A DNA stretch of 64,000 nt, from positions 124,001 to 188,000 of the forward strand of contig NZ_FPAT01000004.1 of NCBI RefSeq assembly GCF_900116555.1, given 5' to 3'. This document shows, in pieces, positions 1-64,000 of this stretch. Positions within the stretch are counted from its first letter, which is position 1. Each line of letters starts with the position of its first letter. Source of the stretch: Actinopolyspora lacussalsi subsp. righensis. Its GTDB lineage: Bacteria > Actinomycetota > Actinomycetes > Mycobacteriales > Pseudonocardiaceae. The notes under the pieces are model-generated. The model did no database searches. It worked only from the letters and a program-made list of their open reading frames with translations, and had not been told where the DNA came from. The position numbers were made by a program, and so were the translations under genes.

Positions 1-375
1 TACCTGCATCGCCAGTCCCGCGACGAGGTTGGCCGCCAGCACCACTTCGAACGGGGCGGTCAGCAGCCCGAGAATGAGCGGGATCTCGGTGAAGGAGATG
101 GTCCAGCCGACCCGCTTGGCGTCCACGTCGATCGTGAGTTGCTCGGCCAGCAGGAACCCGACCGCGAGCAGCGGACCGATGAACAGCAGATCGGGGTCCC
201 GGGGGAACGGCAGCCACAGTGCTACCAGCAGCGAGACGAGCATCCCGCTCAACAGCACGGAAAGTGAAAATCCCAGGAAGATGCGCCGCCTTCGCGGCGA
301 CACTTCGGAGCGAACCGGAGGGCGGGGAACATCGGCGGTCAACCCCGACTCCGAAGAGCGGTGATGCTCGATCAT
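1..375 (-). CDS. Membrane protein, N-terminal part (cut by window edge)
   Basis: The reading frame starts at ATG 375 behind a GGAGGAGC ribosome site and runs off the window, giving 125 residues without a stop. After about 30 basic/polar residues there are hydrophobic segments at roughly 31-52, 57-75 and 95-125. The stretch between the second and third (FTEIPLILGLL) resembles the N-terminal membrane sensor region of actinobacterial GGDEF/EAL or kinase proteins. That likeness is from memory and the catalytic part lies outside the window, so the function is unassigned. Confidence 0.7.
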   Translation of the reverse strand, partial: MIEHHRSSESGLTADVPRPPVRSEVSPRRRRIFLGFSLSVLLSGMLVSLLVALWLPFPRDPDLLFIGPLLAVGFLLAEQLTIDVDAKRVGWTISFTEIPLILGLLTAPFEVVLAANLVAGLAMQV

Positions 376-798
376 CCACGCTCCTCCCGCCAAGCGACCC
401 GTTTCGTGGTCGCGTTACTCAGCGTCGATCGTGACGCACGACAACCCTGCTTGACCAGTCTTCGATTGGTGCCATCGTGGATGGACCATCGAGCAGATTA
501 CTAAACCCCACCACTAAATGTGGCCGCTTCTTCCTCCGAAGTACACGGAAAGATCAGCGAGGGACACACAGCGCACCGGGAAACAGAACCAGGAAGAGAT
601 CACGCACAGCAACCGAAAACCGCTGTGAACCTTGCCGCAGCAACCCATTCGAGCGGGCACGGTACGTGTCGATCGAACACTTTCGGTAATAATCGCTGTT
701 TCGGGCACTCGACGTTGGTGTTACCCACTGGCCGGTCTTCGGCGAAGAACGGAGCGCACCGCCCCTTCTCCGCGCGGCCGGCTCCGGACTCGGGCCCG
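376..798. other. Intergenic region, no gene seen
   Basis: 423 bases between the truncated membrane gene and the end of the hydrolase gene, both on the minus strand. Only short arginine/serine-rich frames occur and none has a convincing ribosome site. It should hold the promoter of the membrane gene and the 3' end of the hydrolase transcript. No clear hairpin or repeat was found. Confidence 0.5.
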
Positions 799-1785
799 TC
801 AGTGCGGTATCCGGAACTCCTCGAAGAAGTACCGCACCGCTCGGTCCAGTTCGGCCAGTGCGGGTTCCGCTCCGGGCAGGTGACCGGACTCGGGCAGGAG
901 AACCGAGCGTTTCGGTGCGTTCAACCGCCCCAGGAAGCGTTCGGAATGCACACCCGGAGTCCAGCGGTCGGCCTCGGGAGAGGCGAGCAGCAACGGTGGC
1001 GCGGTGAAGTTCGCGGGCGAAACGGCGGGCGGCAGACGTAGGTAACTCCGGAACAGCCGCAACGGAATCGCGGCGGCACCGCCGAGTTCGTCGGCGGAGT
1101 AAGTGGCGGCGAGCCGCGCGTTGCCGGAAACCGCGGTGATGTCGAGCAGCCAGTGCAACGGAACCCGGTGCGGTGCGGGCAGCACCGGTATCCGTGCCAA
1201 TGCCTCCGACAACAACCCCGCGCCGGGATTGGCGACCAGACCGTCACGCACTTCCGGACCGCGCGGATCGGCCAGGCTGGTGACGACCAACCCGACCACT
1301 CGGTCCGGCACCCTGGCGGCGACCTGATAGGCCAACCAGCCGCCCAGTCCCATCCCGAACAGCACCACCGGTCGAGGGTCCGCGACGCGCTCGGCCGCGA
1401 TCAGGTCGATCACGCAGTCCACCCAGTGCCGATAAGTGAGGCGGGAACCGACCGCGGAACTCAAGCCGTGCCCCGGAAGATCCGGTGCCACGTACTCCAA
1501 TTCGGCCAGCGAGGGCAACTTGGCGTAGGGCGCCAGCATCCTGCCGTAACCGCCGATACCGTGCAGCATCAGGAGTTTGGCCGCCGCGTCGTCCCGCCGG
1601 ACGACGTCCAGGTGCAGCGGGACACCGCGCCAGGACCACCAGTGTTCGGTTGGCGAGTCCGTGGTGGTGCTGCGCAGCGCCCCGGGGAAGAATTCCTGGT
1701 AGCGCAGCCAGTACGTGTGCTCCAGATACCCGGGGACGGCTTCGACCGGACCGATGGGAGGCCTGGCTCGTGAACCCGAGAACAC
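799..1785 (-). CDS. Alpha/beta-hydrolase fold protein with altered nucleophile elbow
   Basis: About 328 residues with the alpha/beta-hydrolase layout: an oxyanion-region LMLHGIGGYG, APDLPGHGLSS, the nucleophile elbow, a late acid in ADRWTPG and a catalytic-type histidine in ESGHLPG. The elbow reads GMGLGG instead of the usual GxSxGG, so the nucleophile serine is replaced by glycine (codon GGA). It may be a pseudo-hydrolase, a binding protein or an enzyme using another residue. The gene is head-to-head with the PPOX gene. GTG 1785 avoids overlap, but in-frame ATGs at 1815 and 1821 are possible, so the start is uncertain. Confidence 0.8.
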   Translation of the reverse strand: MFSGSRARPPIGPVEAVPGYLEHTYWLRYQEFFPGALRSTTTDSPTEHWWSWRGVPLHLDVVRRDDAAAKLLMLHGIGGYGRMLAPYAKLPSLAELEYVAPDLPGHGLSSAVGSRLTYRHWVDCVIDLIAAERVADPRPVVLFGMGLGGWLAYQVAARVPDRVVGLVVTSLADPRGPEVRDGLVANPGAGLLSEALARIPVLPAPHRVPLHWLLDITAVSGNARLAATYSADELGGAAAIPLRLFRSYLRLPPAVSPANFTAPPLLLASPEADRWTPGVHSERFLGRLNAPKRSVLLPESGHLPGAEPALAELDRAVRYFFEEFRIPH

Positions 1786-1813
1786 ATTACGAACATACGG
1801 AGCGAATCGCCAC

Positions 1814-2236
1814 ATGCGCATCGACCGGGAGCAGGCAATCCGACTGTTCGACCGGGCGCGCGTCGCTCGGATGGGTACCGTGGGCCGTGACGAGCAGCCA
1901 CATCTGGTTCCCGTGACATTCGCGCTGACCGATGAGGGGCGGATCGCCACGGCCGTGGACCACAAACCCAAGACCACCACCTCGCTGCGCAGACTGCGCA
2001 ACATCGAACGGAACCCGTTGGTCTCGGTGCTGGCCGATCACTACTCGGAGAACTGGGACGAGCTCTGGTGGGTACGCGTGGACGGCACGGCTTCGATCCA
2101 CTCGGCCGAAACCGTTCCGGAAGCCGTGCGAGCGCTGGGTGACAAGTACGAGCAGTACCGACGGCGGCCACCAGTCGCGAGCCTGATACTGATCGAGATA
2201 CAACGGATCACCGGCTGGGCCGCCACGGCCGACTGA
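1814..2236 (+). CDS. PPOX-class (pyridoxamine oxidase-like) flavin/F420-dependent protein
   Basis: 140 residues forming a split-barrel flavin-binding protein of the PPOX type, a family rich in F420-dependent reductases in actinobacteria. The N-terminus (RARVARMGTVGRDEQPHLVP) and a central LRRLRNIERNPLVSVLADHY block match this family. The C-terminal RITGW is the usual ending. The ATG at 1814 follows a GGAG about ten bases upstream. Cofactor (F420 or FMN) and substrate cannot be told from sequence. A dispersed repeat element begins just after the stop. Confidence 0.85.
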   Translation: MRIDREQAIRLFDRARVARMGTVGRDEQPHLVPVTFALTDEGRIATAVDHKPKTTTSLRRLRNIERNPLVSVLADHYSENWDELWWVRVDGTASIHSAETVPEAVRALGDKYEQYRRRPPVASLILIEIQRITGWAATAD

Positions 2237-2259
2237 CGGCGGATGCTCCGAGCCGCGGC

Positions 2260-2328
2260 GATTTCTCGCGAAATCGACACCCCCTCTAGGCGGTGCGGCC
2301 CCGGTTGCCGTCGATTTCTCGCGAAATC
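2260..2328 (+). repeat. Dispersed palindrome pair, copy A
   Basis: Two exact copies of GATTTCTCGCGAAATC lie at 2260-2275 and 2313-2328. Each has 6-base inverted arms GATTTC/GAAATC around TCGC. The same or a variant palindrome, usually paired, occurs at five other intergenic sites in the window. It sits upstream of the large hairpin module at 2391-2486, separated by a spacer almost identical to that at 42092-42177. Confidence 0.85.
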
Positions 2329-2390
2329 GCCGCGCCGCTGGGGTGGCACGGTGCCGCACTCCGACCACCCTGGCAGTCGGCACCGCCGCG

Positions 2391-2486
2391 GGTTCTCCCG
2401 TGCGGCTCTCGCGAGGACGCCGGAGACGTTGTGTAGTACCTACCCGATGTCGCCGGACCCGCGGCGAGAGCCGTGCGAGAGGTTCC
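2391..2486 (+). repeat. Structured hairpin repeat, copy A (subfamily 1)
   Basis: A roughly 96-base element with nested inverted repeats. The outer stem pairs GGCTCTCGC with GCGAGAGCC and continues with G-U-compatible pairs. The middle stem pairs GCCGGAGAC with GTCGCCGG. An apical GTAG-TAC-CTAC hairpin sits inside a conserved loop starting GTTGTGTAG and ending CCCGATG. It lies between the convergent ends of the PPOX gene and a small minus-strand gene. It is nearly identical to the copy at 42178-42273. It may act as a terminator, a structured RNA or a mobile repeat. Confidence 0.8.
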
Positions 2487-2544
2487 GCCACAGCACCACC
2501 CACGATCACCGGGCCGAGGAATTCATCATTCGGGGTTACACAAC

Positions 2545-2584
2545 GCGGGCGTCCCCGGTGCGTGAGTCGGATGCATCGCGAGGC
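2545..2584 (+). repeat. Second dispersed module, copy 1
   Basis: A 40-base block beginning GCGGGCGTCCCCGG and ending GGATGCATCGCGAGGC recurs with three differences, on the opposite strand, at 20633-20672. Both copies lie within loci carrying the hairpin repeat, so it appears to be another module of the same composite element. There is no open frame of note. Confidence 0.7.
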
Positions 2585-2806
2585 CGGGCCGCTCGCCGCG
2601 TAGGTCGCTACTCAAGAGCCGGCCCAACACAGCAAGGCGCCGACTCACGTGCCGGCTACCCGAGCACCCCTACGGGGCCGAGCACTGCCGCGGATTCGAA
2701 GGCGTCCCGCGCTCAACCGGCCTGGGGGTCACCGGGAGCGCGGGACGCGTAATCGACACTACTGATCGGCCGCAGCTGCTGTCGAGTCACCGATGGGCCG
2801 GGTCAC

Positions 2807-3073
2807 TCACTTTTCCGATTCCGAACCTGTGGCTTCGGACCTGCGACGCATCCGGACACGCCCGGAGTGAAGATCCAGCGGTCCCGCACCGCTCTCCCTG
2901 TCGTCCTCCTTGGCGACGGCCACCCATTCGGCCCGTTCCAGCCGGTACTTGCTGCCCGCCTCGAACAGCCCGTCCACGCCGGTGACGGTCTGTCCCGAGC
3001 CGTCGAAGCGACGCGCGTAGGAGTCGCGACGCGCCTGGCGCCGCCTGGCGCGACGCAACCGGTCTATGCTCAC
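2807..3073 (-). CDS. Small conserved hypothetical protein
   Basis: 88 residues, strongly basic at the N-terminus (RLRRARRRQARR), then SYARRFDGSGQTVTG, a YRLERAEWVAVA segment and a polar tail. The pattern looks like a small soluble protein known from related actinomycetes, but I cannot name a family. It starts at GTG 3073 and runs convergent to the PPOX gene across the repeat region 2237-2806. Function unknown. Confidence 0.6.
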   Translation of the reverse strand: MSIDRLRRARRRQARRDSYARRFDGSGQTVTGVDGLFEAGSKYRLERAEWVAVAKEDDRESGAGPLDLHSGRVRMRRRSEATGSESEK

Positions 3074-3258
3074 ACCGCCACGCTAACGGCGCGTGCCGCG
3101 CTTGCGCGGAACGGTGAGAGACGGGCCACAGTATCCCGCCGTGCCACCGACGACTCCGCCATGCCACCGACGGCAGCGGCTGTGACGAGAAACACCGAAC
3201 GACTCCGAGTGCGGAGCCACCCCGCGACCCGGTCGAAGAACTTCAATAGGGTTTCGGT

Positions 3259-3576
3259 GTGCAGCAGGATCCGTATCAACTCCGCGTGCGGACAGCGCGG
3301 TTGTCCCCGCTGGCCGAGGCGTTCGAGGTCGTGGATCGGTACGCCGAGATCAATCACCGGTACCGCAAGCTGATCCACGACTCACGAGAGATGCTGGCGG
3401 CCACGGATGTGCGACTCACTCAGGCGAGGGGGATGGGCAAGAAGCTCATGGTGCTGGTGCGGGCAGCCGGTTCGGACTTCAGGGAACGGCTTCCCCAGGA
3501 GCAGCGGCACCTGTTGGACGCGGGGCTGCGTCAGGCCGACGACCTGGTGTACGGCGACAGCACCGGGCAGGACTGA
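3259..3576 (+). CDS. Small hypothetical helical protein
   Basis: 105 residues predicted mainly alpha-helical, with EVVDRYAEINHRYRKLIHDS and DFRERLPQEQRHLLDAG segments and no signal peptide or membrane helix. The start is GTG 3259 after AGGG. It converges on the conservon GTPase gene with a hairpin terminator between them. Codon use and third-position GC fit a real gene, but no function can be given. Confidence 0.6.
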   Translation: MQQDPYQLRVRTARLSPLAEAFEVVDRYAEINHRYRKLIHDSREMLAATDVRLTQARGMGKKLMVLVRAAGSDFRERLPQEQRHLLDAGLRQADDLVYGDSTGQD

Positions 3577-3585
3577 GCGAACCGT

Positions 3586-3616
3586 CGCGGGCCACCGAAC
3601 GAGTCGGCGGCCCGCG
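3586..3616. terminator. Bidirectional hairpin terminator
   Basis: A perfect 8-base inverted repeat, CGCGGGCC (3586-3593) and GGCCCGCG (3609-3616), with a 15-base loop lies between the convergent genes ending at 3576 and 3663. There is no T-tract, as is common in high-GC actinobacteria. It probably serves both genes. Confidence 0.6.
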
Positions 3617-3662
3617 AGACGGCGGCTGGTCCTCCGGGACCGGAAACGGCGCCGGGAGCTGC

Positions 3663-4268
3663 TCAAGCGCTGCGGCCCGAGGCCACCCACTTGCTCATGG
3701 CGTACTGGACCAGCGCGATCAGGGCCTCCTTGGTGGAGGACTGATCGCGCGCGTCGCAACTCAGCAACGGAACGTCCGAGCTGACTGCCAGTGCCTCACG
3801 CACTTCTTCGATGCTGTGCTGCAGCTTGCCGTCGAAACAGTTCACTCCGATGACGTAGGGAGTACCTCGGTCCTCGAAGAAATCGATCGCCGAGAAGCAG
3901 TCGGCCAGCCTGCGGGTGTCCACCAGCACGACGGCACCGATAGCACCGCGCACCAGGTCGTCCCACATGAACCAGAACCGTTGCTGTCCCGGCGTGCCGA
4001 ACAGATAGAGAATCAGATCGGCATCCAGCGACAACCGGCCGAAGTCCATCGCCACGGTCGTGGAGTTCTTGCCCGGGGTGGCGGCCAGGTCGTCGATCCC
4101 TTGGCTGGCCTCCGTCATGACCGCTTCCGTGGTGAGCGGAACGATTTCGGAGACCGAACCGACGAAGGTCGTCTTACCCACGCCGAAACCACCGGCCACC
4201 ACGATCTTGGCCGAGCTGGTGGAGGATTTTCCGGTCTGCTGGGGCGCCTTAAAGCCGGCGGAGTCCAC
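3663..4268 (-). CDS. cvnD: Conservon small GTPase-like protein (CvnD type)
   Basis: 201 residues. The Walker A motif GGFGVGKTT sits near residue 28, followed by a switch-like region, DLILYLFGTPGQQRF (DxxG-type) and an NCFDG segment in the base-recognition position. It is the fourth gene of a conservon (kinase, roadblock, DUF742, GTPase), membrane-associated signalling units studied in Streptomyces. It starts at GTG 4268 inside the end of the DUF742 gene (20-base overlap), implying translational coupling. No P450 gene (cvnE) follows. Confidence 0.92.
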   Translation of the reverse strand: MDSAGFKAPQQTGKSSTSSAKIVVAGGFGVGKTTFVGSVSEIVPLTTEAVMTEASQGIDDLAATPGKNSTTVAMDFGRLSLDADLILYLFGTPGQQRFWFMWDDLVRGAIGAVVLVDTRRLADCFSAIDFFEDRGTPYVIGVNCFDGKLQHSIEEVREALAVSSDVPLLSCDARDQSSTKEALIALVQYAMSKWVASGRSA

Positions 4269-4866
4269 TCAACACCCTTTCCATCAACATCATGTGCGGT
4301 TCACTGCCGCTGTCGGTCACGGTCTGGTGGATATCGACCAGACCCTGTTCGGCCATATCCGCCAGCAGGACCTTGGCCACACCGAACGGCACACCAAGCA
4401 GCGCCCCGATCTCGGCAACCGACCGGGGCTGACCGCACAGCTGTACCACTGACTGGTACTCCTGCCGCAAGGGTGTGCCCGGACGGTACTGCGCGCTGGT
4501 GGAAATAAGTGTCTCCAGCTCCAGTTCTACATTGGATTTGGTACGTCCCCCCGTCCACGCGTAGGAACGGATGCTGGCCGCTGGAGTGTCCTCCCCCTCT
4601 TCGGCCCGGTTCATCGGTTCGTTCTCCCAACCGACCGACTCCTCGGACCGGGCGCTGTCGGAACGCGTGCGCTCGGATCGCCGTGGACGCGGTGCGTCCT
4701 CCTGCTCCTCCGACCTCCGTTTGCTCCGGCCGCGCCCACTGCCGAAATTGAGCCCGTTGTAGACGTCGGCGAAAGTCGCCTCGTCGACGTCCTGCTCCTC
4801 ATCCCGCCCGTACCACCGCCCGACCTCGTCGGAACGACGCTCGTTGTAGCCGGAATCCCTGCTCAT
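4249..4866 (-). CDS. cvnC: Conservon DUF742 protein (CvnC type)
   Basis: 205 residues. The first ~100 are charged and disordered (many Arg, Asp, Glu). The C-terminal ~100 hold the DUF742 winged-helix-like domain (TRPGTPLRQEYQSVVQLCG... region, GALLGVPFGVAKVLLADM). It starts at ATG 4866 with GAGG upstream, seven bases after the roadblock gene stops. In characterised conservons this protein associates with the kinase and GTPase. The long acidic/basic N-terminal tail is longer than the family core. Confidence 0.9.
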   Translation of the reverse strand: MSRDSGYNERRSDEVGRWYGRDEEQDVDEATFADVYNGLNFGSGRGRSKRRSEEQEDAPRPRRSERTRSDSARSEESVGWENEPMNRAEEGEDTPAASIRSYAWTGGRTKSNVELELETLISTSAQYRPGTPLRQEYQSVVQLCGQPRSVAEIGALLGVPFGVAKVLLADMAEQGLVDIHQTVTDSGSEPHMMLMERVLSGLRRL

Positions 4867-4873
4867 GGTGGCC

Positions 4874-5314
4874 TCACACCAATTGCTCTGAAACGGAGTT
4901 GTCAGCACCCTGCAACTGCGAACGCAGCTCGGGCGTGAGAATTCGACCGACTCGCTCGACCAGCATCGCCATCTCGTAGGCGATCAGGCCCATGTCGCAT
5001 TGCGGTGCCGCCAGTACGGTCAGGCAGGAACCGTCACTGATGGACATCTGCAGCATCATGCCGCGGTCCATCTCGACTATGGTCTCCTTGACCTGCCCCG
5101 CTTCGAAGCATCGAGCGGCGCCCTGGGTGAGGCTTAACAAGCCCGAAGCCACCGCGGCGAGCTGTTCGGCCCGGTCTCGCGGCAACTTGTCCGAAGACGT
5201 CAACAGCAGCCCGTCCGCCGAAACCACGATCGCGTGCGCTACTCCGCTGACGCGCTCCGTGAAATCGGTGACCAACCAATTGAACTGGTCGATCTTCGCC
5301 TGCTGAGATGACAT
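4874..5314 (-). CDS. cvnB: Conservon roadblock/LC7 domain protein (CvnB type)
   Basis: 146 residues with a single roadblock/LC7 domain: FTERVSGVAHAIVVSADGLL, an internal helix beginning LPRDRAEQLAAVASG and the C-terminal VERVGRILTPELR. ATG 5314 is preceded by AAAAGGAGG at good spacing, which settles the start. Roadblock proteins bind and regulate the cognate MglA-like GTPase. The gene lies between the kinase and DUF742 genes in the standard conservon order. Confidence 0.93.
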   Translation of the reverse strand: MSSQQAKIDQFNWLVTDFTERVSGVAHAIVVSADGLLLTSSDKLPRDRAEQLAAVASGLLSLTQGAARCFEAGQVKETIVEMDRGMMLQMSISDGSCLTVLAAPQCDMGLIAYEMAMLVERVGRILTPELRSQLQGADNSVSEQLV

Positions 5315-5373
5315 GTCGCCTCCTTTTGCTTGGTTCGGCGGTGGCTGAGCGGGCGGAACTCGGCCCCACCTAT

Positions 5374-8300
5374 CTATTCCCCAGCGCTGTGCCTGCCCCG
5401 ACGCACACCCTGCTGGAAACTCGACAACCGGCCACGGGTCTCGTCCGGCGCCGGCGTGTTCTGGGCCCCGGAACTCTGACCGCTCGGTGGTGGGGCGCTT
5501 CCGGGGGCGAGATGCTGTTTGGGCACTCGCCTGGGTAAGCCCGCCGAGGTGTAGTCCGAGGGCTGTGGGTCCGCGGCCGCGTCCGCTTCCTGCTGTGCCT
5601 GGTCGGTTTCGAAGTTCCACGCGGAGGACTCGTTCACCGGAGACTCCGATCGAGTGATCCAACTCGACGAATCCCGCTGCTGTCGAGCTCGTCCGTCGAG
5701 CTGATGGTTGGCTTCGGCTCCGGGGGCATCGGCATGCTGTGCCGTCGAGGGCGACTGGTCGTGCCGCGGCCCCTGGTCGGGGAAACCGCCGCCGGGGATT
5801 CCGGAGGCGGCGCTGTCCGAGGACTTCTCGAACTCGGCTTCTTCCATCCAGCTGAGTCCTCTGCCACCGGCGGCTGAACCGGGGTTCCCACCGGCCCGCG
5901 GACCGTCGGGAGCGGCTCCGGACCGACCACCGGAAGCGTTCGACTGGCCGCGCGGCGTGCGACGCGGCAGACCGGAGGGGGTGAAACCGCCCGGGTCCGC
6001 ACGGGACTCGGAGGTGGGTTCCTCCACCCGGGGATGTTGTGTGGTCTCCTCCGTGCTGCCCGGCGGAACCGGCGTCCCAGCGGGGACTCCCCCGTCACCG
6101 GGCCTGTCGCTGGAGGGCCTTTCGCCGGGGAGCCTTTCGCCGAGGGTCCCCCTCTCGTGCGGGACTCGCCGGTCGTTGTCGTCCTCGCCGGTGGGCCAGG
6201 ACCACTCACCGGTGCCGGACTGCCCCGAGGAGGTCTGGTGATAGGCGTCCTCGGGTGACGGGTGGAACCACTGTGGTGCGGAGTCGGTGAACATCGCGGA
6301 TGAACCGGTTCGGGGTGCTATCGCGTGAACAACGGTCGGCGCGCTGTCCGAGTAACGCTGTTCCGGCCCCTCTTCCGACGCGAAGTCGTCGAAGTGCAGC
6401 GATGCCCCGAACGACTCGTCCTCCTCGGCGTTTTCCACGTACTCCTGACCCTCCGGAGGTTCGAAGAGACCGCGGAACCTGTCCGACGGCTCCGGATCCC
6501 GCTGCTGGCTCGCGGAGCGGACCGGCTCGGCAGCGGCCGGGTGTTCCGGTTGGGAAACCGGCGTGGGGGGCGGTGTCGGAGCCTGCGGCCGCGGGTTCCC
6601 CTGTTCCGGAGGCCGGGAACGGTCACCGGTCTGGGACGGGGGCTGGGTGGGAGTCGCCGGGGAACCGCCACGCTGCTGGGTCGGCAGCGAGGGGGGCTCT
6701 CCCAGATCGAAACGGGGCAGACCACCTTCCAGGATCTGATGACGGTTGGCCCCGTTGGCATTGGCCCCGTTCGCACGGGGAGCGGAGGTCTGTTCGTCGC
6801 CACTGCGGTGCTGTTCATCGCCGCTGCGGGGCCGCTCGTCGCCCTGCTGTCCCGGCTGCTCGGTGGCGGTGCTGCCGGAGCTGTCCTGACCGGGGGCGGA
6901 CAGCCGCTGTTCGATGGTGGAAGGGCTCGGCTCGGGCGTGGACCGCACTGCGGACTGCGCGGAACCGTCGGGAATGACCAGGTCGGGCGGAATCCGGACC
7001 GTGGCGCGAACTCCGTCGACGTCGTCCCCGCCGTGCAACCGCACCGTGATGCCGTGCCTGCCCGCCAGCCGTGCGATGACCAGCAGCCCCATTCGCCGGG
7101 AGGTTGACAGGTCGTACTCGTCGAAGGAGGCCAGTCGGTCGTTGGCCTCGGCGAGTTCCTGTTCCCCCATGCCGATCCCGTGGTCGAGCACGTCGATGGT
7201 CAACGAGGAGTCCTCGGACTGATGGCTGGAGACCGTGACCGAGGTCTCGGGGGAGGAGAAGTTCGCGGCGTTGTCGAGCAACTCGGCCATCAACCGCACC
7301 AGGTCGCTGCCCGCGTAGCCGACCAACCGGGCCGCCGGGGGCGACTGCACCACCACACGGGGATAGTGCTCGATCTCGGAGATCGCGGCACGGAGCACGT
7401 CGGACAGCTGCACCGGCTGGGTGAACCGGCGTGCCATGTCGCTACCGGACAGCACCATGAGGTTCTCGTTGTTGCGCCGCATCCTGGTGGCGAGATGGTC
7501 GAGCCGGAACAGCGTCGCCAGCTGGTCCGGGTCGTCCTCATCGTGCTCGAGTTGCTCGAACAGTCGCAGCTGACGCTCCAGCAGGCTCTGACTGCGCCGG
7601 GAGACGTTGACGAAGGAGTCACTGTAACCGCGCCGCAGGTTCGCCTGCTCCGAGGCGAGGTAAAGGGCCTGGCGGTTGACCTCGTCGAAGGCGCGGGCCA
7701 CCTGACCGACCTCCTCGGTGGTCCGCACCGGCACCGCGTCGACCTCCACATCGGATTCGGAGGAGCCGTGCCGGATGCGGTCGACGGCACGGGGCAACTG
7801 CTCGTCAGCGGCGTGCAGCGCGCCGCGGCGCAGCTGATCCAGCGACCTGAGCAGATTGCGCCCCATCACGACGATGATGGCCGCTGCCACGATCAGCCCC
7901 GCGACCATGATCACGGTGGTCAGTCCGGCCCGGTCGCTGGCTTCGTCGTACAACGAGTAAGCGCGCTGGTTGAACTGCTTCGACAACTCGTAGCGCACCT
8001 GGGTGGTGCTGTTGATCAGCTTGTCGGAGAGCTGGTTCCACTGGTCCAGCGTCAGGGAGGAGCGCACTTCGTCGACCCGGATCGCCCGCATGAGCTGATC
8101 CTCGGTCTCCAGCCACCGCTGCATGACATCGCTGTTGACGACCTCCCTGGCCTGTCTCGGCTCGGAGTTGGCCACGGACTCGAAACTGGTTATCCGCGAG
8201 TCCAGCCGGGCCCTGGAGTCGTTGAGCGCGTCGGTCAGGTCGGGAGTGAAATCGCTCCGGGGCAGCGCGGCGTCCACCAGGGCACGTTGGATCCGGATCT

Positions 8301-8943
8301 CGTCCTCGGCCCTGGAGAGTTCGTGCAGCGCGCTGATCGTGCTGTAGAGCCTCGAGTCGTCGATGGTGTTGATGACCGCGCGCTCCATCGACAGCAGCGA
8401 GCTGACGATCTCGTTGTAGGTTCCGATCGCGTCGACGGGCCGCAGCGAACGGGTCATCACTCCCTCGCGCAGTTCGCGCAGTTTCCCGAGCTGCCCGCGG
8501 AGTTGGTCGAACTGCGCCGAGGTCACCGGGCTGAACTTCTGCACGTTGTGCAGCACCTGCGGCGCCTGCTCCACGAATTCGGTGACCTTCTCGTACTGCT
8601 TCTGGTACTCCTGGCGTGCGCCGGGGGCCTCACCGAGCAGCTCGGCGGCCCTGGTGCGCTCGGTCTGCAGTCCGGTCAGCAGCGGCTGGATGCTGTCCCG
8701 CGCCTCGGTGAGCCTGCTGATCTCCTTGTAACGATTCGCCTGGGAAACCTCGTCGTTGATCTGGAAGACACCGAGCGCGAGCACGAACACGACCGGAACG
8801 AGCACGACGGCCCCGAGCTTGACCGGGATCCGCCAGTTCCGCCAGTCGCGGAGTGAGGCTCGCCGCGCACCACCGGGCCTGTTCCGCGCGGCTCGGGTGT
8901 CTCGGACCTGTTCCCGGTTCGCCCGTCGTGCCGCCGCACTCAC
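5374..8943 (-). CDS. cvnA: Conservon sensor histidine kinase with NIT domain (CvnA type)
   Basis: 1189 residues. A membrane helix lies near 38-60 and is followed by an extracellular helical nitrate/nitrite-sensing-type (NIT) region to about 335. A second helix (TVIMVAGLIVAAAIIVVMG) and a HAMP-like linker come next. A dimerisation helix with a candidate phospho-His is in FRLDHLATRMRR. The HATPase domain shows ELLDNAANFSSP, DHGIGMGEQEL and MGLLVIARLAGRHG. The last ~540 residues are proline/glutamine/acid-rich and disordered, with GLPRRTP and GLPRRVP motifs. It starts at GTG 8943 behind GGGAGC. The ligand is unknown despite the NIT name. Confidence 0.93.
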   Translation of the reverse strand: MSAAARRANREQVRDTRAARNRPGGARRASLRDWRNWRIPVKLGAVVLVPVVFVLALGVFQINDEVSQANRYKEISRLTEARDSIQPLLTGLQTERTRAAELLGEAPGARQEYQKQYEKVTEFVEQAPQVLHNVQKFSPVTSAQFDQLRGQLGKLRELREGVMTRSLRPVDAIGTYNEIVSSLLSMERAVINTIDDSRLYSTISALHELSRAEDEIRIQRALVDAALPRSDFTPDLTDALNDSRARLDSRITSFESVANSEPRQAREVVNSDVMQRWLETEDQLMRAIRVDEVRSSLTLDQWNQLSDKLINSTTQVRYELSKQFNQRAYSLYDEASDRAGLTTVIMVAGLIVAAAIIVVMGRNLLRSLDQLRRGALHAADEQLPRAVDRIRHGSSESDVEVDAVPVRTTEEVGQVARAFDEVNRQALYLASEQANLRRGYSDSFVNVSRRSQSLLERQLRLFEQLEHDEDDPDQLATLFRLDHLATRMRRNNENLMVLSGSDMARRFTQPVQLSDVLRAAISEIEHYPRVVVQSPPAARLVGYAGSDLVRLMAELLDNAANFSSPETSVTVSSHQSEDSSLTIDVLDHGIGMGEQELAEANDRLASFDEYDLSTSRRMGLLVIARLAGRHGITVRLHGGDDVDGVRATVRIPPDLVIPDGSAQSAVRSTPEPSPSTIEQRLSAPGQDSSGSTATEQPGQQGDERPRSGDEQHRSGDEQTSAPRANGANANGANRHQILEGGLPRFDLGEPPSLPTQQRGGSPATPTQPPSQTGDRSRPPEQGNPRPQAPTPPPTPVSQPEHPAAAEPVRSASQQRDPEPSDRFRGLFEPPEGQEYVENAEEDESFGASLHFDDFASEEGPEQRYSDSAPTVVHAIAPRTGSSAMFTDSAPQWFHPSPEDAYHQTSSGQSGTGEWSWPTGEDDNDRRVPHERGTLGERLPGERPSSDRPGDGGVPAGTPVPPGSTEETTQHPRVEEPTSESRADPGGFTPSGLPRRTPRGQSNASGGRSGAAPDGPRAGGNPGSAAGGRGLSWMEEAEFEKSSDSAASGIPGGGFPDQGPRHDQSPSTAQHADAPGAEANHQLDGRARQQRDSSSWITRSESPVNESSAWNFETDQAQQEADAAADPQPSDYTSAGLPRRVPKQHLAPGSAPPPSGQSSGAQNTPAPDETRGRLSSFQQGVRRGRHSAGE

Positions 8944-9738
8944 GAAAGCTCCCGAAAGTCAAGCTGTCGTTCGTCCTGCTCTGTCACGGTGCGGTCCCTT
9001 CCGAACGAACAAATCGTAGGAGAACGGCGCCTGTGCCACCCGGCCGAGTGAAGGCTTATCCCCGTGTTCCCCGAGTCGCTCCGAGCGCATCCCGGATCAC
9101 TTCGGTACGCGATATTCTGGGCGGGCGTGATCCCCACAATACGCTCCGTCACCAATAGTCGCGTACCGCGAGGGTCACTTCACCAGCCTTTTCGAACGGG
9201 CGACGCGCGGCTTGTGGCCATCTCGGATTGTAAAGATAGCGGACAAGGTACCGATCGCGGGGCGACTTTTCCACCCCGCCCGCCTGAACAGGACATCCGG
9301 GCACATACAAGATCATGTTTTGGGTTTGCCCGGCAGCGTGACACACGAAGGACGGAGAAAGTTCGCACAAGGTGTCGAACCGCATTACCCTAGCGTGTTC
9401 GACCGACTGTGAAAACCGGGACAGGTGCGACGCCGTCGAGCCACTGTGGTACTCATCGGTAATGGCCCATGAGCTGCGACACGACAGAGCGAGACCCCTC
9501 GGCCATGCCCCGTAGTCCGGACTGTACATCCGTCCGACTACAGCGGGGGGAGCAACAGGATTCCCCCGATAGCGGGAACAAGGACGTAGTATGTTGCGCT
9601 GACCGGACAGGCTCCGGCGGGCCGACACCACGGCCGGGAGGCGTCGCGATTCGCGTCGGCTGTCGACGTGGTCGCGCCGAACACACCGAATCGGCACAAC
9701 CCCACCGACACAGTTCACCTGCTTCGGAAGAAGGGCGC
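8944..9738. other. Divergent intergenic region
   Basis: About 795 bases between the conservon kinase (leftward) and the DUF485/symporter pair (rightward). It must hold both promoters. Several frames exist on both strands, but all show atypical composition and no convincing ribosome site. No clear palindromic operator was identified. Confidence 0.5.
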
Positions 9739-10158
9739 ATGAGCAACACGACGCCACCATCACTGCGCGCGCGATACGGGGAGCGAAGCGAGAAAACGCA
9801 TGCTTCCTTCGGCGGTATCGAGAAAAGCGCGGCACTCGGCGGAAAAACCGGCCCCGATTTCGCCGGAATTGCGGGATCGGCGGAATTCGGTGAACTGCGT
9901 TCACGGCTGAAGCGCTTCGTGTTGCCGATGACCGTGTTGTTTCTCGTCCTGTATCTCGGGTACGTACTACTGGCCGCCTACGCGCCGGACTTCATGGGCG
10001 AACCGGTCTTCGGCAACATCAATGTCGGCTTGTTGTTCGGGGTCGGACAGTTCGTTTCCACGCTCCTGATCACCACGCTCTACGTCAAGTTCGCCGAGCG
10101 GCGGGTGGATCCCGAGGTGGACAAGCTGCGGGAGACCGCCGGTGGTGGTCAGCCGTGA
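9739..10158 (+). CDS. DUF485 membrane protein, partner of acetate-type symporter
   Basis: 139 residues. A polar N-terminal ~50 residues is followed by a DUF485 domain with two membrane helices (VLPMTVLFLVLYLGYVLLAA and FGVGQFVSTLLITTLYV) and the typical YVKFAERRVDPEVDKLR ending. DUF485 genes sit directly before actP-type symporters and are thought to support them. ATG 9739 follows GGAAGAAGGG. The stop overlaps the GTG of the symporter, so the two are translationally coupled. The extended N-terminus is unusual for this short family. Confidence 0.9.
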   Translation: MSNTTPPSLRARYGERSEKTHASFGGIEKSAALGGKTGPDFAGIAGSAEFGELRSRLKRFVLPMTVLFLVLYLGYVLLAAYAPDFMGEPVFGNINVGLLFGVGQFVSTLLITTLYVKFAERRVDPEVDKLRETAGGGQP

Positions 10159-11765
10159 ACACACTGGCGCAACAGCAGTCCCCGCTCGGCGACACCAGCC
10201 CCGTCGTCAACATCAGCGTGTTCGCCGGGTTGATTCTGCTCACACTGCTGATCGCCTACCGGGCCAGCAGCAGCGGGAACACCAACGACTACTTCGCGGC
10301 GGGGGGAACCTTCTCCGGTGCGCAGAACGGAGTCGCGCTTTCCGGTGACTTCCTGTCCGCTGCCTCGTTCCTCGGCATCGCCGGTGCCATCGCGGTACAC
10401 GGCTACGACGGGTTCCTCTACTCGATCGGCTTTCTCGTGGCCTGGCTGGTGAACCTGCTGCTGGTCGCGGAGCGACTGCGCAACACCGGCCGGTTCACCA
10501 TGGGCGACGTGCTCAGCTTCCGGATGCGCCGACGTCCGGTGCGTGCCGCGGCCGCCGTGTCCACCCTGTTCATCACGATCGCCTACATGGTCGCGCAGAT
10601 GGCGGGAGCGGGCGATCTGGTGGCCCTGCTGCTGGACATTCACAGCGGCGCGGGACAAGCCCTGGTGATCGCCGTGGTCGGCGTGGTCATGGTTTTCTAC
10701 GTGCTCATCGGCGGCATGAAGGGCACCACGTGGGTGCAGATACTGAAAGCGGTCATGCTGCTGCTGTCGGTGGCACTGATAACCCTTTTCCTGCTGGGCA
10801 AGTTCGGCTTCAACTTCAGCAGCCTGATGCAGCGCGCCGCCGAGAACAACCCGCTCGGTGAACGCCTGTTCGCCCCGGGCGCCCAGTACGGCGAAAGCGC
10901 GCTGACGAAGCTGGACTTCGTATCGCTGTCGATGGCCCTGGTGCTCGGCGTGGCCGGACTGCCCCACGTGCTGATGCGGTTCTACACGGTGCCGAACTCG
11001 CGGGAAGCGCGCCGATCGGTCGTGTGGGCCACCTGGTTGATGTCGCTGTTCTACCTCTGCACGCTGGTCATCGGATTCGGCGCGGCGGCACTGGTGGGCA
11101 CCGAGACCATCAACAACGCACCGGGTGGCGAGAACTCCGCCGCTCCGCTGCTCGCCTACGAGATCGGTGGGACGGTACTGCTCGGTGTGATCTCCGCGGT
11201 GGCCTTCGCGACCATTCTCGCCGTGGTCGCGGGCCTGACCCTGACGGCATCCGCCTCGTTCGCGCACGACTTCTACGCCAACGTGATGCGCGGCGGTAAG
11301 GCCGATCCCGCCTCCGAGGTCAGGGTGGCGCGCATCACCGCGATGGTCATAGGTCTCGCGGCCATCCTGGGCGGGATCCTCGTCAACGGGCAGAACATCG
11401 CCTTCCTCGTGGGACTGGCCTTCGCGATCGCCGCCTCCGCGAACCTGTCCACTCTGGTGTTCACGCTGTTCTGGAAGCGGTTCAACACCAGCGGAACCCT
11501 GTGGGGGATGTACGGCGGGCTCGCGTCCTGCCTGCTGCTCATGCTGTTCTCACCGGTGTTCTCCGGGTCCGCCGACTCGGTCTTCCCCTCGGTGGACTTC
11601 AGTTTCTTCCCGCTGAGCAACCCGGGTCTCGTGTCGATCCCGATGTCGTTCCTGTGCGGTGTGATCGGCACCCTCGTACGGCCGCGTTCCGCCGATCCGG
11701 AGGACTTCGACGCGATGAAGGTGCGCTCGCTGACCGGTATCGGTTCGCGGGACGTGGTGCACTGA
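10155..11765 (+). CDS. actP: Sodium/solute symporter, cation acetate symporter type
   Basis: 536 residues of the sodium:solute symporter family with about 13 membrane helices. Family-typical segments include NDYFAAGG near the N-terminus, GDFLSAASFLGIAG, and MKGTTWVQILKAVMLL before a large loop. With the DUF485 partner this fits the ActP/MctC group that imports acetate, propionate or pyruvate with Na+ or H+. The exact substrate is not provable here. It starts at GTG 10155, overlapping the previous stop. Confidence 0.87.
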   Translation: MNTLAQQQSPLGDTSPVVNISVFAGLILLTLLIAYRASSSGNTNDYFAAGGTFSGAQNGVALSGDFLSAASFLGIAGAIAVHGYDGFLYSIGFLVAWLVNLLLVAERLRNTGRFTMGDVLSFRMRRRPVRAAAAVSTLFITIAYMVAQMAGAGDLVALLLDIHSGAGQALVIAVVGVVMVFYVLIGGMKGTTWVQILKAVMLLLSVALITLFLLGKFGFNFSSLMQRAAENNPLGERLFAPGAQYGESALTKLDFVSLSMALVLGVAGLPHVLMRFYTVPNSREARRSVVWATWLMSLFYLCTLVIGFGAAALVGTETINNAPGGENSAAPLLAYEIGGTVLLGVISAVAFATILAVVAGLTLTASASFAHDFYANVMRGGKADPASEVRVARITAMVIGLAAILGGILVNGQNIAFLVGLAFAIAASANLSTLVFTLFWKRFNTSGTLWGMYGGLASCLLLMLFSPVFSGSADSVFPSVDFSFFPLSNPGLVSIPMSFLCGVIGTLVRPRSADPEDFDAMKVRSLTGIGSRDVVH

Positions 11766-11927
11766 CGAGTCGCCGTGGTCGACGGGATCTCGTCGGCCCG
11801 GTTTCCGCGGGGGTCGCTCGGTGCGGCCCCCGCCAGGCGTCGTTCCGCCACCTCTCGCGCCGGAACCGCACCGCCCTGTCCGCTTCCGGCACCGTCCGGT
11901 GCTGCCCGCGTTCGGCTCCGCCCGCGT

Positions 11928-12839
11928 TCAGCTCGAACGGCGGACGAACTCGGCCACCACGCGGCCCAGTTCGGCACCCGCGTCCTCCTGGAGGAAGTGA
12001 CCGGCTTCGGCGATGGTCGCGTGTCGCTGTCCGGCAGCACCCGGCAGCAGTTTGCGCAGCACCGGCCCCATGTACGCGGTGATCGGATCACTGTCGCTGA
12101 ACGCGGTCAGCACGGGTGTGTCGTCCGCCGCCAGCGCTCGCCACGCGGCACGGTTCGCCTCGGTGGCCGGATCGTCCGGGCTGGTCGGTACCAGGCCCGG
12201 CATGGCGCGCGGCCCGGCCTTGTAGGACTCGTCCGGGAACGGCGCGTCATAGGCGGCGCGCGCTTCCGGAGACATCGGCCGGGCGCAGCCGCTCGCCACC
12301 AGCCGTCCGACGTCGAGGGTTTCCGCCTGCTCCACGGCCCTGCGGAACCGCCACCACACCTCGGGCATGTCGTGATCGCCGGTGGGCATGCCGGTGTTGG
12401 CCGCGACAGCACCCGAGAACCTGTCCGGGTGCTCCGCGAGCAGCCGCAGTCCCAGCAACCCGCCCCAGTCCTGCCCCACCAGAGTGAGCTCACGCAGGTC
12501 GAGCACGTCGAAGGCGAACTGGCGCAGCCACTCGACGTGCCGCGCGTAGCTGTGGTCGCCGATCTCGGACGGCTTGTCCGAACGACCGAAACCGACGAGA
12601 TCGGGAGCGATGGCCCTGATGCCCGCCTCCGCCAGCACCGACATGACGTCGCGGTAGAGGAAGGACCAGCTCGGCTCCCCGTGCAGCAGCAGCACCGTCG
12701 GGCCGTCCGCCGGACCGGCCGCGACGTAGGCCATGCGCAGCGTTCCGCCGTCCTGATCGGACAGCTCGACGTAGTGGGGACGGTGCTCGAAGCCGACGAC
12801 GCCGGCGAAACCCTCTTCGGGGGTGGTCAGTACACGCAT
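11928..12839 (-). CDS. Haloalkane dehalogenase-like alpha/beta hydrolase
   Basis: 303 residues with the haloalkane dehalogenase pattern: LLLHGEPSWSFLYRD, DLVGFGRSDKP, the nucleophile elbow VGQDWGG (Asp nucleophile followed by the halide-binding Trp) and a catalytic histidine in EAGHFLQEDAG. This fits the subfamily with the acid after strand 7 (DSDPITA). Enzymes of this family convert alkyl halides to alcohols, but many homologues act on unknown substrates. The gene stands alone with no neighbour that names a pathway. Confidence 0.85.
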   Translation of the reverse strand: MRVLTTPEEGFAGVVGFEHRPHYVELSDQDGGTLRMAYVAAGPADGPTVLLLHGEPSWSFLYRDVMSVLAEAGIRAIAPDLVGFGRSDKPSEIGDHSYARHVEWLRQFAFDVLDLRELTLVGQDWGGLLGLRLLAEHPDRFSGAVAANTGMPTGDHDMPEVWWRFRRAVEQAETLDVGRLVASGCARPMSPEARAAYDAPFPDESYKAGPRAMPGLVPTSPDDPATEANRAAWRALAADDTPVLTAFSDSDPITAYMGPVLRKLLPGAAGQRHATIAEAGHFLQEDAGAELGRVVAEFVRRSS

Positions 12840-13033
12840 GCGGTGACGCTACAACCGCTTTCGTGACGGCGTCCACGGAACCGCTCCGTTCCGCAAGAGA
12901 ACCGGAACCGGGAACACCCGGTGCTTCCGAACCGCCACACGAGGTGTCGGAGCGGTGCCAGTCTCGGGTACGGCTCGGTTCCGAGTTCTCGCCGGATCAG
13001 CAGGAGCGAGCGGCTCCGACGCCAGGTACGACG

Positions 13034-13294
13034 CCACCGAGCGGCACGCGGCACACCAGCCGGGCGCGGCGGCTGATCTGGTCACACCTCCGACCGGATC
13101 CGGACACGAGCGGGGAGCCGACCAGTCCGAAATTCTGGCACGACATCAGTCTCGACCTGACCACCGCGACCCTGCAGGACTGGAACCTGGTGGACTGCCG
13201 GACGCATCACGTGCGGCTGGACCGCACGGAGTTCCACGCCGAGGCCGATTTCGACCGGGCGGTGTTCGAGGAGTGGCTGAGCCTGACGGGGGGC
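13034..13294 (+). pseudogene. Remnant of a pentapeptide-repeat protein
   Basis: In one frame there is a short stretch (RRLIWSHLRPDPD, then FWHDISLDLTTATLQDW, LVDCRTHHVRLD and EFHAEADFDRAVF) like the middle of actinobacterial pentapeptide-repeat proteins, in which each fifth residue is Leu/Phe. The usual membrane N-terminus and most of the repeats are missing. The frame continues into arginine/serine-rich sequence that looks non-coding. It is probably a decayed fragment, and the family match is from pattern only. Confidence 0.5.
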
Positions 13295-13515
13295 GGTGTT
13301 CCACGGGTCGTCCTAGTTCCGGGACGTCCGGACGGCGGGTTCGGACCGGGAAGCGCCGTCGAAACCTTCCTCCGGGGAAGGTCCGCCACTTCCCGGCAGT
13401 GTGCCGGGAGAGTCGGATAGTCGCGACACGATCCGGCGGATGCGGGGCTGAACCCAACGAAACGACCCAACGAAATGCGTAGAAATGCACCTCGTTGCAT
13501 CACTATGCTCAATCC

Positions 13516-14259
13516 GTGATCTCACTCGCCGAGCTGGAGACGCTCATGCGACGGGGATGGCCCGCGATTCGGGAGACGACGGTCGACGGTTGGATCGCGC
13601 GGCTTTCCGACGGAGTGACGCGGCGGGCCAACTCGGTCCTGCCGGTCCACTGCCCGAACGACCTCGCCGACGCCATCGGCCGCGTCGAGGAGCTGTACCG
13701 CGGCCTCGGACTGCCGCCCGTGTTCCAGCTCGGCCCAGCCGCGCGACCCTCCGGTCTGGACTCCGCACTGGCTCGGCGGGGATACGAAGTCCGAACGCCG
13801 ACGATCGTTCAGGTCGCGCCGATCGCGGACGTGTTGCGCCGGACTCCACCGCCCCACCGCGAAGTACGGGTGTCGAACCGGCCGGACTCGTCCTGGCTGG
13901 ATCTGTGGTGGGAGGTGGACGGCCGGGGCGGACACGAGTCGCGGGCGATCGCCCACGAGATACTCACCGGTGGTGAAGCGTTGTACGCGGCGAGCGAGGA
14001 CCGGCACGGCACCGCCGCGGTGGGACGGCTCGCCCTGGTCGGTTCCTGGGCAGGGGTGTACTGCATGGCGGTCCGGCCCGACGCGCGACGTCGCGGCCAC
14101 GCGAGCGCGATCCTTCACGGCCTGTTGGAACGTGCCGTCGAGCTGGGAAGCGAGCACGCCTGGCTGCAGGTGACGGCCGACAACGTCGCCGCACGCGACC
14201 TCTACGAGCGGTTGGGCTTCGTTACGAGATCGAGCTATCACTACCGCTGTTTCCGATGA
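13516..14259 (+). CDS. GNAT family N-acetyltransferase
   Basis: About 247 residues. The C-terminal half is a GNAT domain with the acetyl-CoA loop MAVRPDARRRGHASAIL and the late ADNVAARDLYERLGF segment, where GNAT proteins place the final beta-alpha unit. The N-terminal half (GWPAIRETTVDGWIARLSDG) resembles the additional domain of two-domain GNATs. GTG 13516 is chosen because the protein then begins with the conserved VISLAELE helix. TTG 13495 is also in frame. Substrate unknown. Confidence 0.87.
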   Translation: MISLAELETLMRRGWPAIRETTVDGWIARLSDGVTRRANSVLPVHCPNDLADAIGRVEELYRGLGLPPVFQLGPAARPSGLDSALARRGYEVRTPTIVQVAPIADVLRRTPPPHREVRVSNRPDSSWLDLWWEVDGRGGHESRAIAHEILTGGEALYAASEDRHGTAAVGRLALVGSWAGVYCMAVRPDARRRGHASAILHGLLERAVELGSEHAWLQVTADNVAARDLYERLGFVTRSSYHYRCFR

Positions 14260-14324
14260 AACGAGCGACCTCCTCCGCTGCGGAGCGGCCAGGCGCGGTC
14301 TCGTTCGAGCATGGGCGAAAGATC

Positions 14325-14362
14325 ACCGCCCTCTGACCCGTCTTCGCGGGTCAGAGGGCGGT
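14325..14362 (-). terminator. Hairpin terminator of first tRNA-Tyr
   Basis: A perfect 16-base stem (ACCGCCCTCTGACCCG, 14325-14340, paired with 14347-14362) closed by TCTTCG. It lies nine bases beyond the 3' end of the tRNA on the minus strand. It could also end the GNAT transcript from the plus strand. A close copy follows the second tRNA gene. Confidence 0.85.
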
Positions 14363-14370
14363 GTTCCCAG

Positions 14371-14454
14371 TGGTGCCGGGTAGAGGATTCGAACCTCTGA
14401 AGCTTGCGCGGCTGATTTACAGTCAGCTCCCTTTGGCCGCTCGGGCAACCCGGC
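14371..14454 (-). tRNA. tRNA-Tyr(GTA), copy 1
   Basis: 84 bases including an encoded CCA end. The acceptor arm is GCCGGGT/ACCCGGC, the anticodon loop CTGTAAA gives anticodon GTA, and there is a long variable arm (class II) and a GGTTCGAATCC T-arm. It is identical over its whole length to the copy 369 bases to the right. Confidence 0.97.
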
Positions 14455-14694
14455 TTTTGCCAGTCATCGCTGGCTCGTGCCGGACGATCATACCTACCGG
14501 TGATGCCGAGCGGCACACCCCCCGGCTGCCGAACGAGCACAGCGGTAATGCGCCCAGCGGCAACGAACACCGGGGCACGGCGGAGCAGCTGTGAAGACTC
14601 ATCGGATCCGATGCGGCGAAGCCGCATACCGCACCGACGAGCGCTCGAACACCGCTGGGGTGGGAACAGGCGGGCCGAGCCGTGGCCAAAAGAA

Positions 14695-14731
14695 ACCGCC
14701 CCCTGCCCGTCTTCGCGGGTCAGAGGGCGGT
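14695..14731 (-). terminator. Hairpin terminator of second tRNA-Tyr
   Basis: A duplicate of the terminator at 14325. The right arm and TCTTCG loop are unchanged, but the left arm reads ACCGCCCCCTGCCCG, so the stem has mismatches and a missing base. It sits nine bases beyond the 3' end of the second tRNA on the minus strand. Confidence 0.75.
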
Positions 14732-14739
14732 GTTCCCAG

Positions 14740-14823
14740 TGGTGCCGGGTAGAGGATTCGAACCTCTGAAGCTTGCGCGGCTGATTTACAGTCAGCTCCC
14801 TTTGGCCGCTCGGGCAACCCGGC
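14740..14823 (-). tRNA. tRNA-Tyr(GTA), copy 2
   Basis: 84 bases with encoded CCA and anticodon GTA, identical to the copy at 14371-14454. Because a terminator hairpin separates them, the two genes may be transcribed from separate promoters. It is divergent from yajQ. Confidence 0.97.
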
Positions 14824-14942
14824 ATAGCAGCCATTCGCTGTTGGCTTGTACCAAAATCCTACATACCGGCACCCGCGCTCGTGTAAGGGGGCCGGGGTAG
14901 CGTATTCGCTCACCAAACCAGCGCTCGTGAGGAGTTGCCGAC

Positions 14943-15434
14943 ATGGCGGACCCGTCGTTCGACGTAGTGAGCAAGGTCGACCGGCAGGAGGTGGACAACG
15001 CACTCAACCAGGCTGCCAAGGAGCTCGCGAACCGGTTCGACTTCAGGGGAACCGGCACGAAGATCAGTTGGACCGGAGAGGAGGCCGTGACCCTGGAGTC
15101 CGAGACCGAGGAGCGCTGCAGGGCCGCGATCGAGGTTTTCAAGGAGAAACTGGTAAAGCGGGGAATCTCACTGAAGGCGGTAGAGCTGGGCGAACCGGTC
15201 AGCTCGGGCCAGGTGCACCGGGTCTCCGGAACCCTCAAGCAGGGGATCGCGCAGGAAACCGCCAAGAAGATCTCCAAGAAGATCCGCGACGAGGCCCCCA
15301 AGGGGGTGCAGGCGCAGATCCAGGGCGACCAGTTGCGGGTTTCGGGCAAGAAGAAAGACGATCTGCAGGCCGTGATCTCGCTACTGAAAAGCAGTGACTT
15401 CGACGTGGCGCTGCAGTTCGAGAACTACCGTTGA
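14943..15434 (+). CDS. yajQ: YajQ family nucleotide-binding protein
   Basis: 163 residues, full length for the YajQ/DUF520 family. It shows the start [32 protein letters not shown], the two repeated ferredoxin-like halves, and the ending [14 protein letters not shown]. Members bind cyclic di-GMP or other nucleotides, and the role in actinomycetes is not settled. The ATG at 14943 is preceded by GAGGAG. A soluble cytoplasmic protein, 78 bases before rmlA. Confidence 0.95.
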
Positions 15435-15512
15435 ACGGGGTGCGGGACGAGCCCGCTCGCGGGGTAGTCACGCCGCACGCACAGCACTCGTAACCGTCGA
15501 CGGGAGAGCTCG

Positions 15513-16412
15513 GTGAAGGGAATCGTGTTGGCCGGGGGAAACGGTACGCGGCTGCACCCGGTCACCCAGGTGGTGTCCAAGCAGCTTCTCCCGGTCTACG
15601 ACAAACCGATGGTGTACTACCCGCTCTCGGTGCTGATGCTGGCCGGGATCCGTGACATCCTGCTGATCTCCACGCCCGAGGACCTTCCGCTGTTCCGTCG
15701 CCTGTTCGGCGACGGCAGCAGCCTCGGGCTGCGCATCGAGTACGCGACCCAGACCGAGCCCAACGGACTGGCCGAGGCGTTCCTGATCGGCGCGGACTTC
15801 ATCGGCGATGACTCGGTGGCGCTCGTGCTCGGCGACAACATCTTCTACGGCCAGGGGTTCTCGAAACTGCTGCAGCACAGCACCGCCGAGCTGGAAGGCT
15901 GCACGCTGTTCGGCTACTCGGTGCGCAACCCGCAACGCTACGGCGTCGGCGAGACCGACGGCGCGGGCAAGCTGGTCTCACTGGAGGAGAAACCGGTCGC
16001 GCCCCGCTCCAACAAGGCGATCACCGGGCTCTACCTCTACGACAACGAGGTGGTCGACATAGCCCGTACGCTGCGTCCCTCGAGTCGTGGCGAGCTGGAG
16101 ATCACCGACGTCAACACGACGTACCTCGAGCGGGGGCGCGCACACCTGATCGAGCTGAATCGTGGTTACGCCTGGCTGGACACGGGCACGCACGAGTCGC
16201 TGCTGGAAGCGGGGCAGTTCGTGCAGGTGCTGGAACACCGCCAGGGAGTGCGTATCGCCTGCCTGGAGGAGATCGCGCTGCGCATGGGTTACATCACACC
16301 CGAGGAGTGTCACGAGCTGGGGTGGCGGCTGTCCAAGTCCGGTTACGGCCAGTACGTCATGGAGATCGCCGAGGCCATCGCCGGGCGGGAGCTGGACGCC
16401 GGGGGCGAGTGA
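15513..16412 (+). CDS. rmlA: Glucose-1-phosphate thymidylyltransferase
   Basis: 299 residues. It makes dTDP-glucose from dTTP and glucose 1-phosphate, the first step to dTDP-rhamnose for the cell-wall linker and to other deoxysugars. The nucleotide loop LAGGNGTRLHPVT, DKPMVYYPLS, the sugar-site EPNGLAEAF and LVLGDNIFYG are all present. The family's usual length is about 290. ATG 15513 follows GGGAGAGCTCG. No rmlBCD gene is adjacent. A dispersed repeat locus follows the stop. Confidence 0.95.
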   Translation: MKGIVLAGGNGTRLHPVTQVVSKQLLPVYDKPMVYYPLSVLMLAGIRDILLISTPEDLPLFRRLFGDGSSLGLRIEYATQTEPNGLAEAFLIGADFIGDDSVALVLGDNIFYGQGFSKLLQHSTAELEGCTLFGYSVRNPQRYGVGETDGAGKLVSLEEKPVAPRSNKAITGLYLYDNEVVDIARTLRPSSRGELEITDVNTTYLERGRAHLIELNRGYAWLDTGTHESLLEAGQFVQVLEHRQGVRIACLEEIALRMGYITPEECHELGWRLSKSGYGQYVMEIAEAIAGRELDAGGE

Positions 16413-16455
16413 GTCGGCTCCGGTATCCCTGCGACATCGATTTCCGGGTGGCGTC

Positions 16456-16522
16456 GATTTCTCGCGAAATCGCCGCGCCAGTACGGCGTTGTGGCCCGGT
16501 GGCGTCGATTTCTCGCGAAATC
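16456..16522 (+). repeat. Dispersed palindrome pair, copy B
   Basis: GATTTCTCGCGAAATC occurs at 16456-16471 and again at 16507-16522, 51 bases apart, in the convergent space between rmlA and htpX. Each is preceded by GTGGCGTC and followed by (G/A)CCGCGCC, so the flanks are part of the repeat unit. The hairpin module follows at 16582. Confidence 0.85.
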
Positions 16523-16581
16523 ACCGCGCCGTTACGACGCAGGGCCGAGCTCCCGCCACCCACGCAGCCCGACCACCCGTG

Positions 16582-16678
16582 GGTTCTCCGGTGCGGCTCT
16601 CGCGAGGACGGCCCCGACGTTGTGTAGGTCGCTACCCGATGTCGGGGCACCCGCAGCGAGAGCCGCACGAGAGGTTCC
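16582..16678 (+). repeat. Structured hairpin repeat, copy B (subfamily 2)
   Basis: A roughly 97-base element of the same family as 2391-2486 but with changed stem bases that keep pairing. The middle stem is GCCCCGAC with GTCGGGGC (GCCGGAGAC/GTCTCCGGC in copy D). At the outer stem the right arm reads CCGCACGAG where copies A, C and D read CCGTGCGAG, turning two G-U pairs into G-C and U-A. The apical part is GTAG-GTCG-CTAC. It lies between convergent genes. Confidence 0.8.
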
Positions 16679-16719
16679 GCCAAGTAAGTGGGTCCGCCCG
16701 CTCGCGCCGGGAACCTCTG

Positions 16720-17595
16720 TCAGTAACGAGTGGGTAGCTTGCGCCCTGCCAGACCCTCCAACCGTCGAACCCTGTCGGAGATGGGCGGGTGGGTCGAGAA
16801 CAACCGCGTCATCCGTTCCCCGGAGCGGAACGGGTTGGCGATCATCAGGTGGGACTCGCTGACCAGCTTCGGCTCGGCCGCGAGCGGGGCCTGCTTGGTC
16901 CCCCGTTCGAGTTTGCGCAGTGCCGAAGCCAGGGCCAGCGGATCTCCCGTCAGCTCGGCCCCCGATGAGTCCGCCTGGTACTCGCGGGAGCGGCTCACGG
17001 CCATCTGGACCACGGCTGCCGCCACCGGCCCGAGCAACGACACCAGCAGCAGCGCGATCAGATTGGGGCGTTCCTCGTCGTCCCCGCCGAAGCTGGCGAA
17101 GATCAGCCCGAAGTTCGCGATGAAGGTGACCGCGCTGGCCAGCGCGCCCGCGACGCTGGAGATCAGGATGTCGCGGTTGTAGACGTGGGAGAGCTCGTGC
17201 CCCAGCACGGCGCGCAGTTCCCGCTCGTCGAGCAGCTCCAGGATCCCGGCGGTGGCACAGACGGCCGCGTTGCGGGGGTTACGCCCCGTGGCGAACGCGT
17301 TGGGCGCCACGGTGGGACTGATGTAGAGCGCGGGCATCGGCTGCTTCGCGGATGTGGCGAGTTCACGCACGATGCGGTACATCGCGGGCTGCTCCGCCTC
17401 GGAAACCGGCCGAGCACGCATCGACCGCAACGCGAGGTTGGCCGAGTTGAAGTACGCGTAGCCGTTCATTCCGAGCGCGATCAGCAGCGCCACGACCATG
17501 CCGGACCGCCCGAACAGCGACCCGAGCAACACGATGAGTGCGCTCATGGCACCGAGCAAGAGCGCCGTTTTTACTCCGTTCCAATGCCTGTGCAA
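16720..17595 (-). CDS. htpX: HtpX membrane zinc metalloprotease
   Basis: About 291 residues, an M48 protease of membrane quality control. It has two N-terminal helices ([20 protein letters not shown] and [19 protein letters not shown]), the zinc motif [13 protein letters not shown] near residue 135, further helices around 155-200 and the third-ligand region [16 protein letters not shown] 17595 is preferred because it follows GGAGGCGGGAG and yields the family's normal N-terminus. An in-frame upstream start would add 26 residues. It cleaves misfolded membrane proteins in the cytoplasmic membrane. Confidence 0.93.
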
Positions 17596-18080
17596 GGTAC
17601 TCCCGCCTCCGCCCGGTTTCCGGACCAGTTTCCGGGGACCGGCCACCTTCGACGGTGACCGGGAACCACGCACGGTGAGCGGCGATTCACGCCGGCCGGG
17701 CGCCCCGTGAAGAACTCACTCGGACAACGTCGCGCGAGGACCGCCAGTTCCTTAACACGCCACGCCGAACACGTCACAGAATCGGTGGAGACCGAGCTCA
17801 TAGCCCCACCGATCAACTTTCTCTCGCGAAGAAACTAAACTGAGGGACACTTGTAAACGACTCACGCGCTCGGCCCGTGCCGACACGCGAGGCCGCACCC
17901 GGCGGCGAAACGTTGTCGAACCGGCTGCTGTGGTGGCTACGCGGTGGAGCTCTCGGCCGCGCTCCCCGCCGGATGAGACATCGGGCGCGGTGAGGCTGCT
18001 CGTTCGGGCCCGTGGCCGGAGGACGGGCTCGGAGCGTACTGCCGCCACCGGCATCCGGGAGGCGGCGGAGAGGATTCGGA
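17596..18080. other. Divergent promoter region htpX / YceI fusion
   Basis: 485 bases without a convincing gene. It carries a symmetric site at 17818-17834, TTTCT-CTCGCGA-AGAAA, which looks like a widened form of the GATTTCTCGCGAAATC palindrome and could be an operator. AT-richer sequence (GAAACTAAACTGAGG) follows it. Nothing else stands out. Confidence 0.4.
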
Positions 18081-18965
18081 TTGGTCTTGTCGAAACTGCT
18101 CGGCCGTGGTGCCGCGCGCAAACCCGCCCGAGAAGGCGCCAGCAACGCGCTGCCTCCCACCCCGCTGGACGGCGGGACGCTGAGCTGCCAGGTACACGAC
18201 GAAGCCGATCGCCCGCTCCCCGAGGCCACCGTGACGGTGGTGAACCGACTGAATCAGCAGGTCGCCAGCGGAACCACCGACGGGTACGGCTTCTTCCTCG
18301 CCACGGTGCAGCCGGGCACCCACAAGGTCTCGATCACGGCGGGCGGCTACCAGCGGACGGGCACCAGGGCCGAGGTCCGCACGAACCGGCACACCGCGAT
18401 CGGCTCGGTGCGCCTGGAGCGGGACCCGGAGAGCACGCTCCCCGAGCCCGGCGTCTGGACGTTCGATCCGGACCACACCGAGATCAGGTTCATCGCACAG
18501 CACATCGGTATGTCGAAGATCCACGGCGCCTTCCGCGAGCTGGAGGGGCGCGTCACGGTCCGGGAACCGTTCGAGAAGTCCGTGGTCGAGGTCGCCATCG
18601 ACGCGTCCAGCATCGACACCGGAGTTCGCATGCGTGACGATCACCTGCGCTCCGCCGACTTTCTGGACGTGGCGAACCACCCGAGGCTGTACTTCCGCAG
18701 CGACAGGTTGACCCAACTGCGCGGTGACCGCTGGGTGGTCGGCGGCCAGCTGACGCTGCGCGGCAGGAGCAGTCCCGTGCAGCTGGACACCACCTACCTG
18801 GGGACGCGCTCCTGGAACGGCACCCGAACGGCGTGTCACTCCACCACGGAACTGCGCAGGGAGGACTACGCGGTCAACTGGCAGCAGCTGCTGAGCAAGG
18901 GAATCGGCGTGGTCGGTCCGACGGTACGGATCGAGCTGGACGTGCAAGCGGTGCTGGAGGAGTGA
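18081..18965 (+). CDS. YceI-family protein with N-terminal carboxypeptidase-regulatory-like domain
   Basis: About 294 residues. Residues ~35-110 form a CarboxypepD_reg-like beta-sandwich (LSCQVHDEADRPLPEATVTV, GYGFFLATVQPGTHKVSI). Residues ~120-294 form a YceI lipocalin-like barrel (GVWTFDPDHTEIRFIAQHIG, IDTGVRMRDDHLRSADFLDV, LTLRGRSSPVQLDTT). YceI proteins bind long isoprenoid or similar lipids. No signal peptide is visible, so it is probably cytoplasmic. The start is TTG 18081 (or TTG 18087) after GAGAGGA. The two-domain fusion is noteworthy. Confidence 0.85.
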   Translation: MVLSKLLGRGAARKPAREGASNALPPTPLDGGTLSCQVHDEADRPLPEATVTVVNRLNQQVASGTTDGYGFFLATVQPGTHKVSITAGGYQRTGTRAEVRTNRHTAIGSVRLERDPESTLPEPGVWTFDPDHTEIRFIAQHIGMSKIHGAFRELEGRVTVREPFEKSVVEVAIDASSIDTGVRMRDDHLRSADFLDVANHPRLYFRSDRLTQLRGDRWVVGGQLTLRGRSSPVQLDTTYLGTRSWNGTRTACHSTTELRREDYAVNWQQLLSKGIGVVGPTVRIELDVQAVLEE

Positions 18966-19077
18966 CCCGAGCGGTCGCACCGGAACTCGCGTTCCCGCTC
19001 GGTCGTCGTCCCGCACCGAATCGGGCACGCGCCTCCGGTGGCGGAGACGCGGCGGCTGCGCCACCGCTCCGCCACCG

Positions 19078-19947
19078 TTACTCGTGCAGTTCCATGGTGC
19101 AGCACTTGGGACCGCCGCCGGACTTGCGCAGCTCCGAGATGTCGGTGAGCAGCGGCTCGTAGCCGTGCGCGCGCAGTCGTTCGGCGAGACCGGTGGCCTC
19201 GCTGGGCAGCACCACGTGCTTGCCGTCGGAAACCCCGTTGAGCCCGAGGCACTCCGCGTCGGCTGAGTCGGCGATCACCGCGTCGGGGAAGAGCCTGCGC
19301 AGTACCTGTCGGGAGCCCTCGGAGAACGCCTCGGGATAGTAGGCGACCTGCGGTCGATCGCCCTTGCGGAGGACGAACAGCGCGGTGTCCAGGTGGTAAT
19401 AGCGGGGGTCGGTGAGCCGTAGCGATACCACCGGGACGCCGAGCACCTCCTGGGCCTCGGCGTGGGCCTGCGGATCGGTCCGGAAACCGCTGCCCGCCAA
19501 CAGCAGCTGTCCGGTCCAGGCGAAGTCGCCCTCGGCCTCGTTGATCCGGGAGGGCATCACCAGATCACGATAGCCGCTCGTGGAGAACCACCTCCGGAAG
19601 TGCTCGGCCTCGGGAGCGCGTTCGGATGACCTGAACCGGGCACCGAGCACTCGGCCACCGATCACCGTGGCGGAGTTCGCGGAGAAGACCATGTCGGGCA
19701 GTCCCGGCTGCGGCGGCACGGTCTCGACGGTGTGACCGAGCCGACGGTAGATACCCGCGAGCTCACGCCACTGCGACATCGCCAGCTCGGTGTCGACGGG
19801 CTCGTCCGGGTCCATCCACGGATTGATGGAGTACTCCACCGTGAAGTGTTCCGGGGGACACATCACGTAGTGACGCCTCGTCGGCACGTTCCCGGCCGTG
19901 TCGTGCCGTTGAACGGGATCGGGCGCTGCCACAGTGGAGACCGACAT
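19078..19947 (-). CDS. ddaH: Dimethylarginine dimethylaminohydrolase / arginine deiminase-like
   Basis: About 289 residues of the guanidino-modifying enzyme fold. Substrate-side motifs include CPPEHFTVEYSINPWM, DMVFSANSA, EGDFAWTGQLLL, the catalytic histidine region YYHLDTALFVL and a C-terminal cysteine in GGGPKCCTMELHE. DDAH releases citrulline and dimethylamine from methylated arginine; relatives act on arginine. In actinobacteria such genes often sit beside an Lrp-type regulator and ornithine aminotransferase. Here only the regulator is present. ATG 19947 is used; TTG 19983 is an alternative. Confidence 0.85.
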   Translation of the reverse strand: MSVSTVAAPDPVQRHDTAGNVPTRRHYVMCPPEHFTVEYSINPWMDPDEPVDTELAMSQWRELAGIYRRLGHTVETVPPQPGLPDMVFSANSATVIGGRVLGARFRSSERAPEAEHFRRWFSTSGYRDLVMPSRINEAEGDFAWTGQLLLAGSGFRTDPQAHAEAQEVLGVPVVSLRLTDPRYYHLDTALFVLRKGDRPQVAYYPEAFSEGSRQVLRRLFPDAVIADSADAECLGLNGVSDGKHVVLPSEATGLAERLRAHGYEPLLTDISELRKSGGGPKCCTMELHE

Positions 19948-20021
19948 ATTACGTAATCTAATCCCTGCTTTTGCAGCATTCAATGCGCCTTCATTGCGGC
20001 GAATACGGCAGAATGTTGCAC
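19948..20021. promoter_or_regulatory. Shared ddaH / lrp control region
   Basis: A 74-base divergent gap. ATTACGTAAT (19948-19957) is a perfect 10-base palindrome abutting the ddaH start codon. The region is AT-richer than its surroundings. By analogy with AsnC/Lrp systems the regulator probably binds here, but the site is a guess from symmetry and position. Confidence 0.4.
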
Positions 20022-20462
20022 ATGGACCCCCTGGATCAACGAATCGTTTCGCAACTGGTCACCGACGCCAGGGCCAGTTACGCGGAGATCGGCGAGGCGG
20101 TGGGACTCTCCGCGCCCGCTGTGAAACGACGTGTGGACAAACTGCTGGACAACGGCGTGCTGCAGGGCTTCACCGCCGTGGTCGACCCGGAAGCGCTCGG
20201 CTGGGGGACCGAGGCCTTCGTGGAAGTGCACTGCCACGGCAACGTGCCCACCGACCGGCTGCTCGCGGGGCTGGAACCGCTGCCGGAGGTGGTTCGCGCC
20301 TACACCGTCTCGGGAGAGGCGGACGCGATCGTGCACCTGCGTGCGGCCGACATCCACCACCTCGAAACCGCGCTGGAACGGCTGCGTGCGGTCGAGTTCA
20401 TCAACCGGACCGTTTCCACCGTCGTGCTGTCCCGGTTACTCGACAGACCACCCCAGGCATAG
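20022..20462 (+). CDS. Lrp/AsnC family transcriptional regulator
   Basis: 146 residues. An N-terminal helix-turn-helix (LDQRIVSQLVTDARASYAEI, then VGLSAPAVKRRVDKLLDNGV) is followed by a RAM/AsnC ligand-binding domain (AFVEVHCHG, YTVSGEADAIVHL). It likely senses an amino acid and controls the divergent ddaH gene and itself. ATG 20022 gives the canonical start MDPLDQRI; ATG 20013 is three codons earlier. Confidence 0.92.
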   Translation: MDPLDQRIVSQLVTDARASYAEIGEAVGLSAPAVKRRVDKLLDNGVLQGFTAVVDPEALGWGTEAFVEVHCHGNVPTDRLLAGLEPLPEVVRAYTVSGEADAIVHLRAADIHHLETALERLRAVEFINRTVSTVVLSRLLDRPPQA

Positions 20463-20502
20463 AACTGTGCTCGGCGTGCGGGGCGTAGCTGGTTGAAGTG
20501 GC

Positions 20503-20599
20503 GGAACCTCTCGCACGGCTCTCGCTGCGGGTGCCCCGACATCGGGTAGCGACCTACACAACGTCGGGACCGTCCTCGCGAGAGCCGCACGGGAGAACC
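20503..20599 (-). repeat. Structured hairpin repeat, copy C (subfamily 2)
   Basis: Minus-strand copy of the hairpin repeat, just downstream of the Lrp gene. Read on the minus strand it has outer arms GGCTCTCGC/GCGAGAGCC, a middle stem GGTCCCGAC/GTCGGGGC (one G-U pair) and apical GTAG-GTCG-CTAC, matching copy B. It is in the convergent space between the Lrp gene and the sunset-domain gene. Confidence 0.8.
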
Positions 20600-20632
20600 C
20601 GCGGGTGCTCGGGCTGCGTGGGTGGCGGTTCG

Positions 20633-20672
20633 GCCTCGCGATGCGTCCGACTCACGCACCGGGGACACCCGC
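20633..20672 (-). repeat. Second dispersed module, copy 2
   Basis: Reverse-complement match, with three differences, to 2545-2584. Here it lies between the hairpin and the palindrome of copy C, whereas at the first locus it lies beyond the hairpin. The module can therefore change position within the composite element. Confidence 0.65.
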
Positions 20673-20762
20673 GCTGCGCGAGCCGCATGGTCGCGTCCCG
20701 ACGGCGGCTGCGGGATGGTTGGAGCGCGGCCCTGCCCGACGGCCTTCTCCCAGCGGCCCCGC

Positions 20763-20778
20763 GATTTCGCGAGAAATT
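20763..20778 (-). repeat. Dispersed palindrome, copy C
   Basis: GATTTCGCGAGAAATT, the reverse complement of the family palindrome with one end base changed. A single copy at this locus, about 55 bases before the 3' end of the sunset-domain gene. Confidence 0.7.
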
Positions 20779-20832
20779 TACGCAGCACGGGGCCACTCCA
20801 CCGCACAGCCAATCGGACACCGCACGGGCCGT

Positions 20833-22302
20833 TCAGGAGCGCGAGCGGCCGTCCCAGGCGACGAAACCGGCCTGCTCGGCGTCCGCCGGACCGCGGAACC
20901 ACACCTCCGCGACCACCCGATCGAAGTAGGGCGAATCGGCGGTGTGGTACTGCCGCGAGCCGAACTGCCCCTTGACCGTGTAGCTCTCGTCCGGCCTCGG
21001 TTGTTCCGGATACCTCTCGTCGGGGTACCACTCCTGCGGTTCGTTCCCGGCATCACTGCCGGGATCGCCTGCCGTCGCGTCCGAGGACCTCCCCCAGCTC
21101 GAGTTGTCGAGGACGTTTCCGCTCAGCACGGAGTGGGCGTTGGTGGCGGAGCCACCGCGCCGGGTGTTGGCCCCCGGAACTCTTCTGGGAAGCCCTTCGG
21201 GGGTCTCGTCGACACCCGCGGCACCCGGCGCGGAGTCGGTGGGCCCGGCGGGAGTGGTCCCACCCGTGGTTCCCTCGGGCTCCGGGGCGGAACCCGCACC
21301 GTCGGTCACCGGCGAGGACGAGCTGTCAGGCAGTTCGGCGCCGCTGCGGTCGGGGTCGATTCCGGGCGTCACCATCGGCTCGAACAGCGAACGCAGCCTG
21401 CCGGTGAGTTCCCCCTCGGAGGACTCGCCGGAGCGCTCCCCCGCCTGCTCACCGGCTGCCGTCCCCTGGTGCTGCTCGCCCGGTTCCGAACCCGAACCGG
21501 GAAGCTCGGAACCGTCGAACTGCCGCGTGGTCTCCGAGGCGACGTTGTCGGTGTCGTACATGTCGAACTCCGCGGCCGAGAACCACGCGCGGTCCCCGGC
21601 AGAGCCGGAGAGTTCCGCACCGGAGCTCACCTCGGCGGGTGCGGTGGGGGTCGCGGACCACTCGGCGTCGCCCGGCGCGGGGGCCGACTCGGGGGGTTGT
21701 CTGCGCGGATGTTCCTCGCGCAGCTCGCGTTCCCGCTCCAGCCGCAGCTCGGACTCGTCGAAGGAGGCGGTGTCGGCGCCGTGCGGTCTCTCCTGGACGG
21801 GCTCCCACTCGTCCGTCGGGGAGGTACGCGCGCCTTCCGGCCCGGGCGCGGCCGCGAAGACGGACCCGCCGAAGTCCTCGGAGGCGGCTTCCATCCAGCG
21901 CGCGCGCTGGCTCCCCAACGGCCGGGGCACGTGCTCGGTCGGCCATTCGGCGGCACCCGATCCGGAGGAGGTGGCCGCGTCCGAGCCCTCGGGGCTATGC
22001 GCGGCGGCTTCGGTGCCGGATTCCGGGACACGGTCGCGCAGTGTCCCGTTCTCCGGAACCGGCTGGACCGCGGTGTCGCGGGTCGTCCCGGTCTCCCGGT
22101 CGAGCTCGGGATAACGGTGGAACTCGCTGTCCGGGACCGATTCGGAGTCCCACAGCGGGATGTCGCCTTCGGCGGACGAACGGTCCCGCGACTCACGCAG
22201 CCGCTGGTGGGCGGGCCGCACGAACAGCAGCCAGGTGGCCGCCACACCTGCCGCGAACGCGGCCAGGCTCCACAGCCACACCTGGGTAAACAGCCACGTC
22301 AC
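20833..22302 (-). CDS. Membrane-anchored acidic protein with C-terminal sunset-like domain
   Basis: 489 residues. One N-terminal membrane helix (FTQVWLWSLAAFAAGVAATW) is followed by about 390 acidic, Ser/Gly/Pro-rich residues likely disordered and cytoplasmic. A short C-terminal domain (about 45 residues: YTVKGQFGSRQYHTADSPYF, EVWFRGPADAEQAGF) resembles the sunset domain. The motif GLPRRVP near residue 370 is shared with the conservon kinase tail. GTG 22302 follows AAAGGA. It trails the nuo-polyprenyl synthase block by 90 bases. Function unknown. Confidence 0.75.
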   Translation of the reverse strand: MTWLFTQVWLWSLAAFAAGVAATWLLFVRPAHQRLRESRDRSSAEGDIPLWDSESVPDSEFHRYPELDRETGTTRDTAVQPVPENGTLRDRVPESGTEAAAHSPEGSDAATSSGSGAAEWPTEHVPRPLGSQRARWMEAASEDFGGSVFAAAPGPEGARTSPTDEWEPVQERPHGADTASFDESELRLERERELREEHPRRQPPESAPAPGDAEWSATPTAPAEVSSGAELSGSAGDRAWFSAAEFDMYDTDNVASETTRQFDGSELPGSGSEPGEQHQGTAAGEQAGERSGESSEGELTGRLRSLFEPMVTPGIDPDRSGAELPDSSSSPVTDGAGSAPEPEGTTGGTTPAGPTDSAPGAAGVDETPEGLPRRVPGANTRRGGSATNAHSVLSGNVLDNSSWGRSSDATAGDPGSDAGNEPQEWYPDERYPEQPRPDESYTVKGQFGSRQYHTADSPYFDRVVAEVWFRGPADAEQAGFVAWDGRSRS

Positions 22303-22392
22303 CGCTGCGGTCCTTTCTCTCGCGAAGTCAACCGGCGACGAGTGCGACCACGACCGACACCGGCACCGTGGCGAGCGACACGCCGGGGCATC

Positions 22393-23430
22393 TCATCGGG
22401 TGCGGGCCACGACGTAGTCGACCAACGCGAACAGCCCCTGTCGTGCCGGGCAGTCCGGCAGTCGGGCGAGCTCGACCCTCGCCTGTTCAGCGTAAGTATC
22501 GAGGGTTCGACGGGCACGAACCAGTCCGGACGAGTCGCGCAGCCGTCGCAACGCCTCCTGCACTTCGGCATCAGTCGTCAGTGATCCCGAAAGCAGCTCG
22601 CGTAACCGTGCGTCGGAGTCGGAAGCGGTCAACTCGTAGAGCATCGGCAGTGTACGAACTCCCTCGCGGAGATCGGTACCGGGCGTCTTGCCGGACTCGT
22701 CCGGCGGGGAGGCGATGTCGATGACGTCGTCCGAGATCTGGAAAGCGGTGCCGACGATCTTTCCCACCCGTTCCAGCACACCGATCTGCTCCTGCGGCGC
22801 GCCCGAGAACAAGGCACCGAACCGGCCGCAGGTGGCGATCAGCGATCCGGTCTTCTCGTCGATCACCTCGAGGTAGTGCGCCACGAGATCCTCACCGCCC
22901 TCGACGCCGACGGTCTCGCGCATCTGACCGGTCACCAGGGACTCGAAGGTACGAGCCAGCATGCGGACCGCATCGCTGCCCAGATCGGCCGCCAACTGGG
23001 ACGCCTGCGCGAACAGGAAGTCGCCGGTGAGAATGGCGACCGAGTTGTCCCACCTGGCATTGGCGCTGCTCGCGCCCCGCCGCATGGTGGCCTCGTCCAT
23101 CACGTCGTCGTGGTAGAGCGTGGCCAGGTGGACCATTTCGAGGATCACGGCCGCCTTGGTCACCTCTTCCCGCTCCGGCTCCCCGAACTCGGCGGCCAAC
23201 AGCGTGAACAGCGGCCGGAACCTCTTGCCCCCCGCATCGACGAGATGTAGGGACGCGCGGGTGGCGAAGTCGAGATCGCTGTGCACCGATTCGTGCAGCA
23301 GTCGTTCCACCCGCGTCATCCCGGCCCGCACCGATTCGGCGAGCTTCGGATCGGCAATGTCGAAACCGCCGACCGCGGTGCCCGTGTCCCACGGCACACC
23401 GCCGGTCGGCTCACCAACTGGGCTGGTCAC
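22393..23430 (-). CDS. Polyprenyl diphosphate synthase (menaquinone side chain)
   Basis: 345 residues of the all-trans isoprenyl diphosphate synthase family. It carries DAGGKRFRPLF, the first aspartate-rich motif LYHDDVMDEAT, GDFLFAQA, and the second motif FQISDDVIDIAS. It elongates farnesyl or geranylgeranyl diphosphate with isopentenyl diphosphate. Its position 47 bases after nuoN, near menG and a MenJ-like gene, suggests the octa/nonaprenyl tail of menaquinone (GrcC-like). Chain length is not proven. It starts at GTG 23430. Confidence 0.9.
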   Translation of the reverse strand: MTSPVGEPTGGVPWDTGTAVGGFDIADPKLAESVRAGMTRVERLLHESVHSDLDFATRASLHLVDAGGKRFRPLFTLLAAEFGEPEREEVTKAAVILEMVHLATLYHDDVMDEATMRRGASSANARWDNSVAILTGDFLFAQASQLAADLGSDAVRMLARTFESLVTGQMRETVGVEGGEDLVAHYLEVIDEKTGSLIATCGRFGALFSGAPQEQIGVLERVGKIVGTAFQISDDVIDIASPPDESGKTPGTDLREGVRTLPMLYELTASDSDARLRELLSGSLTTDAEVQEALRRLRDSSGLVRARRTLDTYAEQARVELARLPDCPARQGLFALVDYVVARTR

Positions 23431-23477
23431 GTCACCGTCGCCTTCGTCTCCCCCGGAAATGCCCTGCGAGGGACACC

Positions 23478-25106
23478 TTACGACACGAAGCCACCGACAC
23501 TCGCCCAGTCCAGCGCCAGCTGCGGTGCCAGCCCGAACAGCAACGTGACAACCACCCCGAGCGTGATGGCCGCGGTGGTGAAAGCCCCGGGCACGCTGAC
23601 GGTGGGGCCGTCGGGTGCCGGATCGTTGAAGAACATCAGCACGATCAGGCGCAGGTACAGGAAGGCGGCCAGCGCGCTGGCCAACAGCGCTATGACCACC
23701 AGTGGCCCCATACCCGCGGAGAACGCGGCGGAGAACACCACGAACTTGCCCATGAAACCGCTGGTCGCGGGAATACCGGCCAACGCGAGCAGCAGGAAGG
23801 TGAACACCGTGGCCAGCAGCGGCGAACGCTTGGCCAACCCCGCCCAGTCCGAGAGGTGAGTTGCCTCACCCTCCGAGGTGCGGACCAGGCCGATGATGCC
23901 GAACACGGCCAGCGTGGTGAACCCGTAGGCGAACAGGTAGAACAACGTGGCGGACAGGCCGCGCTCGGTCAGCGTGATCGCCCCGACCATGAGAAATCCC
24001 GCATGCGCGATCGAGGAGTAGGCGATCATGCGTTTGACGTCCCGCTGCGTCAGACCGGACACCACTCCGATGACCATCGACAGCACCGCGACGGTCCACA
24101 GCACCCAGTGCCACTCCCAGCTGGAGGCGTCGAAGGCCACGTGCAGCAGGCGCAGCATCCCGCCGAAGGCGGCGACCTTGGTGCAGGCCGCCATGAAGCC
24201 GGTCACCGCGGTGGGCGCACCGTGGTAGACGTCCGGGGTCCAGAGGTGGAACGGCCCCACCGAGCCCTTGAACAACAGCCCCATGATCACCAGCCCGAGG
24301 CCGGCGAACAGCAGTGTGTCCGAACGCAGGCTCCCCGCCGTGGCGTCGGCGATGTCGGAGAACTTCACCGAGCCCGCGTAGCCGTACAGCAGGGCCAGCC
24401 CGTACAGGAAGAACGCGGAGGCGAAGGCGCCCAGCAGGAAGTACTTGACCGCGGCTTCCTGCGAGAGCAGCCTGCGCCGCTTGGCCAGCCCGCACAGCAG
24501 GTAGAGCGGCAGGCTCAGCACCTCGAGCGCGACGAACATCGTCAGCAGATCGTTGGCCGCGCAGAACACCATCATCCCGCCGAGGGAGAACAGCGTGAGC
24601 GGGAAGACCTCGGTACGCATCCCGGCCACCGAGGCGGTGGCCCGGTTCATCACCTCGGCGGAGGCGGCTCCCGGCGCGTCGGCGGGGCGCCGGGACGCCT
24701 CGGGATTGGTCTCGGCGACGAACGCACCGCCGGGTTCGATCGAACGATCGGCGATCAGCAGGATCGCCCCCAGCGCCAACGCCAGCAGCGTTCCCCACAG
24801 GAAGAGGGTCGCCGGTCCCACGGCGACCGTGTCCGACAGGGTGGTTCCGCCGGTGTTGATCTCCCTCGCGTGCCGGAGTACCTGCGCACCCGCGAGGATC
24901 ACCGCCAGCAGGCTCAGCACCACCTGCGCGATCCAACGCTGCCGTCGGTGCACGAAGGCCTCGATCAGCACACCGAGACAAGCCGCGACCAGCACGATCA
25001 ACACCGGCGCGATGGCGGCGTAGTCGATCGGCGGCATGTCGGTGGTCTGCTGGGCCAGCAGTTCGGAATGCCGGTCCGGGGCACCGGTTCGCGCTACCAC
25101 TCCCAC
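23478..25106 (-). CDS. nuoN: NADH-quinone oxidoreductase subunit N
   Basis: 542 residues and about 14 membrane helices. It is an antiporter-like proton channel subunit of complex I, with the conserved helix beginning LPLYLLCGLAKRR and a lysine-bearing FKGSVGPFHLWTPDVYHGAP. GTG 25106 lies eight bases after the GGAGGT that ends nuoM, so the ribosome site is inside nuoM. ATG 25037 would give a shorter, also plausible N-terminus. Last nuo gene; a polyprenyl synthase follows. Confidence 0.93.
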   Translation of the reverse strand: MGVVARTGAPDRHSELLAQQTTDMPPIDYAAIAPVLIVLVAACLGVLIEAFVHRRQRWIAQVVLSLLAVILAGAQVLRHAREINTGGTTLSDTVAVGPATLFLWGTLLALALGAILLIADRSIEPGGAFVAETNPEASRRPADAPGAASAEVMNRATASVAGMRTEVFPLTLFSLGGMMVFCAANDLLTMFVALEVLSLPLYLLCGLAKRRRLLSQEAAVKYFLLGAFASAFFLYGLALLYGYAGSVKFSDIADATAGSLRSDTLLFAGLGLVIMGLLFKGSVGPFHLWTPDVYHGAPTAVTGFMAACTKVAAFGGMLRLLHVAFDASSWEWHWVLWTVAVLSMVIGVVSGLTQRDVKRMIAYSSIAHAGFLMVGAITLTERGLSATLFYLFAYGFTTLAVFGIIGLVRTSEGEATHLSDWAGLAKRSPLLATVFTFLLLALAGIPATSGFMGKFVVFSAAFSAGMGPLVVIALLASALAAFLYLRLIVLMFFNDPAPDGPTVSVPGAFTTAAITLGVVVTLLFGLAPQLALDWASVGGFVS

Positions 25107-25108
25107 TT

Positions 25109-26707
25109 TCAGTTACCTCCCTGAGAGGTCACGGGATCGGTGACGCCGACCTCGCTCATCGTTGCTTCCACCGAGGGGGTGATCACGTCCAGCACCGGGG
25201 CGGGGTACAGCCCCAGCAGGACGATCAGCACCACGAGCGGAGCCAGGACGCCGATCTCCCTGCCGTCGAGATCGCGGAGGGTGAGCCGACTGGCCCCGGA
25301 TCCGGAGCCGCTGTCCACCGCGACCTCCGGATCGGTCGCGGCTCCCGGGCCGCCGACCGAGTCGAGCAGCGCGGTTCCCGAGAGCGGCCCCTGCATCACC
25401 CGCTGGTAGAGGCGGAGCACGTAGACCGCCGCCAGCACCATCCCGATGGTGGCGAGTATCGCGAACACCGGTCGGGTGGCGAAGGAACCGATCAGCACGA
25501 GGAACTCGCTGATGAACGAGTTGGTTCCCGGCAGCGACAACGTGCTCAGTCCCGCGATCAGCAGCATCCCGGCCAGCACCGGGGTCACACGCGCCATGCC
25601 GCCGTAGTCGGCGATCCTGCTGGAACCGCCGCGCGCGATGATCATTCCGATCACCAGCACCAGCATCCCGGTGGCGATACTGTGGTTGACCATGTAGGAA
25701 GCCGCGCCGACCTGCGCCTGCGAGGTGAACGCGAAGATTCCCAGCGCGATGAATCCGAAGTGGGCGATCGAGACGTAGGCGATGAACCGTTTGAGGTCGG
25801 TCTGCCCGAACGCCTGCAGCGAGCCGTAGAGCACGCCGATCACGCCCAGCGTGAGCACCAGTGGTGCCAGCAGCTGGGACGCCTCGGGAGCCAGCGGCAG
25901 GCTGTAGCGCAGGAATCCGAAGGTCCCCACCTTGTCCAGTACTCCCACCACGATCACAGCCACTCCGATGGGGGCCTGTTCGGTGGCGTCGGGCAGCCAG
26001 GTGTGCAGCGGAACCAGTGGTGCCTTGATGGCGAACGCCGCGAAGAAACCGAGGAAGATCCACACCTGCACCGAGGTCGGCGCGTCGGCGAGCACTCCGC
26101 GCAGCGTGGCCCAGTCGAAGGTTCCCCGCCCGGTGACGCTCGCCGCGTAGGAGTAGGCCCCGATGGCCGAGGCCAGCATGATCAGTCCACCGAGGAAGGA
26201 GTACAGGAAGAACTTCACGGCCGCGTACTGCCGCCTGCTGCCGCCGTAGCCGCCGATCAGGAAGTACATCGGGATCAGCATGATCTCGAACAGCACGTAG
26301 AACACGAACAGGTCGGTGGTGGCGAACACCGCCACGGTCAGTGCCTGCTCGACGAGCAGCAACGCGAAGAAGCCACCCCGGCTGCGCTCGGCCGGGAGCC
26401 GTTCCCGCCAGCTGAATCCCAGCACCAGCGGCATCAACAGCGCGATCACCGCGACCATGACGAGCGCGATGCCGTCCAGCCCGAACGAGAGGCTTATGCC
26501 GTACTGGGGGATCCACTCGACGGAGCCGTTCAGTTGCAGCCTGGCCCCGCCGGGTTGGTAGCTCAGCCAGGCCACCGCCGCGAGCACCAGTTCGACCAGC
26601 GAGAAGCCCAGGGCTACCGGTTTGGCCACGCGTTCGTTGCCGCGCAGCAGCGCCACGACGATCGCGCCGAGCAGCGGCAACAGAATCAGCGCGAGGAGCA
26701 GGTTCAT
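25109..26707 (-). CDS. nuoM: NADH-quinone oxidoreductase subunit M
   Basis: 532 residues, about 14 membrane helices, an antiporter-like proton-pumping subunit. Conserved features include FEIMLIPMYFLIGGYGG, FAIKAPLVPLHTWLPDA with its key lysine, and AYVSIAHFGFIALGIF. ATG 26707 follows AGGAGA. The stop lies two bases before the nuoN start. Confidence 0.95.
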   Translation of the reverse strand: MNLLLALILLPLLGAIVVALLRGNERVAKPVALGFSLVELVLAAVAWLSYQPGGARLQLNGSVEWIPQYGISLSFGLDGIALVMVAVIALLMPLVLGFSWRERLPAERSRGGFFALLLVEQALTVAVFATTDLFVFYVLFEIMLIPMYFLIGGYGGSRRQYAAVKFFLYSFLGGLIMLASAIGAYSYAASVTGRGTFDWATLRGVLADAPTSVQVWIFLGFFAAFAIKAPLVPLHTWLPDATEQAPIGVAVIVVGVLDKVGTFGFLRYSLPLAPEASQLLAPLVLTLGVIGVLYGSLQAFGQTDLKRFIAYVSIAHFGFIALGIFAFTSQAQVGAASYMVNHSIATGMLVLVIGMIIARGGSSRIADYGGMARVTPVLAGMLLIAGLSTLSLPGTNSFISEFLVLIGSFATRPVFAILATIGMVLAAVYVLRLYQRVMQGPLSGTALLDSVGGPGAATDPEVAVDSGSGSGASRLTLRDLDGREIGVLAPLVVLIVLLGLYPAPVLDVITPSVEATMSEVGVTDPVTSQGGN

Positions 26708-26756
26708 CGCGTCTCCTCTTCTCCGGCTATTTCGCGGGAATTCGCACAGCGGGTCG

Positions 26757-28739
26757 TCATGGGGTTCCCACCGAGAGCAGGGCGGCCACCAGCAGGACGC
26801 CGCCGACCAACATGGACATCGCGTAGGACCGGACGAAGCCGGTCTGCCAACGCCGCAGCACCTGCGAGGCGGCGCCGAGGGTCGTGGCGACCCCGTTGAC
26901 CGCGCCGTCGACACCGACCCGGTCGAACCGCGCCAGCCCGTCGGCCAGCCCCACGGTCGGACGCACCGCCACCGCGCGGTTCAACGCGTTGCCGTAGAGA
27001 TCCGCACGGGCCGCGCGCACCAGCGGCGAGACCCGGGACGGTGCGGTCTCGGGAACGGGACGGCGCCCCACGACCAGCCAGGCCACCAGCACACCGAGCG
27101 CGGAGAACCCGAGCGTGAACACCGGGATCACCGAGTGCGGCAGCACCGTGTGTCCCTCGTGGAGTTCACCGAGTGCGGGGCTCAGGAAGTGCACCAGCCG
27201 CTCGCCGCTGGTGAACAGGAAACCCGCTGCCACCGAGCCGACGCCGAGCACGATCATGGGACCGGTCATCACCGGCGGCGACTCGTGGGGGTGGAACTCC
27301 CCGCCGTCGGAGGCCGTCCGGTGTTGCCAGCGCCGTTCACCGAAGAAGGTAAGCAGCATCAGGCGGGTCATGTAGAAGGCGGTGAGCCCGGCACCGAGTA
27401 CCGCCGCGCCACCGAGCGCCCAGCCCTGCCAACCGGGCTCGCCGAAGGCCGCCGCGATGATGGCTTCCTTGGAGTAGTAGCCGGAGAGGAAGGGGAAACC
27501 GATCAGCGCCAGGTAGCCGACCGCGAAGGTGGCGAAGGTGATCGGCATGTAGCGGTAGAGCCCGCCGAACTTGCGCATGTCGACCTCGTCGCGCATGCCG
27601 TGCATCACCGAGCCCGCGCCGAGGAACAGAGCCGCCTTGAAGAAACCGTGCGTGAGCAGGTGCATGATTCCCAGCGCGTAGCCCGCCGGCCCCAGCCCGA
27701 CGGCGAGCATCATGTAGCCGATCTGGCTGACCGTGGAGTAGGCCAGCACCTTCTTGATGTCGTCGTAGGCGCAGCCGATCACGCAGCCGACCAGCAGGGT
27801 GGCCGCTCCGACGATCGCGACCACCAGCTGACCGGTCTCGGTCATGGTGTAGAGCGGGTTGGCCCGCGCGATCAGGTAGACCCCCGCGGTGACCATGGTG
27901 GCCGCGTGGATCAGCGCCGAGACCGGGGTGGGGCCTTCCATCGCGTCGGGCAACCACGCCTGCAGCGGCACCTGGCCGGACTTGCCGCAGGCTCCCAGCA
28001 GCAGCAGCAACGAGATGGCCAGCACCGTTCCAGTCGAGAGCTCCCCGGCGCGGGCGAACACCTCGGAGTACTGGGTGGTGCCGAGCCGGGCGTACAGCAG
28101 GAAGATCGCCAGCGCCAGTCCGACGTCGCCGACCCGGTTCATCACGAAGGCCTTGGTGGCCGCCCCCGCGGCGCTGGGACGCTGCTGCCAGAAACCGATG
28201 AGCAGGTAGGAGGCCAGCCCGACGCCCTCCCAGCCGAGGTAGAGGGTCACGAAGCTGTTGCCGAGCACCAGGATCAGCATCGCCGCCACGAACAGGTTCA
28301 GGTACCCGAAGAAGCGGCGCCGCTCGGTGTTGCCCCGCCCGACGCGTCCCTGCTGGTCGTGGGCCATGTAGCCGATCGAGTAGATGTGGATCAGCGCGCC
28401 GACCCCGGTGATCAGCAGTACGAAGACCAGCGACAGCGGGTCGATGCGCAGCCCGAAGTCGACCTGCAGGGAGTTGACGGGGATCCAGGAGAACAGGTGC
28501 AGCGAACGCGCGGCCTGTTCCGCCCCTCCCACCGAGGTGAACAGTGCCAGGGCGTAGCCGAAGGAGGCGATCACCGTGGCGCAGCCCAGCAGGTGTCCCC
28601 ACCCGTTGGCGCGCCTGCCCGCCAACAGCAGCACCGCGGCACCGAGCAACGGAATCGCGATGATCAGCCACGCATTGTTCTGAATCGCTCCCTGAGCGGC
28701 CTGTACCGGCTCCGGAGCGGCCAGCATGGAGGTTGTCAC
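26757..28739 (-). CDS. nuoL: NADH-quinone oxidoreductase subunit L
   Basis: About 660 residues, the largest antiporter-like complex I subunit. It has FGYLNLFVAAMLILVLGNS, GWEGVGLASYLLIGFW, KSGQVPLQAWLPDAMEGPTP and a long C-terminal lateral-helix region. GTG 28739 is chosen (GGAAG upstream). An upstream ATG at 28769 or ATG 28727 are alternatives. A 49-base gap before nuoM contains a weak ATTTCGCGGGAA palindrome-like site near 26727. Confidence 0.95.
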   Translation of the reverse strand: MTTSMLAAPEPVQAAQGAIQNNAWLIIAIPLLGAAVLLLAGRRANGWGHLLGCATVIASFGYALALFTSVGGAEQAARSLHLFSWIPVNSLQVDFGLRIDPLSLVFVLLITGVGALIHIYSIGYMAHDQQGRVGRGNTERRRFFGYLNLFVAAMLILVLGNSFVTLYLGWEGVGLASYLLIGFWQQRPSAAGAATKAFVMNRVGDVGLALAIFLLYARLGTTQYSEVFARAGELSTGTVLAISLLLLLGACGKSGQVPLQAWLPDAMEGPTPVSALIHAATMVTAGVYLIARANPLYTMTETGQLVVAIVGAATLLVGCVIGCAYDDIKKVLAYSTVSQIGYMMLAVGLGPAGYALGIMHLLTHGFFKAALFLGAGSVMHGMRDEVDMRKFGGLYRYMPITFATFAVGYLALIGFPFLSGYYSKEAIIAAAFGEPGWQGWALGGAAVLGAGLTAFYMTRLMLLTFFGERRWQHRTASDGGEFHPHESPPVMTGPMIVLGVGSVAAGFLFTSGERLVHFLSPALGELHEGHTVLPHSVIPVFTLGFSALGVLVAWLVVGRRPVPETAPSRVSPLVRAARADLYGNALNRAVAVRPTVGLADGLARFDRVGVDGAVNGVATTLGAASQVLRRWQTGFVRSYAMSMLVGGVLLVAALLSVGTP

Positions 28740-28794
28740 GCCGTCTTCCAATCCGTTCCGTTGGTCCATTCGCTGTGCGTTTCGTTCCGTCGGG

Positions 28795-29094
28795 CTAGTA
28801 CTTCAGGAGGTTGGCGTCGTCGACGGAGGCCGATCGGCGGGTGCGGTAGACGGACATGATGATGGCCAGCCCGACCACGACCTCGGCCGCGGCGACGACC
28901 ATCACGAAGAAGGCCATGGCCTGCCCGTCGATCGATCCCTCGATACGCGCGAACGTCACCAGCGAAAGGTTGACCGCGTTGAGCATCAGCTCCACGCACA
29001 TGAACAGCACGATCGCGTTGCGGCGTATGAGCACGCCGACCGTGCCGATGGTGAACAGCAGCGCCGAAAGCAGCAGGTAGTAGGTGGGGGTCAC
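28795..29094 (-). CDS. nuoK: NADH-quinone oxidoreductase subunit K
   Basis: 99 residues with three membrane helices. It contains IGVLIRR... and [14 protein letters not shown], with the conserved glutamates of the proton path. ATG 29094 overlaps the nuoJ stop by four bases (ATGA), indicating translational coupling. Full length for the family. Confidence 0.96.
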
Positions 29095-30197
29095 TGCCTG
29101 ACCTCCTCGGGGGAACTCGAACCGGCGTCCGGGTGCGCGGTGTCGTCCGGGGACTGCGCGTCGTCCGGGGACCGCGGGTCGTTCCGGGACCCCGTGGAAC
29201 CGTTGCTCCCGGTGTGACCGCCGGAGCCGTTCTTACCGCCACCCTCGCCCGGCGTGCCGTCACCGGAACCGCCGTCGGGGGTCTCCTCCCCGTTCGAGTC
29301 CGAAGTGGACTCAGACGTGCCCCGATCGGTCCCGTGCTCCCGGTGGCCGGTTCCGGTCAGCGCGTGCGCGTCGGGCGGCGGGGCACTGCCGGAGACCGCG
29401 TCCCGGTCGGGGCGCAGCCGTTCCACGGGAGTGTTGTCCAGGATCTCGGACAGCGAGTCCTCCGCGACGGAGCCGTCCGGCAGCAGTGCCGGGGTGGCGA
29501 CCGAGTTGGCCGTGGCGTAGACACCGGGTCCCGGCAGCGGGGACGGCCTGGCGTACCTCCCCTGGAACCTGGCCTCCACGGTTTCCCGCTGCGTCATGCG
29601 CGGCTTGCGCCCCTTGCCGCCGTAGGCCAGCACCATCGCCCCGATCGAGGCGGTTATCAGCAGCGCCGAGGTGAGCTCGAACGGGAACAGGTAGTCGGTG
29701 AAGATCACCTGCCCCAGGCCGCCGGCGGCCCCGCCGCCGGGTGACCACGGGTTCAGCGGCGCGGCGGGCACCACCGCGTCGAGCGAACGCGCCAACCCGG
29801 ACACCAGTAGCACGGCCAGCGCCACCCCGAGCACACCCGCTGCCAGCCGCTGGCCGCGCAGCACCTCGACCACGGAGTCGGACGCGTCCCTGCCGACCAT
29901 CATGAGCACGAACAGGAACAGCATCATGATCGCGCCGGTGTAGACGATGATCTGGGTGAATCCGAGGAACTGCGCGCTCTGGGCCATGTACAGCACCCCG
30001 AGGCTGAGCATGGTGAGCACCAGCCACAGCGCCGAGTGCACCGCGCTGCGCGCGAAAACCATCCCGAGCGCGCCCAGCAGCGCCAGCGGCCCGAGAATCC
30101 AGAACACCACCGTCTCTCCGGTGCCCACGACGCCCTGCTGCGCGGTCTGCGCGAGCGGCGTCCGCACGAGCACCTCGGTGGTAGCCGTCATGGTCAT
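29091..30197 (-). CDS. nuoJ: NADH-quinone oxidoreductase subunit J with acidic tail
   Basis: 368 residues. The first ~215 hold the five membrane helices typical of NuoJ ([40 protein letters not shown]). The last ~120 are a low-complexity Asp/Glu/Gly/Ser/Thr tail. Actinobacterial NuoJ is typically nearer 260, so the tail is unusual. ATG 30197 shares one base with the nuoI stop (TGATG). Confidence 0.94.
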
Positions 30198-30763
30198 CAC
30201 CGAACGGCCTCCTCGCCACCGGTCTCGACCGTGGTGCCGTCGGGTACTCCCTGCCCGCGGGCGAGTTCCGGTCCGTTGACGTAGTAGTCCTGCTCGTCCT
30301 CACCCAGCCGCATGTCGTGCGGCGGCTGTTCCATACCGGGCAGCAGCGGCGCGAGCAGGTCCTCCTTGGTGTAGATCAGGTTCTGCCTGTTGTCATCGGC
30401 CGTTTCGTACTCGTTGGTCATCGTCAGCGCCCGTGTCGGGCACGCCTCGATGCACAACCCGCAGCCGATGCAGCGCAGGTAGTTGATCTGGTAGTCGAAG
30501 CCGTAGCGCTCACCGGGCGAGTACCGTTCGTCGTCGGTGTTGGTCCCGCCTTCCACGAAGATCGCGTCGGCTGGACACGCCCACGCGCACAGCTCGCACC
30601 CGACGCATTTCTCCAACCCGTCCGGATGCCGGTTCAACTGGTGCTTGCCGTGGAACCGGGGAGCCGGGATCTTCTTGACCTCGGGGTACTCCTCGGTCAG
30701 CACCGTTTTGAACATCTTGGACAGGGTGACGCCGAAGCCCTTCAGGGGATCAGTCATTCCCAT
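30197..30763 (-). CDS. nuoI: NADH-quinone oxidoreductase subunit I (2x[4Fe-4S])
   Basis: 188 residues. The two ferredoxin motifs [12 protein letters not shown] and [12 protein letters not shown] hold clusters N6a and N6b that pass electrons to NuoB. Conserved [13 protein letters not shown] precedes the first motif. ATG 30763 follows GGAGG and overlaps the nuoH stop by 14 bases. The polar C-terminus is typical of actinobacteria. Confidence 0.97.
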
Positions 30764-32084
30764 CGGGTGCCTCCTTCGTTGAGCTGGTGGGCTCTTGCCC
30801 GGCTTCCGGCAGCCGGGATCGCGTACCCGTGGTGGCCGAAACCCTGGTCTCCCTGGGGGTTTCGGGGACCTTGAGGTCGAGCGGCGGCACGGGGTGGCCG
30901 CCGCCGGACAGCGGTGCCCGCGGTTCCTCCTGCTCCTCCTCCGGCGGTTTCCGGTCCGGCACGAGGAAGGCCACGATCAGCAGCAGCACCACGATGCCGC
31001 CACCGATGAACAGGAACTGCTGCGAGCCGAGCAGGTCGGCGTTGCGTATGCCCCGGATGGCGGTGACCGCGCAGATCCAGACCAGGCTGAGCGGCACCAG
31101 TATCTTCCAACCGAGGTTCATGAACTGGTCGTAGCGCAGCCTCGGCAGCGTGGCGCGCAGCCAGACGAACACGAACAGGAAGGCCAAGGTCTTGCCCAGG
31201 AACCACAGCACCGGCCACCAGCCGGTGTTGAGGACCCCGTCGCCGATCAGGTACAGCGGCCAGGGAGCGTGCCAGCCGCCGAGGAACAGCGTGGTCGCCA
31301 GGGCCGAGACGGTGACCATGTTGATGTACTCGGCCAGGAAGAACAGCGCGAACTTCAGCGAGGAGTACTCGGTGTGGAACCCGCCGACCAGCTCGGACTC
31401 GGCCTCCGGCAGGTCGAAGGGCGCCCGGTTGGTCTCGCCGACCATCGCGACGGCGTAGACCAGGAAGCTGAACGGCAGCAGCGCGAAGAACCAGCCGTTC
31501 TGCTGCGCGGCCACGATTCCCGAGGTGGAAAGCGTGCCCGAGTAGAGGATGACCGCGATGAACGAGAGTCCCATCGCGATCTCGTAGGAGATCACCTGCG
31601 CGGCGGAGCGCAGCGCGCCGAGCAGTGGGTAGGGGGATCCGGACGACCAGCCGGCCAGCACGATGCCGTAAACCCCGACGGCGGCGCAGGCCAGCACCAC
31701 GAGCAGGCTGACCGGCAGTTCCACCAGCTGTAGCGCGGTGGGCTCGCCGAAGATGGTGACTTCGCCGCCGATCGGGATGACCGAGAACGCGACCAGTGCC
31801 GGGGTGGCCGAGATGACCGGCGCGAGGATGTAGATCCACTTGTCGGCCATCACCGGGCGGATGTCCTCTTTGAACGCGAGCTTGAGCCCGTCGGCCAGCG
31901 ACTGCAGCATCCCGAAGGGCCCCGCGCGGTTCGGCCCGGGCCGCTGCTGCATCCTGCCGATGACCCTGCGCTCGGCCCAGATGGTCAGCAACGTCATGAC
32001 CACCAGGAAGGCGAACGTGGCCACGACCTTGATCAGGATGAGCCAGATGGGGTCGTCGGAGATCAGCCGTGCCGTCTCGTTCAT
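30750..32084 (-). CDS. nuoH: NADH-quinone oxidoreductase subunit H
   Basis: 444 residues with eight membrane helices forming the quinone-chamber subunit. It has [48 protein letters not shown] and GFHTEYSS, the strongly conserved loops. The C-terminal ~70 residues are a polar tail. ATG 32084 overlaps the nuoG stop by four bases. Confidence 0.97.
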
Positions 32085-34804
32085 GCGACACCCCCATCGG
32101 TGCCGGTGTGGCCGTTGCCGTTCGGACCGTGCCCGGCGGCACCGAGACCGCCCGCGCCGTGACCGTTGGCAGCGTCGTTGTGACCGTTGGCAGCGTCGCT
32201 GTGACCATTGGCAGCGTCGTTGTGACCATTGGCGCCGTGGCCGTTGGTCACCGCCGCCGAGACCGCCTCCCCGGCCGCGGTTTCATCCGGTTCCGGGCTT
32301 TTCGGTCCACCACCGGGCGGGGGCAGTGGACCGGCCGCGAGGCCGACCACCGTGCCGTGCCCAGCCCCGAGCACGCTCCGGACCTTGGCCGGTCCCGAGT
32401 TGCCCGGCAACCAGACCACGCCGTCCGGCATCTCGACGATCTCGGACTCCAGCGCGACGGTCCCCCGCTCGGTGCTGACGCGGACCGGCTGGTGCGGTTC
32501 GATGCCGAGCCGCCGCGAGGTGTCCCGGGAGATCCGCGCCACGGGTGGCCGGGCCGTACCCGCGAGATTCGGTTCGTCGTGCTGCATCGAACCGTTGTCC
32601 AGCAGGTGCCGCCAGCTCGCCAGCAGCGCTTTGTCCCCGACCGGTTCGTCGACCGGCTCGGCCGGTATGTCCGGTGGCTTCGGCCGGGCTCCGGGATTCG
32701 CACCCAACCGTTGGATCTCGGCGGCCACCGCCGCCGGGGTCTGGGTGAACAGGTCCACGTCCATCTCCACCGCGAGGGTGTCCAGCACCCGGCAGTCCGG
32801 CAGCGCGCCGGTGCCCTCGATGGTGATCTCGAACTCGCGGGCACGGCCCTCCCAGTTGAGGAACGTCCCGGACTTCTCGACCGTGGGCGCGATGGGAAGC
32901 ACCACGTCGGCGTGCTCGGTCACGCCGGAAGGGCGCAGTTCGAGGCTGACGACGAATCCGGCCGACCGGAGCGCGCGGCGCGCCTGCTCGGGATCCGGCA
33001 GATCGTCGGGATCGACCCCGCCGACCAGCAGGCCGGACAGCTCACCGGACTCCGCCGCGGCGAGGATGCCGTCGAGCTCCCGGCCGGGGATGCTGGGCAG
33101 GCTGCCCTCCGGGACACCCCATGCCCGCTCGATCCCCGAGCGCACCACCGAGTCGGAGACGGGTCGGCCGTTGGGAAGCAGCGTCGGGAGCGTCCCCGCC
33201 TCCACCGCACCGCGTTCCCCGGCACGGCGCGGGATCCAGGCGATGCCCGCGCCGGTGCGTTCGGCCACCCGCATCGCTGCGGTGTAGACCCCGGAAACCT
33301 GGGAGCACCGCTCGCCCAGCAGCAGGACGGCACCCGGTTCGGACAGCGCCTGTTCCACTTCGGGCGGAAGTTCGTACAGCGCGGCGGCCTCACCGCCCGG
33401 CAGGCAGGGCAGCAGTCCCCCGCTGTGGATGGGGCTGCCGGAGTCGACGATGTCGGTGGTCTTCTCCACACCGGGCGAGTCCCACTGTCCGAGGTGGAAC
33501 ACCCTGGTGCTCCCGTCGCGGGCGGCCTTGCGCAACCGGAGGAAGACGATGGGCGACTCCTCCTCGGGCTCGAAGGCCACGCACAGCACCGTGGGGGCCG
33601 CTTCCAGCGAGGAGTAGCTGACGCCGTCCTCCGGCCCGGTTCCGACCACCGAGGCACCCAGGAAGTCGAGCTCCTCGGTGGAGTGCGGCCTGGCGCGGTG
33701 ATCGATGTCGTTGGTGCCCAGCGCCATCCGGGCGAACTTCCCGTAGGCGTAGGCGTCCTCACGGGTGAGCCTGCCTCCGGGCAGCACCCCGACGCCGCCC
33801 GAGTCGCGCGCGGTGAGCAGCCCGTCCGCCGCCCGGCGCAGCGCCTCGGTCCAGGAGGTCTCCCGCAGCTCACCCGACTCCGCGTCCCGCACCATCGGGC
33901 GGGTGAGCCGGTCGCTGGCGGTCGCGTACCGGAACGCGAAGCGCCCCTTGTCGCAGTTCCACTCCTCGTTGACCTCGGGGTCCTCACCCGCCAGCCTGCG
34001 CATCACCTTGCCGCGGCGCCAGTCGGTGCGCTGCGAGCAGCCCGAGGCGCAGTGCTCGCAGACACCCGGGGTGGACACGAGGTCGAACGGGCGGGAGCGG
34101 AATCGGTAAGCCGCGCTGGTGAGCGCTCCCACTGGGCAGATCTGAATGGTGTTGCCGGAGAAATAGGACTGGAACGGCTGCTGCTCGCCGATGCCGATCT
34201 GCTGCGTGGCGCCGCGTTCGAGCAGTTCGATGAACGGGTCACCGGCGATCTGCTTGGAGAACCTGGTGCAGCGCTGGCAGAGCACACAGCGCTCCCGATC
34301 CAGCAGGATCTGCGAGGAGATCGAGACGGGTTTGGCGAAGGTGCGCTTCTTGTCCACGAAACGCGACTCGCTGCGCCCGTGCTTGAGCGCCTGGTTCTGC
34401 AGCGGGCACTCCCCGCCCTTGTCGCAGACGGGGCAGTCCAGCGGGTGGTTGATCAGCAGCAGCTCCATCACACCCTGCTGGGCCTTGTCGGCCACCTGCG
34501 AGGTCTGCTGGGTGTTGACCACCATCCCGTCGGCCACCGCCGTGGTGCAGGAGGCCGCGGGTTTGGGCATCGGTTTGCCGTTGACCTCGACCTCGACCAG
34601 GCACTGCCTGCAGGCACCCGCCGGGTCGAGCAGCGGGTGGTCGCAGAACCGGGGAATCACGATGCCCAGCCGCTCGGCGGTACGGATCACCAGCTCGCCC
34701 TTCGGGGCGTCGACCTCGATACCGTCGATGGTCAGCCGGACGTGCCCTTCCGGTACCGGACGGGACTGCGCGGTGTCGTTTCCGGAAGCGGATGCCACCG
34801 TCAT
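32081..34804 (-). CDS. nuoG: NADH-quinone oxidoreductase subunit G with Asn-Gly-His repeats
   Basis: 907 residues, the iron-sulphur-rich subunit of the peripheral arm. Cluster motifs are [17 protein letters not shown] (N1b), [17 protein letters not shown] (N5, with His ligand), [10 protein letters not shown] (N4) and CEHCASGC (N7-type). A molybdopterin-oxidoreductase-like domain follows. The C-terminus carries about four NGHxDAA-like units coded by a 21-base tandem repeat. ATG 34804 overlaps the nuoF stop (ATGA). About 100 residues longer than typical mycobacterial NuoG. Confidence 0.96.
32160..32245. repeat. 21-base tandem repeat within nuoG
   Basis: About four units of the form TGACC(G/A)TTGGCAGCGTCG(T/C)(T/C)G in the coding region of the NuoG tail. 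Each 21-base unit encodes seven residues, NGHNDAA with variants. Such repeats are prone to unit-number change without a frame shift. Confidence 0.8.
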
Positions 34805-36147
34805 CGGGCCACTCCTGCCAGTGCGGGTTCCTCTGTCGTGTCCTGCCCGCGGTTGCTCTCGCACAGAGCGAGGAACTCTTCGCGGAAGTACTTGATGCCG
34901 CTGGTGATCGGGCTGACAGCGCCGTCACCCAGCGCGCAGAACGAACGGCCGAGCACGTTGTCGCAGACGTCGAGCAGCGTGTCGATGTCCTGCTCGGTGC
35001 CGTGCCCGTCCACCATTCGCTCCAGCACCTGCGCCAGCCAGAAACACCCCTCGCGACACGGGGTGCACTTGCCGCACGACTCGTGCTCGTAGAACTGGGT
35101 CCACTTCATCACCGCCCAGGGCACGGAGACCGTCTCGTTGAAGATCATCAACGCGGTGGTGCCCAGCATGGATCCGGCCTCGGTAGCCCCCTCGAAGTCG
35201 AGCGGCACGTCGAGGTGGTCGGCGGTGAACAGCGGGGTGGAGGAGCCGCCCGGAGTCCAGAACTTCAGCGGGATCCCGTCCTTCATGCCGCCCGCCAGTT
35301 CCAGCAGTTCCCGCAGCGTCGTGCCCAGCGGAGCCTCGTACTGCCCGGGACGTTCCACGTGCCCGGACAGCGAGAAGATCTTCGGCCCGGGGGACTTCTC
35401 CCGCCCCATGGCGCGGAACCAGTCCGAACCGCCGTTGACGATGTAGGGCACCGAGGCGATCGTCTCGACGTTGTTCACGGTGGTGGGAGACGAGTACAGC
35501 CCCGCCTGCGCGGGGAAGGGCGGCTTCAACCTGGGCTGGCCGCGCTTGCCCTCCAGCGAGTCGAGCAGCGCGGTCTCCTCGCCGCAGATGTAGGCACCGG
35601 CTCCGGCGTGCACCACCATGTCCAGGTCGAACCCGGAGTCCAGGATGTTCTTGCCGAGGTAGCCCGCGTCGTAGGCCTCGCGCACCGCGTGGTGCAGCCT
35701 GCGGATGCAGTGCAGCGCCTCACCGCGCACGTAGATCATGCAGGTGCTCGCCCGCATCGCGTAGGCGGCGATGACGCAGCCCTCGATCAGCGAGTGCGGG
35801 TCGGCCATCATCAGCGGGACGTCCTTGCACGTCCCCGGTTCACCCTCGTCGGCGTTGATCACCAGGTAGTGCGGCCGGGAACGGTCCTTGGGCATGAAGC
35901 CCCACTTCACCCCGGAGGGGAAACCCGCACCGCCCCTGCCGCGCAGTCCCGCGGTCTTGACCAGTTCGATGAGCCGGTCGGGCTCGGCCGAGAGCGCGGT
36001 GCGCAGCGCGGTGTAGCCCTCCAGCTGCTCGTAGGTGCGCAACGACCAGGACTCCGGGGACAACCAGCGCCGGGTGAGCACGGGAGTCAGCGGACTCACC
36101 GCGGCCCGTTCCGGGGCGCTGCCGTCTGATGCGTTCGCTTCGGTCAT
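34801..36147 (-). CDS. nuoF: NADH-quinone oxidoreductase subunit F (NADH/FMN site)
   Basis: 448 residues. It oxidises NADH with FMN and a [4Fe-4S] cluster (N3). The nucleotide loop [21 protein letters not shown]-site [26 protein letters not shown] and cluster ligands [12 protein letters not shown] are intact. ATG 36147 lies nine bases after the nuoE stop. Cytoplasmic tip of complex I. Confidence 0.97.
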
Positions 36148-36156
36148 CGCCTGCCC

Positions 36157-36957
36157 TCACTTCTTCTCCGGGATGGGCGGAAATTCGACCTCGTCGGGCA
36201 TCGGTGGTGCGTTCCAGCCCTGTTCACGGGCGAGCTCGGCACCGCGCACCGTCTCGGGGGCCGCGGCCGACGACTCGGCGGCCTCCTCCGCGCCGGGTCC
36301 GTCGAAGAACCCGGCGAGCTGGCGCTCGGTGTCCCGGAAGTCGGTCAGCGGCGCGCCGCGGCTGGGCAGTGGCCGTTCACCGCGCCGCAGCGCCCGAACC
36401 GTCTCCAGCGCGCTCTCGGCCGTCTGGTTGTCGAAGTACTCGTAGTTGACCTGCAGCACCGGCGCGAAGTCGCAGGCCGCCAGGCACTCGGCGTGTTCCA
36501 GCGTCACCGAGCCCTCGGCACCGGGGGTGCCCGCGGTCTCCTCGTGTCCGGCGCCCAGCTCCTCGGACAGCGCACGGTAGATGCCGTCGCCGCCCATCGC
36601 GGCGCACAGCGTGTTGGTGCACACGCTGACCAGGAACTGCCCGCACGGTTGCCGCTTGTACATCGTGTAGAACGTGGCGACCGCGTTGACCTCGGCGGTG
36701 GACAGCGCGAGCCGCTCGGCGCAGAACCGCATTCCCTCGGCGGTGACGTGCCCCTGCACCGACTGCACCAGGTGCAGCATCGGAAGCAGCGCCGAGCGGG
36801 CCTCGGGATAGCGCTCGATGATGCTTCGCGCCTCGGCCCGGACGCGTTCGCCGAACACCGCCTCCCCCGCCGCGGCTTGCTCCGCCGACTCGGCCGGGGA
36901 CTGCCCACCAGGGGTGAGCACGTGCTCGGTGGTCGTGTAGTCGAACTGCTCGGTCAT
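36157..36957 (-). CDS. nuoE: NADH-quinone oxidoreductase subunit E
   Basis: 266 residues with a thioredoxin-like [2Fe-2S] domain (N1a). Ligand regions are CTNTLCAAMGGD and AECLAACDFAPVLQVN. The N-terminal ~35 residues and C-terminal ~65 are polar extensions around the conserved core. ATG 36957 directly abuts the nuoD stop codon. Confidence 0.96.
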   Translation of the reverse strand: MTEQFDYTTTEHVLTPGGQSPAESAEQAAAGEAVFGERVRAEARSIIERYPEARSALLPMLHLVQSVQGHVTAEGMRFCAERLALSTAEVNAVATFYTMYKRQPCGQFLVSVCTNTLCAAMGGDGIYRALSEELGAGHEETAGTPGAEGSVTLEHAECLAACDFAPVLQVNYEYFDNQTAESALETVRALRRGERPLPSRGAPLTDFRDTERQLAGFFDGPGAEEAAESSAAAPETVRGAELAREQGWNAPPMPDEVEFPPIPEKK

Positions 36958-38340
36958 CTAGCGGTCCACCCCACCCATCACAGGATCGATCGAGGCCACG
37001 ACGGCGATCACGTCGGCGACGAGCCCGCCTTCGGCCATCGCCGGGAACGCCTCCAGGTTCACGAAGCTGGGGTCACGGACGTGCACCCGCATCGGGCGGG
37101 TACCGCCGTCCGAAACGTGGTGGTAGCCCAGCTCGCCCCTGGGAGCCTCGACCGGCGTGTACGTCTGGCCCGGCGGGACGTCGAATCCCTCCGTGACCAG
37201 CTTGAAGTGGTGGATCAGCGACTCCATCGACTGACCCATGATCTTGCGGACGTGGTCCAGCGAGTTACCCATGCCGTCCGGCCCGATGCTCAGCTGGGCG
37301 GGCCAGGCGATCTTGGGATCGTCGACCATGACCGGCCCGGGCTCCAGTTTGTCCATGCACTGCCGGACGATCCGCAGCGACTGCCGGATCTCCTCCACCC
37401 GCAGCAGGAACCGCGAGTAGCAGTCGGCATCGGTGCTGGTGGGAACCTCGAAGTCGAACTGCTCGTAACCACAGTAGGGCTCGACCTTGCGCAGGTCCCA
37501 GGCCAGTCCGGCCGAACGCAGGATCGGACCGGTGGTGCCCAGCGCCAGGCAGGCGTCCAGCGGCAGGTAACCGACGCCCTTGAGGCGTTGTTTCCAGATC
37601 GGCTGGCCGCTGAACAGCTTGTCGTAGTCGGGCAGCCGGTTCTCCATGACCTTGCAGAACTCCAGGACCTTCTCCCTGGAGTTCTCCGGGATGTCCTGGG
37701 CGACCCCGCCCGGCCGGATGAAGGCGTGGTTCATCCGGAGCCCGGTGAGGAACTCCAGCAGGTGCAGCACCTCTTCGCGGTCGCGGAACCCGAAGGTCAT
37801 GCCGGTGGTGGAACCGAGTTCCATCGCGCCGGTGGCCAGGAAGACCAGGTGCGAGGAGATCCGGTTGAGCTCCATCAGCAGCACCCGGATCGTCTCCGCG
37901 CGTTCCGGCGCGGACACCCGCAGCAGCTTCTCCACGCCCAGGGAGTAGGCGGTCTCGTTGTGCAGCGGGGCCAGATAGTCCATCCGCGTGACGAACGTGA
38001 CGCCCTGGGTCCAGGTGCGGTACTCGGTGTTCTTCTCGATACCGGTGTGCAGATAGCCGATCACCGAGCGGGCCTTGGTGACGGTCTCGCCCTCGAGCTC
38101 CAGAACCAGCCGCAGCACGCCGTGGGTGGAGGGGTGCTGCGGCCCGAGGTTGATGACGACGCGCTCCTCCTGCTGCGTGTCGTCCAGGAAGTCCTCCCAG
38201 TCACCTCCGGTGACCGTGTAGACCCTGCCCTCCGTGGTCTCCCGGGCGGAGGCGGCGAACGGGTCGCCACCGGACCGATCACCGCCGGACCCGTCGCCAC
38301 CCGGTCGGGAACCGGTGGGGGTTTCGGCGTCGATACTCAT
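36958..38340 (-). CDS. nuoD: NADH-quinone oxidoreductase subunit D
   Basis: 460 residues, the 49-kDa-type quinone-site subunit. It shows [20 protein letters not shown] with the quinone-site histidine, [12 protein letters not shown] and the C-terminal DPVMGGVDR. The first ~60 residues form a Gly/Ser/Asp-rich leader absent from most homologues. ATG 38340 is used; an upstream frame exists but overlaps nuoC. Confidence 0.97.
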
Positions 38341-38410
38341 GCTGCCTCCTCGAACAGCGCGACCGCCCGGCTCCGAGTCCGGAGGCCGCACCCGATGGAT
38401 CCAGGCCCGC

Positions 38411-39151
38411 TCACGTGTAGGACCTGCGCTGGTCGGGCGGTGGAACCTCGGCTCCCTTGTACTCCACCGGGATGCCACCGAGCGGGTAGTCCTTGCGCTG
38501 CGGGTGGCCGTCCCAGTCGTCCGGCATGAGGATCCGCGTCAGGGCCGGGTGGTCGTCGTAGACGATGCCGTACATGTCCCAGGCCTCCCGCTCCTGGAAG
38601 TCGGCCGTCGGATAGACGTCGACCACCGAGGGAACGTGCGGGTCGGCCACGTCCACGGCGACCTCGACGCGGATCCGACGCCGGTAGGTCAGCGAGGTGA
38701 GGTGACAGACCGAGTGCAGCCGCTGCGGCACGTCGGGACCGTAGTCCACCCCGGACAGACTGCTGCAGAGCTCGAACCGCAGCGCGGGCTCGTCGCGGAA
38801 CGTCCGGCAGATCTCGACCAGATGCTCCCGGTCGACGTAGAAGGTGATCTCGCCGCGGTCCACGGTGATCCGCAGTACCGCCGAGTCCGGGATACCGCGC
38901 CGCTTCATGCCCTCGAACAGCTCGTCGGCCACCTCGTCGAACCAGCCCCCGTAGGGCCGTTCCGCCTCCGGTGGCACGTAGGCCGGCACCCGGAGACCGC
39001 CGTAGCCCGAGGTGTCCCCGCTGCCGGTCACACCGAACATGCCCTTCCGGGCGCGGCCCGCCACCATCCGCTCGGCGGCCACTTCCTCCGTGGGACCGGT
39101 GTGCTCGGCCGCCGTCTCCGGGAGTCCCCCGCTGGATTCGTCACCGCTCAT
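38411..39151 (-). CDS. nuoC: NADH-quinone oxidoreductase subunit C
   Basis: 246 residues. The 30-kDa subunit domain spans about 60-235 with [15 protein letters not shown]-type [20 protein letters not shown] and [11 protein letters not shown]. It carries an additional N-terminal ~50 residue polar segment. ATG 39151 follows AGGTGA, seven bases after nuoB ends. Confidence 0.95.
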
Positions 39152-39158
39152 CGCCGAA

Positions 39159-39860
<702 letters not shown>

Positions 39861-39953
39861 CTCGGCACTCCTTCCCACGAGTCGCCCCGGCGAACGGGGC
39901 ACCACCGATCCCGACGCGCCCGCACCGGGCGGCTGTCGTACTCACTTCGCCGG

Positions 39954-40319
39954 TCAGTTCCAATCGAAACCACCACGCCGCCACACGTAGAGATCGGCGA
40001 AACCGAAGGTCAGGATGAACAGAATCACCGCGACCACGCCGTAGAGCCCGAGAGCGTCCGCGGAAACGGCGTAGGGGAACAGAAAGACCATCTCGATGTC
40101 GAAGAGGATGAACATCATGGCCGTCAGGTAGTAGGCGACCGGCATCCGGCCACCGCCACCGACCGGCTGCGGCGAGGGTTCGATCCCGCACTCGTAGGCG
40201 TCGAGCTTGGCCTTGTTGTACCGACGCGGACCGACCAGCGGCGCGATCGCGACGGAGAACGCGGCGAAGCCGAACGCCAACGCGAACATCAGCACCAGCG
40301 GGATGTAGGGATCCAGCAC
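39954..40319 (-). CDS. nuoA: NADH-quinone oxidoreductase subunit A
   Basis: 121 residues with three membrane helices and the conserved DAYECGIEP loop near the quinone chamber, followed by MMFILFDIEMVFLFPYAV. GTG 40319 follows AAGGAGG, which sets the start. First gene of the nuoA-N operon. Confidence 0.97.
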   Translation of the reverse strand: MLDPYIPLVLMFALAFGFAAFSVAIAPLVGPRRYNKAKLDAYECGIEPSPQPVGGGGRMPVAYYLTAMMFILFDIEMVFLFPYAVSADALGLYGVVAVILFILTFGFADLYVWRRGGFDWN

Positions 40320-40478
40320 TGTGCCTGCCTCCTTAATCCAGTTCCCGCTACGCCCCGAGCGAACTCGGCGACCACACTCAGCACTTTATGCGCCCGGTTG
40401 TACGCACCTCGTATTGAGGTGAACCTAACTTTATGAATTACGGCACAAAGTCGCCGAAATCTGATCAGACGGGCGCCC
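40320..40478 (-). promoter_or_regulatory. Promoter region of the nuo operon
   Basis: 159 bases between the MenJ-like gene and nuoA; markedly AT-richer than its surroundings around 40385-40445. It contains an inverted repeat ACCTC-GTATT-GAGGT (40406-40420) overlapping AGGTGAACCT (40417-40426). This is the only sizeable gap before fourteen closely spaced nuo genes. The exact -35/-10 boxes could not be assigned. Confidence 0.55.
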
Positions 40479-41777
40479 TCAGGCGCTAGGTGTGAGCCGA
40501 GTAGTGGTACTTATCACACGGTCCACGGCGTCACCTCCCCTGCTGTCGTAGAGGTTGGCCAGCAGCTTGAGCACGAAGCGCATCAGCGACTCGCGGGGGA
40601 GTCCGTACTTGGTGGCGGTGCGCATCACCGTCGGATGACCGATGATCTTGCTGAACAGGTTTCCCATCCGGAAGTAGCCGCCCAGCGACTCGGCGACGGC
40701 ACCGGGGTAGCGGGCCAGCGCGCGCTCCCTGGCCGCGGCGTCCGTACGAGACCTCGCCTGGATCACGCACTCGGCTGCCAACCGGGCCGCCTCCATCGCG
40801 TAGGCGATCCCCTCGCCGTTGAACGGGTTGACCATTCCGCCGGAGTCGCCGACCAACAACAGGCCGGAGCTGTAGTGCGGCATCCGGTTGAACCCCATCG
40901 GCAGCGCGGCACCGCCGATCCTGCCGGTGGCGTTGGCCTCCCGAAGTCCCCACTCCTCCGGGGTGCCGTCCAACCAGGTGCGGAGCAGCGCACGGTAGTC
41001 GGTCTTGCCGTACGCCTTCGAGGTGGACAGCACACCCAGCCCCACGTTGACGGTGCCGTCGCCCATGCCGAAGATCCAGCCGTAGCCGGGCAACAGCTCG
41101 GCGCCCTTCGGATTCGAGTTGTTCCAGAGCTCCACGTGCGACTCCAGGTAGTCGTCGTCGGCGCGTGGGCTCTCGTAGTAACGCCGGACGGCCACCCCCA
41201 TCGGGCGGTCCTCCCTGCGCTGCAGGCCCATGGACAGCGCCAGCCTGCCGGAAACCCCCTCGCAGGAGATGACCAGCGGGGCCCGGTAGCTGACCTCGGC
41301 GCGCTCCGGTCCGGACTTGGCGTGCACGCCGGTGATACGACCGGTTCGCTCGTCGGTGATGGCCTCGGTCACCGAGGTCCGCTGCACCAGCCTCGCTCCC
41401 GCCCGCTGCGCGTGGCGTATCAGCAGGTCGTCGAAGTCGTTCCTGGGCCGGACGACGCCGTAGGGCGGGTACTCGGCCAGTTCCGGCCAGTCCATCTCCA
41501 GCCGCACGCCGCCCCCGACGACCCGGAGCCCCCGGTTGTGCAGCCAGCCCGCTTCCGGGCGGGTGTCCACCCCGAGGTCGATGAGTTCCTTGACCCCGCG
41601 CGGTGTGATTCCGTCGCCGCACACCTTCTCCCGGGGGAAGGCGCTCTTCTCCAGGACGAGAACGTCCAGCCCCGCCTTGGCGAGGTAGGTGGCTGCGGTG
41701 GCCCCCGCCGGTCCCGCTCCGACGACGATGACCTCGGCGTCGTCGGTGGCCCGGCCTCGGATGGGGGTGGTTGTCAT
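40479..41777 (-). CDS. menJ: Geranylgeranyl reductase family FAD oxidoreductase (MenJ-like)
   Basis: 432 residues. It has the FAD dinucleotide motif VVGAGPAGATAATYLAKAG, LEKSAFPREKVCGDGITPR (family signature), and the second FAD motif GLLLVGDSGGMVNPFNGEGI. The family saturates isoprenoid double bonds. The mycobacterial homologue reduces one isoprene of menaquinone. Placement between menG and nuo supports that role, though archaeal-type lipid reduction cannot be excluded by sequence alone. Starts at ATG 41777. Confidence 0.85.
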   Translation of the reverse strand: MTTTPIRGRATDDAEVIVVGAGPAGATAATYLAKAGLDVLVLEKSAFPREKVCGDGITPRGVKELIDLGVDTRPEAGWLHNRGLRVVGGGVRLEMDWPELAEYPPYGVVRPRNDFDDLLIRHAQRAGARLVQRTSVTEAITDERTGRITGVHAKSGPERAEVSYRAPLVISCEGVSGRLALSMGLQRREDRPMGVAVRRYYESPRADDDYLESHVELWNNSNPKGAELLPGYGWIFGMGDGTVNVGLGVLSTSKAYGKTDYRALLRTWLDGTPEEWGLREANATGRIGGAALPMGFNRMPHYSSGLLLVGDSGGMVNPFNGEGIAYAMEAARLAAECVIQARSRTDAAARERALARYPGAVAESLGGYFRMGNLFSKIIGHPTVMRTATKYGLPRESLMRFVLKLLANLYDSRGGDAVDRVISTTTRLTPSA

Positions 41778-42075
41778 GGTGCTCCTTGTCCAGCCTTGCT
41801 GTTCGGATCGACGTCGTTCCCCTCCGATGATCCCGGCGGAACACGCCGCCGCACCGCCCGAGCGACATCGGCGACCTTGTGAATAAGTTCACTAACGAGT
41901 CTAGGACGGACATCCCGCGCGATCGAGACATCGCGAGCGAAAGAAACTCACGGCCGCGGCGGAAGCAGCGCGGGAGGCACGAACGCGGGCAGGCACGGAA
42001 CACGGCATCGTCCGCCCGAAACAGTGACGGTCACTGCTTCCTTCGGGGGATCCGAGTACGCCGTTCGGGGGTGTC

Positions 42076-42091
42076 GATTTCTCGCGAAATC
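42076..42091 (+). repeat. Dispersed palindrome, copy D
   Basis: GATTTCTCGCGAAATC, a single copy. The following 60 bases match the sequence after the second palindrome of copy A almost base for base. Located between menG and the MenJ-like gene, about 300 bases before the start of the latter. Confidence 0.8.
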
Positions 42092-42177
42092 GCCGCGCCG
42101 CTGGGGTGGCACGGTGCCGCACTCCGACCACCCTCGCAGGCCGAACTCCAGCCACCTACGCAATCGGCACCGCCGCG

Positions 42178-42273
42178 GGTTCTCCCGTGCGGCTCTCGCG
42201 AGGACGCCGGAGACGTTGTGTGGTACCTACCCGATGTCTCCGGCCCCGCGGCGAGAGCCGTGCGAGAGGTTCC
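42178..42273 (+). repeat. Structured hairpin repeat, copy D (subfamily 1)
   Basis: Nearly identical to copy A, but with a fully paired middle stem GCCGGAGAC/GTCTCCGGC (copy A has one A-G mismatch and one end mismatch). The apical part is GTGG-TAC-CTAC. It lies in the intergenic region after menG, opposite to menG's direction. Confidence 0.8.
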
Positions 42274-42314
42274 GCCGAGTGAGCAGTCGAAGCAACCCGA
42301 CCGGAAGAGTTCGA

Positions 42315-43004
42315 TCAGTAAGGTTTGCGGGCGTGGTGCAGGGCTACGATTCCTCCGGTGAGATCCCGCCAGGCCACCTCGGACCAGCCGGAGCGGGCGA
42401 TCGTAGCGGCGAGCTCCCGCTGATCGGGCCAGGCGAGGATCGACTCGGCCAGATAGACGTAGGCGTCCGGATTGCTGGCGACGGTCCGTGCGACCGGCGG
42501 GACCGCGCGCAACGCGAGGTTGCGATAGGCAGCGCGCAACGGCCTGTTGGTGGGGGTGGAGAACTCGCAGATCACCAGCCTGCCACCGGGACGGACCACG
42601 CGGGCCATCTCCCGCAGCCCGGCCTCGGTGTCGGCCAGGTTCCGCAGTCCGAACAACATGGCGACTCCGTCGAAAGCACCATCGGCGAACGGGAGCCGCA
42701 GCGCGTCGGCGGCCACCATCGACAGCTCCCGGTGCTCCCCGGCCGCGAGCATCCCCAGTGAGAAGTCGGCGGCCACGCAGTACGCACCACTCCGGGAGAA
42801 CTCGGCGGTGGAGACGCCGGTGCCGGCGGCCAGATCCAGGATCCGCTCCTCGGGAGCCGGAGCGAGCGCCCGACGGGTGGCGTCCCGCCAGTGGCGGTCG
42901 AGCCCGAAGGAGAGCACCGTGTTGGTGCGGTCGTAGCCACGGGCGACGCCGTCGAACATCGCCGCTACCGCACGGGGATTCCTGTCCAGGCCGGCTCGAG
43001 ACAC
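42315..43004 (-). CDS. menG: Demethylmenaquinone methyltransferase
   Basis: 229 residues of the UbiE/MenG family. It methylates demethylmenaquinone with SAM, the last step of menaquinone synthesis. It has [18 protein letters not shown], the SAM loop [31 protein letters not shown], and YLAESI near the C-terminus. GTG 43004 start. It shares orientation with the MenJ-like gene and nuo, but a 537-base gap with repeat copy D intervenes. Confidence 0.94.
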
Positions 43005-43060
43005 ACCCGCACTTTACTAGTAGGAGTCGGCGACCCGGTTTCCGCAGGTGTCCACTCGGC

Positions 43061-43252
43061 GGAACCTCTCGCACGGCGGTGCCGAGTGCGTGCATGGCTG
43101 GGATTCGGCACGCGTACGTGGTCGGAGTTCGGCTCTGCGTAACAACGGCCCGGCGATTTCGTGGGAAATCGACGGTAACCGGGCCGCGTGGTGGTGACCG
43201 CTATCCGACCCGGTGCCGCCGCACCGTGGGACCGGCGATTTCGTGGGAAATC
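43061..43252 (-). repeat. Repeat copy E, hairpin-deleted, with palindrome pair
   Basis: Read on the minus strand, this locus has two palindromes of a variant form (plus-strand GATTTCGTGGGAAATC at 43155-43170 and 43237-43252), then spacer sequence similar to copy D, then only the final arm of the hairpin (plus-strand 43061-43076). The join is at GGCACCGCCG/TGCGAGAGG, where the complete copies carry the hairpin body. It lies in the divergent gap between menG and the phosphatase gene. Confidence 0.7.
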
Positions 43253-43465
43253 GACGCCGTTGCCCCCGAAAGCGGTACCGCGTCCCGGGTTGAGCGATTA
43301 GAATCCCTCTCGGCCGATCGGGCGTGGCACGCACTGCGTGTGGGCCAGTCGGCCCGGACCACCCGCACCGCTCCGTACGCCACCCGGGATTCTTGACCGG
43401 AGCATCGCCGCGCGTCCACACGCAATTGGTCTGCCGGTTACCCATAGCGACCACAATGGTGCGGT

Positions 43466-44305
43466 ATGAGTGTTTCGCCTCCCCCGAAGACCGGCCGTGC
43501 GGAACAGGCCCTGATCTCACGCGCCTTGGAGACCGCGGGGCGGCTGGCCAACGAAGCGGCCGATGTCATCACGGCAACGGCGGGACACGACACACCACCG
43601 TCGGAGCCGGACTCCCCCTTCGACTGGGTCACCGATGTGGGACGCACCCTGGAACGCCACACCCGGAGAATCCTGGCGGAGCACTTTCCGGGAATACCGG
43701 TGTACGGCGAGGAGTTCGACGCGGCCGCGTTGGGCGGGGGACAGGGCGGTTTCCGCTGGGTGGTCGACCCGGTGGACGGCACCGCGAACTACGTCGCCGG
43801 AGTGCCCTGGTGTGCCTACAGTCTGGCGATGCTCGACGCACAGGGGCCCGTGGTCGGTGTGGTGGCCGATCCCTACCGGGCGCAGATATACGCGGCCGCT
43901 CGCGACCGGGGGATGCGGGCGAACGGAAAACCGGTGCGGTTGACGGAAGCGCGTTCCCCCAGGGCGAGCATCGTCTGCACCGAGTTCACCAGGTACGGCC
44001 CCTGGCGGGGTATGGACAGGTTCATAACCAACGCCGCTGCCGATCACGTGGGGGTTCGGGTTCTCGGCTCACCCGCGCTGGCGATCACGCAGGTGGCGCT
44101 CGGGCAGGCGGTGGCCGCCGTGCTTCCCTCCTACGGGGAGTGGGATGTGGCGGGAGCGCTGGCCCTCGCCGTGGAGTCCGGGGCCAACGTGCTGGACAGC
44201 TACGGAAGGCCCGCCTCGCTGCCGCACGACGGTCTTCTGGTGGCCGCTCCCGGGATCACCGAGACCGCGTTCGGCTGGTGGTGGCACGCATCGGGAGCGG
44301 GCTGA
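43466..44305 (+). CDS. Inositol monophosphatase family protein
   Basis: 279 residues. The metal-binding motif WVVDPVDGTANYVAGVPW and the second metal site EWDVAGALALAVE are intact, with YGEEFD upstream. Family members remove phosphate from inositol phosphate, histidinol phosphate, fructose bisphosphate or PAP. The sequence alone does not choose between SuhB- and HisN-like roles. ATG 43466 follows a GTGCGGT stretch with no strong ribosome site. Confidence 0.9.
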   Translation: MSVSPPPKTGRAEQALISRALETAGRLANEAADVITATAGHDTPPSEPDSPFDWVTDVGRTLERHTRRILAEHFPGIPVYGEEFDAAALGGGQGGFRWVVDPVDGTANYVAGVPWCAYSLAMLDAQGPVVGVVADPYRAQIYAAARDRGMRANGKPVRLTEARSPRASIVCTEFTRYGPWRGMDRFITNAAADHVGVRVLGSPALAITQVALGQAVAAVLPSYGEWDVAGALALAVESGANVLDSYGRPASLPHDGLLVAAPGITETAFGWWWHASGAG

Positions 44306-44320
44306 TCAACAGTCCACCGT

Positions 44321-44965
44321 TCAGACCCGCGCCCTCACCAGCGAGGGCGTCTCGGGCGTTCCGCCCGAACCGGCCCTTCCCTCCAGGATCGCCGACATCG
44401 CGGGCAGCAGGGGGAATCGCTCCCGCAACGCGGCGATTCGCCGCTGTGCGTGCTCCTGGTCGGCCCCCGCGGCCAGCTCGGCGACCACACCTGCCAACTG
44501 GTCTCCCAGTTCGGTGAACCGCGATACCGCCATCACGACACCGCCCTGGATCCTGCGGAGCGCGACGCGCCGTGTCGAATCGGCGGTGGCGACCGTGGAG
44601 TCACCGGCGTCGAGCTCACGGGCGAGCTGCACCAGCGTTCGTACCGTGGGCAGCTCGGCGTCCATGCGGTAAACGACCTGCCGCAACCCGCGACGCACCG
44701 GTAGCGAGGAGACCGTGTCGGCGGCTCGAACCGCCCGGTGCACGGCCTGCTCGCACCGGTTGAGTTCGCACAGCCACGCGTCGCGGTGCTCGGTCAGCGC
44801 GTGTTCGAGCCCGCCACGGGCGTCGGTGCTGGTGCCCGACGTGGTCTTCGGCGGCTCTTCGGGGACCGGAGGCGCGCTCGACGAACGTCGAGCCAACACC
44901 CCCAGGAGCACACCGAGCACGCCGGCGGCCAACGCCACGATCAGGTGCGTCCAGAATCCGCCCAT
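44321..44965 (-). CDS. Hypothetical membrane-anchored helical protein
   Basis: 214 residues. One N-terminal membrane helix ([20 protein letters not shown]) is followed by a proline-rich linker and a helical, charge-rich soluble part from ~50 to 200. No family was recognised. ATG 44965. It converges on the phosphatase gene with a 15-base gap and no clear terminator. Confidence 0.65.
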   Translation of the reverse strand: MGGFWTHLIVALAAGVLGVLLGVLARRSSSAPPVPEEPPKTTSGTSTDARGGLEHALTEHRDAWLCELNRCEQAVHRAVRAADTVSSLPVRRGLRQVVYRMDAELPTVRTLVQLARELDAGDSTVATADSTRRVALRRIQGGVVMAVSRFTELGDQLAGVVAELAAGADQEHAQRRIAALRERFPLLPAMSAILEGRAGSGGTPETPSLVRARV

Positions 44966-45198
44966 TTCCCGCGGTGCCCTTCGCTCGAACTCCCCCTGGC
45001 CGTGTACCGGGGTTCCTCCTGATCGGAACGGATGGAACGCTCCGCTCCACGAGGACTCCCGAGGCGCGCACTACGCCACTCGAAGAGTGTGCCCGGAGAA
45101 CGGTCCGGTTCGCTTGGGGGAAAGTACTCAAATATCGACCGGTGGAGTCCCCACCGGTTCTCGGATTCCCGACGGGCTCTCGGGTTCCGAACGGCCGC

Positions 45199-46149
45199 TC
45201 AGGCCTCGACCGTCTCGTACTGCCGCATCTCGGCGAGCAGGAACTCCAGCGCGGTGGTGTGCACACCGGTGCGTCCCAGCGGCTCCACGTCGTCGTGGAA
45301 GACCCGCGCGTCGGGCGGTTCCAGTCGCGCCACCGAGAGCACTTCGTCGAGCAACGCCGCCACTTCGGTGCGCAGCCCGGCCGGATCCACCGCGAAGCCG
45401 AGGTCGGCCAGCCTGCGCTCCACGGGGTGTGGGACGAACAGTTCGCCGGTCATCGGCCAGACCCGAGCCAGCCCGGTGCTCATCCGCTCCCGCGAGGCGG
45501 ACGTGCCGTCGCCGAGGCGGATAACCCACTGCGCGGCGTGATCGCGATGTCCGCGCACTTCCGGCAGCGCCACCCGCGCCAGTTCCGAGAGCACCGGATC
45601 ACGGCTGGCGACGAGCTTGCCGAACAGGGCTGTTCGCCAGGCCGCGCAGACCATCAGCCTGGCGATGGAGACGGCGAAGTCCCCACCCGCTCCGGGGCCG
45701 CAGTCGAGCTCGACGAGCCGGACGTTGCGGAACTCCTCCACGCCTCGTTCGTGCGCGAGCAGGTTCTCGTCGCGCCCGCTGTCCTCCACGGTCGCGGCGC
45801 GGTGCAACAGCTCCCTGGCGTGGCCGAGCGACTCCAGCAACATGCCGACCTGAACACAGTCCTCCTCCAGGTCGGGAGAGTGCTGGCACCAACCGACCTG
45901 ACGTCGTGCCAGCACGAGAGCGTCGTCGCCGAGCATCATGCAGTAGACCGAGAGGTCGGCAGCGGAAACATCGTCCGGAACCCCGCGATCCGTCGACGTC
46001 AGTGGGGTGCCCGCGGCCCGCACGGTCCAACGCTGCTGTTCACCGAGGGGATTGGAAATGCTTTCGGGCGTGGCGGTGCCCCCGCCTTCACGAGCTCCCC
46101 GCCGTTCGGGGAACCACCTCGGTGCGTCGCCGATTCCGGAAGTAACCAT
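45199..46149 (-). CDS. Orphan PaaC-like phenylacetyl-CoA epoxidase subunit homologue
   Basis: About 316 residues. The region 60-316 follows the PaaC pattern: GDDALVLARRQVGWCQHSPDLEED, LLESLGHARELL, FRNVRLVEL, DFAVSIARL, ARVALPEVRGHRDHAAQW, VIRLGDGTSASRERM, and the end AEMRQYE. PaaC is the structural ferritin-like partner of PaaA. No paaA, B, D or E gene lies nearby, so its role is unclear. The N-terminal ~55 residues are polar and probably disordered. ATG 46149 is preferred; a start 42 bases earlier is possible. Confidence 0.75.
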   Translation of the reverse strand: MVTSGIGDAPRWFPERRGAREGGGTATPESISNPLGEQQRWTVRAAGTPLTSTDRGVPDDVSAADLSVYCMMLGDDALVLARRQVGWCQHSPDLEEDCVQVGMLLESLGHARELLHRAATVEDSGRDENLLAHERGVEEFRNVRLVELDCGPGAGGDFAVSIARLMVCAAWRTALFGKLVASRDPVLSELARVALPEVRGHRDHAAQWVIRLGDGTSASRERMSTGLARVWPMTGELFVPHPVERRLADLGFAVDPAGLRTEVAALLDEVLSVARLEPPDARVFHDDVEPLGRTGVHTTALEFLLAEMRQYETVEA

Positions 46150-46315
46150 GGCCGCCCCCGTTCCGCCCCGGTCCGCTCGGCTCCGGTCCACTCAGCCCGA
46201 ACCGCGGGATGCCACTTCGGCCGTCAGCACTGGTTGGGCTGTCAGCGCCGGGTCACACCGCCATTCTCCCACCGCAACGCGATACCCCCAATAGAGTGAA
46301 GAACAGTGGGGCGCC

Positions 46316-46810
46316 TCAAGCGCGGACAGTGCGCCGCGTCAGCCAGTAAGCGGGCAGCACGATCGCCCACAGCACCGCCAGCGCGCTGCCGACGGGCAGC
46401 AGCGCCACCGACATGTTCCTGCCCGCCACGCGCACCAGATCCGGGTTCCCCCTGTCGAACTCGACGCTGACCAGCTGCCCCTCCTGCAACCCCACGGGAT
46501 AGAGCACGCCGTTCGGCGGGGTGTACACCCGGCCACTGTCGGTGTTGAACCGGACCACGGTACGCAGGTAGGACTTCTCCACGACCTCGGCCGAGGCGGT
46601 TCCCATGTCCTGTTCGATGCTGCGGTCGTCGATGTGGCAGGCCAGCAACAACGCCAACCCGAGGGCGGTGAAGAAACCACCCACCGCCAGCACCAGCGAC
46701 GGCGCGAGGCGCCGGAACCCGCGTGGAAACCACCGCGTTCCCGAACGGTTGTCGGCGCTGTTCGGTTCCGCGGTGCCGACCGTCCGCTCCGATTGCGTCT
46801 CGCCAGTCAC
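46316..46810 (-). CDS. DUF3592 membrane protein
   Basis: 164 residues. Two membrane helices (APSLVLAVGGFFTALGLALL and VALLPVGSALAVLWAIVLPA) flank a ~70-residue extracytoplasmic beta-rich domain with VVRFNTDSGRVYTPP and EGQLVSVEFDRGNPDLVRV, the DUF3592 pattern. Function unknown. GTG 46810 start. Divergent from menF. Confidence 0.75.
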   Translation of the reverse strand: MTGETQSERTVGTAEPNSADNRSGTRWFPRGFRRLAPSLVLAVGGFFTALGLALLLACHIDDRSIEQDMGTASAEVVEKSYLRTVVRFNTDSGRVYTPPNGVLYPVGLQEGQLVSVEFDRGNPDLVRVAGRNMSVALLPVGSALAVLWAIVLPAYWLTRRTVRA

Positions 46811-47154
46811 GACCAGTGATTGTAGTGCGCCCGGCGAACCGGATCACGAGACGACCCGTTCGAAAACCCGGGGCGAGGCCCGCCCTCCCCGGTCCGAGGA
46901 CTTTCCCCGCGGAGCTCCCGCTCGCTCGTGCGGGTATTCGAAGACACTGTTCCGAGCAGGTCACCGGCTCGCGCGACCAGGCGGTTCCGTGACGCGCTCC
47001 GCGCGTCAGGACCGACGTCACGTGCGCGCCACCCCGTTTCGCGTCGCGATGTACGGCGCGCGTTTCCCGTGACGGCCGACACCTCCGAGGTGGCGGCGGG
47101 CACGCGCGAGGCGGGTGTCACCCGACAGAGTCGCAGGACACCTACCCTCGAAAC
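46811..47154. other. Divergent intergenic region before menF
   Basis: 344 bases between the DUF3592 gene and menF. It should contain both promoters. No gene, repeat or clear operator was recognised; the GC content remains high except just before menF. Confidence 0.45.
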
Positions 47155-48441
47155 GTGGACCACTTCCAGCAGAATCTGACTGTCCGCACACGTAGGGTTC
47201 CGTCTCCAGAGGGACACTACGATCTTTTGGACCTGTTGCCCGAAGGGATATCACCCGATTCGGGGCCGCTTTGCTGGACGCGACACGGTGAAGGGGTGGT
47301 CGGCTGGGGAGAAGCGCTGCGCATCGAGACGGAGCGCGAGGAGCGGTTCGTGGCGGCGGACGAGCGGTGGCAACGGCTCGCGGCGCGGATGGAGGTCGAC
47401 GACGAGGTGAGGCTGCCGGGGACGGGTCCGGTGGCCTTCGCCAGCATCGCCTTCGGCGACGATCCCGGTTCGTCGGTGCTGATAGTCCCCGAAGTCGTGC
47501 TCGGGCAGCGCGGCGGGGTGCGTTGGATCACCACCATCGGTGAGCACGACCGGCGGCTTTCCCGTGCCGCTCCCGCACGGGCTCCCGGCACCATCCGCTA
47601 CAGCGACGGGGAGTTCCCCACCACGCGTTACCGGCAGGCGGTGGCCGAGGCGGTACGCCGAATGCGCGGCTCGACCGAACTGAGCAAGGTGGTGCTGGCG
47701 CACGATCTGCTGGCCACCACCTCGGAACCGCTGAACTCGCGCTACCTGCTCGGCAACCTCGGCAGGCGCTACCCCGGGTGCTGGACGTTCGCGGTGGACG
47801 GGCTGGTGGGAGCCACGCCGGAATTACTGCTGCAGCGCAACGGCAACGAGGTGAGTTCCCGGGTGCTCGCCGGGACGGCTTGGCCGCACGAGGGGCGCAC
47901 CCAGCGGCAGCTGATGTCGGAGCTGCTGGGCTCGGCGAAGAACCGTGGGGAGCACACTTACGCGGTGCGTTCACTGGCGGACGGGCTGGAGCCGTTCTGC
48001 AAGGAGCTGGACGTGCCCACCACCCCCGAGGTGCTGCGACTGCGCAACGTGATGCACCTGGCTTCGGACGTCTCCGGACAACTGGACCCGATGCTCGCGC
48101 AGAACGGCCACGCCGGGCTGCTGCGACTGGTGCAGTCGGTGCATCCCACGGCCGCGGTCGGCGGAACCCCGACGGCGGGCGCGATCGAACTGATCGACGA
48201 GCTGGAGGAGATGAACCGGGAGCGCTACGCGGGACCGGTCGGCTGGGTGGACGCCGACGGCAACGGGGAGTTCGGTATCGCACTGCGCTGTGCACGGATC
48301 ACGTGGCACTCCGGCGAGGGGTCGCGGGCGCGGTTGTTCGCGGGCTGCGGCGTGGTTCCCGACTCCGATCCGGACACCGAGGTCACCGAGGCGGAGGCGA
48401 AACTTCTCCCCGTCCGGGAGGCTCTGGAAGGGGTGCGTTGA
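47155..48441 (+). CDS. menF: Isochorismate synthase
   Basis: 428 residues of the chorismate-using enzyme family. It converts chorismate to isochorismate, the entry to menaquinone. Motifs are STELSKVVLAHDLL, AGTAWPHEGRT, KNRGEHTYAVRSL, VQSVHPTAAVGGTPT and NRERYAGPVGWVD. The MenF role is favoured over siderophore-type isochorismate synthase because menD, E and A are 3-7 kb downstream. Starts at GTG 47155. Confidence 0.92.
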   Translation: MDHFQQNLTVRTRRVPSPEGHYDLLDLLPEGISPDSGPLCWTRHGEGVVGWGEALRIETEREERFVAADERWQRLAARMEVDDEVRLPGTGPVAFASIAFGDDPGSSVLIVPEVVLGQRGGVRWITTIGEHDRRLSRAAPARAPGTIRYSDGEFPTTRYRQAVAEAVRRMRGSTELSKVVLAHDLLATTSEPLNSRYLLGNLGRRYPGCWTFAVDGLVGATPELLLQRNGNEVSSRVLAGTAWPHEGRTQRQLMSELLGSAKNRGEHTYAVRSLADGLEPFCKELDVPTTPEVLRLRNVMHLASDVSGQLDPMLAQNGHAGLLRLVQSVHPTAAVGGTPTAGAIELIDELEEMNRERYAGPVGWVDADGNGEFGIALRCARITWHSGEGSRARLFAGCGVVPDSDPDTEVTEAEAKLLPVREALEGVR

Positions 48442-48483
48442 ACGCGGATGCTCGTGGGCGCCGAAGTCCCTCCCGGGGAGTTC

Positions 48484-48684
48484 TCACTCGTGATCGGCGA
48501 GGCACGCGGCGCGTAGTTTCCGCAGCACCGCGTTCACGTCGTCGGCGGCCGCACCGGGATCCGCCCGGTAGGCGATGATCAGCTTCTCGGTCACACGCTC
48601 GGGATCCTCACCGTTGAGCAGATCGCGCAACACCCTGGCTCCGGTCGTGTTGAGCTGTCCGGACTCCTCGTCGTGCAACAACAT
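48484..48684 (-). CDS. PqqD/RRE-like miniprotein
   Basis: 66 residues from ATG 48684, ten bases after GGAGG (GTG 48723 would add 13 residues). The sequence LLHDEESGQLNTTGARVLRD, GEDPERVTEKLI and ADDVNAVLRKLRAA has the layout of PqqD-like RiPP recognition elements, as in lasso-peptide B1 proteins. No precursor peptide or leader peptidase was found beside it. Whether it still binds a peptide is unknown. Confidence 0.65.
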   Translation of the reverse strand: MLLHDEESGQLNTTGARVLRDLLNGEDPERVTEKLIIAYRADPGAAADDVNAVLRKLRAACLADHE

Positions 48685-48857
48685 CCTTCTCGGACCTCCA
48701 CGAGCCCGCCCGACCGAAGACACGGCTCCGCGAATCCACAGCGGACCGATCCGGTCCTTTCACTCGAAGGCTAGCGGGGTCTCCGGGCACCGCAAAGCCG
48801 CCGCACCGGAATTCACGCGAAGGTACGACTCGCCTCGATGTCGAGGGGCCGCGAAGA

Positions 48858-48892
48858 ACCGTCCCCGCCCGCGCGGTGCGAGCGGGGACGGT
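48858..48892 (-). terminator. Hairpin terminator of the M1 peptidase gene
   Basis: A perfect 11-base inverted repeat, ACCGTCCCCGC (48858-48868) and GCGGGGACGGT (48882-48892), lies 17 bases beyond the peptidase stop on the minus strand. There is no T-tract. Confidence 0.7.
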
Positions 48893-48908
48893 GGCGGAAC
48901 CCGCGGGT

Positions 48909-50429
48909 TCAGCCGCGGTCGTGCATCCCGGCCAGCAACTCGTGAGTGTGGTTCAGCTGCTCGACCGCCTTCGGCGCGGACGCGTCCGCGGTCCGCGCGG
49001 CGGCGGTCCGGGGAACCCCGGTCGCACTGCCCACCCGAGGTTTGCCCTCGCTGAACAACCACTCGTCGAAGAAGCCGTCCAGCCGCTGTCCGGAAACGCG
49101 CTCGGCGTGCTCGATGAACTCCGGCACGGTGGCGTTGCCGCCCCGGTTCCGCTCGAACCAGGTTCGCACGGTGCGCAGCATCTTCGCGTCGCCGATCCGG
49201 TTCCGCAGGGCGTGCAGCGTCATGGCCCCGCGGTTGTAGACCGAGGCGTGGAAGAGGTCCTCCTTGCCGGGGCCACCAGGCGTGACCTGCCAGAACGGCG
49301 AGTCGGCCGGGTACGACGAGTAGTAGTGGTCGAACAGCTCCTGGGCCGTTCCGTTCCCCTCGTGCTCGGCCCACAGCCATTCGGCGTAACTCGCGAAACC
49401 CTCGTTGAGCCAGATGCTCGACCAGTCGTCCAGCGCCACCGAGTCGCCGAACCACTGGTGCGCGAGCTCGTGGGTGACCACCGAGGTGTTGGAACCGATC
49501 CGGAAGAAGTTCGGGCTGTAGACGGGCCTGGTCTGGTTCTCCAGGGCGAACCCGAGCCCTTCGGCGGGCACCACACCGCCCTGGGTCTCGAACGGGTACG
49601 GTCCGACGATTTCCGAGAGGAATTCCAGGATCTCGGGAGTGCGTTCCAGACTGGCCTCGGCGGGCCCCTTGATGTCACCGAGCCCGTCGGCGTAAGCGGT
49701 GATCATCGGCTGGTCGAAGGCACCCTTCTTGCTGTGCACGTCGTACTGCCCGATGGCCAGGAACGCGAGGTAGGTCGCACTGGGGCTGGGCATGCGCCAG
49801 TTCCAGCGGGTCCAGTCGCCCTGGCGGATACGAGCGGTCATCCTGCCGTTGGAGAGCACTTCGGTTCCGTTCGGCACGGCCACCGAGATGTCGAAGGACG
49901 CCTTGTCCGAGGGGTGGTCGCTGGCGGGGAACCACCACTCGGAGATCAGGGGTTGTCCGACCGCGACGGCACCGTTCTCGGTGCGCTTCCAGGGGGTCTG
50001 CCCGTCGACCTCCACTGTGGATGGTTTGTCGGCATAGCTGACCACGAACGTGGCCAGGCTCCCCTCCGGCAGTGCTCGCTTCGGTGTGACCGTCACCTCG
50101 GTGGCGCCCTGCCGCTCGACCCGCGCGGGCGCTCCGTTGACCCGCACGGACCGAATCTCCAGCGCGAAGTCCAGGTTGAACGAGCTCAGGTCCTCGGTCG
50201 GTTCGGCCACGATGGTCGTGGTGCCGCGCAGCAGGTCGTTCTCCGGCTGGTAGCGCAGCCGGATGTCGTAGTGGGACACGTCGTAGCCGCCGTTGCCCGC
50301 CTCCGGGTAGTACGAATCGCCGACGCCGGGTGCGCCCGCGCCGCCGGTTCCCGCCAGGGCCGGGGCCGCGAGAACCACCGTCGCGGCGCAGGTGGCGACA
50401 GCGGTACGTAGCGCTCGTCTCCGCAACAA
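48909..50429 (-). CDS. Secreted M1 family zinc metallopeptidase
   Basis: About 506 residues. A signal peptide (LRRRALRTAVATCAATVV, then APALA) precedes an M1 N-terminal beta domain (DVSHYDIRLRYQPENDLLRG). The gluzincin active site is VVTHELAHQWFGD with NEGFASYAEWLW supplying the third ligand. The GxMEN-type exopeptidase loop appears as GVVPAEGLG, so substrate binding may differ from classical aminopeptidases. TTG 50429 follows TTAGGAG. GTG 50465 is an alternative. Exported. Confidence 0.9.
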   Translation of the reverse strand: MLRRRALRTAVATCAATVVLAAPALAGTGGAGAPGVGDSYYPEAGNGGYDVSHYDIRLRYQPENDLLRGTTTIVAEPTEDLSSFNLDFALEIRSVRVNGAPARVERQGATEVTVTPKRALPEGSLATFVVSYADKPSTVEVDGQTPWKRTENGAVAVGQPLISEWWFPASDHPSDKASFDISVAVPNGTEVLSNGRMTARIRQGDWTRWNWRMPSPSATYLAFLAIGQYDVHSKKGAFDQPMITAYADGLGDIKGPAEASLERTPEILEFLSEIVGPYPFETQGGVVPAEGLGFALENQTRPVYSPNFFRIGSNTSVVTHELAHQWFGDSVALDDWSSIWLNEGFASYAEWLWAEHEGNGTAQELFDHYYSSYPADSPFWQVTPGGPGKEDLFHASVYNRGAMTLHALRNRIGDAKMLRTVRTWFERNRGGNATVPEFIEHAERVSGQRLDGFFDEWLFSEGKPRVGSATGVPRTAAARTADASAPKAVEQLNHTHELLAGMHDRG

Positions 50430-50580
50430 GTGACAACTCCTAACACGGTGCTCGATCCGGAACACAACCAGTGATCATACGCACACGAAACGGGATCGGA
50501 GCGGATCAGCGGGCACCGGTCGAACATCGAACCGTGGGCGGCCCTGTCGGCCCCCGGAGGCTCGGACACACAATGCGGGC

Positions 50581-50826
50581 ATGTCGAACAGCACACGGGG
50601 AACCTCCCCGAGCGTCCGTCCGATCGGGAACACCGCCCTGCTCGCGGCCGGAGTCGTCACCGCGATACAGCTGTCGACGGACAGTCCCGCCGCGGCAGGC
50701 CCTTACGTCGTGGCCCTGCTGCTCTGCGTGCTGGGAACGGGACTGCGGATCGAGTCGGCGATACGGGAACGCGTGCCGGAAACGAATCCGGATACGACAA
50801 CACGCCAGGACCACACGAGTGGGTGA
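50581..50826 (+). CDS. Small hypothetical membrane protein
   Basis: 81 residues with two hydrophobic segments (IGNTALLAAGVVTAIQL and GPYVVALLLCVLGTGLRIE) and a charged C-terminus. The ribosome site is weak and no family is recognised, so the gene is possible rather than certain. Confidence 0.45.
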   Translation: MSNSTRGTSPSVRPIGNTALLAAGVVTAIQLSTDSPAAAGPYVVALLLCVLGTGLRIESAIRERVPETNPDTTTRQDHTSG

Positions 50827-50859
50827 CGTTCTTCGTGGCACCGGGTGCGCGAGAAACCG

Positions 50860-51150
50860 TCACTCCCTGCCGGGCATGGCCGGTCCGATGTGGTCGTGAT
50901 CGCGCAGGTGCTGCAGCAGGTCGAGCACGGCCTCGATGCTGGTCCCCGCGATCGGGCCGCGCCGGTGCGGGATCGGCACGTCGGTGTAGGTGGTGTAGGC
51001 GATCCACCCGGCAGGATCGACGTTGTACATGACGCTGCCGAGGTGGTCCCCGGCGACGTAGACCTCGTAACCGACGGTCGCCCGCTCCTGGTCGACGATC
51101 GGTTCGTAGTGCTGGTCGGTGATCTCCTCGGCGGTGTACAACCGGGCCAT
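50860..51150 (-). CDS. Small hypothetical protein
   Basis: 96 residues. ATG 51150 follows GGGAGC. Mixed beta/alpha sequence such as TVGYEVYVAGDHLGSVMYNV and TSIEAVLDLLQHLRDHDHIG suggests a compact fold. No membrane helix or signal. Function unknown; codon use looks genuine. Confidence 0.65.
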   Translation of the reverse strand: MARLYTAEEITDQHYEPIVDQERATVGYEVYVAGDHLGSVMYNVDPAGWIAYTTYTDVPIPHRRGPIAGTSIEAVLDLLQHLRDHDHIGPAMPGRE

Positions 51151-51551
51151 CGCTGCTCCCGTGGTCGGATTCCGGCGTAACGGCACCGCGCGCGTTGGTG
51201 GCACGGCAGCCCCGTGATCCGACAGTCTCGCACCGACACCGATCCGACACGAGGGGTGTTCACCCGACCGTCCGGCGAATTCGATAAAACCGGACGCGTG
51301 GTCACCGAAACCCGCGATCATCTGATCGAACGAATCCGGCGGGACGTGGCAGCGGCCTGGAGCGCCGGAGAATCCGCCGTAGAAGAACCGCTGGCCGAAC
51401 GCCGTACAGCCGCCGCTGTCGAGATCTCGGAGGCAGCGCATGTCTGGCCGTCGCGACCCGGTTGAACGTCCCGGCCGTCACCGCTGATCGGGTTTGGAAG
51501 GATCCGGATATCGGCGTGGAGGTCCGACTGATTCGCTGATTTCGGCTCCGC
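51151..51551. other. Intergenic region, no confident gene
   Basis: 401 bases between the small hypothetical gene and menD. A plus-strand frame at 51214-51465 is possible (83 residues) but has no recognisable features and no ribosome site. It should include the upstream region of the 96-residue gene. Confidence 0.4.
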
Positions 51552-53273
51552 TCAGCCGAGCACGGCGGACGCGACGGCTTCCGACAGCCGTTCCCGCAGT
51601 TCGCGCTGCCCGTCACGCGCGGTGCGGACCTCGACCACCCGCAACCCGGACCGGTAGCGCAGCGCCGCACCGAGGTCCCCGCCGTGGTCCACCGATCGGT
51701 GCGGCACCCCGTGCGCCGCGCACAGCGCCGCCAGATCGGTGCCGTGCGGGGTGCCGAAGACCCGCTCGAACGGCTGGGCGTAGGCAGGGTCCCCCTGCTC
51801 TAGCAGCGAGAAGATCCCGCCGCCGTCGTCGTTGCACACCACGATCGTCAGGTCCGGGCGCTGTTCGTGCGGCCCCAGCAGCAAGCCGTTGGTGTCGTGC
51901 AGGAATGTGAGATCACCCAGCAGCGCGTAGGTGGGTGTCTCGCGGGCCAGGGCCACGCCGAGCGCCGTGGAGACCGTGCCGTCGATGCCCGCCACGCCCC
52001 GGTTGCGGTGCACCCGCACGTCGGGGCGCGCTCTGGCGGACAGCGCCACGTCACGTGCGGGGTTCGAGGATCCCACGACCAGCGTGGAGTCGGCCGGAAT
52101 CTCGTCGAGCACTCGGGCGGCGACGACGGGGCCGTGCGGACCGGACTCGCGGTCGAGTGCGGCTGCCAGCTCCTCCCCCGCCTTCCGGTCGGCCGCCGAC
52201 CACGCTTCCAGCCACGCCGGGTCGGGAGTCACCGCCGTGGGGTCCACCGAGTCGGCCAGCAGCGAGACGTCGTGCGCGGGCGCGGGCCAGGTGTCCGACC
52301 GCCCGTGCAGCAGGACCGTCTCCACCTTGCGGTCGGCCAGCAGCCGCTGCACCTGCCGGAACACCGTCGGCCTGCCGACGCAGACGACCAGGTCGGGGCG
52401 GTGGGCGCGGAGGAACTCGGCGAGTTCCAGCAGCCACATCCCGGTGGGCAGCAGCGTCTCCCCACCGTGGCCCACACCTCCGGTCTCGGCGAGAACCGGC
52501 CAGCCGAGTCGTCTCGCCCAGTCGAGATCGTGCTCCCCGCCGTCCGCGGCGAGCAGCACCAGCCCGTACGGCGATTCGGGCTCGTACCGGGCGGGTTCGT
52601 GCGGTGCCTCGGCGAACTCGGTCCAGGGGCGCCCGTCGGGGCGTCCCGCCAGGGATTCGCACCACTCCGGTCGGTCGGTGGCGAGCTCGCCGTCCGAGTC
52701 GGTCGGGACGGTCGCGGCCGGTTCGTCGGGCACGAGTGGTTCCCGGAACGGCAGGTTGAGGTGCACCGGCGCGGCCGGGCGAGCACCGCCGAGGGCCGCC
52801 CGCACCGCCCGGCAGGTCTGGCCGCGCCAGTAGGCGTGCTGCCCGGGGCGGTTCTCGGCGACCGCCAGTTCGTCGAACCACCGCACCGAGGTGCCGTAGA
52901 GCCCGTGCTGGTCGATGGTCTGGTTGGCCCCGGCCGCGCGGAGTTCGGGGGGCCGGTCGGCGGTGAGCACGAGCAGCGGCACCCCCGCGTGCCCCGCCTC
53001 GGTGACGGCTGGGTGCAGGTTCGTCGCGGCGGTGCCGGAGGTGCAGACCACGGCCACCGGTTCCCCGCTCGCGGCGGCGATGCCGAGGGCCAGGAACCCC
53101 GCACTGCGCTCGTCGATCCGCACGTGCAGCGCGAGACGTCGCCGGGACGCGGCGCGGTGCAGCGCGAAGGCCAGCGCGGCGTTTCGCGACCCCGGGGACA
53201 GCACGGCGTGCCGCAGCCCGTTGCGCACCAGCTCGTCGACGAGCACCTCGGCCTGGGCCGTGGCGGGATTCAA
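51552..53273 (-). CDS. menD: SEPHCHC synthase (menaquinone pathway)
   Basis: 573 residues. A thiamine-diphosphate enzyme that adds the succinic semialdehyde unit from 2-oxoglutarate to isochorismate. It shows VLSPGSRNAALAFAL, SGTAATNLHPAVTEA, GNRGVAGIDGTVSTALG and the ThDP motif CNDDGGGIFSLLEQG. Starts at TTG 53273 with GGGGTG upstream. Divergent from menE, sharing a 190-base region. Confidence 0.95.
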   Translation of the reverse strand: MNPATAQAEVLVDELVRNGLRHAVLSPGSRNAALAFALHRAASRRRLALHVRIDERSAGFLALGIAAASGEPVAVVCTSGTAATNLHPAVTEAGHAGVPLLVLTADRPPELRAAGANQTIDQHGLYGTSVRWFDELAVAENRPGQHAYWRGQTCRAVRAALGGARPAAPVHLNLPFREPLVPDEPAATVPTDSDGELATDRPEWCESLAGRPDGRPWTEFAEAPHEPARYEPESPYGLVLLAADGGEHDLDWARRLGWPVLAETGGVGHGGETLLPTGMWLLELAEFLRAHRPDLVVCVGRPTVFRQVQRLLADRKVETVLLHGRSDTWPAPAHDVSLLADSVDPTAVTPDPAWLEAWSAADRKAGEELAAALDRESGPHGPVVAARVLDEIPADSTLVVGSSNPARDVALSARARPDVRVHRNRGVAGIDGTVSTALGVALARETPTYALLGDLTFLHDTNGLLLGPHEQRPDLTIVVCNDDGGGIFSLLEQGDPAYAQPFERVFGTPHGTDLAALCAAHGVPHRSVDHGGDLGAALRYRSGLRVVEVRTARDGQRELRERLSEAVASAVLG

Positions 53274-53465
53274 AGGATCACCCCGGTGTCCGGGAGAGCT
53301 GCGGTGGACTGCTCGTCACTCTACAGAACCTTCTCACCTCCGCTTTCGCAGGTTCTGCCGATCGGGAACCCGGGCGGCGGAGCACGGCGGACCTCGGTGC
53401 GGCCGGCACGGAGACGGGAGCGGGGACGGCGGAACCACGGCCGGGCCGGGCGGACAATGGAGGCC

Positions 53466-54671
53466 ATGAGCAGCGCCAGAGAACTCCGCCCCCTGACGAT
53501 TCCCCGTGATCCGGGCGAGCTGACGGCGGTGGTAGCGGAGCTGCGGAACGCGCTGGACGGGACCGGCCCGGCGTTGCTGCCGCTGGCGGCGGACGACCCC
53601 GCCGCCGGGGAAACGGCCCGTGCGCTCGGCGCCGGGGAGCCGCTGGCCACTGTCGAGGACTCCGAGTCGGATCCCACGAGCCTGGTGATCGCGACCTCCG
53701 GCTCGACCGGCGCGCCCAAGGGGGTGCTGCTGCCCGCCTCCGCGCTTCGTGCCTCCGCCCGGTCCACCCACGACCACCTCGGCGGCCCCGGTCAGTGGCT
53801 GCTGGCGATGCCCACCCACCACATCGCGGGAATCCAGGTGCTGGTCCGCTCGATCGTGGCTGGTCACACCCCGCGAGCCGTGGACACGCGGGAGGGCTTC
53901 ACCGCCGAGGCGTTCGCCGACGCGGCCGAGCCGCTGCTGAGCACCGAAAACCAGCACTACACGGCGCTGGTGCCCACCCAGTTGGGGCGGCTGCTCGACG
54001 CGGCGAGCGATCCGCGCGGGCTCCGGGCGCTGCGTACCTTCGACGCGGTGCTGCTCGGCGGCGCGGCGGCGGCACCGGGCCTGCTGGAGCGGGCGCGCGC
54101 GGCGGGGGTGAACGTGGTCACCACCTACGGCATGAGCGAGACGGCGGGCGGCTGCGTCTACGACGGCACCCCGCTGCCCGGTGTCAGGGTTCACGTCGAG
54201 TCCCCGGAGCCGGGGCGGATCAGCCTGTCCGGCCCGACACTGGCGCGTGGTTATCGCCGCTCCCCCGACAACCACGGCTCCGATCGGGCGGCGTTCGAGA
54301 CGGGGTGGTTCCGCACCGGTGACGTCGGACAGTGGCGCGACGGGCACCTCGAAGTGCTGGGCCGGGCGGACGACATGATCGTCACCGGCGCCGTCAAGGT
54401 GGTGCCCGCGGTGGTGGAACGCGCGCTGACCGAGCACCCCGGCGTCCGCGAGGCGTGCGTGCTCGGCGGTCCCGACCCGGAATGGGGGCAGGCCGTGCTG
54501 GCGGCCGTGGTCCCCGAGCGCACCGTGCCGGACGAGCGGGAGCTGCGCAGGCGCGTCCGGCAGCGTCTCGGCGCGGCGGCGGCCCCGAAACGGTTCGTGG
54601 TGCTCGACGAGCTGCCGCTGCGCGGGCCGGGCAAACCCGACAAGCGGGCGCTGCTGGAGCTGTTCGGCTGA
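53466..54671 (+). CDS. menE: o-Succinylbenzoate-CoA ligase
   Basis: 401 residues of the acyl-CoA synthetase (ANL) family. AMP-binding loop ATSGSTGAPKGVLLP, TTYGMSETAGGCVYDG, the hinge FRTGDVGQWRDG and the C-terminal catalytic lysine in GPGKPDKRALL are present. It activates OSB for the menB ring closure. ATG 53466 is only two bases from GGAGG; ATG 53457, three codons upstream, may be the true start. Shorter than most ANL ligases, as is normal for actinobacterial MenE. Confidence 0.93.
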   Translation: MSSARELRPLTIPRDPGELTAVVAELRNALDGTGPALLPLAADDPAAGETARALGAGEPLATVEDSESDPTSLVIATSGSTGAPKGVLLPASALRASARSTHDHLGGPGQWLLAMPTHHIAGIQVLVRSIVAGHTPRAVDTREGFTAEAFADAAEPLLSTENQHYTALVPTQLGRLLDAASDPRGLRALRTFDAVLLGGAAAAPGLLERARAAGVNVVTTYGMSETAGGCVYDGTPLPGVRVHVESPEPGRISLSGPTLARGYRRSPDNHGSDRAAFETGWFRTGDVGQWRDGHLEVLGRADDMIVTGAVKVVPAVVERALTEHPGVREACVLGGPDPEWGQAVLAAVVPERTVPDERELRRRVRQRLGAAAAPKRFVVLDELPLRGPGKPDKRALLELFG

Positions 54672-54794
54672 CCGCTCCGCCCCTCGTGCGCTCCTCGTAC
54701 GCACCGCGTCGCGCACCGTCACCGCTCGGTGACCGAGATCAGGCGCGACACCCTGGGGCGATATCACGGATCACCGGTGCGCGAGGATTGCCGC

Positions 54795-55667
54795 ATGGCC
54801 TCAGTCGCTGAATGGGTTGAAGGTGTTCGGGTCCGGACCTGGCCGAACGCCGTGGCTCCCGTGATCGCGGGTAGCGCCACCGCCGCCGGAGCAGCCGGAT
54901 TCGACCTCCCGTTGGCGTTGTTGTCGCTGGTGGTGGCGCTCTCCCTGATCACGGGGGTCAACTTCGCCAACGACTACTCGGACGGCATCCGCGGCACCGA
55001 CGAGGTGCGGACCGGGCCGCGACGGCTCGTGGGATCCGGCTCGGCACGTCCGGGCAGTGTGCTGGGAGTGGCGCTGGGCTGCTTCGGCATCGCCGCGGTC
55101 GCCGGGCTGGCCGTGCTCTACCTGAGTGGTCACTGGTGGCTGCTGTCGCTGGGAGCGGTCAGCATCGCGGGAGCCTGGTTCTACACCGGCGGCAAGCGAC
55201 CCTACGGCTACGCCGGCTGGGGCGAGCTGGCGGTGTTCTGCTTCTTCGGCCCGGCCGCCGTGCTCGGCACGATGTACGTGCAGGCCGACAGCATCAACGG
55301 TTCGGGGATCGGCGCGGCCGTGGCGATGGGGGCGTTCTCCAGCGCGGTGCTGGTGGCCAACAACCTGCGGGACATCCCCACCGACCGGCAGAGCGGCAAG
55401 CGCACGCTGGCGGTGCTGCTCGGCGACCGGGACACCCGGACGCTGTACGTGACCCTGGTGCTGGCGCCGTTCCTGATCACCACGCTGACCGGGCTGCGGA
55501 TCACGCCCGCCCTGCTCGGCTTCCTCGCGCTGGCGTTGGTGATATCGCCGATACGGCGGGTGACGCGCGGCGACACCGGGCTGAGCCTGCTTCCGGTGCT
55601 GCGCGACACCGGGTTGGCGATGCTGCTGTGGGCGGTGGCGACCGCGGTGGGGCTGACTCTCGGTTGA
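54795..55667 (+). CDS. menA: 1,4-Dihydroxy-2-naphthoate polyprenyltransferase
   Basis: 290 residues, an integral membrane UbiA-family enzyme with about nine helices. It attaches the polyprenyl tail to DHNA. The Asp-rich motifs NFANDYSDGIRGTD and NLRDIPTDRQSGKRTLAV bind the Mg-diphosphate. ATG 54795 follows GAGGA. It shares direction with menE 123 bases upstream. Its prenyl substrate could come from the polyprenyl synthase at 22.4-23.4 kb. Confidence 0.95.
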   Translation: MASVAEWVEGVRVRTWPNAVAPVIAGSATAAGAAGFDLPLALLSLVVALSLITGVNFANDYSDGIRGTDEVRTGPRRLVGSGSARPGSVLGVALGCFGIAAVAGLAVLYLSGHWWLLSLGAVSIAGAWFYTGGKRPYGYAGWGELAVFCFFGPAAVLGTMYVQADSINGSGIGAAVAMGAFSSAVLVANNLRDIPTDRQSGKRTLAVLLGDRDTRTLYVTLVLAPFLITTLTGLRITPALLGFLALALVISPIRRVTRGDTGLSLLPVLRDTGLAMLLWAVATAVGLTLG

Positions 55668-55677
55668 GAGCCCCGGA

Positions 55678-55704
55678 TGCCGGACCGGGCACCCCGGTCC
55701 GGCA
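55678..55704. terminator. Strong bidirectional terminator
   Basis: A perfect 12-base stem, TGCCGGACCGGG (55678-55689) with CCCGGTCCGGCA (55693-55704), closed by a three-base CAC loop. It sits between convergent menA and the membrane gene ending at 55716. Confidence 0.85.
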
Positions 55705-55715
55705 CCGAGAACGCG

Positions 55716-56192
55716 TCACCGCCGAACGCGCACCAGCCCGTAGTGCCAGATCAGCGCGAGCACCAGCGGGATCGCGGCGATCGCGGCGGAGCCGAACTGC
55801 ACCAGCCGCGAGGTCGCCAGCTTGTACATCGTCAGTGTGGCCCCCGACCTGATGGTCACCTGCTCACCGCAGGTCACCGTGGCGGCGCCGGAGAACCACG
55901 GCTGGTACTGCCGGTAGGAGACGGTGGAGTCGTTGCGCGGACTCCGGATGTTGCGTCGTTCGCCGCTGTCGGGAACGACCTCGCAACTGGCCCATCCGTT
56001 CTTCCTGAGGTTGTCGGTGAGCGCGATGGTCTTCCCGCTCCAGCGGTACTCGTCCGCGTTCTCCTCGGTGACCCCGCGATCGGAGTACACCGTGGTGGCG
56101 TTCAGCGTCGCGGCCCCGTAGAGCACCCCGAACCCGGCGACCACGAGTACGACCCAGCCGATCGCCAGGTACAGCGCTGCTTTCCGTAACAT
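55716..56192 (-). CDS. Hypothetical two-helix membrane protein (WXG100 locus)
   Basis: 158 residues. Helices at ~6-28 and ~132-150 flank an exported loop with two cysteines (WASCEVVPD, ATVTCGEQV) that may form a disulphide. No named family recognised. Last gene of the minus-strand WXG100 cassette, ten bases after the preceding stop. ATG 56192. Confidence 0.65.
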   Translation of the reverse strand: MLRKAALYLAIGWVVLVVAGFGVLYGAATLNATTVYSDRGVTEENADEYRWSGKTIALTDNLRKNGWASCEVVPDSGERRNIRSPRNDSTVSYRQYQPWFSGAATVTCGEQVTIRSGATLTMYKLATSRLVQFGSAAIAAIPLVLALIWHYGLVRVRR

Positions 56193-56202
56193 CCGTCCTC
56201 AC

Positions 56203-56637
56203 TCACCAGTTACCGCTCCGCAGGAACGAATCAGGCGGTTCCTCGTCGTCCTGTTCCGGGGCCCGGTTCGGATCGTTGGCGATGATCTCGGTGGCCTCGT
56301 GCCCCTCGTCCAGCATCTCCTTGACCTGCCGCATGGCGGGCACACCCTCCTCGAAGGCGCGCCGCACCCCCTCGTCCGCCACCGCCCGGCCGCTGGTCAC
56401 TTGCTGCCAGCTCAACTCCCCCTCGTCGATGCGCCGCTGCAACTCGGCGATCCCGGCAGGAGCCTCACCCCGCCGGACGAGCTGTTCGATCTGTTCGGTC
56501 TGCTCCTCGGAGAGCTCCGCTTCCGGTAGTTCGTCGTTCATCTCCTCGGCACGCGCCGCGACGCGCTCCGCGTCAGTCACGGCCTCGTCGAGTGCGGCCT
56601 CCGCGTCGCGGATCTCCTGTGTTTTCCAGTCCCGCAA
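56203..56637 (-). CDS. Acidic coiled-coil protein of the WXG100 locus
   Basis: 144 residues, very acidic, with heptad-like helices EIRDAEAALDEAVTDAERVA and LSEEQTEQIEQLVRRGEA. TTG 56637 follows GAGGTGAGGA. It lies between the WXG100-like protein and a small membrane protein. It could be a chaperone or companion of the secreted protein, but this rests on position only. Confidence 0.65.
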   Translation of the reverse strand: MRDWKTQEIRDAEAALDEAVTDAERVAARAEEMNDELPEAELSEEQTEQIEQLVRRGEAPAGIAELQRRIDEGELSWQQVTSGRAVADEGVRRAFEEGVPAMRQVKEMLDEGHEATEIIANDPNRAPEQDDEEPPDSFLRSGNW

Positions 56638-56686
56638 GTCCTCACCTCGGGTTCGCCGGTTTCGACGGGTTCGGTGGAGTCCGGCG

Positions 56687-57670
56687 TCACAGATTTCCCG
56701 CCATGCTCGTGCGGCGGCCCGAACCGTGCTGCTCACCGGACCGCTCCGGCGACTCGGTTCCACCCTGTTGTCGCGCACCGCCCCGCTGCTCCGCATCGCC
56801 CTGTCGCACCGTGGTGTTTCCGTTCCCGCCCATGTCCGAGGTGGTCTGCCGCACGTCGGAGGCACCACCGCGCACCTGCGTCGCGCCCTCTCTCACCTGG
56901 TTGACCCCGTCCGTCACTCCGGACACGGCACCGGTGAGCTCACGTGTTCGGTCCAGCGCGACGTTGACGGCGTCACCGGTACCGCGCGGACCATCGCCAC
57001 TGGCGACCTCCTGAATCCTGGCGAGTGAGGTTCCGGTGGATTTGACTCCCTCGATCACCTGCTTCACGCCCTGGTAGATCCGGATGATCGCCTGGATCAT
57101 GTCCATGATCATGAACACGATGTCGATGCACTGGATCACGATGCGAACCGCGTTGGCCCAGCCCCCGACAGGCACCCAGGCCGTGCAAGCCGCCTGGATC
57201 AGCCGGTTCACGAGCTTGTCGATCAGCTCCAGGATCTTCGAGCAGAGCATCTTCGAGGTATCGGCGGCCTTGGTGAAAGCCGTGCTCACCAGATCGGCCG
57301 CCGCCGCGTCGGCCTCCAGCGCGACCGTCCAACCACCGACCATCATGGACTCGAAAGCCGCAGCGGCGGCACCGTCCCAGCTCTGCCGCAGATCGCTGAC
57401 ACCGTGGTTGAGGTTGCGCCGCACCGCCCGCAGCGACTCGCCTATGTCGTTCCACGCCTTGGCGTTCTGCTCGATCTTGGCGAAGTCACCGGTGATGGGC
57501 GAGATCAACGACTCGACGAGGTTCTGCCCCGCGACCTGCTCGTAGATCCAGTTGACCCCCTGGACCTGCCAGCTCGCGTCCTGGATGGCCGATTTCAGGG
57601 TTTCCGAGTCCGCCTGCCCGGTGCGCTGTTCGAGCTTCGCGATCGGATCGTCCACATCGGCGAATGCCAT
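56687..57670 (-). CDS. WXG100-type long secreted protein
   Basis: 327 residues. Residues ~60-130 form a WXG100-like helical hairpin (KAWNDIGESLRAVRRNLNHG, DLRQSWDGAAAAAFES with the W-x-G turn). A hydrophobic helical section (WANAVRIVIQCIDIVFMIMD) follows at ~200-220. The last ~70 residues are Gly/Gln/Arg-rich and disordered. ATG 57670 follows GAGGGGG. Probably a type VII secretion substrate; no eccC or eccD gene is in the window. Confidence 0.8.
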   Translation of the reverse strand: MAFADVDDPIAKLEQRTGQADSETLKSAIQDASWQVQGVNWIYEQVAGQNLVESLISPITGDFAKIEQNAKAWNDIGESLRAVRRNLNHGVSDLRQSWDGAAAAAFESMMVGGWTVALEADAAAADLVSTAFTKAADTSKMLCSKILELIDKLVNRLIQAACTAWVPVGGWANAVRIVIQCIDIVFMIMDMIQAIIRIYQGVKQVIEGVKSTGTSLARIQEVASGDGPRGTGDAVNVALDRTRELTGAVSGVTDGVNQVREGATQVRGGASDVRQTTSDMGGNGNTTVRQGDAEQRGGARQQGGTESPERSGEQHGSGRRTSMAGNL

Positions 57671-57806
57671 TCGTCCCCCTCGTAAGACTGCCCCGTAATG
57701 GCTCGCACCGGCCCCGGCCCCGGGAAATCTCCCGTGGTCGCTCCTTTCGGAGCCCGACACGGTGATGGGGCCGACCGGTGCTGTCGATCGTTCTGACGCC
57801 GAGTGC

Positions 57807-58136
57807 TCAGGGCCGCATCCCGCTCAGGGCTGTCTCTATGCCGCTGAGCAGCTGTTCGATCTCGCGTTCACGTTCTTCGTACTCGGCGGCCGTGTTGTCC
57901 AGCTCCTCCCTGACCCGGAGCAGCTTGGCGTGCGCCAGGCGCAGGGTTTCGGAGTAGAGCGCGGTGGCCCCCTGCACGACCGGGATCAGGGACGCCATGA
58001 CGCCGGTGAAACCGCTGGTGTCCGAAGCGGTCTCGTTGGCGTAGCTCTCGATACCGTTGAACGACTCGGCGTTGCGCCGCAACAGACCGCCGTAGTCGCG
58101 GAGCCGCGACGGTACGGCTTCGACTCTCTCCGACAC
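57807..58136 (-). CDS. EspC/ESX-like small helical protein
   Basis: 109 residues, all helical, with central TSGFTGVMASLIPVVQGATA and a C-terminal AAEYEEREREIEQ that contains YEERE, a fit to the YxxxD/E type VII export signal. No W-x-G turn is seen. GTG 58136. Likely a partner of the longer WXG100 protein 136 bases downstream. Confidence 0.7.
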   Translation of the reverse strand: MSERVEAVPSRLRDYGGLLRRNAESFNGIESYANETASDTSGFTGVMASLIPVVQGATALYSETLRLAHAKLLRVREELDNTAAEYEEREREIEQLLSGIETALSGMRP

Positions 58137-58275
58137 CGTTTCCCCCTCTGCGGAGCCGTTCCGGACGTGGCCGGACGCGTCTCACTCGTTCGGACCACGA
58201 CTGTGACGCGACCGCACGACTTACGGTTCCGGGAGAAACCGATTTTTCGAGTCGGTGGTGGATCGAGCTTTCCGC

Positions 58276-58836
58276 TCAGTGCGCCACGGAGTCCAGCACC
58301 AGGCGCGAGATCCGCTCGGCGGCCTCGCACTGTTCGGTGCCGGCCTCCTGTTCACTGACCACGACCTGCAGGGTGGCTCCCGTCACGTCGGAGTAGACGG
58401 TGCAGTCGTTGGCGTAGGAGGTTCCGCTGGCGGCGACGGGGAAGTCGGAGAGCCGTTCGCCGCCGAGCTGGTCGAAACCGTCGGGCTGGGCGGCGAGGAG
58501 CACCGAGTCGTCGGCCTCGCTGCCCTGCTCGGCCGGAAAGCGGCAGCCGCGCACCGGAGGATCGAAGCTGACCTCCTCCGGCTGACCGTTGCCCACCGCG
58601 AACGCGGGCTCGCGCAGCTCGGCGGGCTCGACCAGCGAGCACATCCGCTCGGCGGAGAGTTCGGCCAGCTTGTCGCGCTGCTCCGTCGGAGTGGTGGGGG
58701 TGGCCGAGGACGACGGCGCCGGTGTCGACGTTCGCCCGGTGCCGGTGGAATCGGTATCGGTATCGGTGCTGCCGCCACCGCCGCAACCGCTCAGAAACAC
58801 CAGCAGCGCGCCCGCGCAGGCCGAAACGCGGGACAT
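58276..58836 (-). CDS. DUF3558-like lipoprotein
   Basis: About 186 residues. Lipobox LVFLSGCGG near residue 18 is followed by a Gly/Ser/Thr-rich linker and a DUF3558-type domain: LSAERMCSLVEPAELRE, RGCRFPAE, NDCTVYSDV and EQCEAAERI. Anchored to the outer face of the membrane. These lipoproteins frequently accompany WXG100 genes in Pseudonocardiaceae. ATG 58836 gives a normal signal peptide; ATG 58881 adds 15 residues. Confidence 0.8.
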   Translation of the reverse strand: MSRVSACAGALLVFLSGCGGGGSTDTDTDSTGTGRTSTPAPSSSATPTTPTEQRDKLAELSAERMCSLVEPAELREPAFAVGNGQPEEVSFDPPVRGCRFPAEQGSEADDSVLLAAQPDGFDQLGGERLSDFPVAASGTSYANDCTVYSDVTGATLQVVVSEQEAGTEQCEAAERISRLVLDSVAH

Positions 58837-58926
58837 CCCGGTGCGTCCGAACCGGGAGCCGACGCCAGAAGCACAAGACATGCTCCCCAGGATGCCCTAG
58901 ACCGCCACACTTCGCGGCGCCTGCGC

Positions 58927-58994
58927 GATTTCTCGAGAAATTGACGCCGACCGCACTGCCACGCCTGGGCGCACCGTCGATTTCCCGAGAAATC
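58927..58994. repeat. Dispersed palindrome pair, copy F
   Basis: GATTTCTCGAGAAATT (58927-58942) and GATTTCCCGAGAAATC (58979-58994), 52 bases apart. The first contains a perfect TTTCTCGAGAAA. The hairpin module is absent from this locus. It lies between the lipoprotein gene and the MFS gene. Confidence 0.75.
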
Positions 58995-59034
58995 GACGGT
59001 GCCGTGCCGGAAAGGGGACCGCGGTCCCGGAAAA

Positions 59035-59123
59035 GCGGCCACACCGCTGCCGGCCGGACAGCGGTGCGGCCACTGTGCACTCCGAGGGCGCTCCGGCGAC
59101 GAACGAACCGGGAGCGCCCTCGG
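59035..59123 (-). terminator. Two tandem hairpins after the MFS transporter
   Basis: CCGAGGGCGCTCC (59082-59094) pairs perfectly with GGAGCGCCCTCGG (59111-59123), 25 bases beyond the transporter stop on the minus strand. A second hairpin, CACCGCTG/CAGCGGTG (59042-59066, extendable with mismatches), follows. Together they form a likely strong terminator. Confidence 0.75.
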
Positions 59124-59147
59124 TGCCCACTTCGGAAACCGGAGTTC

Positions 59148-60464
59148 CTAGTGTTGCGCGGCCGGAGTGGTGGCCGCCTCGTCGTTGGTGAGGTCACGCT
59201 TGTAGGTCTCGGTCAGCAGGTAGGCCGAGCCGAACGAGATCACCGCGAGCACGATCACGTAGGCGGCGATGGACATCGCCGAACCCGTGGTGCCGTACAG
59301 CCAGGTGCAGATCATCGGGGCTATGCCGCCGCCGAGGATGGACGCGAGCTGGTAGCTCACCGAGATGCCGCTGTAGCGCAGCCGGGTGGAGAACAGCTCG
59401 GAGAAGTAGGCGGACTGGGGGCCGTAGACCGCTGTCCGGCACAGCTGCATCACCATGCCGCCGAGCAGGTACAGCATGATCGAACCCGTACCCACCAGCA
59501 TGAAGTAGGGCACGGCGATCAGCGCCATCACGGCCATGCCGCCGAGCACCATCCTGCGCCTGCCGAAGAAGTCGGACAGCAGCCCGAACAGCAGCATCAG
59601 CGGTATGTCGACGAAGCTCAGCAGCGAGTTCGCGTTGAGCACCGTGGTGCGCTCGAACAACCCCTCCTGCGTGGTGTAGAAGACCATCCAGGTGCTGGTG
59701 ATGTAGAAGGTGGCGTGCGTGCCCAGGAACATGCCGGTGGCCAGCAGGATCGTCTTCGGGTGCGAGCGCAGCGCCTCCAGCACCGGCATCTTGGCCTTCT
59801 CCTTGGTGTTCATCACCTGTTCGAAGACCGGGCTCTCGCTGATCGTGATGCGGATGACCAGCCCTGCCACGATCAGCACGGCGCTGAGCAGGAAGGGAAT
59901 CCGCCAGCCCCACGCGAAGAACTGTTCGTTGCCGACGCTGGCCGAGATCGCCGAGAAGGTGAGGTTGCCCAGCAGCAGCCCGGCGGGCACGCCGACCTGC
60001 GGCCAGGAACCGTAGAAACCGCGCCGGTTCTCGGGGGCGTGCTCGACGGCCATCAGGGCCGCGCCGCCCCATTCGCCGCCGACACCGATGCCCTGGGCGA
60101 AGCGCAGCGTGACCAGCAGCAACGGTGCCCAGACACCGATCGTCTCGTAGGTGGGCAGCAGCCCGATGAGCAGCGTGGCCACACCCATCAGCATCAGCGA
60201 CCAGATCAGCATCGGTTTTCGTCCGAGGCGGTCGCCGAAGTGGGAGAACACGACGCCGCCCAGTGGGCGGGCGATGAAGCCGACGGCGAAGGTGGCGAAG
60301 GAGGCGATCGCACCGACCATCGAGTCGAGTTCCGGGAAGAACAGCTTGTTGAACACCAGCGCGGCGGCGGTGCCGTAGATGAAGAAGTCGTACCACTCGA
60401 TGGTGGTGCCGATGAGGCTGGCGAAGGCCACTCTCCGGGAGTGGGGTTGTGACGTACCGACCAT
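59148..60464 (-). CDS. MFS transporter, metabolite:H+ symporter (MHS) family
   Basis: 438 residues with 12 membrane helices. The MHS/ProP-type signature is clear: FASLIGTTIEWYDFFIYGTA at the start, RPLGGVVFSHFGDRLGRKP in loop 2-3, GGEWGGAALMAVEHAP, and a second half beginning near residue 235. Substrates of this family include proline/betaine, citrate, shikimate and other organic acids; the one here is unknown. ATG 60464 follows AAGGG. Confidence 0.9.
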   Translation of the reverse strand: MVGTSQPHSRRVAFASLIGTTIEWYDFFIYGTAAALVFNKLFFPELDSMVGAIASFATFAVGFIARPLGGVVFSHFGDRLGRKPMLIWSLMLMGVATLLIGLLPTYETIGVWAPLLLVTLRFAQGIGVGGEWGGAALMAVEHAPENRRGFYGSWPQVGVPAGLLLGNLTFSAISASVGNEQFFAWGWRIPFLLSAVLIVAGLVIRITISESPVFEQVMNTKEKAKMPVLEALRSHPKTILLATGMFLGTHATFYITSTWMVFYTTQEGLFERTTVLNANSLLSFVDIPLMLLFGLLSDFFGRRRMVLGGMAVMALIAVPYFMLVGTGSIMLYLLGGMVMQLCRTAVYGPQSAYFSELFSTRLRYSGISVSYQLASILGGGIAPMICTWLYGTTGSAMSIAAYVIVLAVISFGSAYLLTETYKRDLTNDEAATTPAAQH

Positions 60465-60875
60465 TTGGTATGCACCCTTCGTGTCGAAGCTAACGGGGAC
60501 TCGCACGGACAGGTGGGTGTGGCGCAGATAACTAACGCTGTAAGTTTTGGGAACGTTAACGGCGGAGCGCGGCAATCACAAGGGGGCGGCGGAACTCGAT
60601 CTTGAAAAGGACGAAAAGGACCGGCGCCAGCAGAGCGGGCGCCGACGGAGAGCGGGAACGCGCGGCAGGGGCGCGGCGGAAGAGCGCGCGACCGTCTTCC
60701 GGGGGTCAAGCCGCCCCGGCACAGCACGGTCCACAATGGTCGTACGCTGTGGCGGGAGAAGTGGCTCGCGGGGACGATCCCCGAGCCTCGTCGTCATGAC
60801 TGACGATCTGGAGGAGGCCGGAACGAAGTGGTTCTCACAGCGCGTTCGCGCCGCTAGAATTCCAGGTCAGTGAGT
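60465..60875. other. Gap upstream of the CRISPR array (putative leader)
   Basis: 411 bases without a believable gene. The part near 60478-60560 upstream of the transporter should be its promoter. The last ~100 bases before 60876 are the candidate CRISPR leader, because the degenerate repeat is at the other end of the array. Confidence 0.45.
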
Positions 60876-61453
60876 GTAGGCCCCGCGCACGCGGGGATAG
60901 ACCCTCACTCGATCACTCTCCAAGGTAAGTAAGAACGTAGGCCCCGCGCACGCGGGGATAGACCCTCGTGCCACCGTGTTTCGGTGGGCATCTCGCCGTA
61001 GGCCCCGCGCACGCGGGGATAGACCGCGCTCACGCTCAGCCTCGTCCTCCGCACGCTCGTAGGCCCCGCGCACGCGGGGATAGACCACAGGTCTGTTCTG
61101 CCTGACGCGGCTGCGGCGGCGTAGGCCCCGCGCACGCGGGGATAGACCGCTTGAGCAGTACCAAGCCGAAGTCGCCGACGTGTAGGCCCCGCGCACGCGG
61201 GGATAGACCCCGGGCGTGCGGCTTGTCGAGCAGCCGGTTGATGTAGGCCCCGCGCACGCGGGGATAGACCCGTGATCCACCTGTTTTGTTCGTGCATGAG
61301 TTCGTAGGCCCCGCGCACGCGGGGATAGACCACGGAGCCTGTCGTTTTCGGTGGGCACTCATAAGTAGGCCCCGCGCACGCGGGGATGGACCTACGTCAG
61401 TCAGGGGTATTTCCGGATTGACACCGTAGGCCCCTCGGGAGTGCTCGGGATCA
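60876..61453 (+). CRISPR. CRISPR array, type I-E-like repeats, no cas genes in window
   Basis: Nine 28-base repeats start at 60876, 60937, 60998, 61059, 61121, 61182, 61243, 61304 and 61365. They begin GTAGGCCCCGCG and end CGCGGGGATAGACC, with an internal CCCCGCG/CGCGGGG hairpin. The ninth has one change (GATGGACC). A truncated tenth copy begins exactly in register at 61426. Spacers are 33 bases, except 34 for the fourth. Repeat form and orientation match the I-E type, in which the leader is on the GTAGG side. No cas gene is present, so interference genes must lie elsewhere or be absent. Confidence 0.95.
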
Positions 61454-61927
61454 GTCGCGGCGGGCGCCCTCCGGCCAGATCACGGTGGTCGGCAGTGCAC
61501 GGTCCTCCGCCGCCGCCACGATGTCGGCGGTCCCGCCGTAGCCCCGTGCCGGTTCGCCGTCCCACACCGCGATCAGCCGGTCGGCACGGTCGATCATTTC
61601 GAGGCTGGCGTCCATGTGGGACCGCGAGGTCGATTCCACGTGGTTGAGCCGCACCACGTCCGAAGCACGTGCCATGAGGGCGTCGTAGATCGGGTGATGC
61701 TCTGCGGGAAGCCCCTCCCGGTACTGAGTCGCGGGCACGATGACCACGAGCTCTCCCCCGTGATCGAGCACAGCCCGGGCGAAGAGGCTGTCGGCGCCGT
61801 CCGCCAGGCAACTCAGCCCGACGACCTCGGGAGTGCTCGCTATCTCATCGCGGAGCGCGGTGTCCACGAGTTGTTCCGTATCGCCGGGGAGACCCCGGTG
61901 TCCCGTGATAGCTAGCTTCGTCACCAC
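61451..61927 (-). CDS. SLOG-like nucleotide/ligand-binding protein
   Basis: 158 residues. A Rossmann-like fold pattern: KLAITGHRGL, GADSLFARAVLDHGGELVVI, a polar MDASLEMIDRADRLIAVWDG and a glycine-rich GYGGTADIVAAAEDR, as in the SLOG/LOG superfamily that binds or cleaves nucleotide-like ligands. GTG 61927 or GTG 61924 overlaps the stop of the upstream HTH gene by 4-7 bases, so they are co-translated. Its end lies 25 bases from the degenerate CRISPR repeat. Function unknown. Confidence 0.8.
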   Translation of the reverse strand: MVTKLAITGHRGLPGDTEQLVDTALRDEIASTPEVVGLSCLADGADSLFARAVLDHGGELVVIVPATQYREGLPAEHHPIYDALMARASDVVRLNHVESTSRSHMDASLEMIDRADRLIAVWDGEPARGYGGTADIVAAAEDRALPTTVIWPEGARRD

Positions 61928-63186
61928 TGGTCCTCGTCGTAGAGCTTGGTCAACATCCGATCGAGATCCTCGACCTCACGACCGCCCTCCGGCAGCTCGG
62001 ATCGCAGCGTCCGGACGTTCGACACGATCCGCTCAGAACGGTACCGCTTGCCGACCCGCAGCGCTTCCAAGCCGAGTTTGGCGGCTTCGTCCTGATGAGC
62101 TGCCCGTGCCAGTAGTAACGCATGCTCGACCTTCGCGAGCGCCTGGGGCTTGGGAGCCGCCATCGACGGAACGACGGCAGCGTAGACACTTCTCGCCGCC
62201 GAGACGTCACCGAATTTCGCCAGCGCACTGGACTGATAGCGAGCCACCTTCGCCGCCGTGAAAGCGAACACCCACGGCCATCGGGCCTCGCCGGCATGTC
62301 GATCAGCGAGGCGTTCCGCGGTGGTGAGCGCTCCGGTCATCGCCGCTCGATCTCGTAGCGCGCCGAAGGCGACCGCACGCAAGGATGCGAGCCATGCTCG
62401 GGCGGCGACCGGGCTACTGTTGTCGAGCTGACGAGCCGCCTTGTCGAGCAGTCGCACACCCTGGTGCGGGTCACCGATCTCGACGGCGAAGTGTCCGAGG
62501 CTCCCAATCATGTAGGACACCAACAGGGGATTCCTGGCTGACTCGGCGAATCGGATGCTCTCCTGGTACCGCGCACGCGCGAGGACTGTATCGCCTCGGT
62601 CAGCCGCGAGCCACGCTGAGAAACCAGCGACCTCGCTCAGAGCGGCGAATCCACGAGCATCATGCAGCTTGTCCCGAACGACCTGCTTCACCAACCGCAG
62701 ATGCCCTTCAACGGCGGGTGCGAGATGCCGCGAAGAGACCGACGCTTCCATGCGCCGATAAGACTCGGTCGGTGCGGATATCGACGCGACGAGCCCGTCG
62801 CTCGTGTCCGCCGCCGCACCCGTACCGCGAGTTCGTGCCAGCGCTACGCCGACACCAAGCCCGAGGGTCGTTCCGAGGTAGGTCCTTCTGTCCACGTTCT
62901 CAGTGGTACACCCGTTGCCACTTCGCCTGAACCCGAGTTCGAGGTCTGAGTCGGCATTCAGGATGTGCCGTAGTGCTTGCCGATAGCGAGCGGCAGGCCA
63001 ACGGATGACGCCGCGCTCCCACTTGCCGATGTGGTTGGCGTCGACCTCGGTGATCTTCTCCGTCAGCCGGTAGGTCTGGGCGTTCACGGCTTCGGCCAGT
63101 TCCTGGCGGGTCATCGGCTGACCTGGTGATGACGGCGACCCAAGACGTTGTCGTGCAACGCGTAGGGCTTCGTTGGGCTCCGGCAC
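61921..63186 (-). CDS. HTH (XRE-like) regulator with TPR-like C-terminal region
   Basis: 421 residues. The N-terminal ~75 residues form a helix-turn-helix (MTRQELAEAVNAQT, VDANHIGKWERGVIRWP). A short linker with VDRRTYLGTTLGLGVGVALA follows. Residues ~170-421 are helical repeats of TPR type (HARGFAALSEVAGFSAWLA-like, VRLLDKAARQLD, AKVEHALLLARAAHQDEAA). GTG 63186 follows AGAGGAGCAGGT. Co-translated with the SLOG-like gene and divergent from the small Cys protein. A ligand- or peptide-sensing regulator is likely. Confidence 0.85.
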   Translation of the reverse strand: MPEPNEALRVARQRLGSPSSPGQPMTRQELAEAVNAQTYRLTEKITEVDANHIGKWERGVIRWPAARYRQALRHILNADSDLELGFRRSGNGCTTENVDRRTYLGTTLGLGVGVALARTRGTGAAADTSDGLVASISAPTESYRRMEASVSSRHLAPAVEGHLRLVKQVVRDKLHDARGFAALSEVAGFSAWLAADRGDTVLARARYQESIRFAESARNPLLVSYMIGSLGHFAVEIGDPHQGVRLLDKAARQLDNSSPVAARAWLASLRAVAFGALRDRAAMTGALTTAERLADRHAGEARWPWVFAFTAAKVARYQSSALAKFGDVSAARSVYAAVVPSMAAPKPQALAKVEHALLLARAAHQDEAAKLGLEALRVGKRYRSERIVSNVRTLRSELPEGGREVEDLDRMLTKLYDEDQW

Positions 63187-63356
63187 ACCTGCTCCTCTGA
63201 TCAGTCCGTTTCTGACAGTAACTGACCGAATACAAGCGGAGAAATTCAACTCTCCCAGAACTCTCCCCTTGCGCTCCCAACTTCGCTCCCTCCCGTCCCG
63301 GGGCGCGACGACGGAGGCTCGTCGTGTCACTGCCAAAACGGTGGAGAGGTCGGACC
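63187..63356. promoter_or_regulatory. Divergent control region of the HTH and radical SAM genes
   Basis: 170 bases between the HTH gene and the small Cys-motif gene. The HTH protein probably acts here. The section 63205-63250 (TTTCTGACAGTAACTGACCG) is AT-richer and has TGACAGT/ACTGACC repeats spaced closely. Assignment as an operator is inference. Confidence 0.4.
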
Positions 63357-63806
63357 ATGCGGACACCCGTATCGATCGCGCTGCCCGCCGCGACCGCGAA
63401 CGTGCGAGCGACCCGTGCAGTAGCGAAACGTCCGTTCGTACGCGAGCAGCGGGCTCCGCGCCGAACGCGGCGCACTACGAGACTCTTCTGGGGGCGACAC
63501 ACCGAAGCGTATCCGGGGTTCACGTACGAACACCCGCACACAGCGCCATCACACGAACGCCGCTGGCGGACCACGCCTCCGAAGGCTCGGACCGAGGACG
63601 GTGCACGCGTCTACGCGGTGGGCCTGCGAGGAGAGTTCGTTCGGCACGAAGTGCCTGAGCGCCCGGTGACGCAGCTCTATGAGGGCCGCGAAGTGGTCAT
63701 CGCCGAGTGCGGCTGCCTCGCCTTCCTGTTGTTCGGTGTTCCTCCCGGCCGTTACGAGCGCTGTCCCAGCTGCCCAATTGATCAGGAGACGTTGCCGCAC
63801 CGGTAA
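63357..63806 (+). CDS. Small protein with C-terminal cysteine motif
   Basis: 149 residues. The N-terminal ~75 are basic and disordered. The C-terminal part is structured: ARVYAVGLRGEFVRHEV, YEGREVVIAECGCLAFLLFG and RYERCPSCPIDQ, with a C-x-C and a C-x-x-C pair that could bind a metal such as zinc. ATG 63357 follows GGAGAGG. It precedes the radical SAM gene by 68 bases. No family recognised. Confidence 0.6.
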   Translation: MRTPVSIALPAATANVRATRAVAKRPFVREQRAPRRTRRTTRLFWGRHTEAYPGFTYEHPHTAPSHERRWRTTPPKARTEDGARVYAVGLRGEFVRHEVPERPVTQLYEGREVVIAECGCLAFLLFGVPPGRYERCPSCPIDQETLPHR

Positions 63807-63874
63807 CACCGAAGTCGGACCTACTCGACCTGCTCCGCTCCGCCCCACGGGCTGTAATCAACACAGGAGATCGA

Positions 63875-64000
63875 ATGATGTCGGATCTTGCCGCGAACGT
63901 TCCGACCTATGTGAACAAGGATGCGACCTTGCGAATCAAAGTTGTGGACGCGTGCGGGATGACATGCACGTTTTGCCACAACGAGGGCACGCCAGTGGTG
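63875..64000 (+). CDS. Radical SAM protein, N-terminal part (cut by window end)
   Basis: 42 residues to the window edge. After a TYVNKDATLRIKVVDA start it has CGMTCTFC, the CxxxCxxC motif that holds the SAM-cleaving [4Fe-4S] cluster, followed by HNEGTP. ATG 63875 follows AGGAG at good spacing. Probably the main enzyme of the locus that includes the small Cys protein and the divergent HTH/SLOG pair. Confidence 0.8.
   Translation, partial: MMSDLAANVPTYVNKDATLRIKVVDACGMTCTFCHNEGTPVV

Follow-up and report, generated by a model that had tools for sequence, protein, structure and literature searches.

The window, a stretch of 64,000 nucleotides from Actinopolyspora lacussalsi subsp. righensis, contains four copies of a dispersed hairpin, here termed F1, at the places and on the strands given for them in the original prediction. 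With a covariance model built from 32 aligned copies (model R1) they lie at 2384..2490 on the plus strand (copy A, 112.2 bits), at 16575..16682 on the plus strand (copy B, 120.6 bits), at 20499..20606 on the minus strand (copy C, 125.9 bits) and at 42171..42277 on the plus strand (copy D, 108.7 bits). The 3' ends of copies B, C and D face the stop codon of an opposite-strand gene, hereafter the anchor gene, at 37, 36 and 37 nt, respectively. These genes encode a peptidase M48 (16720..17547, minus strand, stop codon 16720-16722; Pfam PF01435, 124.8 bits), an Lrp/AsnC-type regulator (20013..20462, plus strand; PF13404 and PF01037) and a UbiE-type methyltransferase (42315..42959, minus strand; PF01209, 173.4 bits). 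Copy A is an exception to this spacing because no opposite-strand gene is called on its 3' side, the nearest called gene being on the same strand and 810 nt off. The unit of ~97 nt originally described corresponds to the hairpin itself, but the conserved unit is longer, with ~35-55 nt added on the 5' side and ~30 nt on the 3' side. Copy B has a conserved 5' flank (16530..16574, plus strand, borders approximate), which includes a degenerate 24-nt motif with the consensus CCGAACTCCGACCACCCTCGCAGT, and a C/A-rich, T-poor 3' tail (16683..16716, plus strand) that lies between the hairpin and the opposing stop codon. A weak copy of a second hairpin family, F2, which scores 29.4 bits with R1, is located at 2551..2657 on the plus strand. 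At positions 43053-43077, 25 nt repeat the 3' end of copy D and the next bases perfectly in inverted orientation, likely as a remnant.

The F1 consensus is a single long nested hairpin of 108 positions and 39 pairs. The exchanges from which a structure was first proposed are all present in the window copies: the middle stem reads GCCGGAGAC/GTCTCCGGC in copy D, GCCCCGAC/GTCGGGGC in copy B and GTCCCGAC/GTCGGGGC in copy C, and the outer stem has U.G and G.U pairs in copies A, C and D versus U-A and G-C in copy B. The excess of compensatory changes holds in more copies and the arms remain paired. Among 105 copies from the same genome (G000), 98.1% of 4029 pair cells are paired and double changes affect 12 of the 39 pairs, with none of 500 shuffles as high by any of five measures; among 59 copies from several genera, 94.6% of 2236 pair cells are paired, double changes affect 27 of the 39 pairs and the covariation score is 0.481, against 0.131 for shuffled alignments (0/500) and 0.07-0.12 when columns are slid by 1-3, though all these figures favor pairing because the alignments were fitted to the model's structure. 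Covariation above both shuffled and slid controls, which we take as the mark of a structured RNA, was found. In G021, a genome of another genus, the best 30 copies have stems of several kinds that are mostly unlike those of Actinopolyspora, yet are paired. Near-invariant nodes, kept in 85-100% of rows, are seen at the base (GCGGGTTCTC/GAGGTTCCGC) and in the middle (GAGGAC/CCCGCAG) of the hairpin, and in the 59 cross-genus copies the GTAG-CTAC tip is kept less strictly than these two. The G.U, U.U, U.G triplet of the base persists across genera, in 93-100% of copies. Column information indicates conservation to about -55 on the 5' side and fades at about +30 on the 3' side. The + strand of copy A, i.e. 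the strand on which the hairpin is modeled, folds with -65.6 kcal/mol (z -6.8), and none of 200 shuffles was as low. The structure of F1 is real: it is a nested hairpin with covarying stems and near-fixed nodes, and the covariation tests on the enlarged copy sets support the original proposal of selection on an RNA or hairpin-DNA structure.

Covariance-model searches of the genome and its relatives recovered a large family, with ~139 copies in the own genome; its spread through the taxonomic family, its spacing to stop codons and its turnover in shared sites had been overlooked in the original prediction. In G000 (4.92 Mb) there are 139 matches at E<=0.001 among 150 candidates scored, and a few further copies may exist because the weakest match still has 41 bits. 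A single search of nine congeneric genomes gave 3 copies in G006 and at least 93 in each of the eight others; G021 has 108 matches, and G141, which belongs to a third genus, has at least 149 from 150 candidates scored. A scan of the taxonomic family with a model built from two genera (R2), at E<=1e-5 and with at most 15 candidates scored per genome, detected F1 in 67 genomes out of 249; these carriers represent 14 of the 46 genera, two of the 14 being the model's own. The pattern of the 3' arm recurs in at least 79 stretches, 78 of them from Actinopolyspora mzabensis, A. alba and A. xinjiangensis and one from Planotetraspora. A viral origin was rejected, with the exact 3'-arm pattern being absent from the viral contig collection. 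Membership in a known Rfam family was likewise rejected, as none reached threshold: with Rfam 15 the whole window yields two tRNAs and nothing else at the gathering score, and six copy-bearing loci searched at E<=5 yield five matches, four of them to miRNA precursors, all far under threshold. Among the papers listed by searches of the open full-text literature we recognized none that describes F1; the accessible text of PMC3733652, PMC12306157, PMC13289151, PMC2817692 and PMC6060812 deals with REP-type or other hairpins behind genes and carries no mention of F1 or its genus.

Genes were called with a purpose-written codon-usage gene finder, and all 105 G000 copies lie clear of the called genes. 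With the hairpin strand as reference, the neighbors on the 5' and 3' sides are oriented same/opposite at 54 copies, making this convergent context the commonest, opposite/opposite at 30, same/same at 15, opposite/same at 5 and unknown/opposite at one; an opposing gene end is thus present on the 3' side of 85 of the 105. The distance from the 3' end of the hairpin to the opposing stop codon has a median of 36 nt (quartiles 34 and 39) and lies between 25 and 50 nt in 78 of these 85 copies, i.e. in 78 of 105 overall. Of the 84 among these that have both neighbors placed, 77 fall in this interval, as against 8.6 expected from uniform placement in the same spacers and a maximum of 23 in 20,000 simulated runs. 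By comparison, where a same-strand gene precedes the hairpin, its stop codon falls in the 25-50 nt interval in one of 69 copies versus 7.6 expected. This address recurs elsewhere, with the opposing stop at 25-50 nt in 20 of 21 cases among the best 30 copies of the complete genome G003, 17 of 27 among the best 30 of G021, 17 of 21 among the best 30 of G141 and seven of eight at nine other loci. Ten anchor proteins tested are unrelated and received ten different Pfam assignments: M48 peptidase, UbiE methyltransferase, AsnC regulator, DUF2252, a G5/transglycosylase protein, ThiF, a sodium symporter, an FAD-binding protein, a baeRF protein and an ABC-2 permease. The remaining 20 of the 105 copies are followed by a gene in their own orientation; the start codon of such a neighbor is at 38-60 nt in 8/20 cases in G000, 3/9 in G003, 1/3 in G021 and 3/9 in G141, and from this spacing the tail of the unit may abut a gene edge generally.

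The composition of the adjoining segments is skewed. Positions +1 to +34 of 104 G000 copies have C 0.39, A 0.26, G 0.27 and T 0.09, and the same segment in G021 has C 0.473 and G 0.184 on the + strand; positions -60 to -1 in G000 have C 0.452 and G 0.261 on the + strand, and the 5' flank in G141 has C 0.318 and G 0.315, i.e. no C excess. On the + strand C exceeds G in the 3' tail of all three sets, and in the 5' flank of G000, less in that of G021 and not in that of G141. Stretches with at least five T in nine positions behind the hairpin were found on the + strand at none of 30 G021 copies, 30 G141 copies and eight other loci, and in gene sense at 0/30, 5/30 and 2/8, respectively; an intrinsic terminator was rejected on the absence of a U-tract from most copies in these sets. 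Also rejected was an intrinsic-terminator hairpin on the 5' side in the + direction, which was seen at 6/30 G141, 1/30 G021, 1/8 other and 4/104 G000 copies. Smaller repeats accompany F1 in places. Eight tandem units of the 24-nt motif lie directly 5' of a copy at 2704-2899 of locus L055, and single units of this motif are also found where no F1 adjoins, at 3-11 nt from opposing stops. A palindrome, TCAGCGGCGRAGCCGCTGA, is conserved ~25-50 nt from the hairpin on its 5' side in all ten G141 copies shown (L366-L383) and occurs in one of ten from G021 (L334). The spacers also hold small GATTTCTCGCGAAATC-type palindromes, at most two in each and often 5' of F1; in the window they lie at 2247-2354, 16443-16548, 20755-20782, 42067-42097, 43147-43256 and 58971-58998, and each of three stretches of 335-400 kb has 16 to 23.

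Sites are mostly common to strains, and the sequence within them is swapped, deleted or replaced by F2. For 20 of the best 30 G003 copies (as read from the table), both flanks and their arrangement agree with those of a copy among the 105 from G000; a further copy has matching flanks with the opposite orientation. In orthologous stretches of 335-400 kb, the locatable G000 sites also carry F1 in 18 of 19 cases in G041, a genome of the same species, 13 of 16 in G007 and 15 of 19 in G004. Same-strand F1 orthologs of G000 and G041 have a mean identity of only 92.4%, against 94-99% for their flanks and 86.6% for F1 paralogs. The site of copy C has F1 in G000 and G007, and F2 in G041. At L065 and L068, G007 is without the hairpin body and retains part of one arm. 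At the M48 gene the spacer in G006 is shorter than 30 nt and has no hairpin, and G001, as we read the alignment, has a weaker F1 (58.9 bits) at the stop of the other gene, ~35 nt off. An in-place inversion of F1 at L063 was rejected, the alignment there indicating that one copy was lost and another gained at the stop of the other gene. F2 is a different hairpin, with the tip GTAG-RTCG-CTAC in most copies, and ten of its 12 full copies lie 30-45 nt from an opposing stop. A comparison of 771 gene-end pairs showed 96 replaced, 462 conserved, 146 intermediate and 67 with a differing coding end; breakpoints of the 96 replaced ends are mostly at -6 to +7, an interval to be read with the caveat that the rule used favors near breakpoints and that the step from coding to neutral sequence by itself lowers identity there. 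For this reason replacement beginning exactly at the stop codon was dropped as a general rule and is claimed for single sites, such as that of copy C.

To our knowledge, how transcripts end in high-GC actinobacteria, which have few classical terminators, and how convergent genes avoid silencing each other are open questions. F1 has the appearance of a structural punctuation mark for gene ends that has so far gone undescribed, because the hairpin is dispersed more than 100 times, usually sits ~36 nt from the ends of opposite-strand genes and has stems that vary yet stay paired. The explanation that we tentatively put first is that it might be a strand-specific hairpin at the 3' boundaries of genes, perhaps blocking transcription toward the opposing gene. 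The + strand would act as nascent RNA, arising from read-through of the convergent neighbor or from antisense transcription; the hairpin would stall RNA polymerase, or a putative protein would bind its nodes; and transcription would stop at the hairpin, possibly via Rho acting on the C-rich flanks, before entering the 3' end of the opposing gene. If transcription indeed ended there, the hairpin would be a barrier to antisense transcription, not the terminator of the adjoining gene. This proposal is favored by the spacing and its recurrence in G003, G021, G141 and the other loci, by the prevalence of the convergent context, by the diversity of anchor proteins, by the covariation of the paired stems, by the like spacing of F2 as a second hairpin family, and by the excess of C over G on the + strand (5' flank in G000, 3' tail in G021). 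It fits less well with the lack of this excess in the 5' flank of G141, with the ten of 27 opposing stops in G021 outside 25-50 nt and with the 20 copies followed by a gene in the same orientation. Furthermore, the + strand belongs to no gene transcript at 30 of the 105 copies because these are flanked by tandem genes of the other strand.

The evidence on strand is uneven. The better folding of the + strand of copy A agrees with the barrier proposal, as do the 59 cross-genus copies, which outside wobble-majority columns have 72 G.U versus 11 A.C cells (18 versus 10 pair types), a surplus that leans upward because the alignment was fitted to a + strand model. Against it, the asymmetry is weak within Actinopolyspora, with 27 G.U versus 20 A.C cells (13 versus 13 types) in the 105 own-genome copies and 19 versus 13 (12 versus 11 types) in 49 copies from three other genomes of the genus; a strand call from single-side changes within Actinopolyspora was accordingly dropped. 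With low confidence, a role for the + strand is somewhat more likely than one for the gene-sense strand. A more ambitious form of the proposal, which we regard as conceivable but doubtful, is that F1 would be a family-wide undescribed structured RNA that punctuates the 3' ends of ~100 genes per genome in a strand-specific way. In this form a dedicated, putative RNA-binding factor would read the nodes (GUU/GUU at the base, GAGGAC/CCCGCAG in the middle and GUAG-CUAC at the tip), and at least two hairpin families would be interchangeable in one slot.

A functional gene-sense strand, the first of the rival readings, is rather unlikely. At all anchored copies this strand lies within the 3' untranslated region of the anchor gene, so F1 could be an element of that region at an ordinary distance behind the stop codon, shielding the 3' end of the mRNA from exonucleases or acting as a terminator without a U-tract. 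The anchor is then simply the gene's own stop, which lies ~36 nt off whether the context is convergent or tandem, and the gene-sense strand of copy A is also stable (-53.0 kcal/mol, z -3.9). Precedents in the accessible text of the respective papers are GC-rich hairpins without a U-tract, including REP, at RNA 3' ends in E. coli (PMC13289151) and an enrichment of inverted repeats just behind stop codons (PMC6060812). The former text also describes a C-rich, G-poor neighborhood of a GC-rich hairpin without a U-tract near a gene end (PMC13289151). F1 resembles Rho-dependent terminators and 3'-end stabilizing hairpins in being GC-rich and U-tract-less and, to a degree that varies between genomes, in its C-rich surroundings, but differs from them in being a dispersed homologous family whose C-rich side is opposite to the strand of the anchor gene. 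Speaking against the gene-sense reading, the cross-genus pairing is better on the other strand, the wobble pairs G.U and U.G that are conserved there read as A.C mismatches in gene sense, and U-rich stretches are as scarce in this direction as given above.

It is similarly unlikely, and if anything a shade more so, that F1 belongs chiefly with non-autonomous mobile or gene-converting repeats of the MITE/REPIN type, with a single-stranded DNA hairpin recognized by a putative enzyme that inserts it behind stop codons and with any function for the host incidental. The high copy number favors this, as do the presence, absence and opposite-strand copies at orthologous places with flanks mostly 90-99% identical, and the mean identity of G000/G041 orthologs of only 92.4%, against 86.6% for paralogs. 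The same can be said of G006, which has so few copies among its congeners and a short, hairpin-free M48 spacer, and of G002, in which ten copies score an equal 103 bits, suggesting recent spread or homogenization in a genome without a Y1 transposase. With regard to a MITE, long inverted arms are present and the degenerate 24-nt direct motif lies in the flanks. On the other side, sites are mostly shared between genomes, no target-site duplication was defined, and the stems diverge between genera yet stay paired, as a passive transposon end need not. The enzyme search covered the Y1 (REP/IS200-type) transposase family PF01797 alone, which is present in ten of 13 genomes and absent from G002, G008 and G021, each with at least 93 copies; because it is missing from these copy-rich genomes a RAYT system is disfavored, and a REP/RAYT origin was rejected on this distribution. 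REP-type repeats are described in the accessible text of PMC2817692 as palindromic with more than 100 copies per genome, and in that of PMC3733652 as 20-40 bp long, mostly between convergent or co-directional genes and with G.T pairs in their stems. F1 is likewise palindromic, present in more than 100 copies per genome, sited downstream of coding regions, found mostly where genes are convergent or co-directional and endowed with G.T pairs in its stems, but is unlike REP in its ~97 nt of nested stems, its usual ~36-nt spacing from an opposite-strand stop codon, and its stems that are rewritten between genera around near-fixed nodes. F1 might work like 3'-end hairpins of the REP kind but lacks two of the three REP features tested. 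That stems are rewritten between genera while pairing, nodes and address are kept suggests that such repeats need not be mere selfish debris.

A role as a chromosome-organization or nucleoid site, in which the hairpin would be extruded in duplex DNA and copies would lie around the origin and avoid the terminus, appears very improbable. In G003 (dnaA at 0.8 kb) only three of 135 copies lie in 1.48-3.23 Mb (binomial p 9e-20, borders picked post hoc), and in G021 none of 106 in 2.25-2.75 Mb. Orientation follows the replichore both in G003 (right 44 minus/16 plus, left 45 plus/27 minus) and in G021 (40/14 and 42/10). This orientation might, however, follow from anchor genes that are co-directional with replication; G141 thins only about twofold (17 of at least 149 copies in 2.5-4.0 Mb, in coordinates without a dnaA reference), and the 36-nt spacing is left unexplained. 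Least probable of all is an origin of the compensatory changes by mutation alone, through template switching in a quasipalindrome without selection: the 105 copies do have 116 cells with a different Watson-Crick pair versus 47 with a one-side G.U or A.C and 35 with other mismatches, as template correction predicts, but such correction would perfect imperfect pairs, yet the G.U, U.U, U.G base triplet persists across genera, and the nodes are conserved in sequence.

F1 is a hairpin class, present in 14 of the 46 genera examined, with a preferred stop-codon address and with nodes and stems that can be mutated singly, and natural swaps between same-species genomes, as at copy C with flanks 96-98% identical, are ready-made comparisons. 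Several other known systems bear on its classification. Integron attC sites are imperfect palindromes that fold on one strand and lie just behind stop codons; F1, in contrast, consists of single dispersed copies without cassette arrays. ERIC and IRU elements of enterobacteria are imperfect palindromes as well, and they belong to a different phylum; cross-genus covariation, conserved nodes and stop spacing are what F1 displays. We know of no architecture that the pneumococcal BOX and RUP elements have in common with F1. The accessible text of PMC3049150 presents the latter two as small interspersed repeats, and that of PMC2759123 presents ERIC, IRU and RU as small mobile sequences forming intergenic units of 103-168 bp.

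The window has further repeats of its own. Positions 60876-61395 are by appearance a CRISPR-like array, with 28-nt repeats, GTAGGCCCCGCGCACGCGGGGATAGACC, at 61-nt spacing. Tandem 21-nt units are found at 32134-32238, where 42-nt windows are 69-90% alike. An exact direct repeat of 118 nt at 14337-14454 and 14706-14823, its copies 369 nt apart, holds two minus-strand tRNA genes with equal scores.
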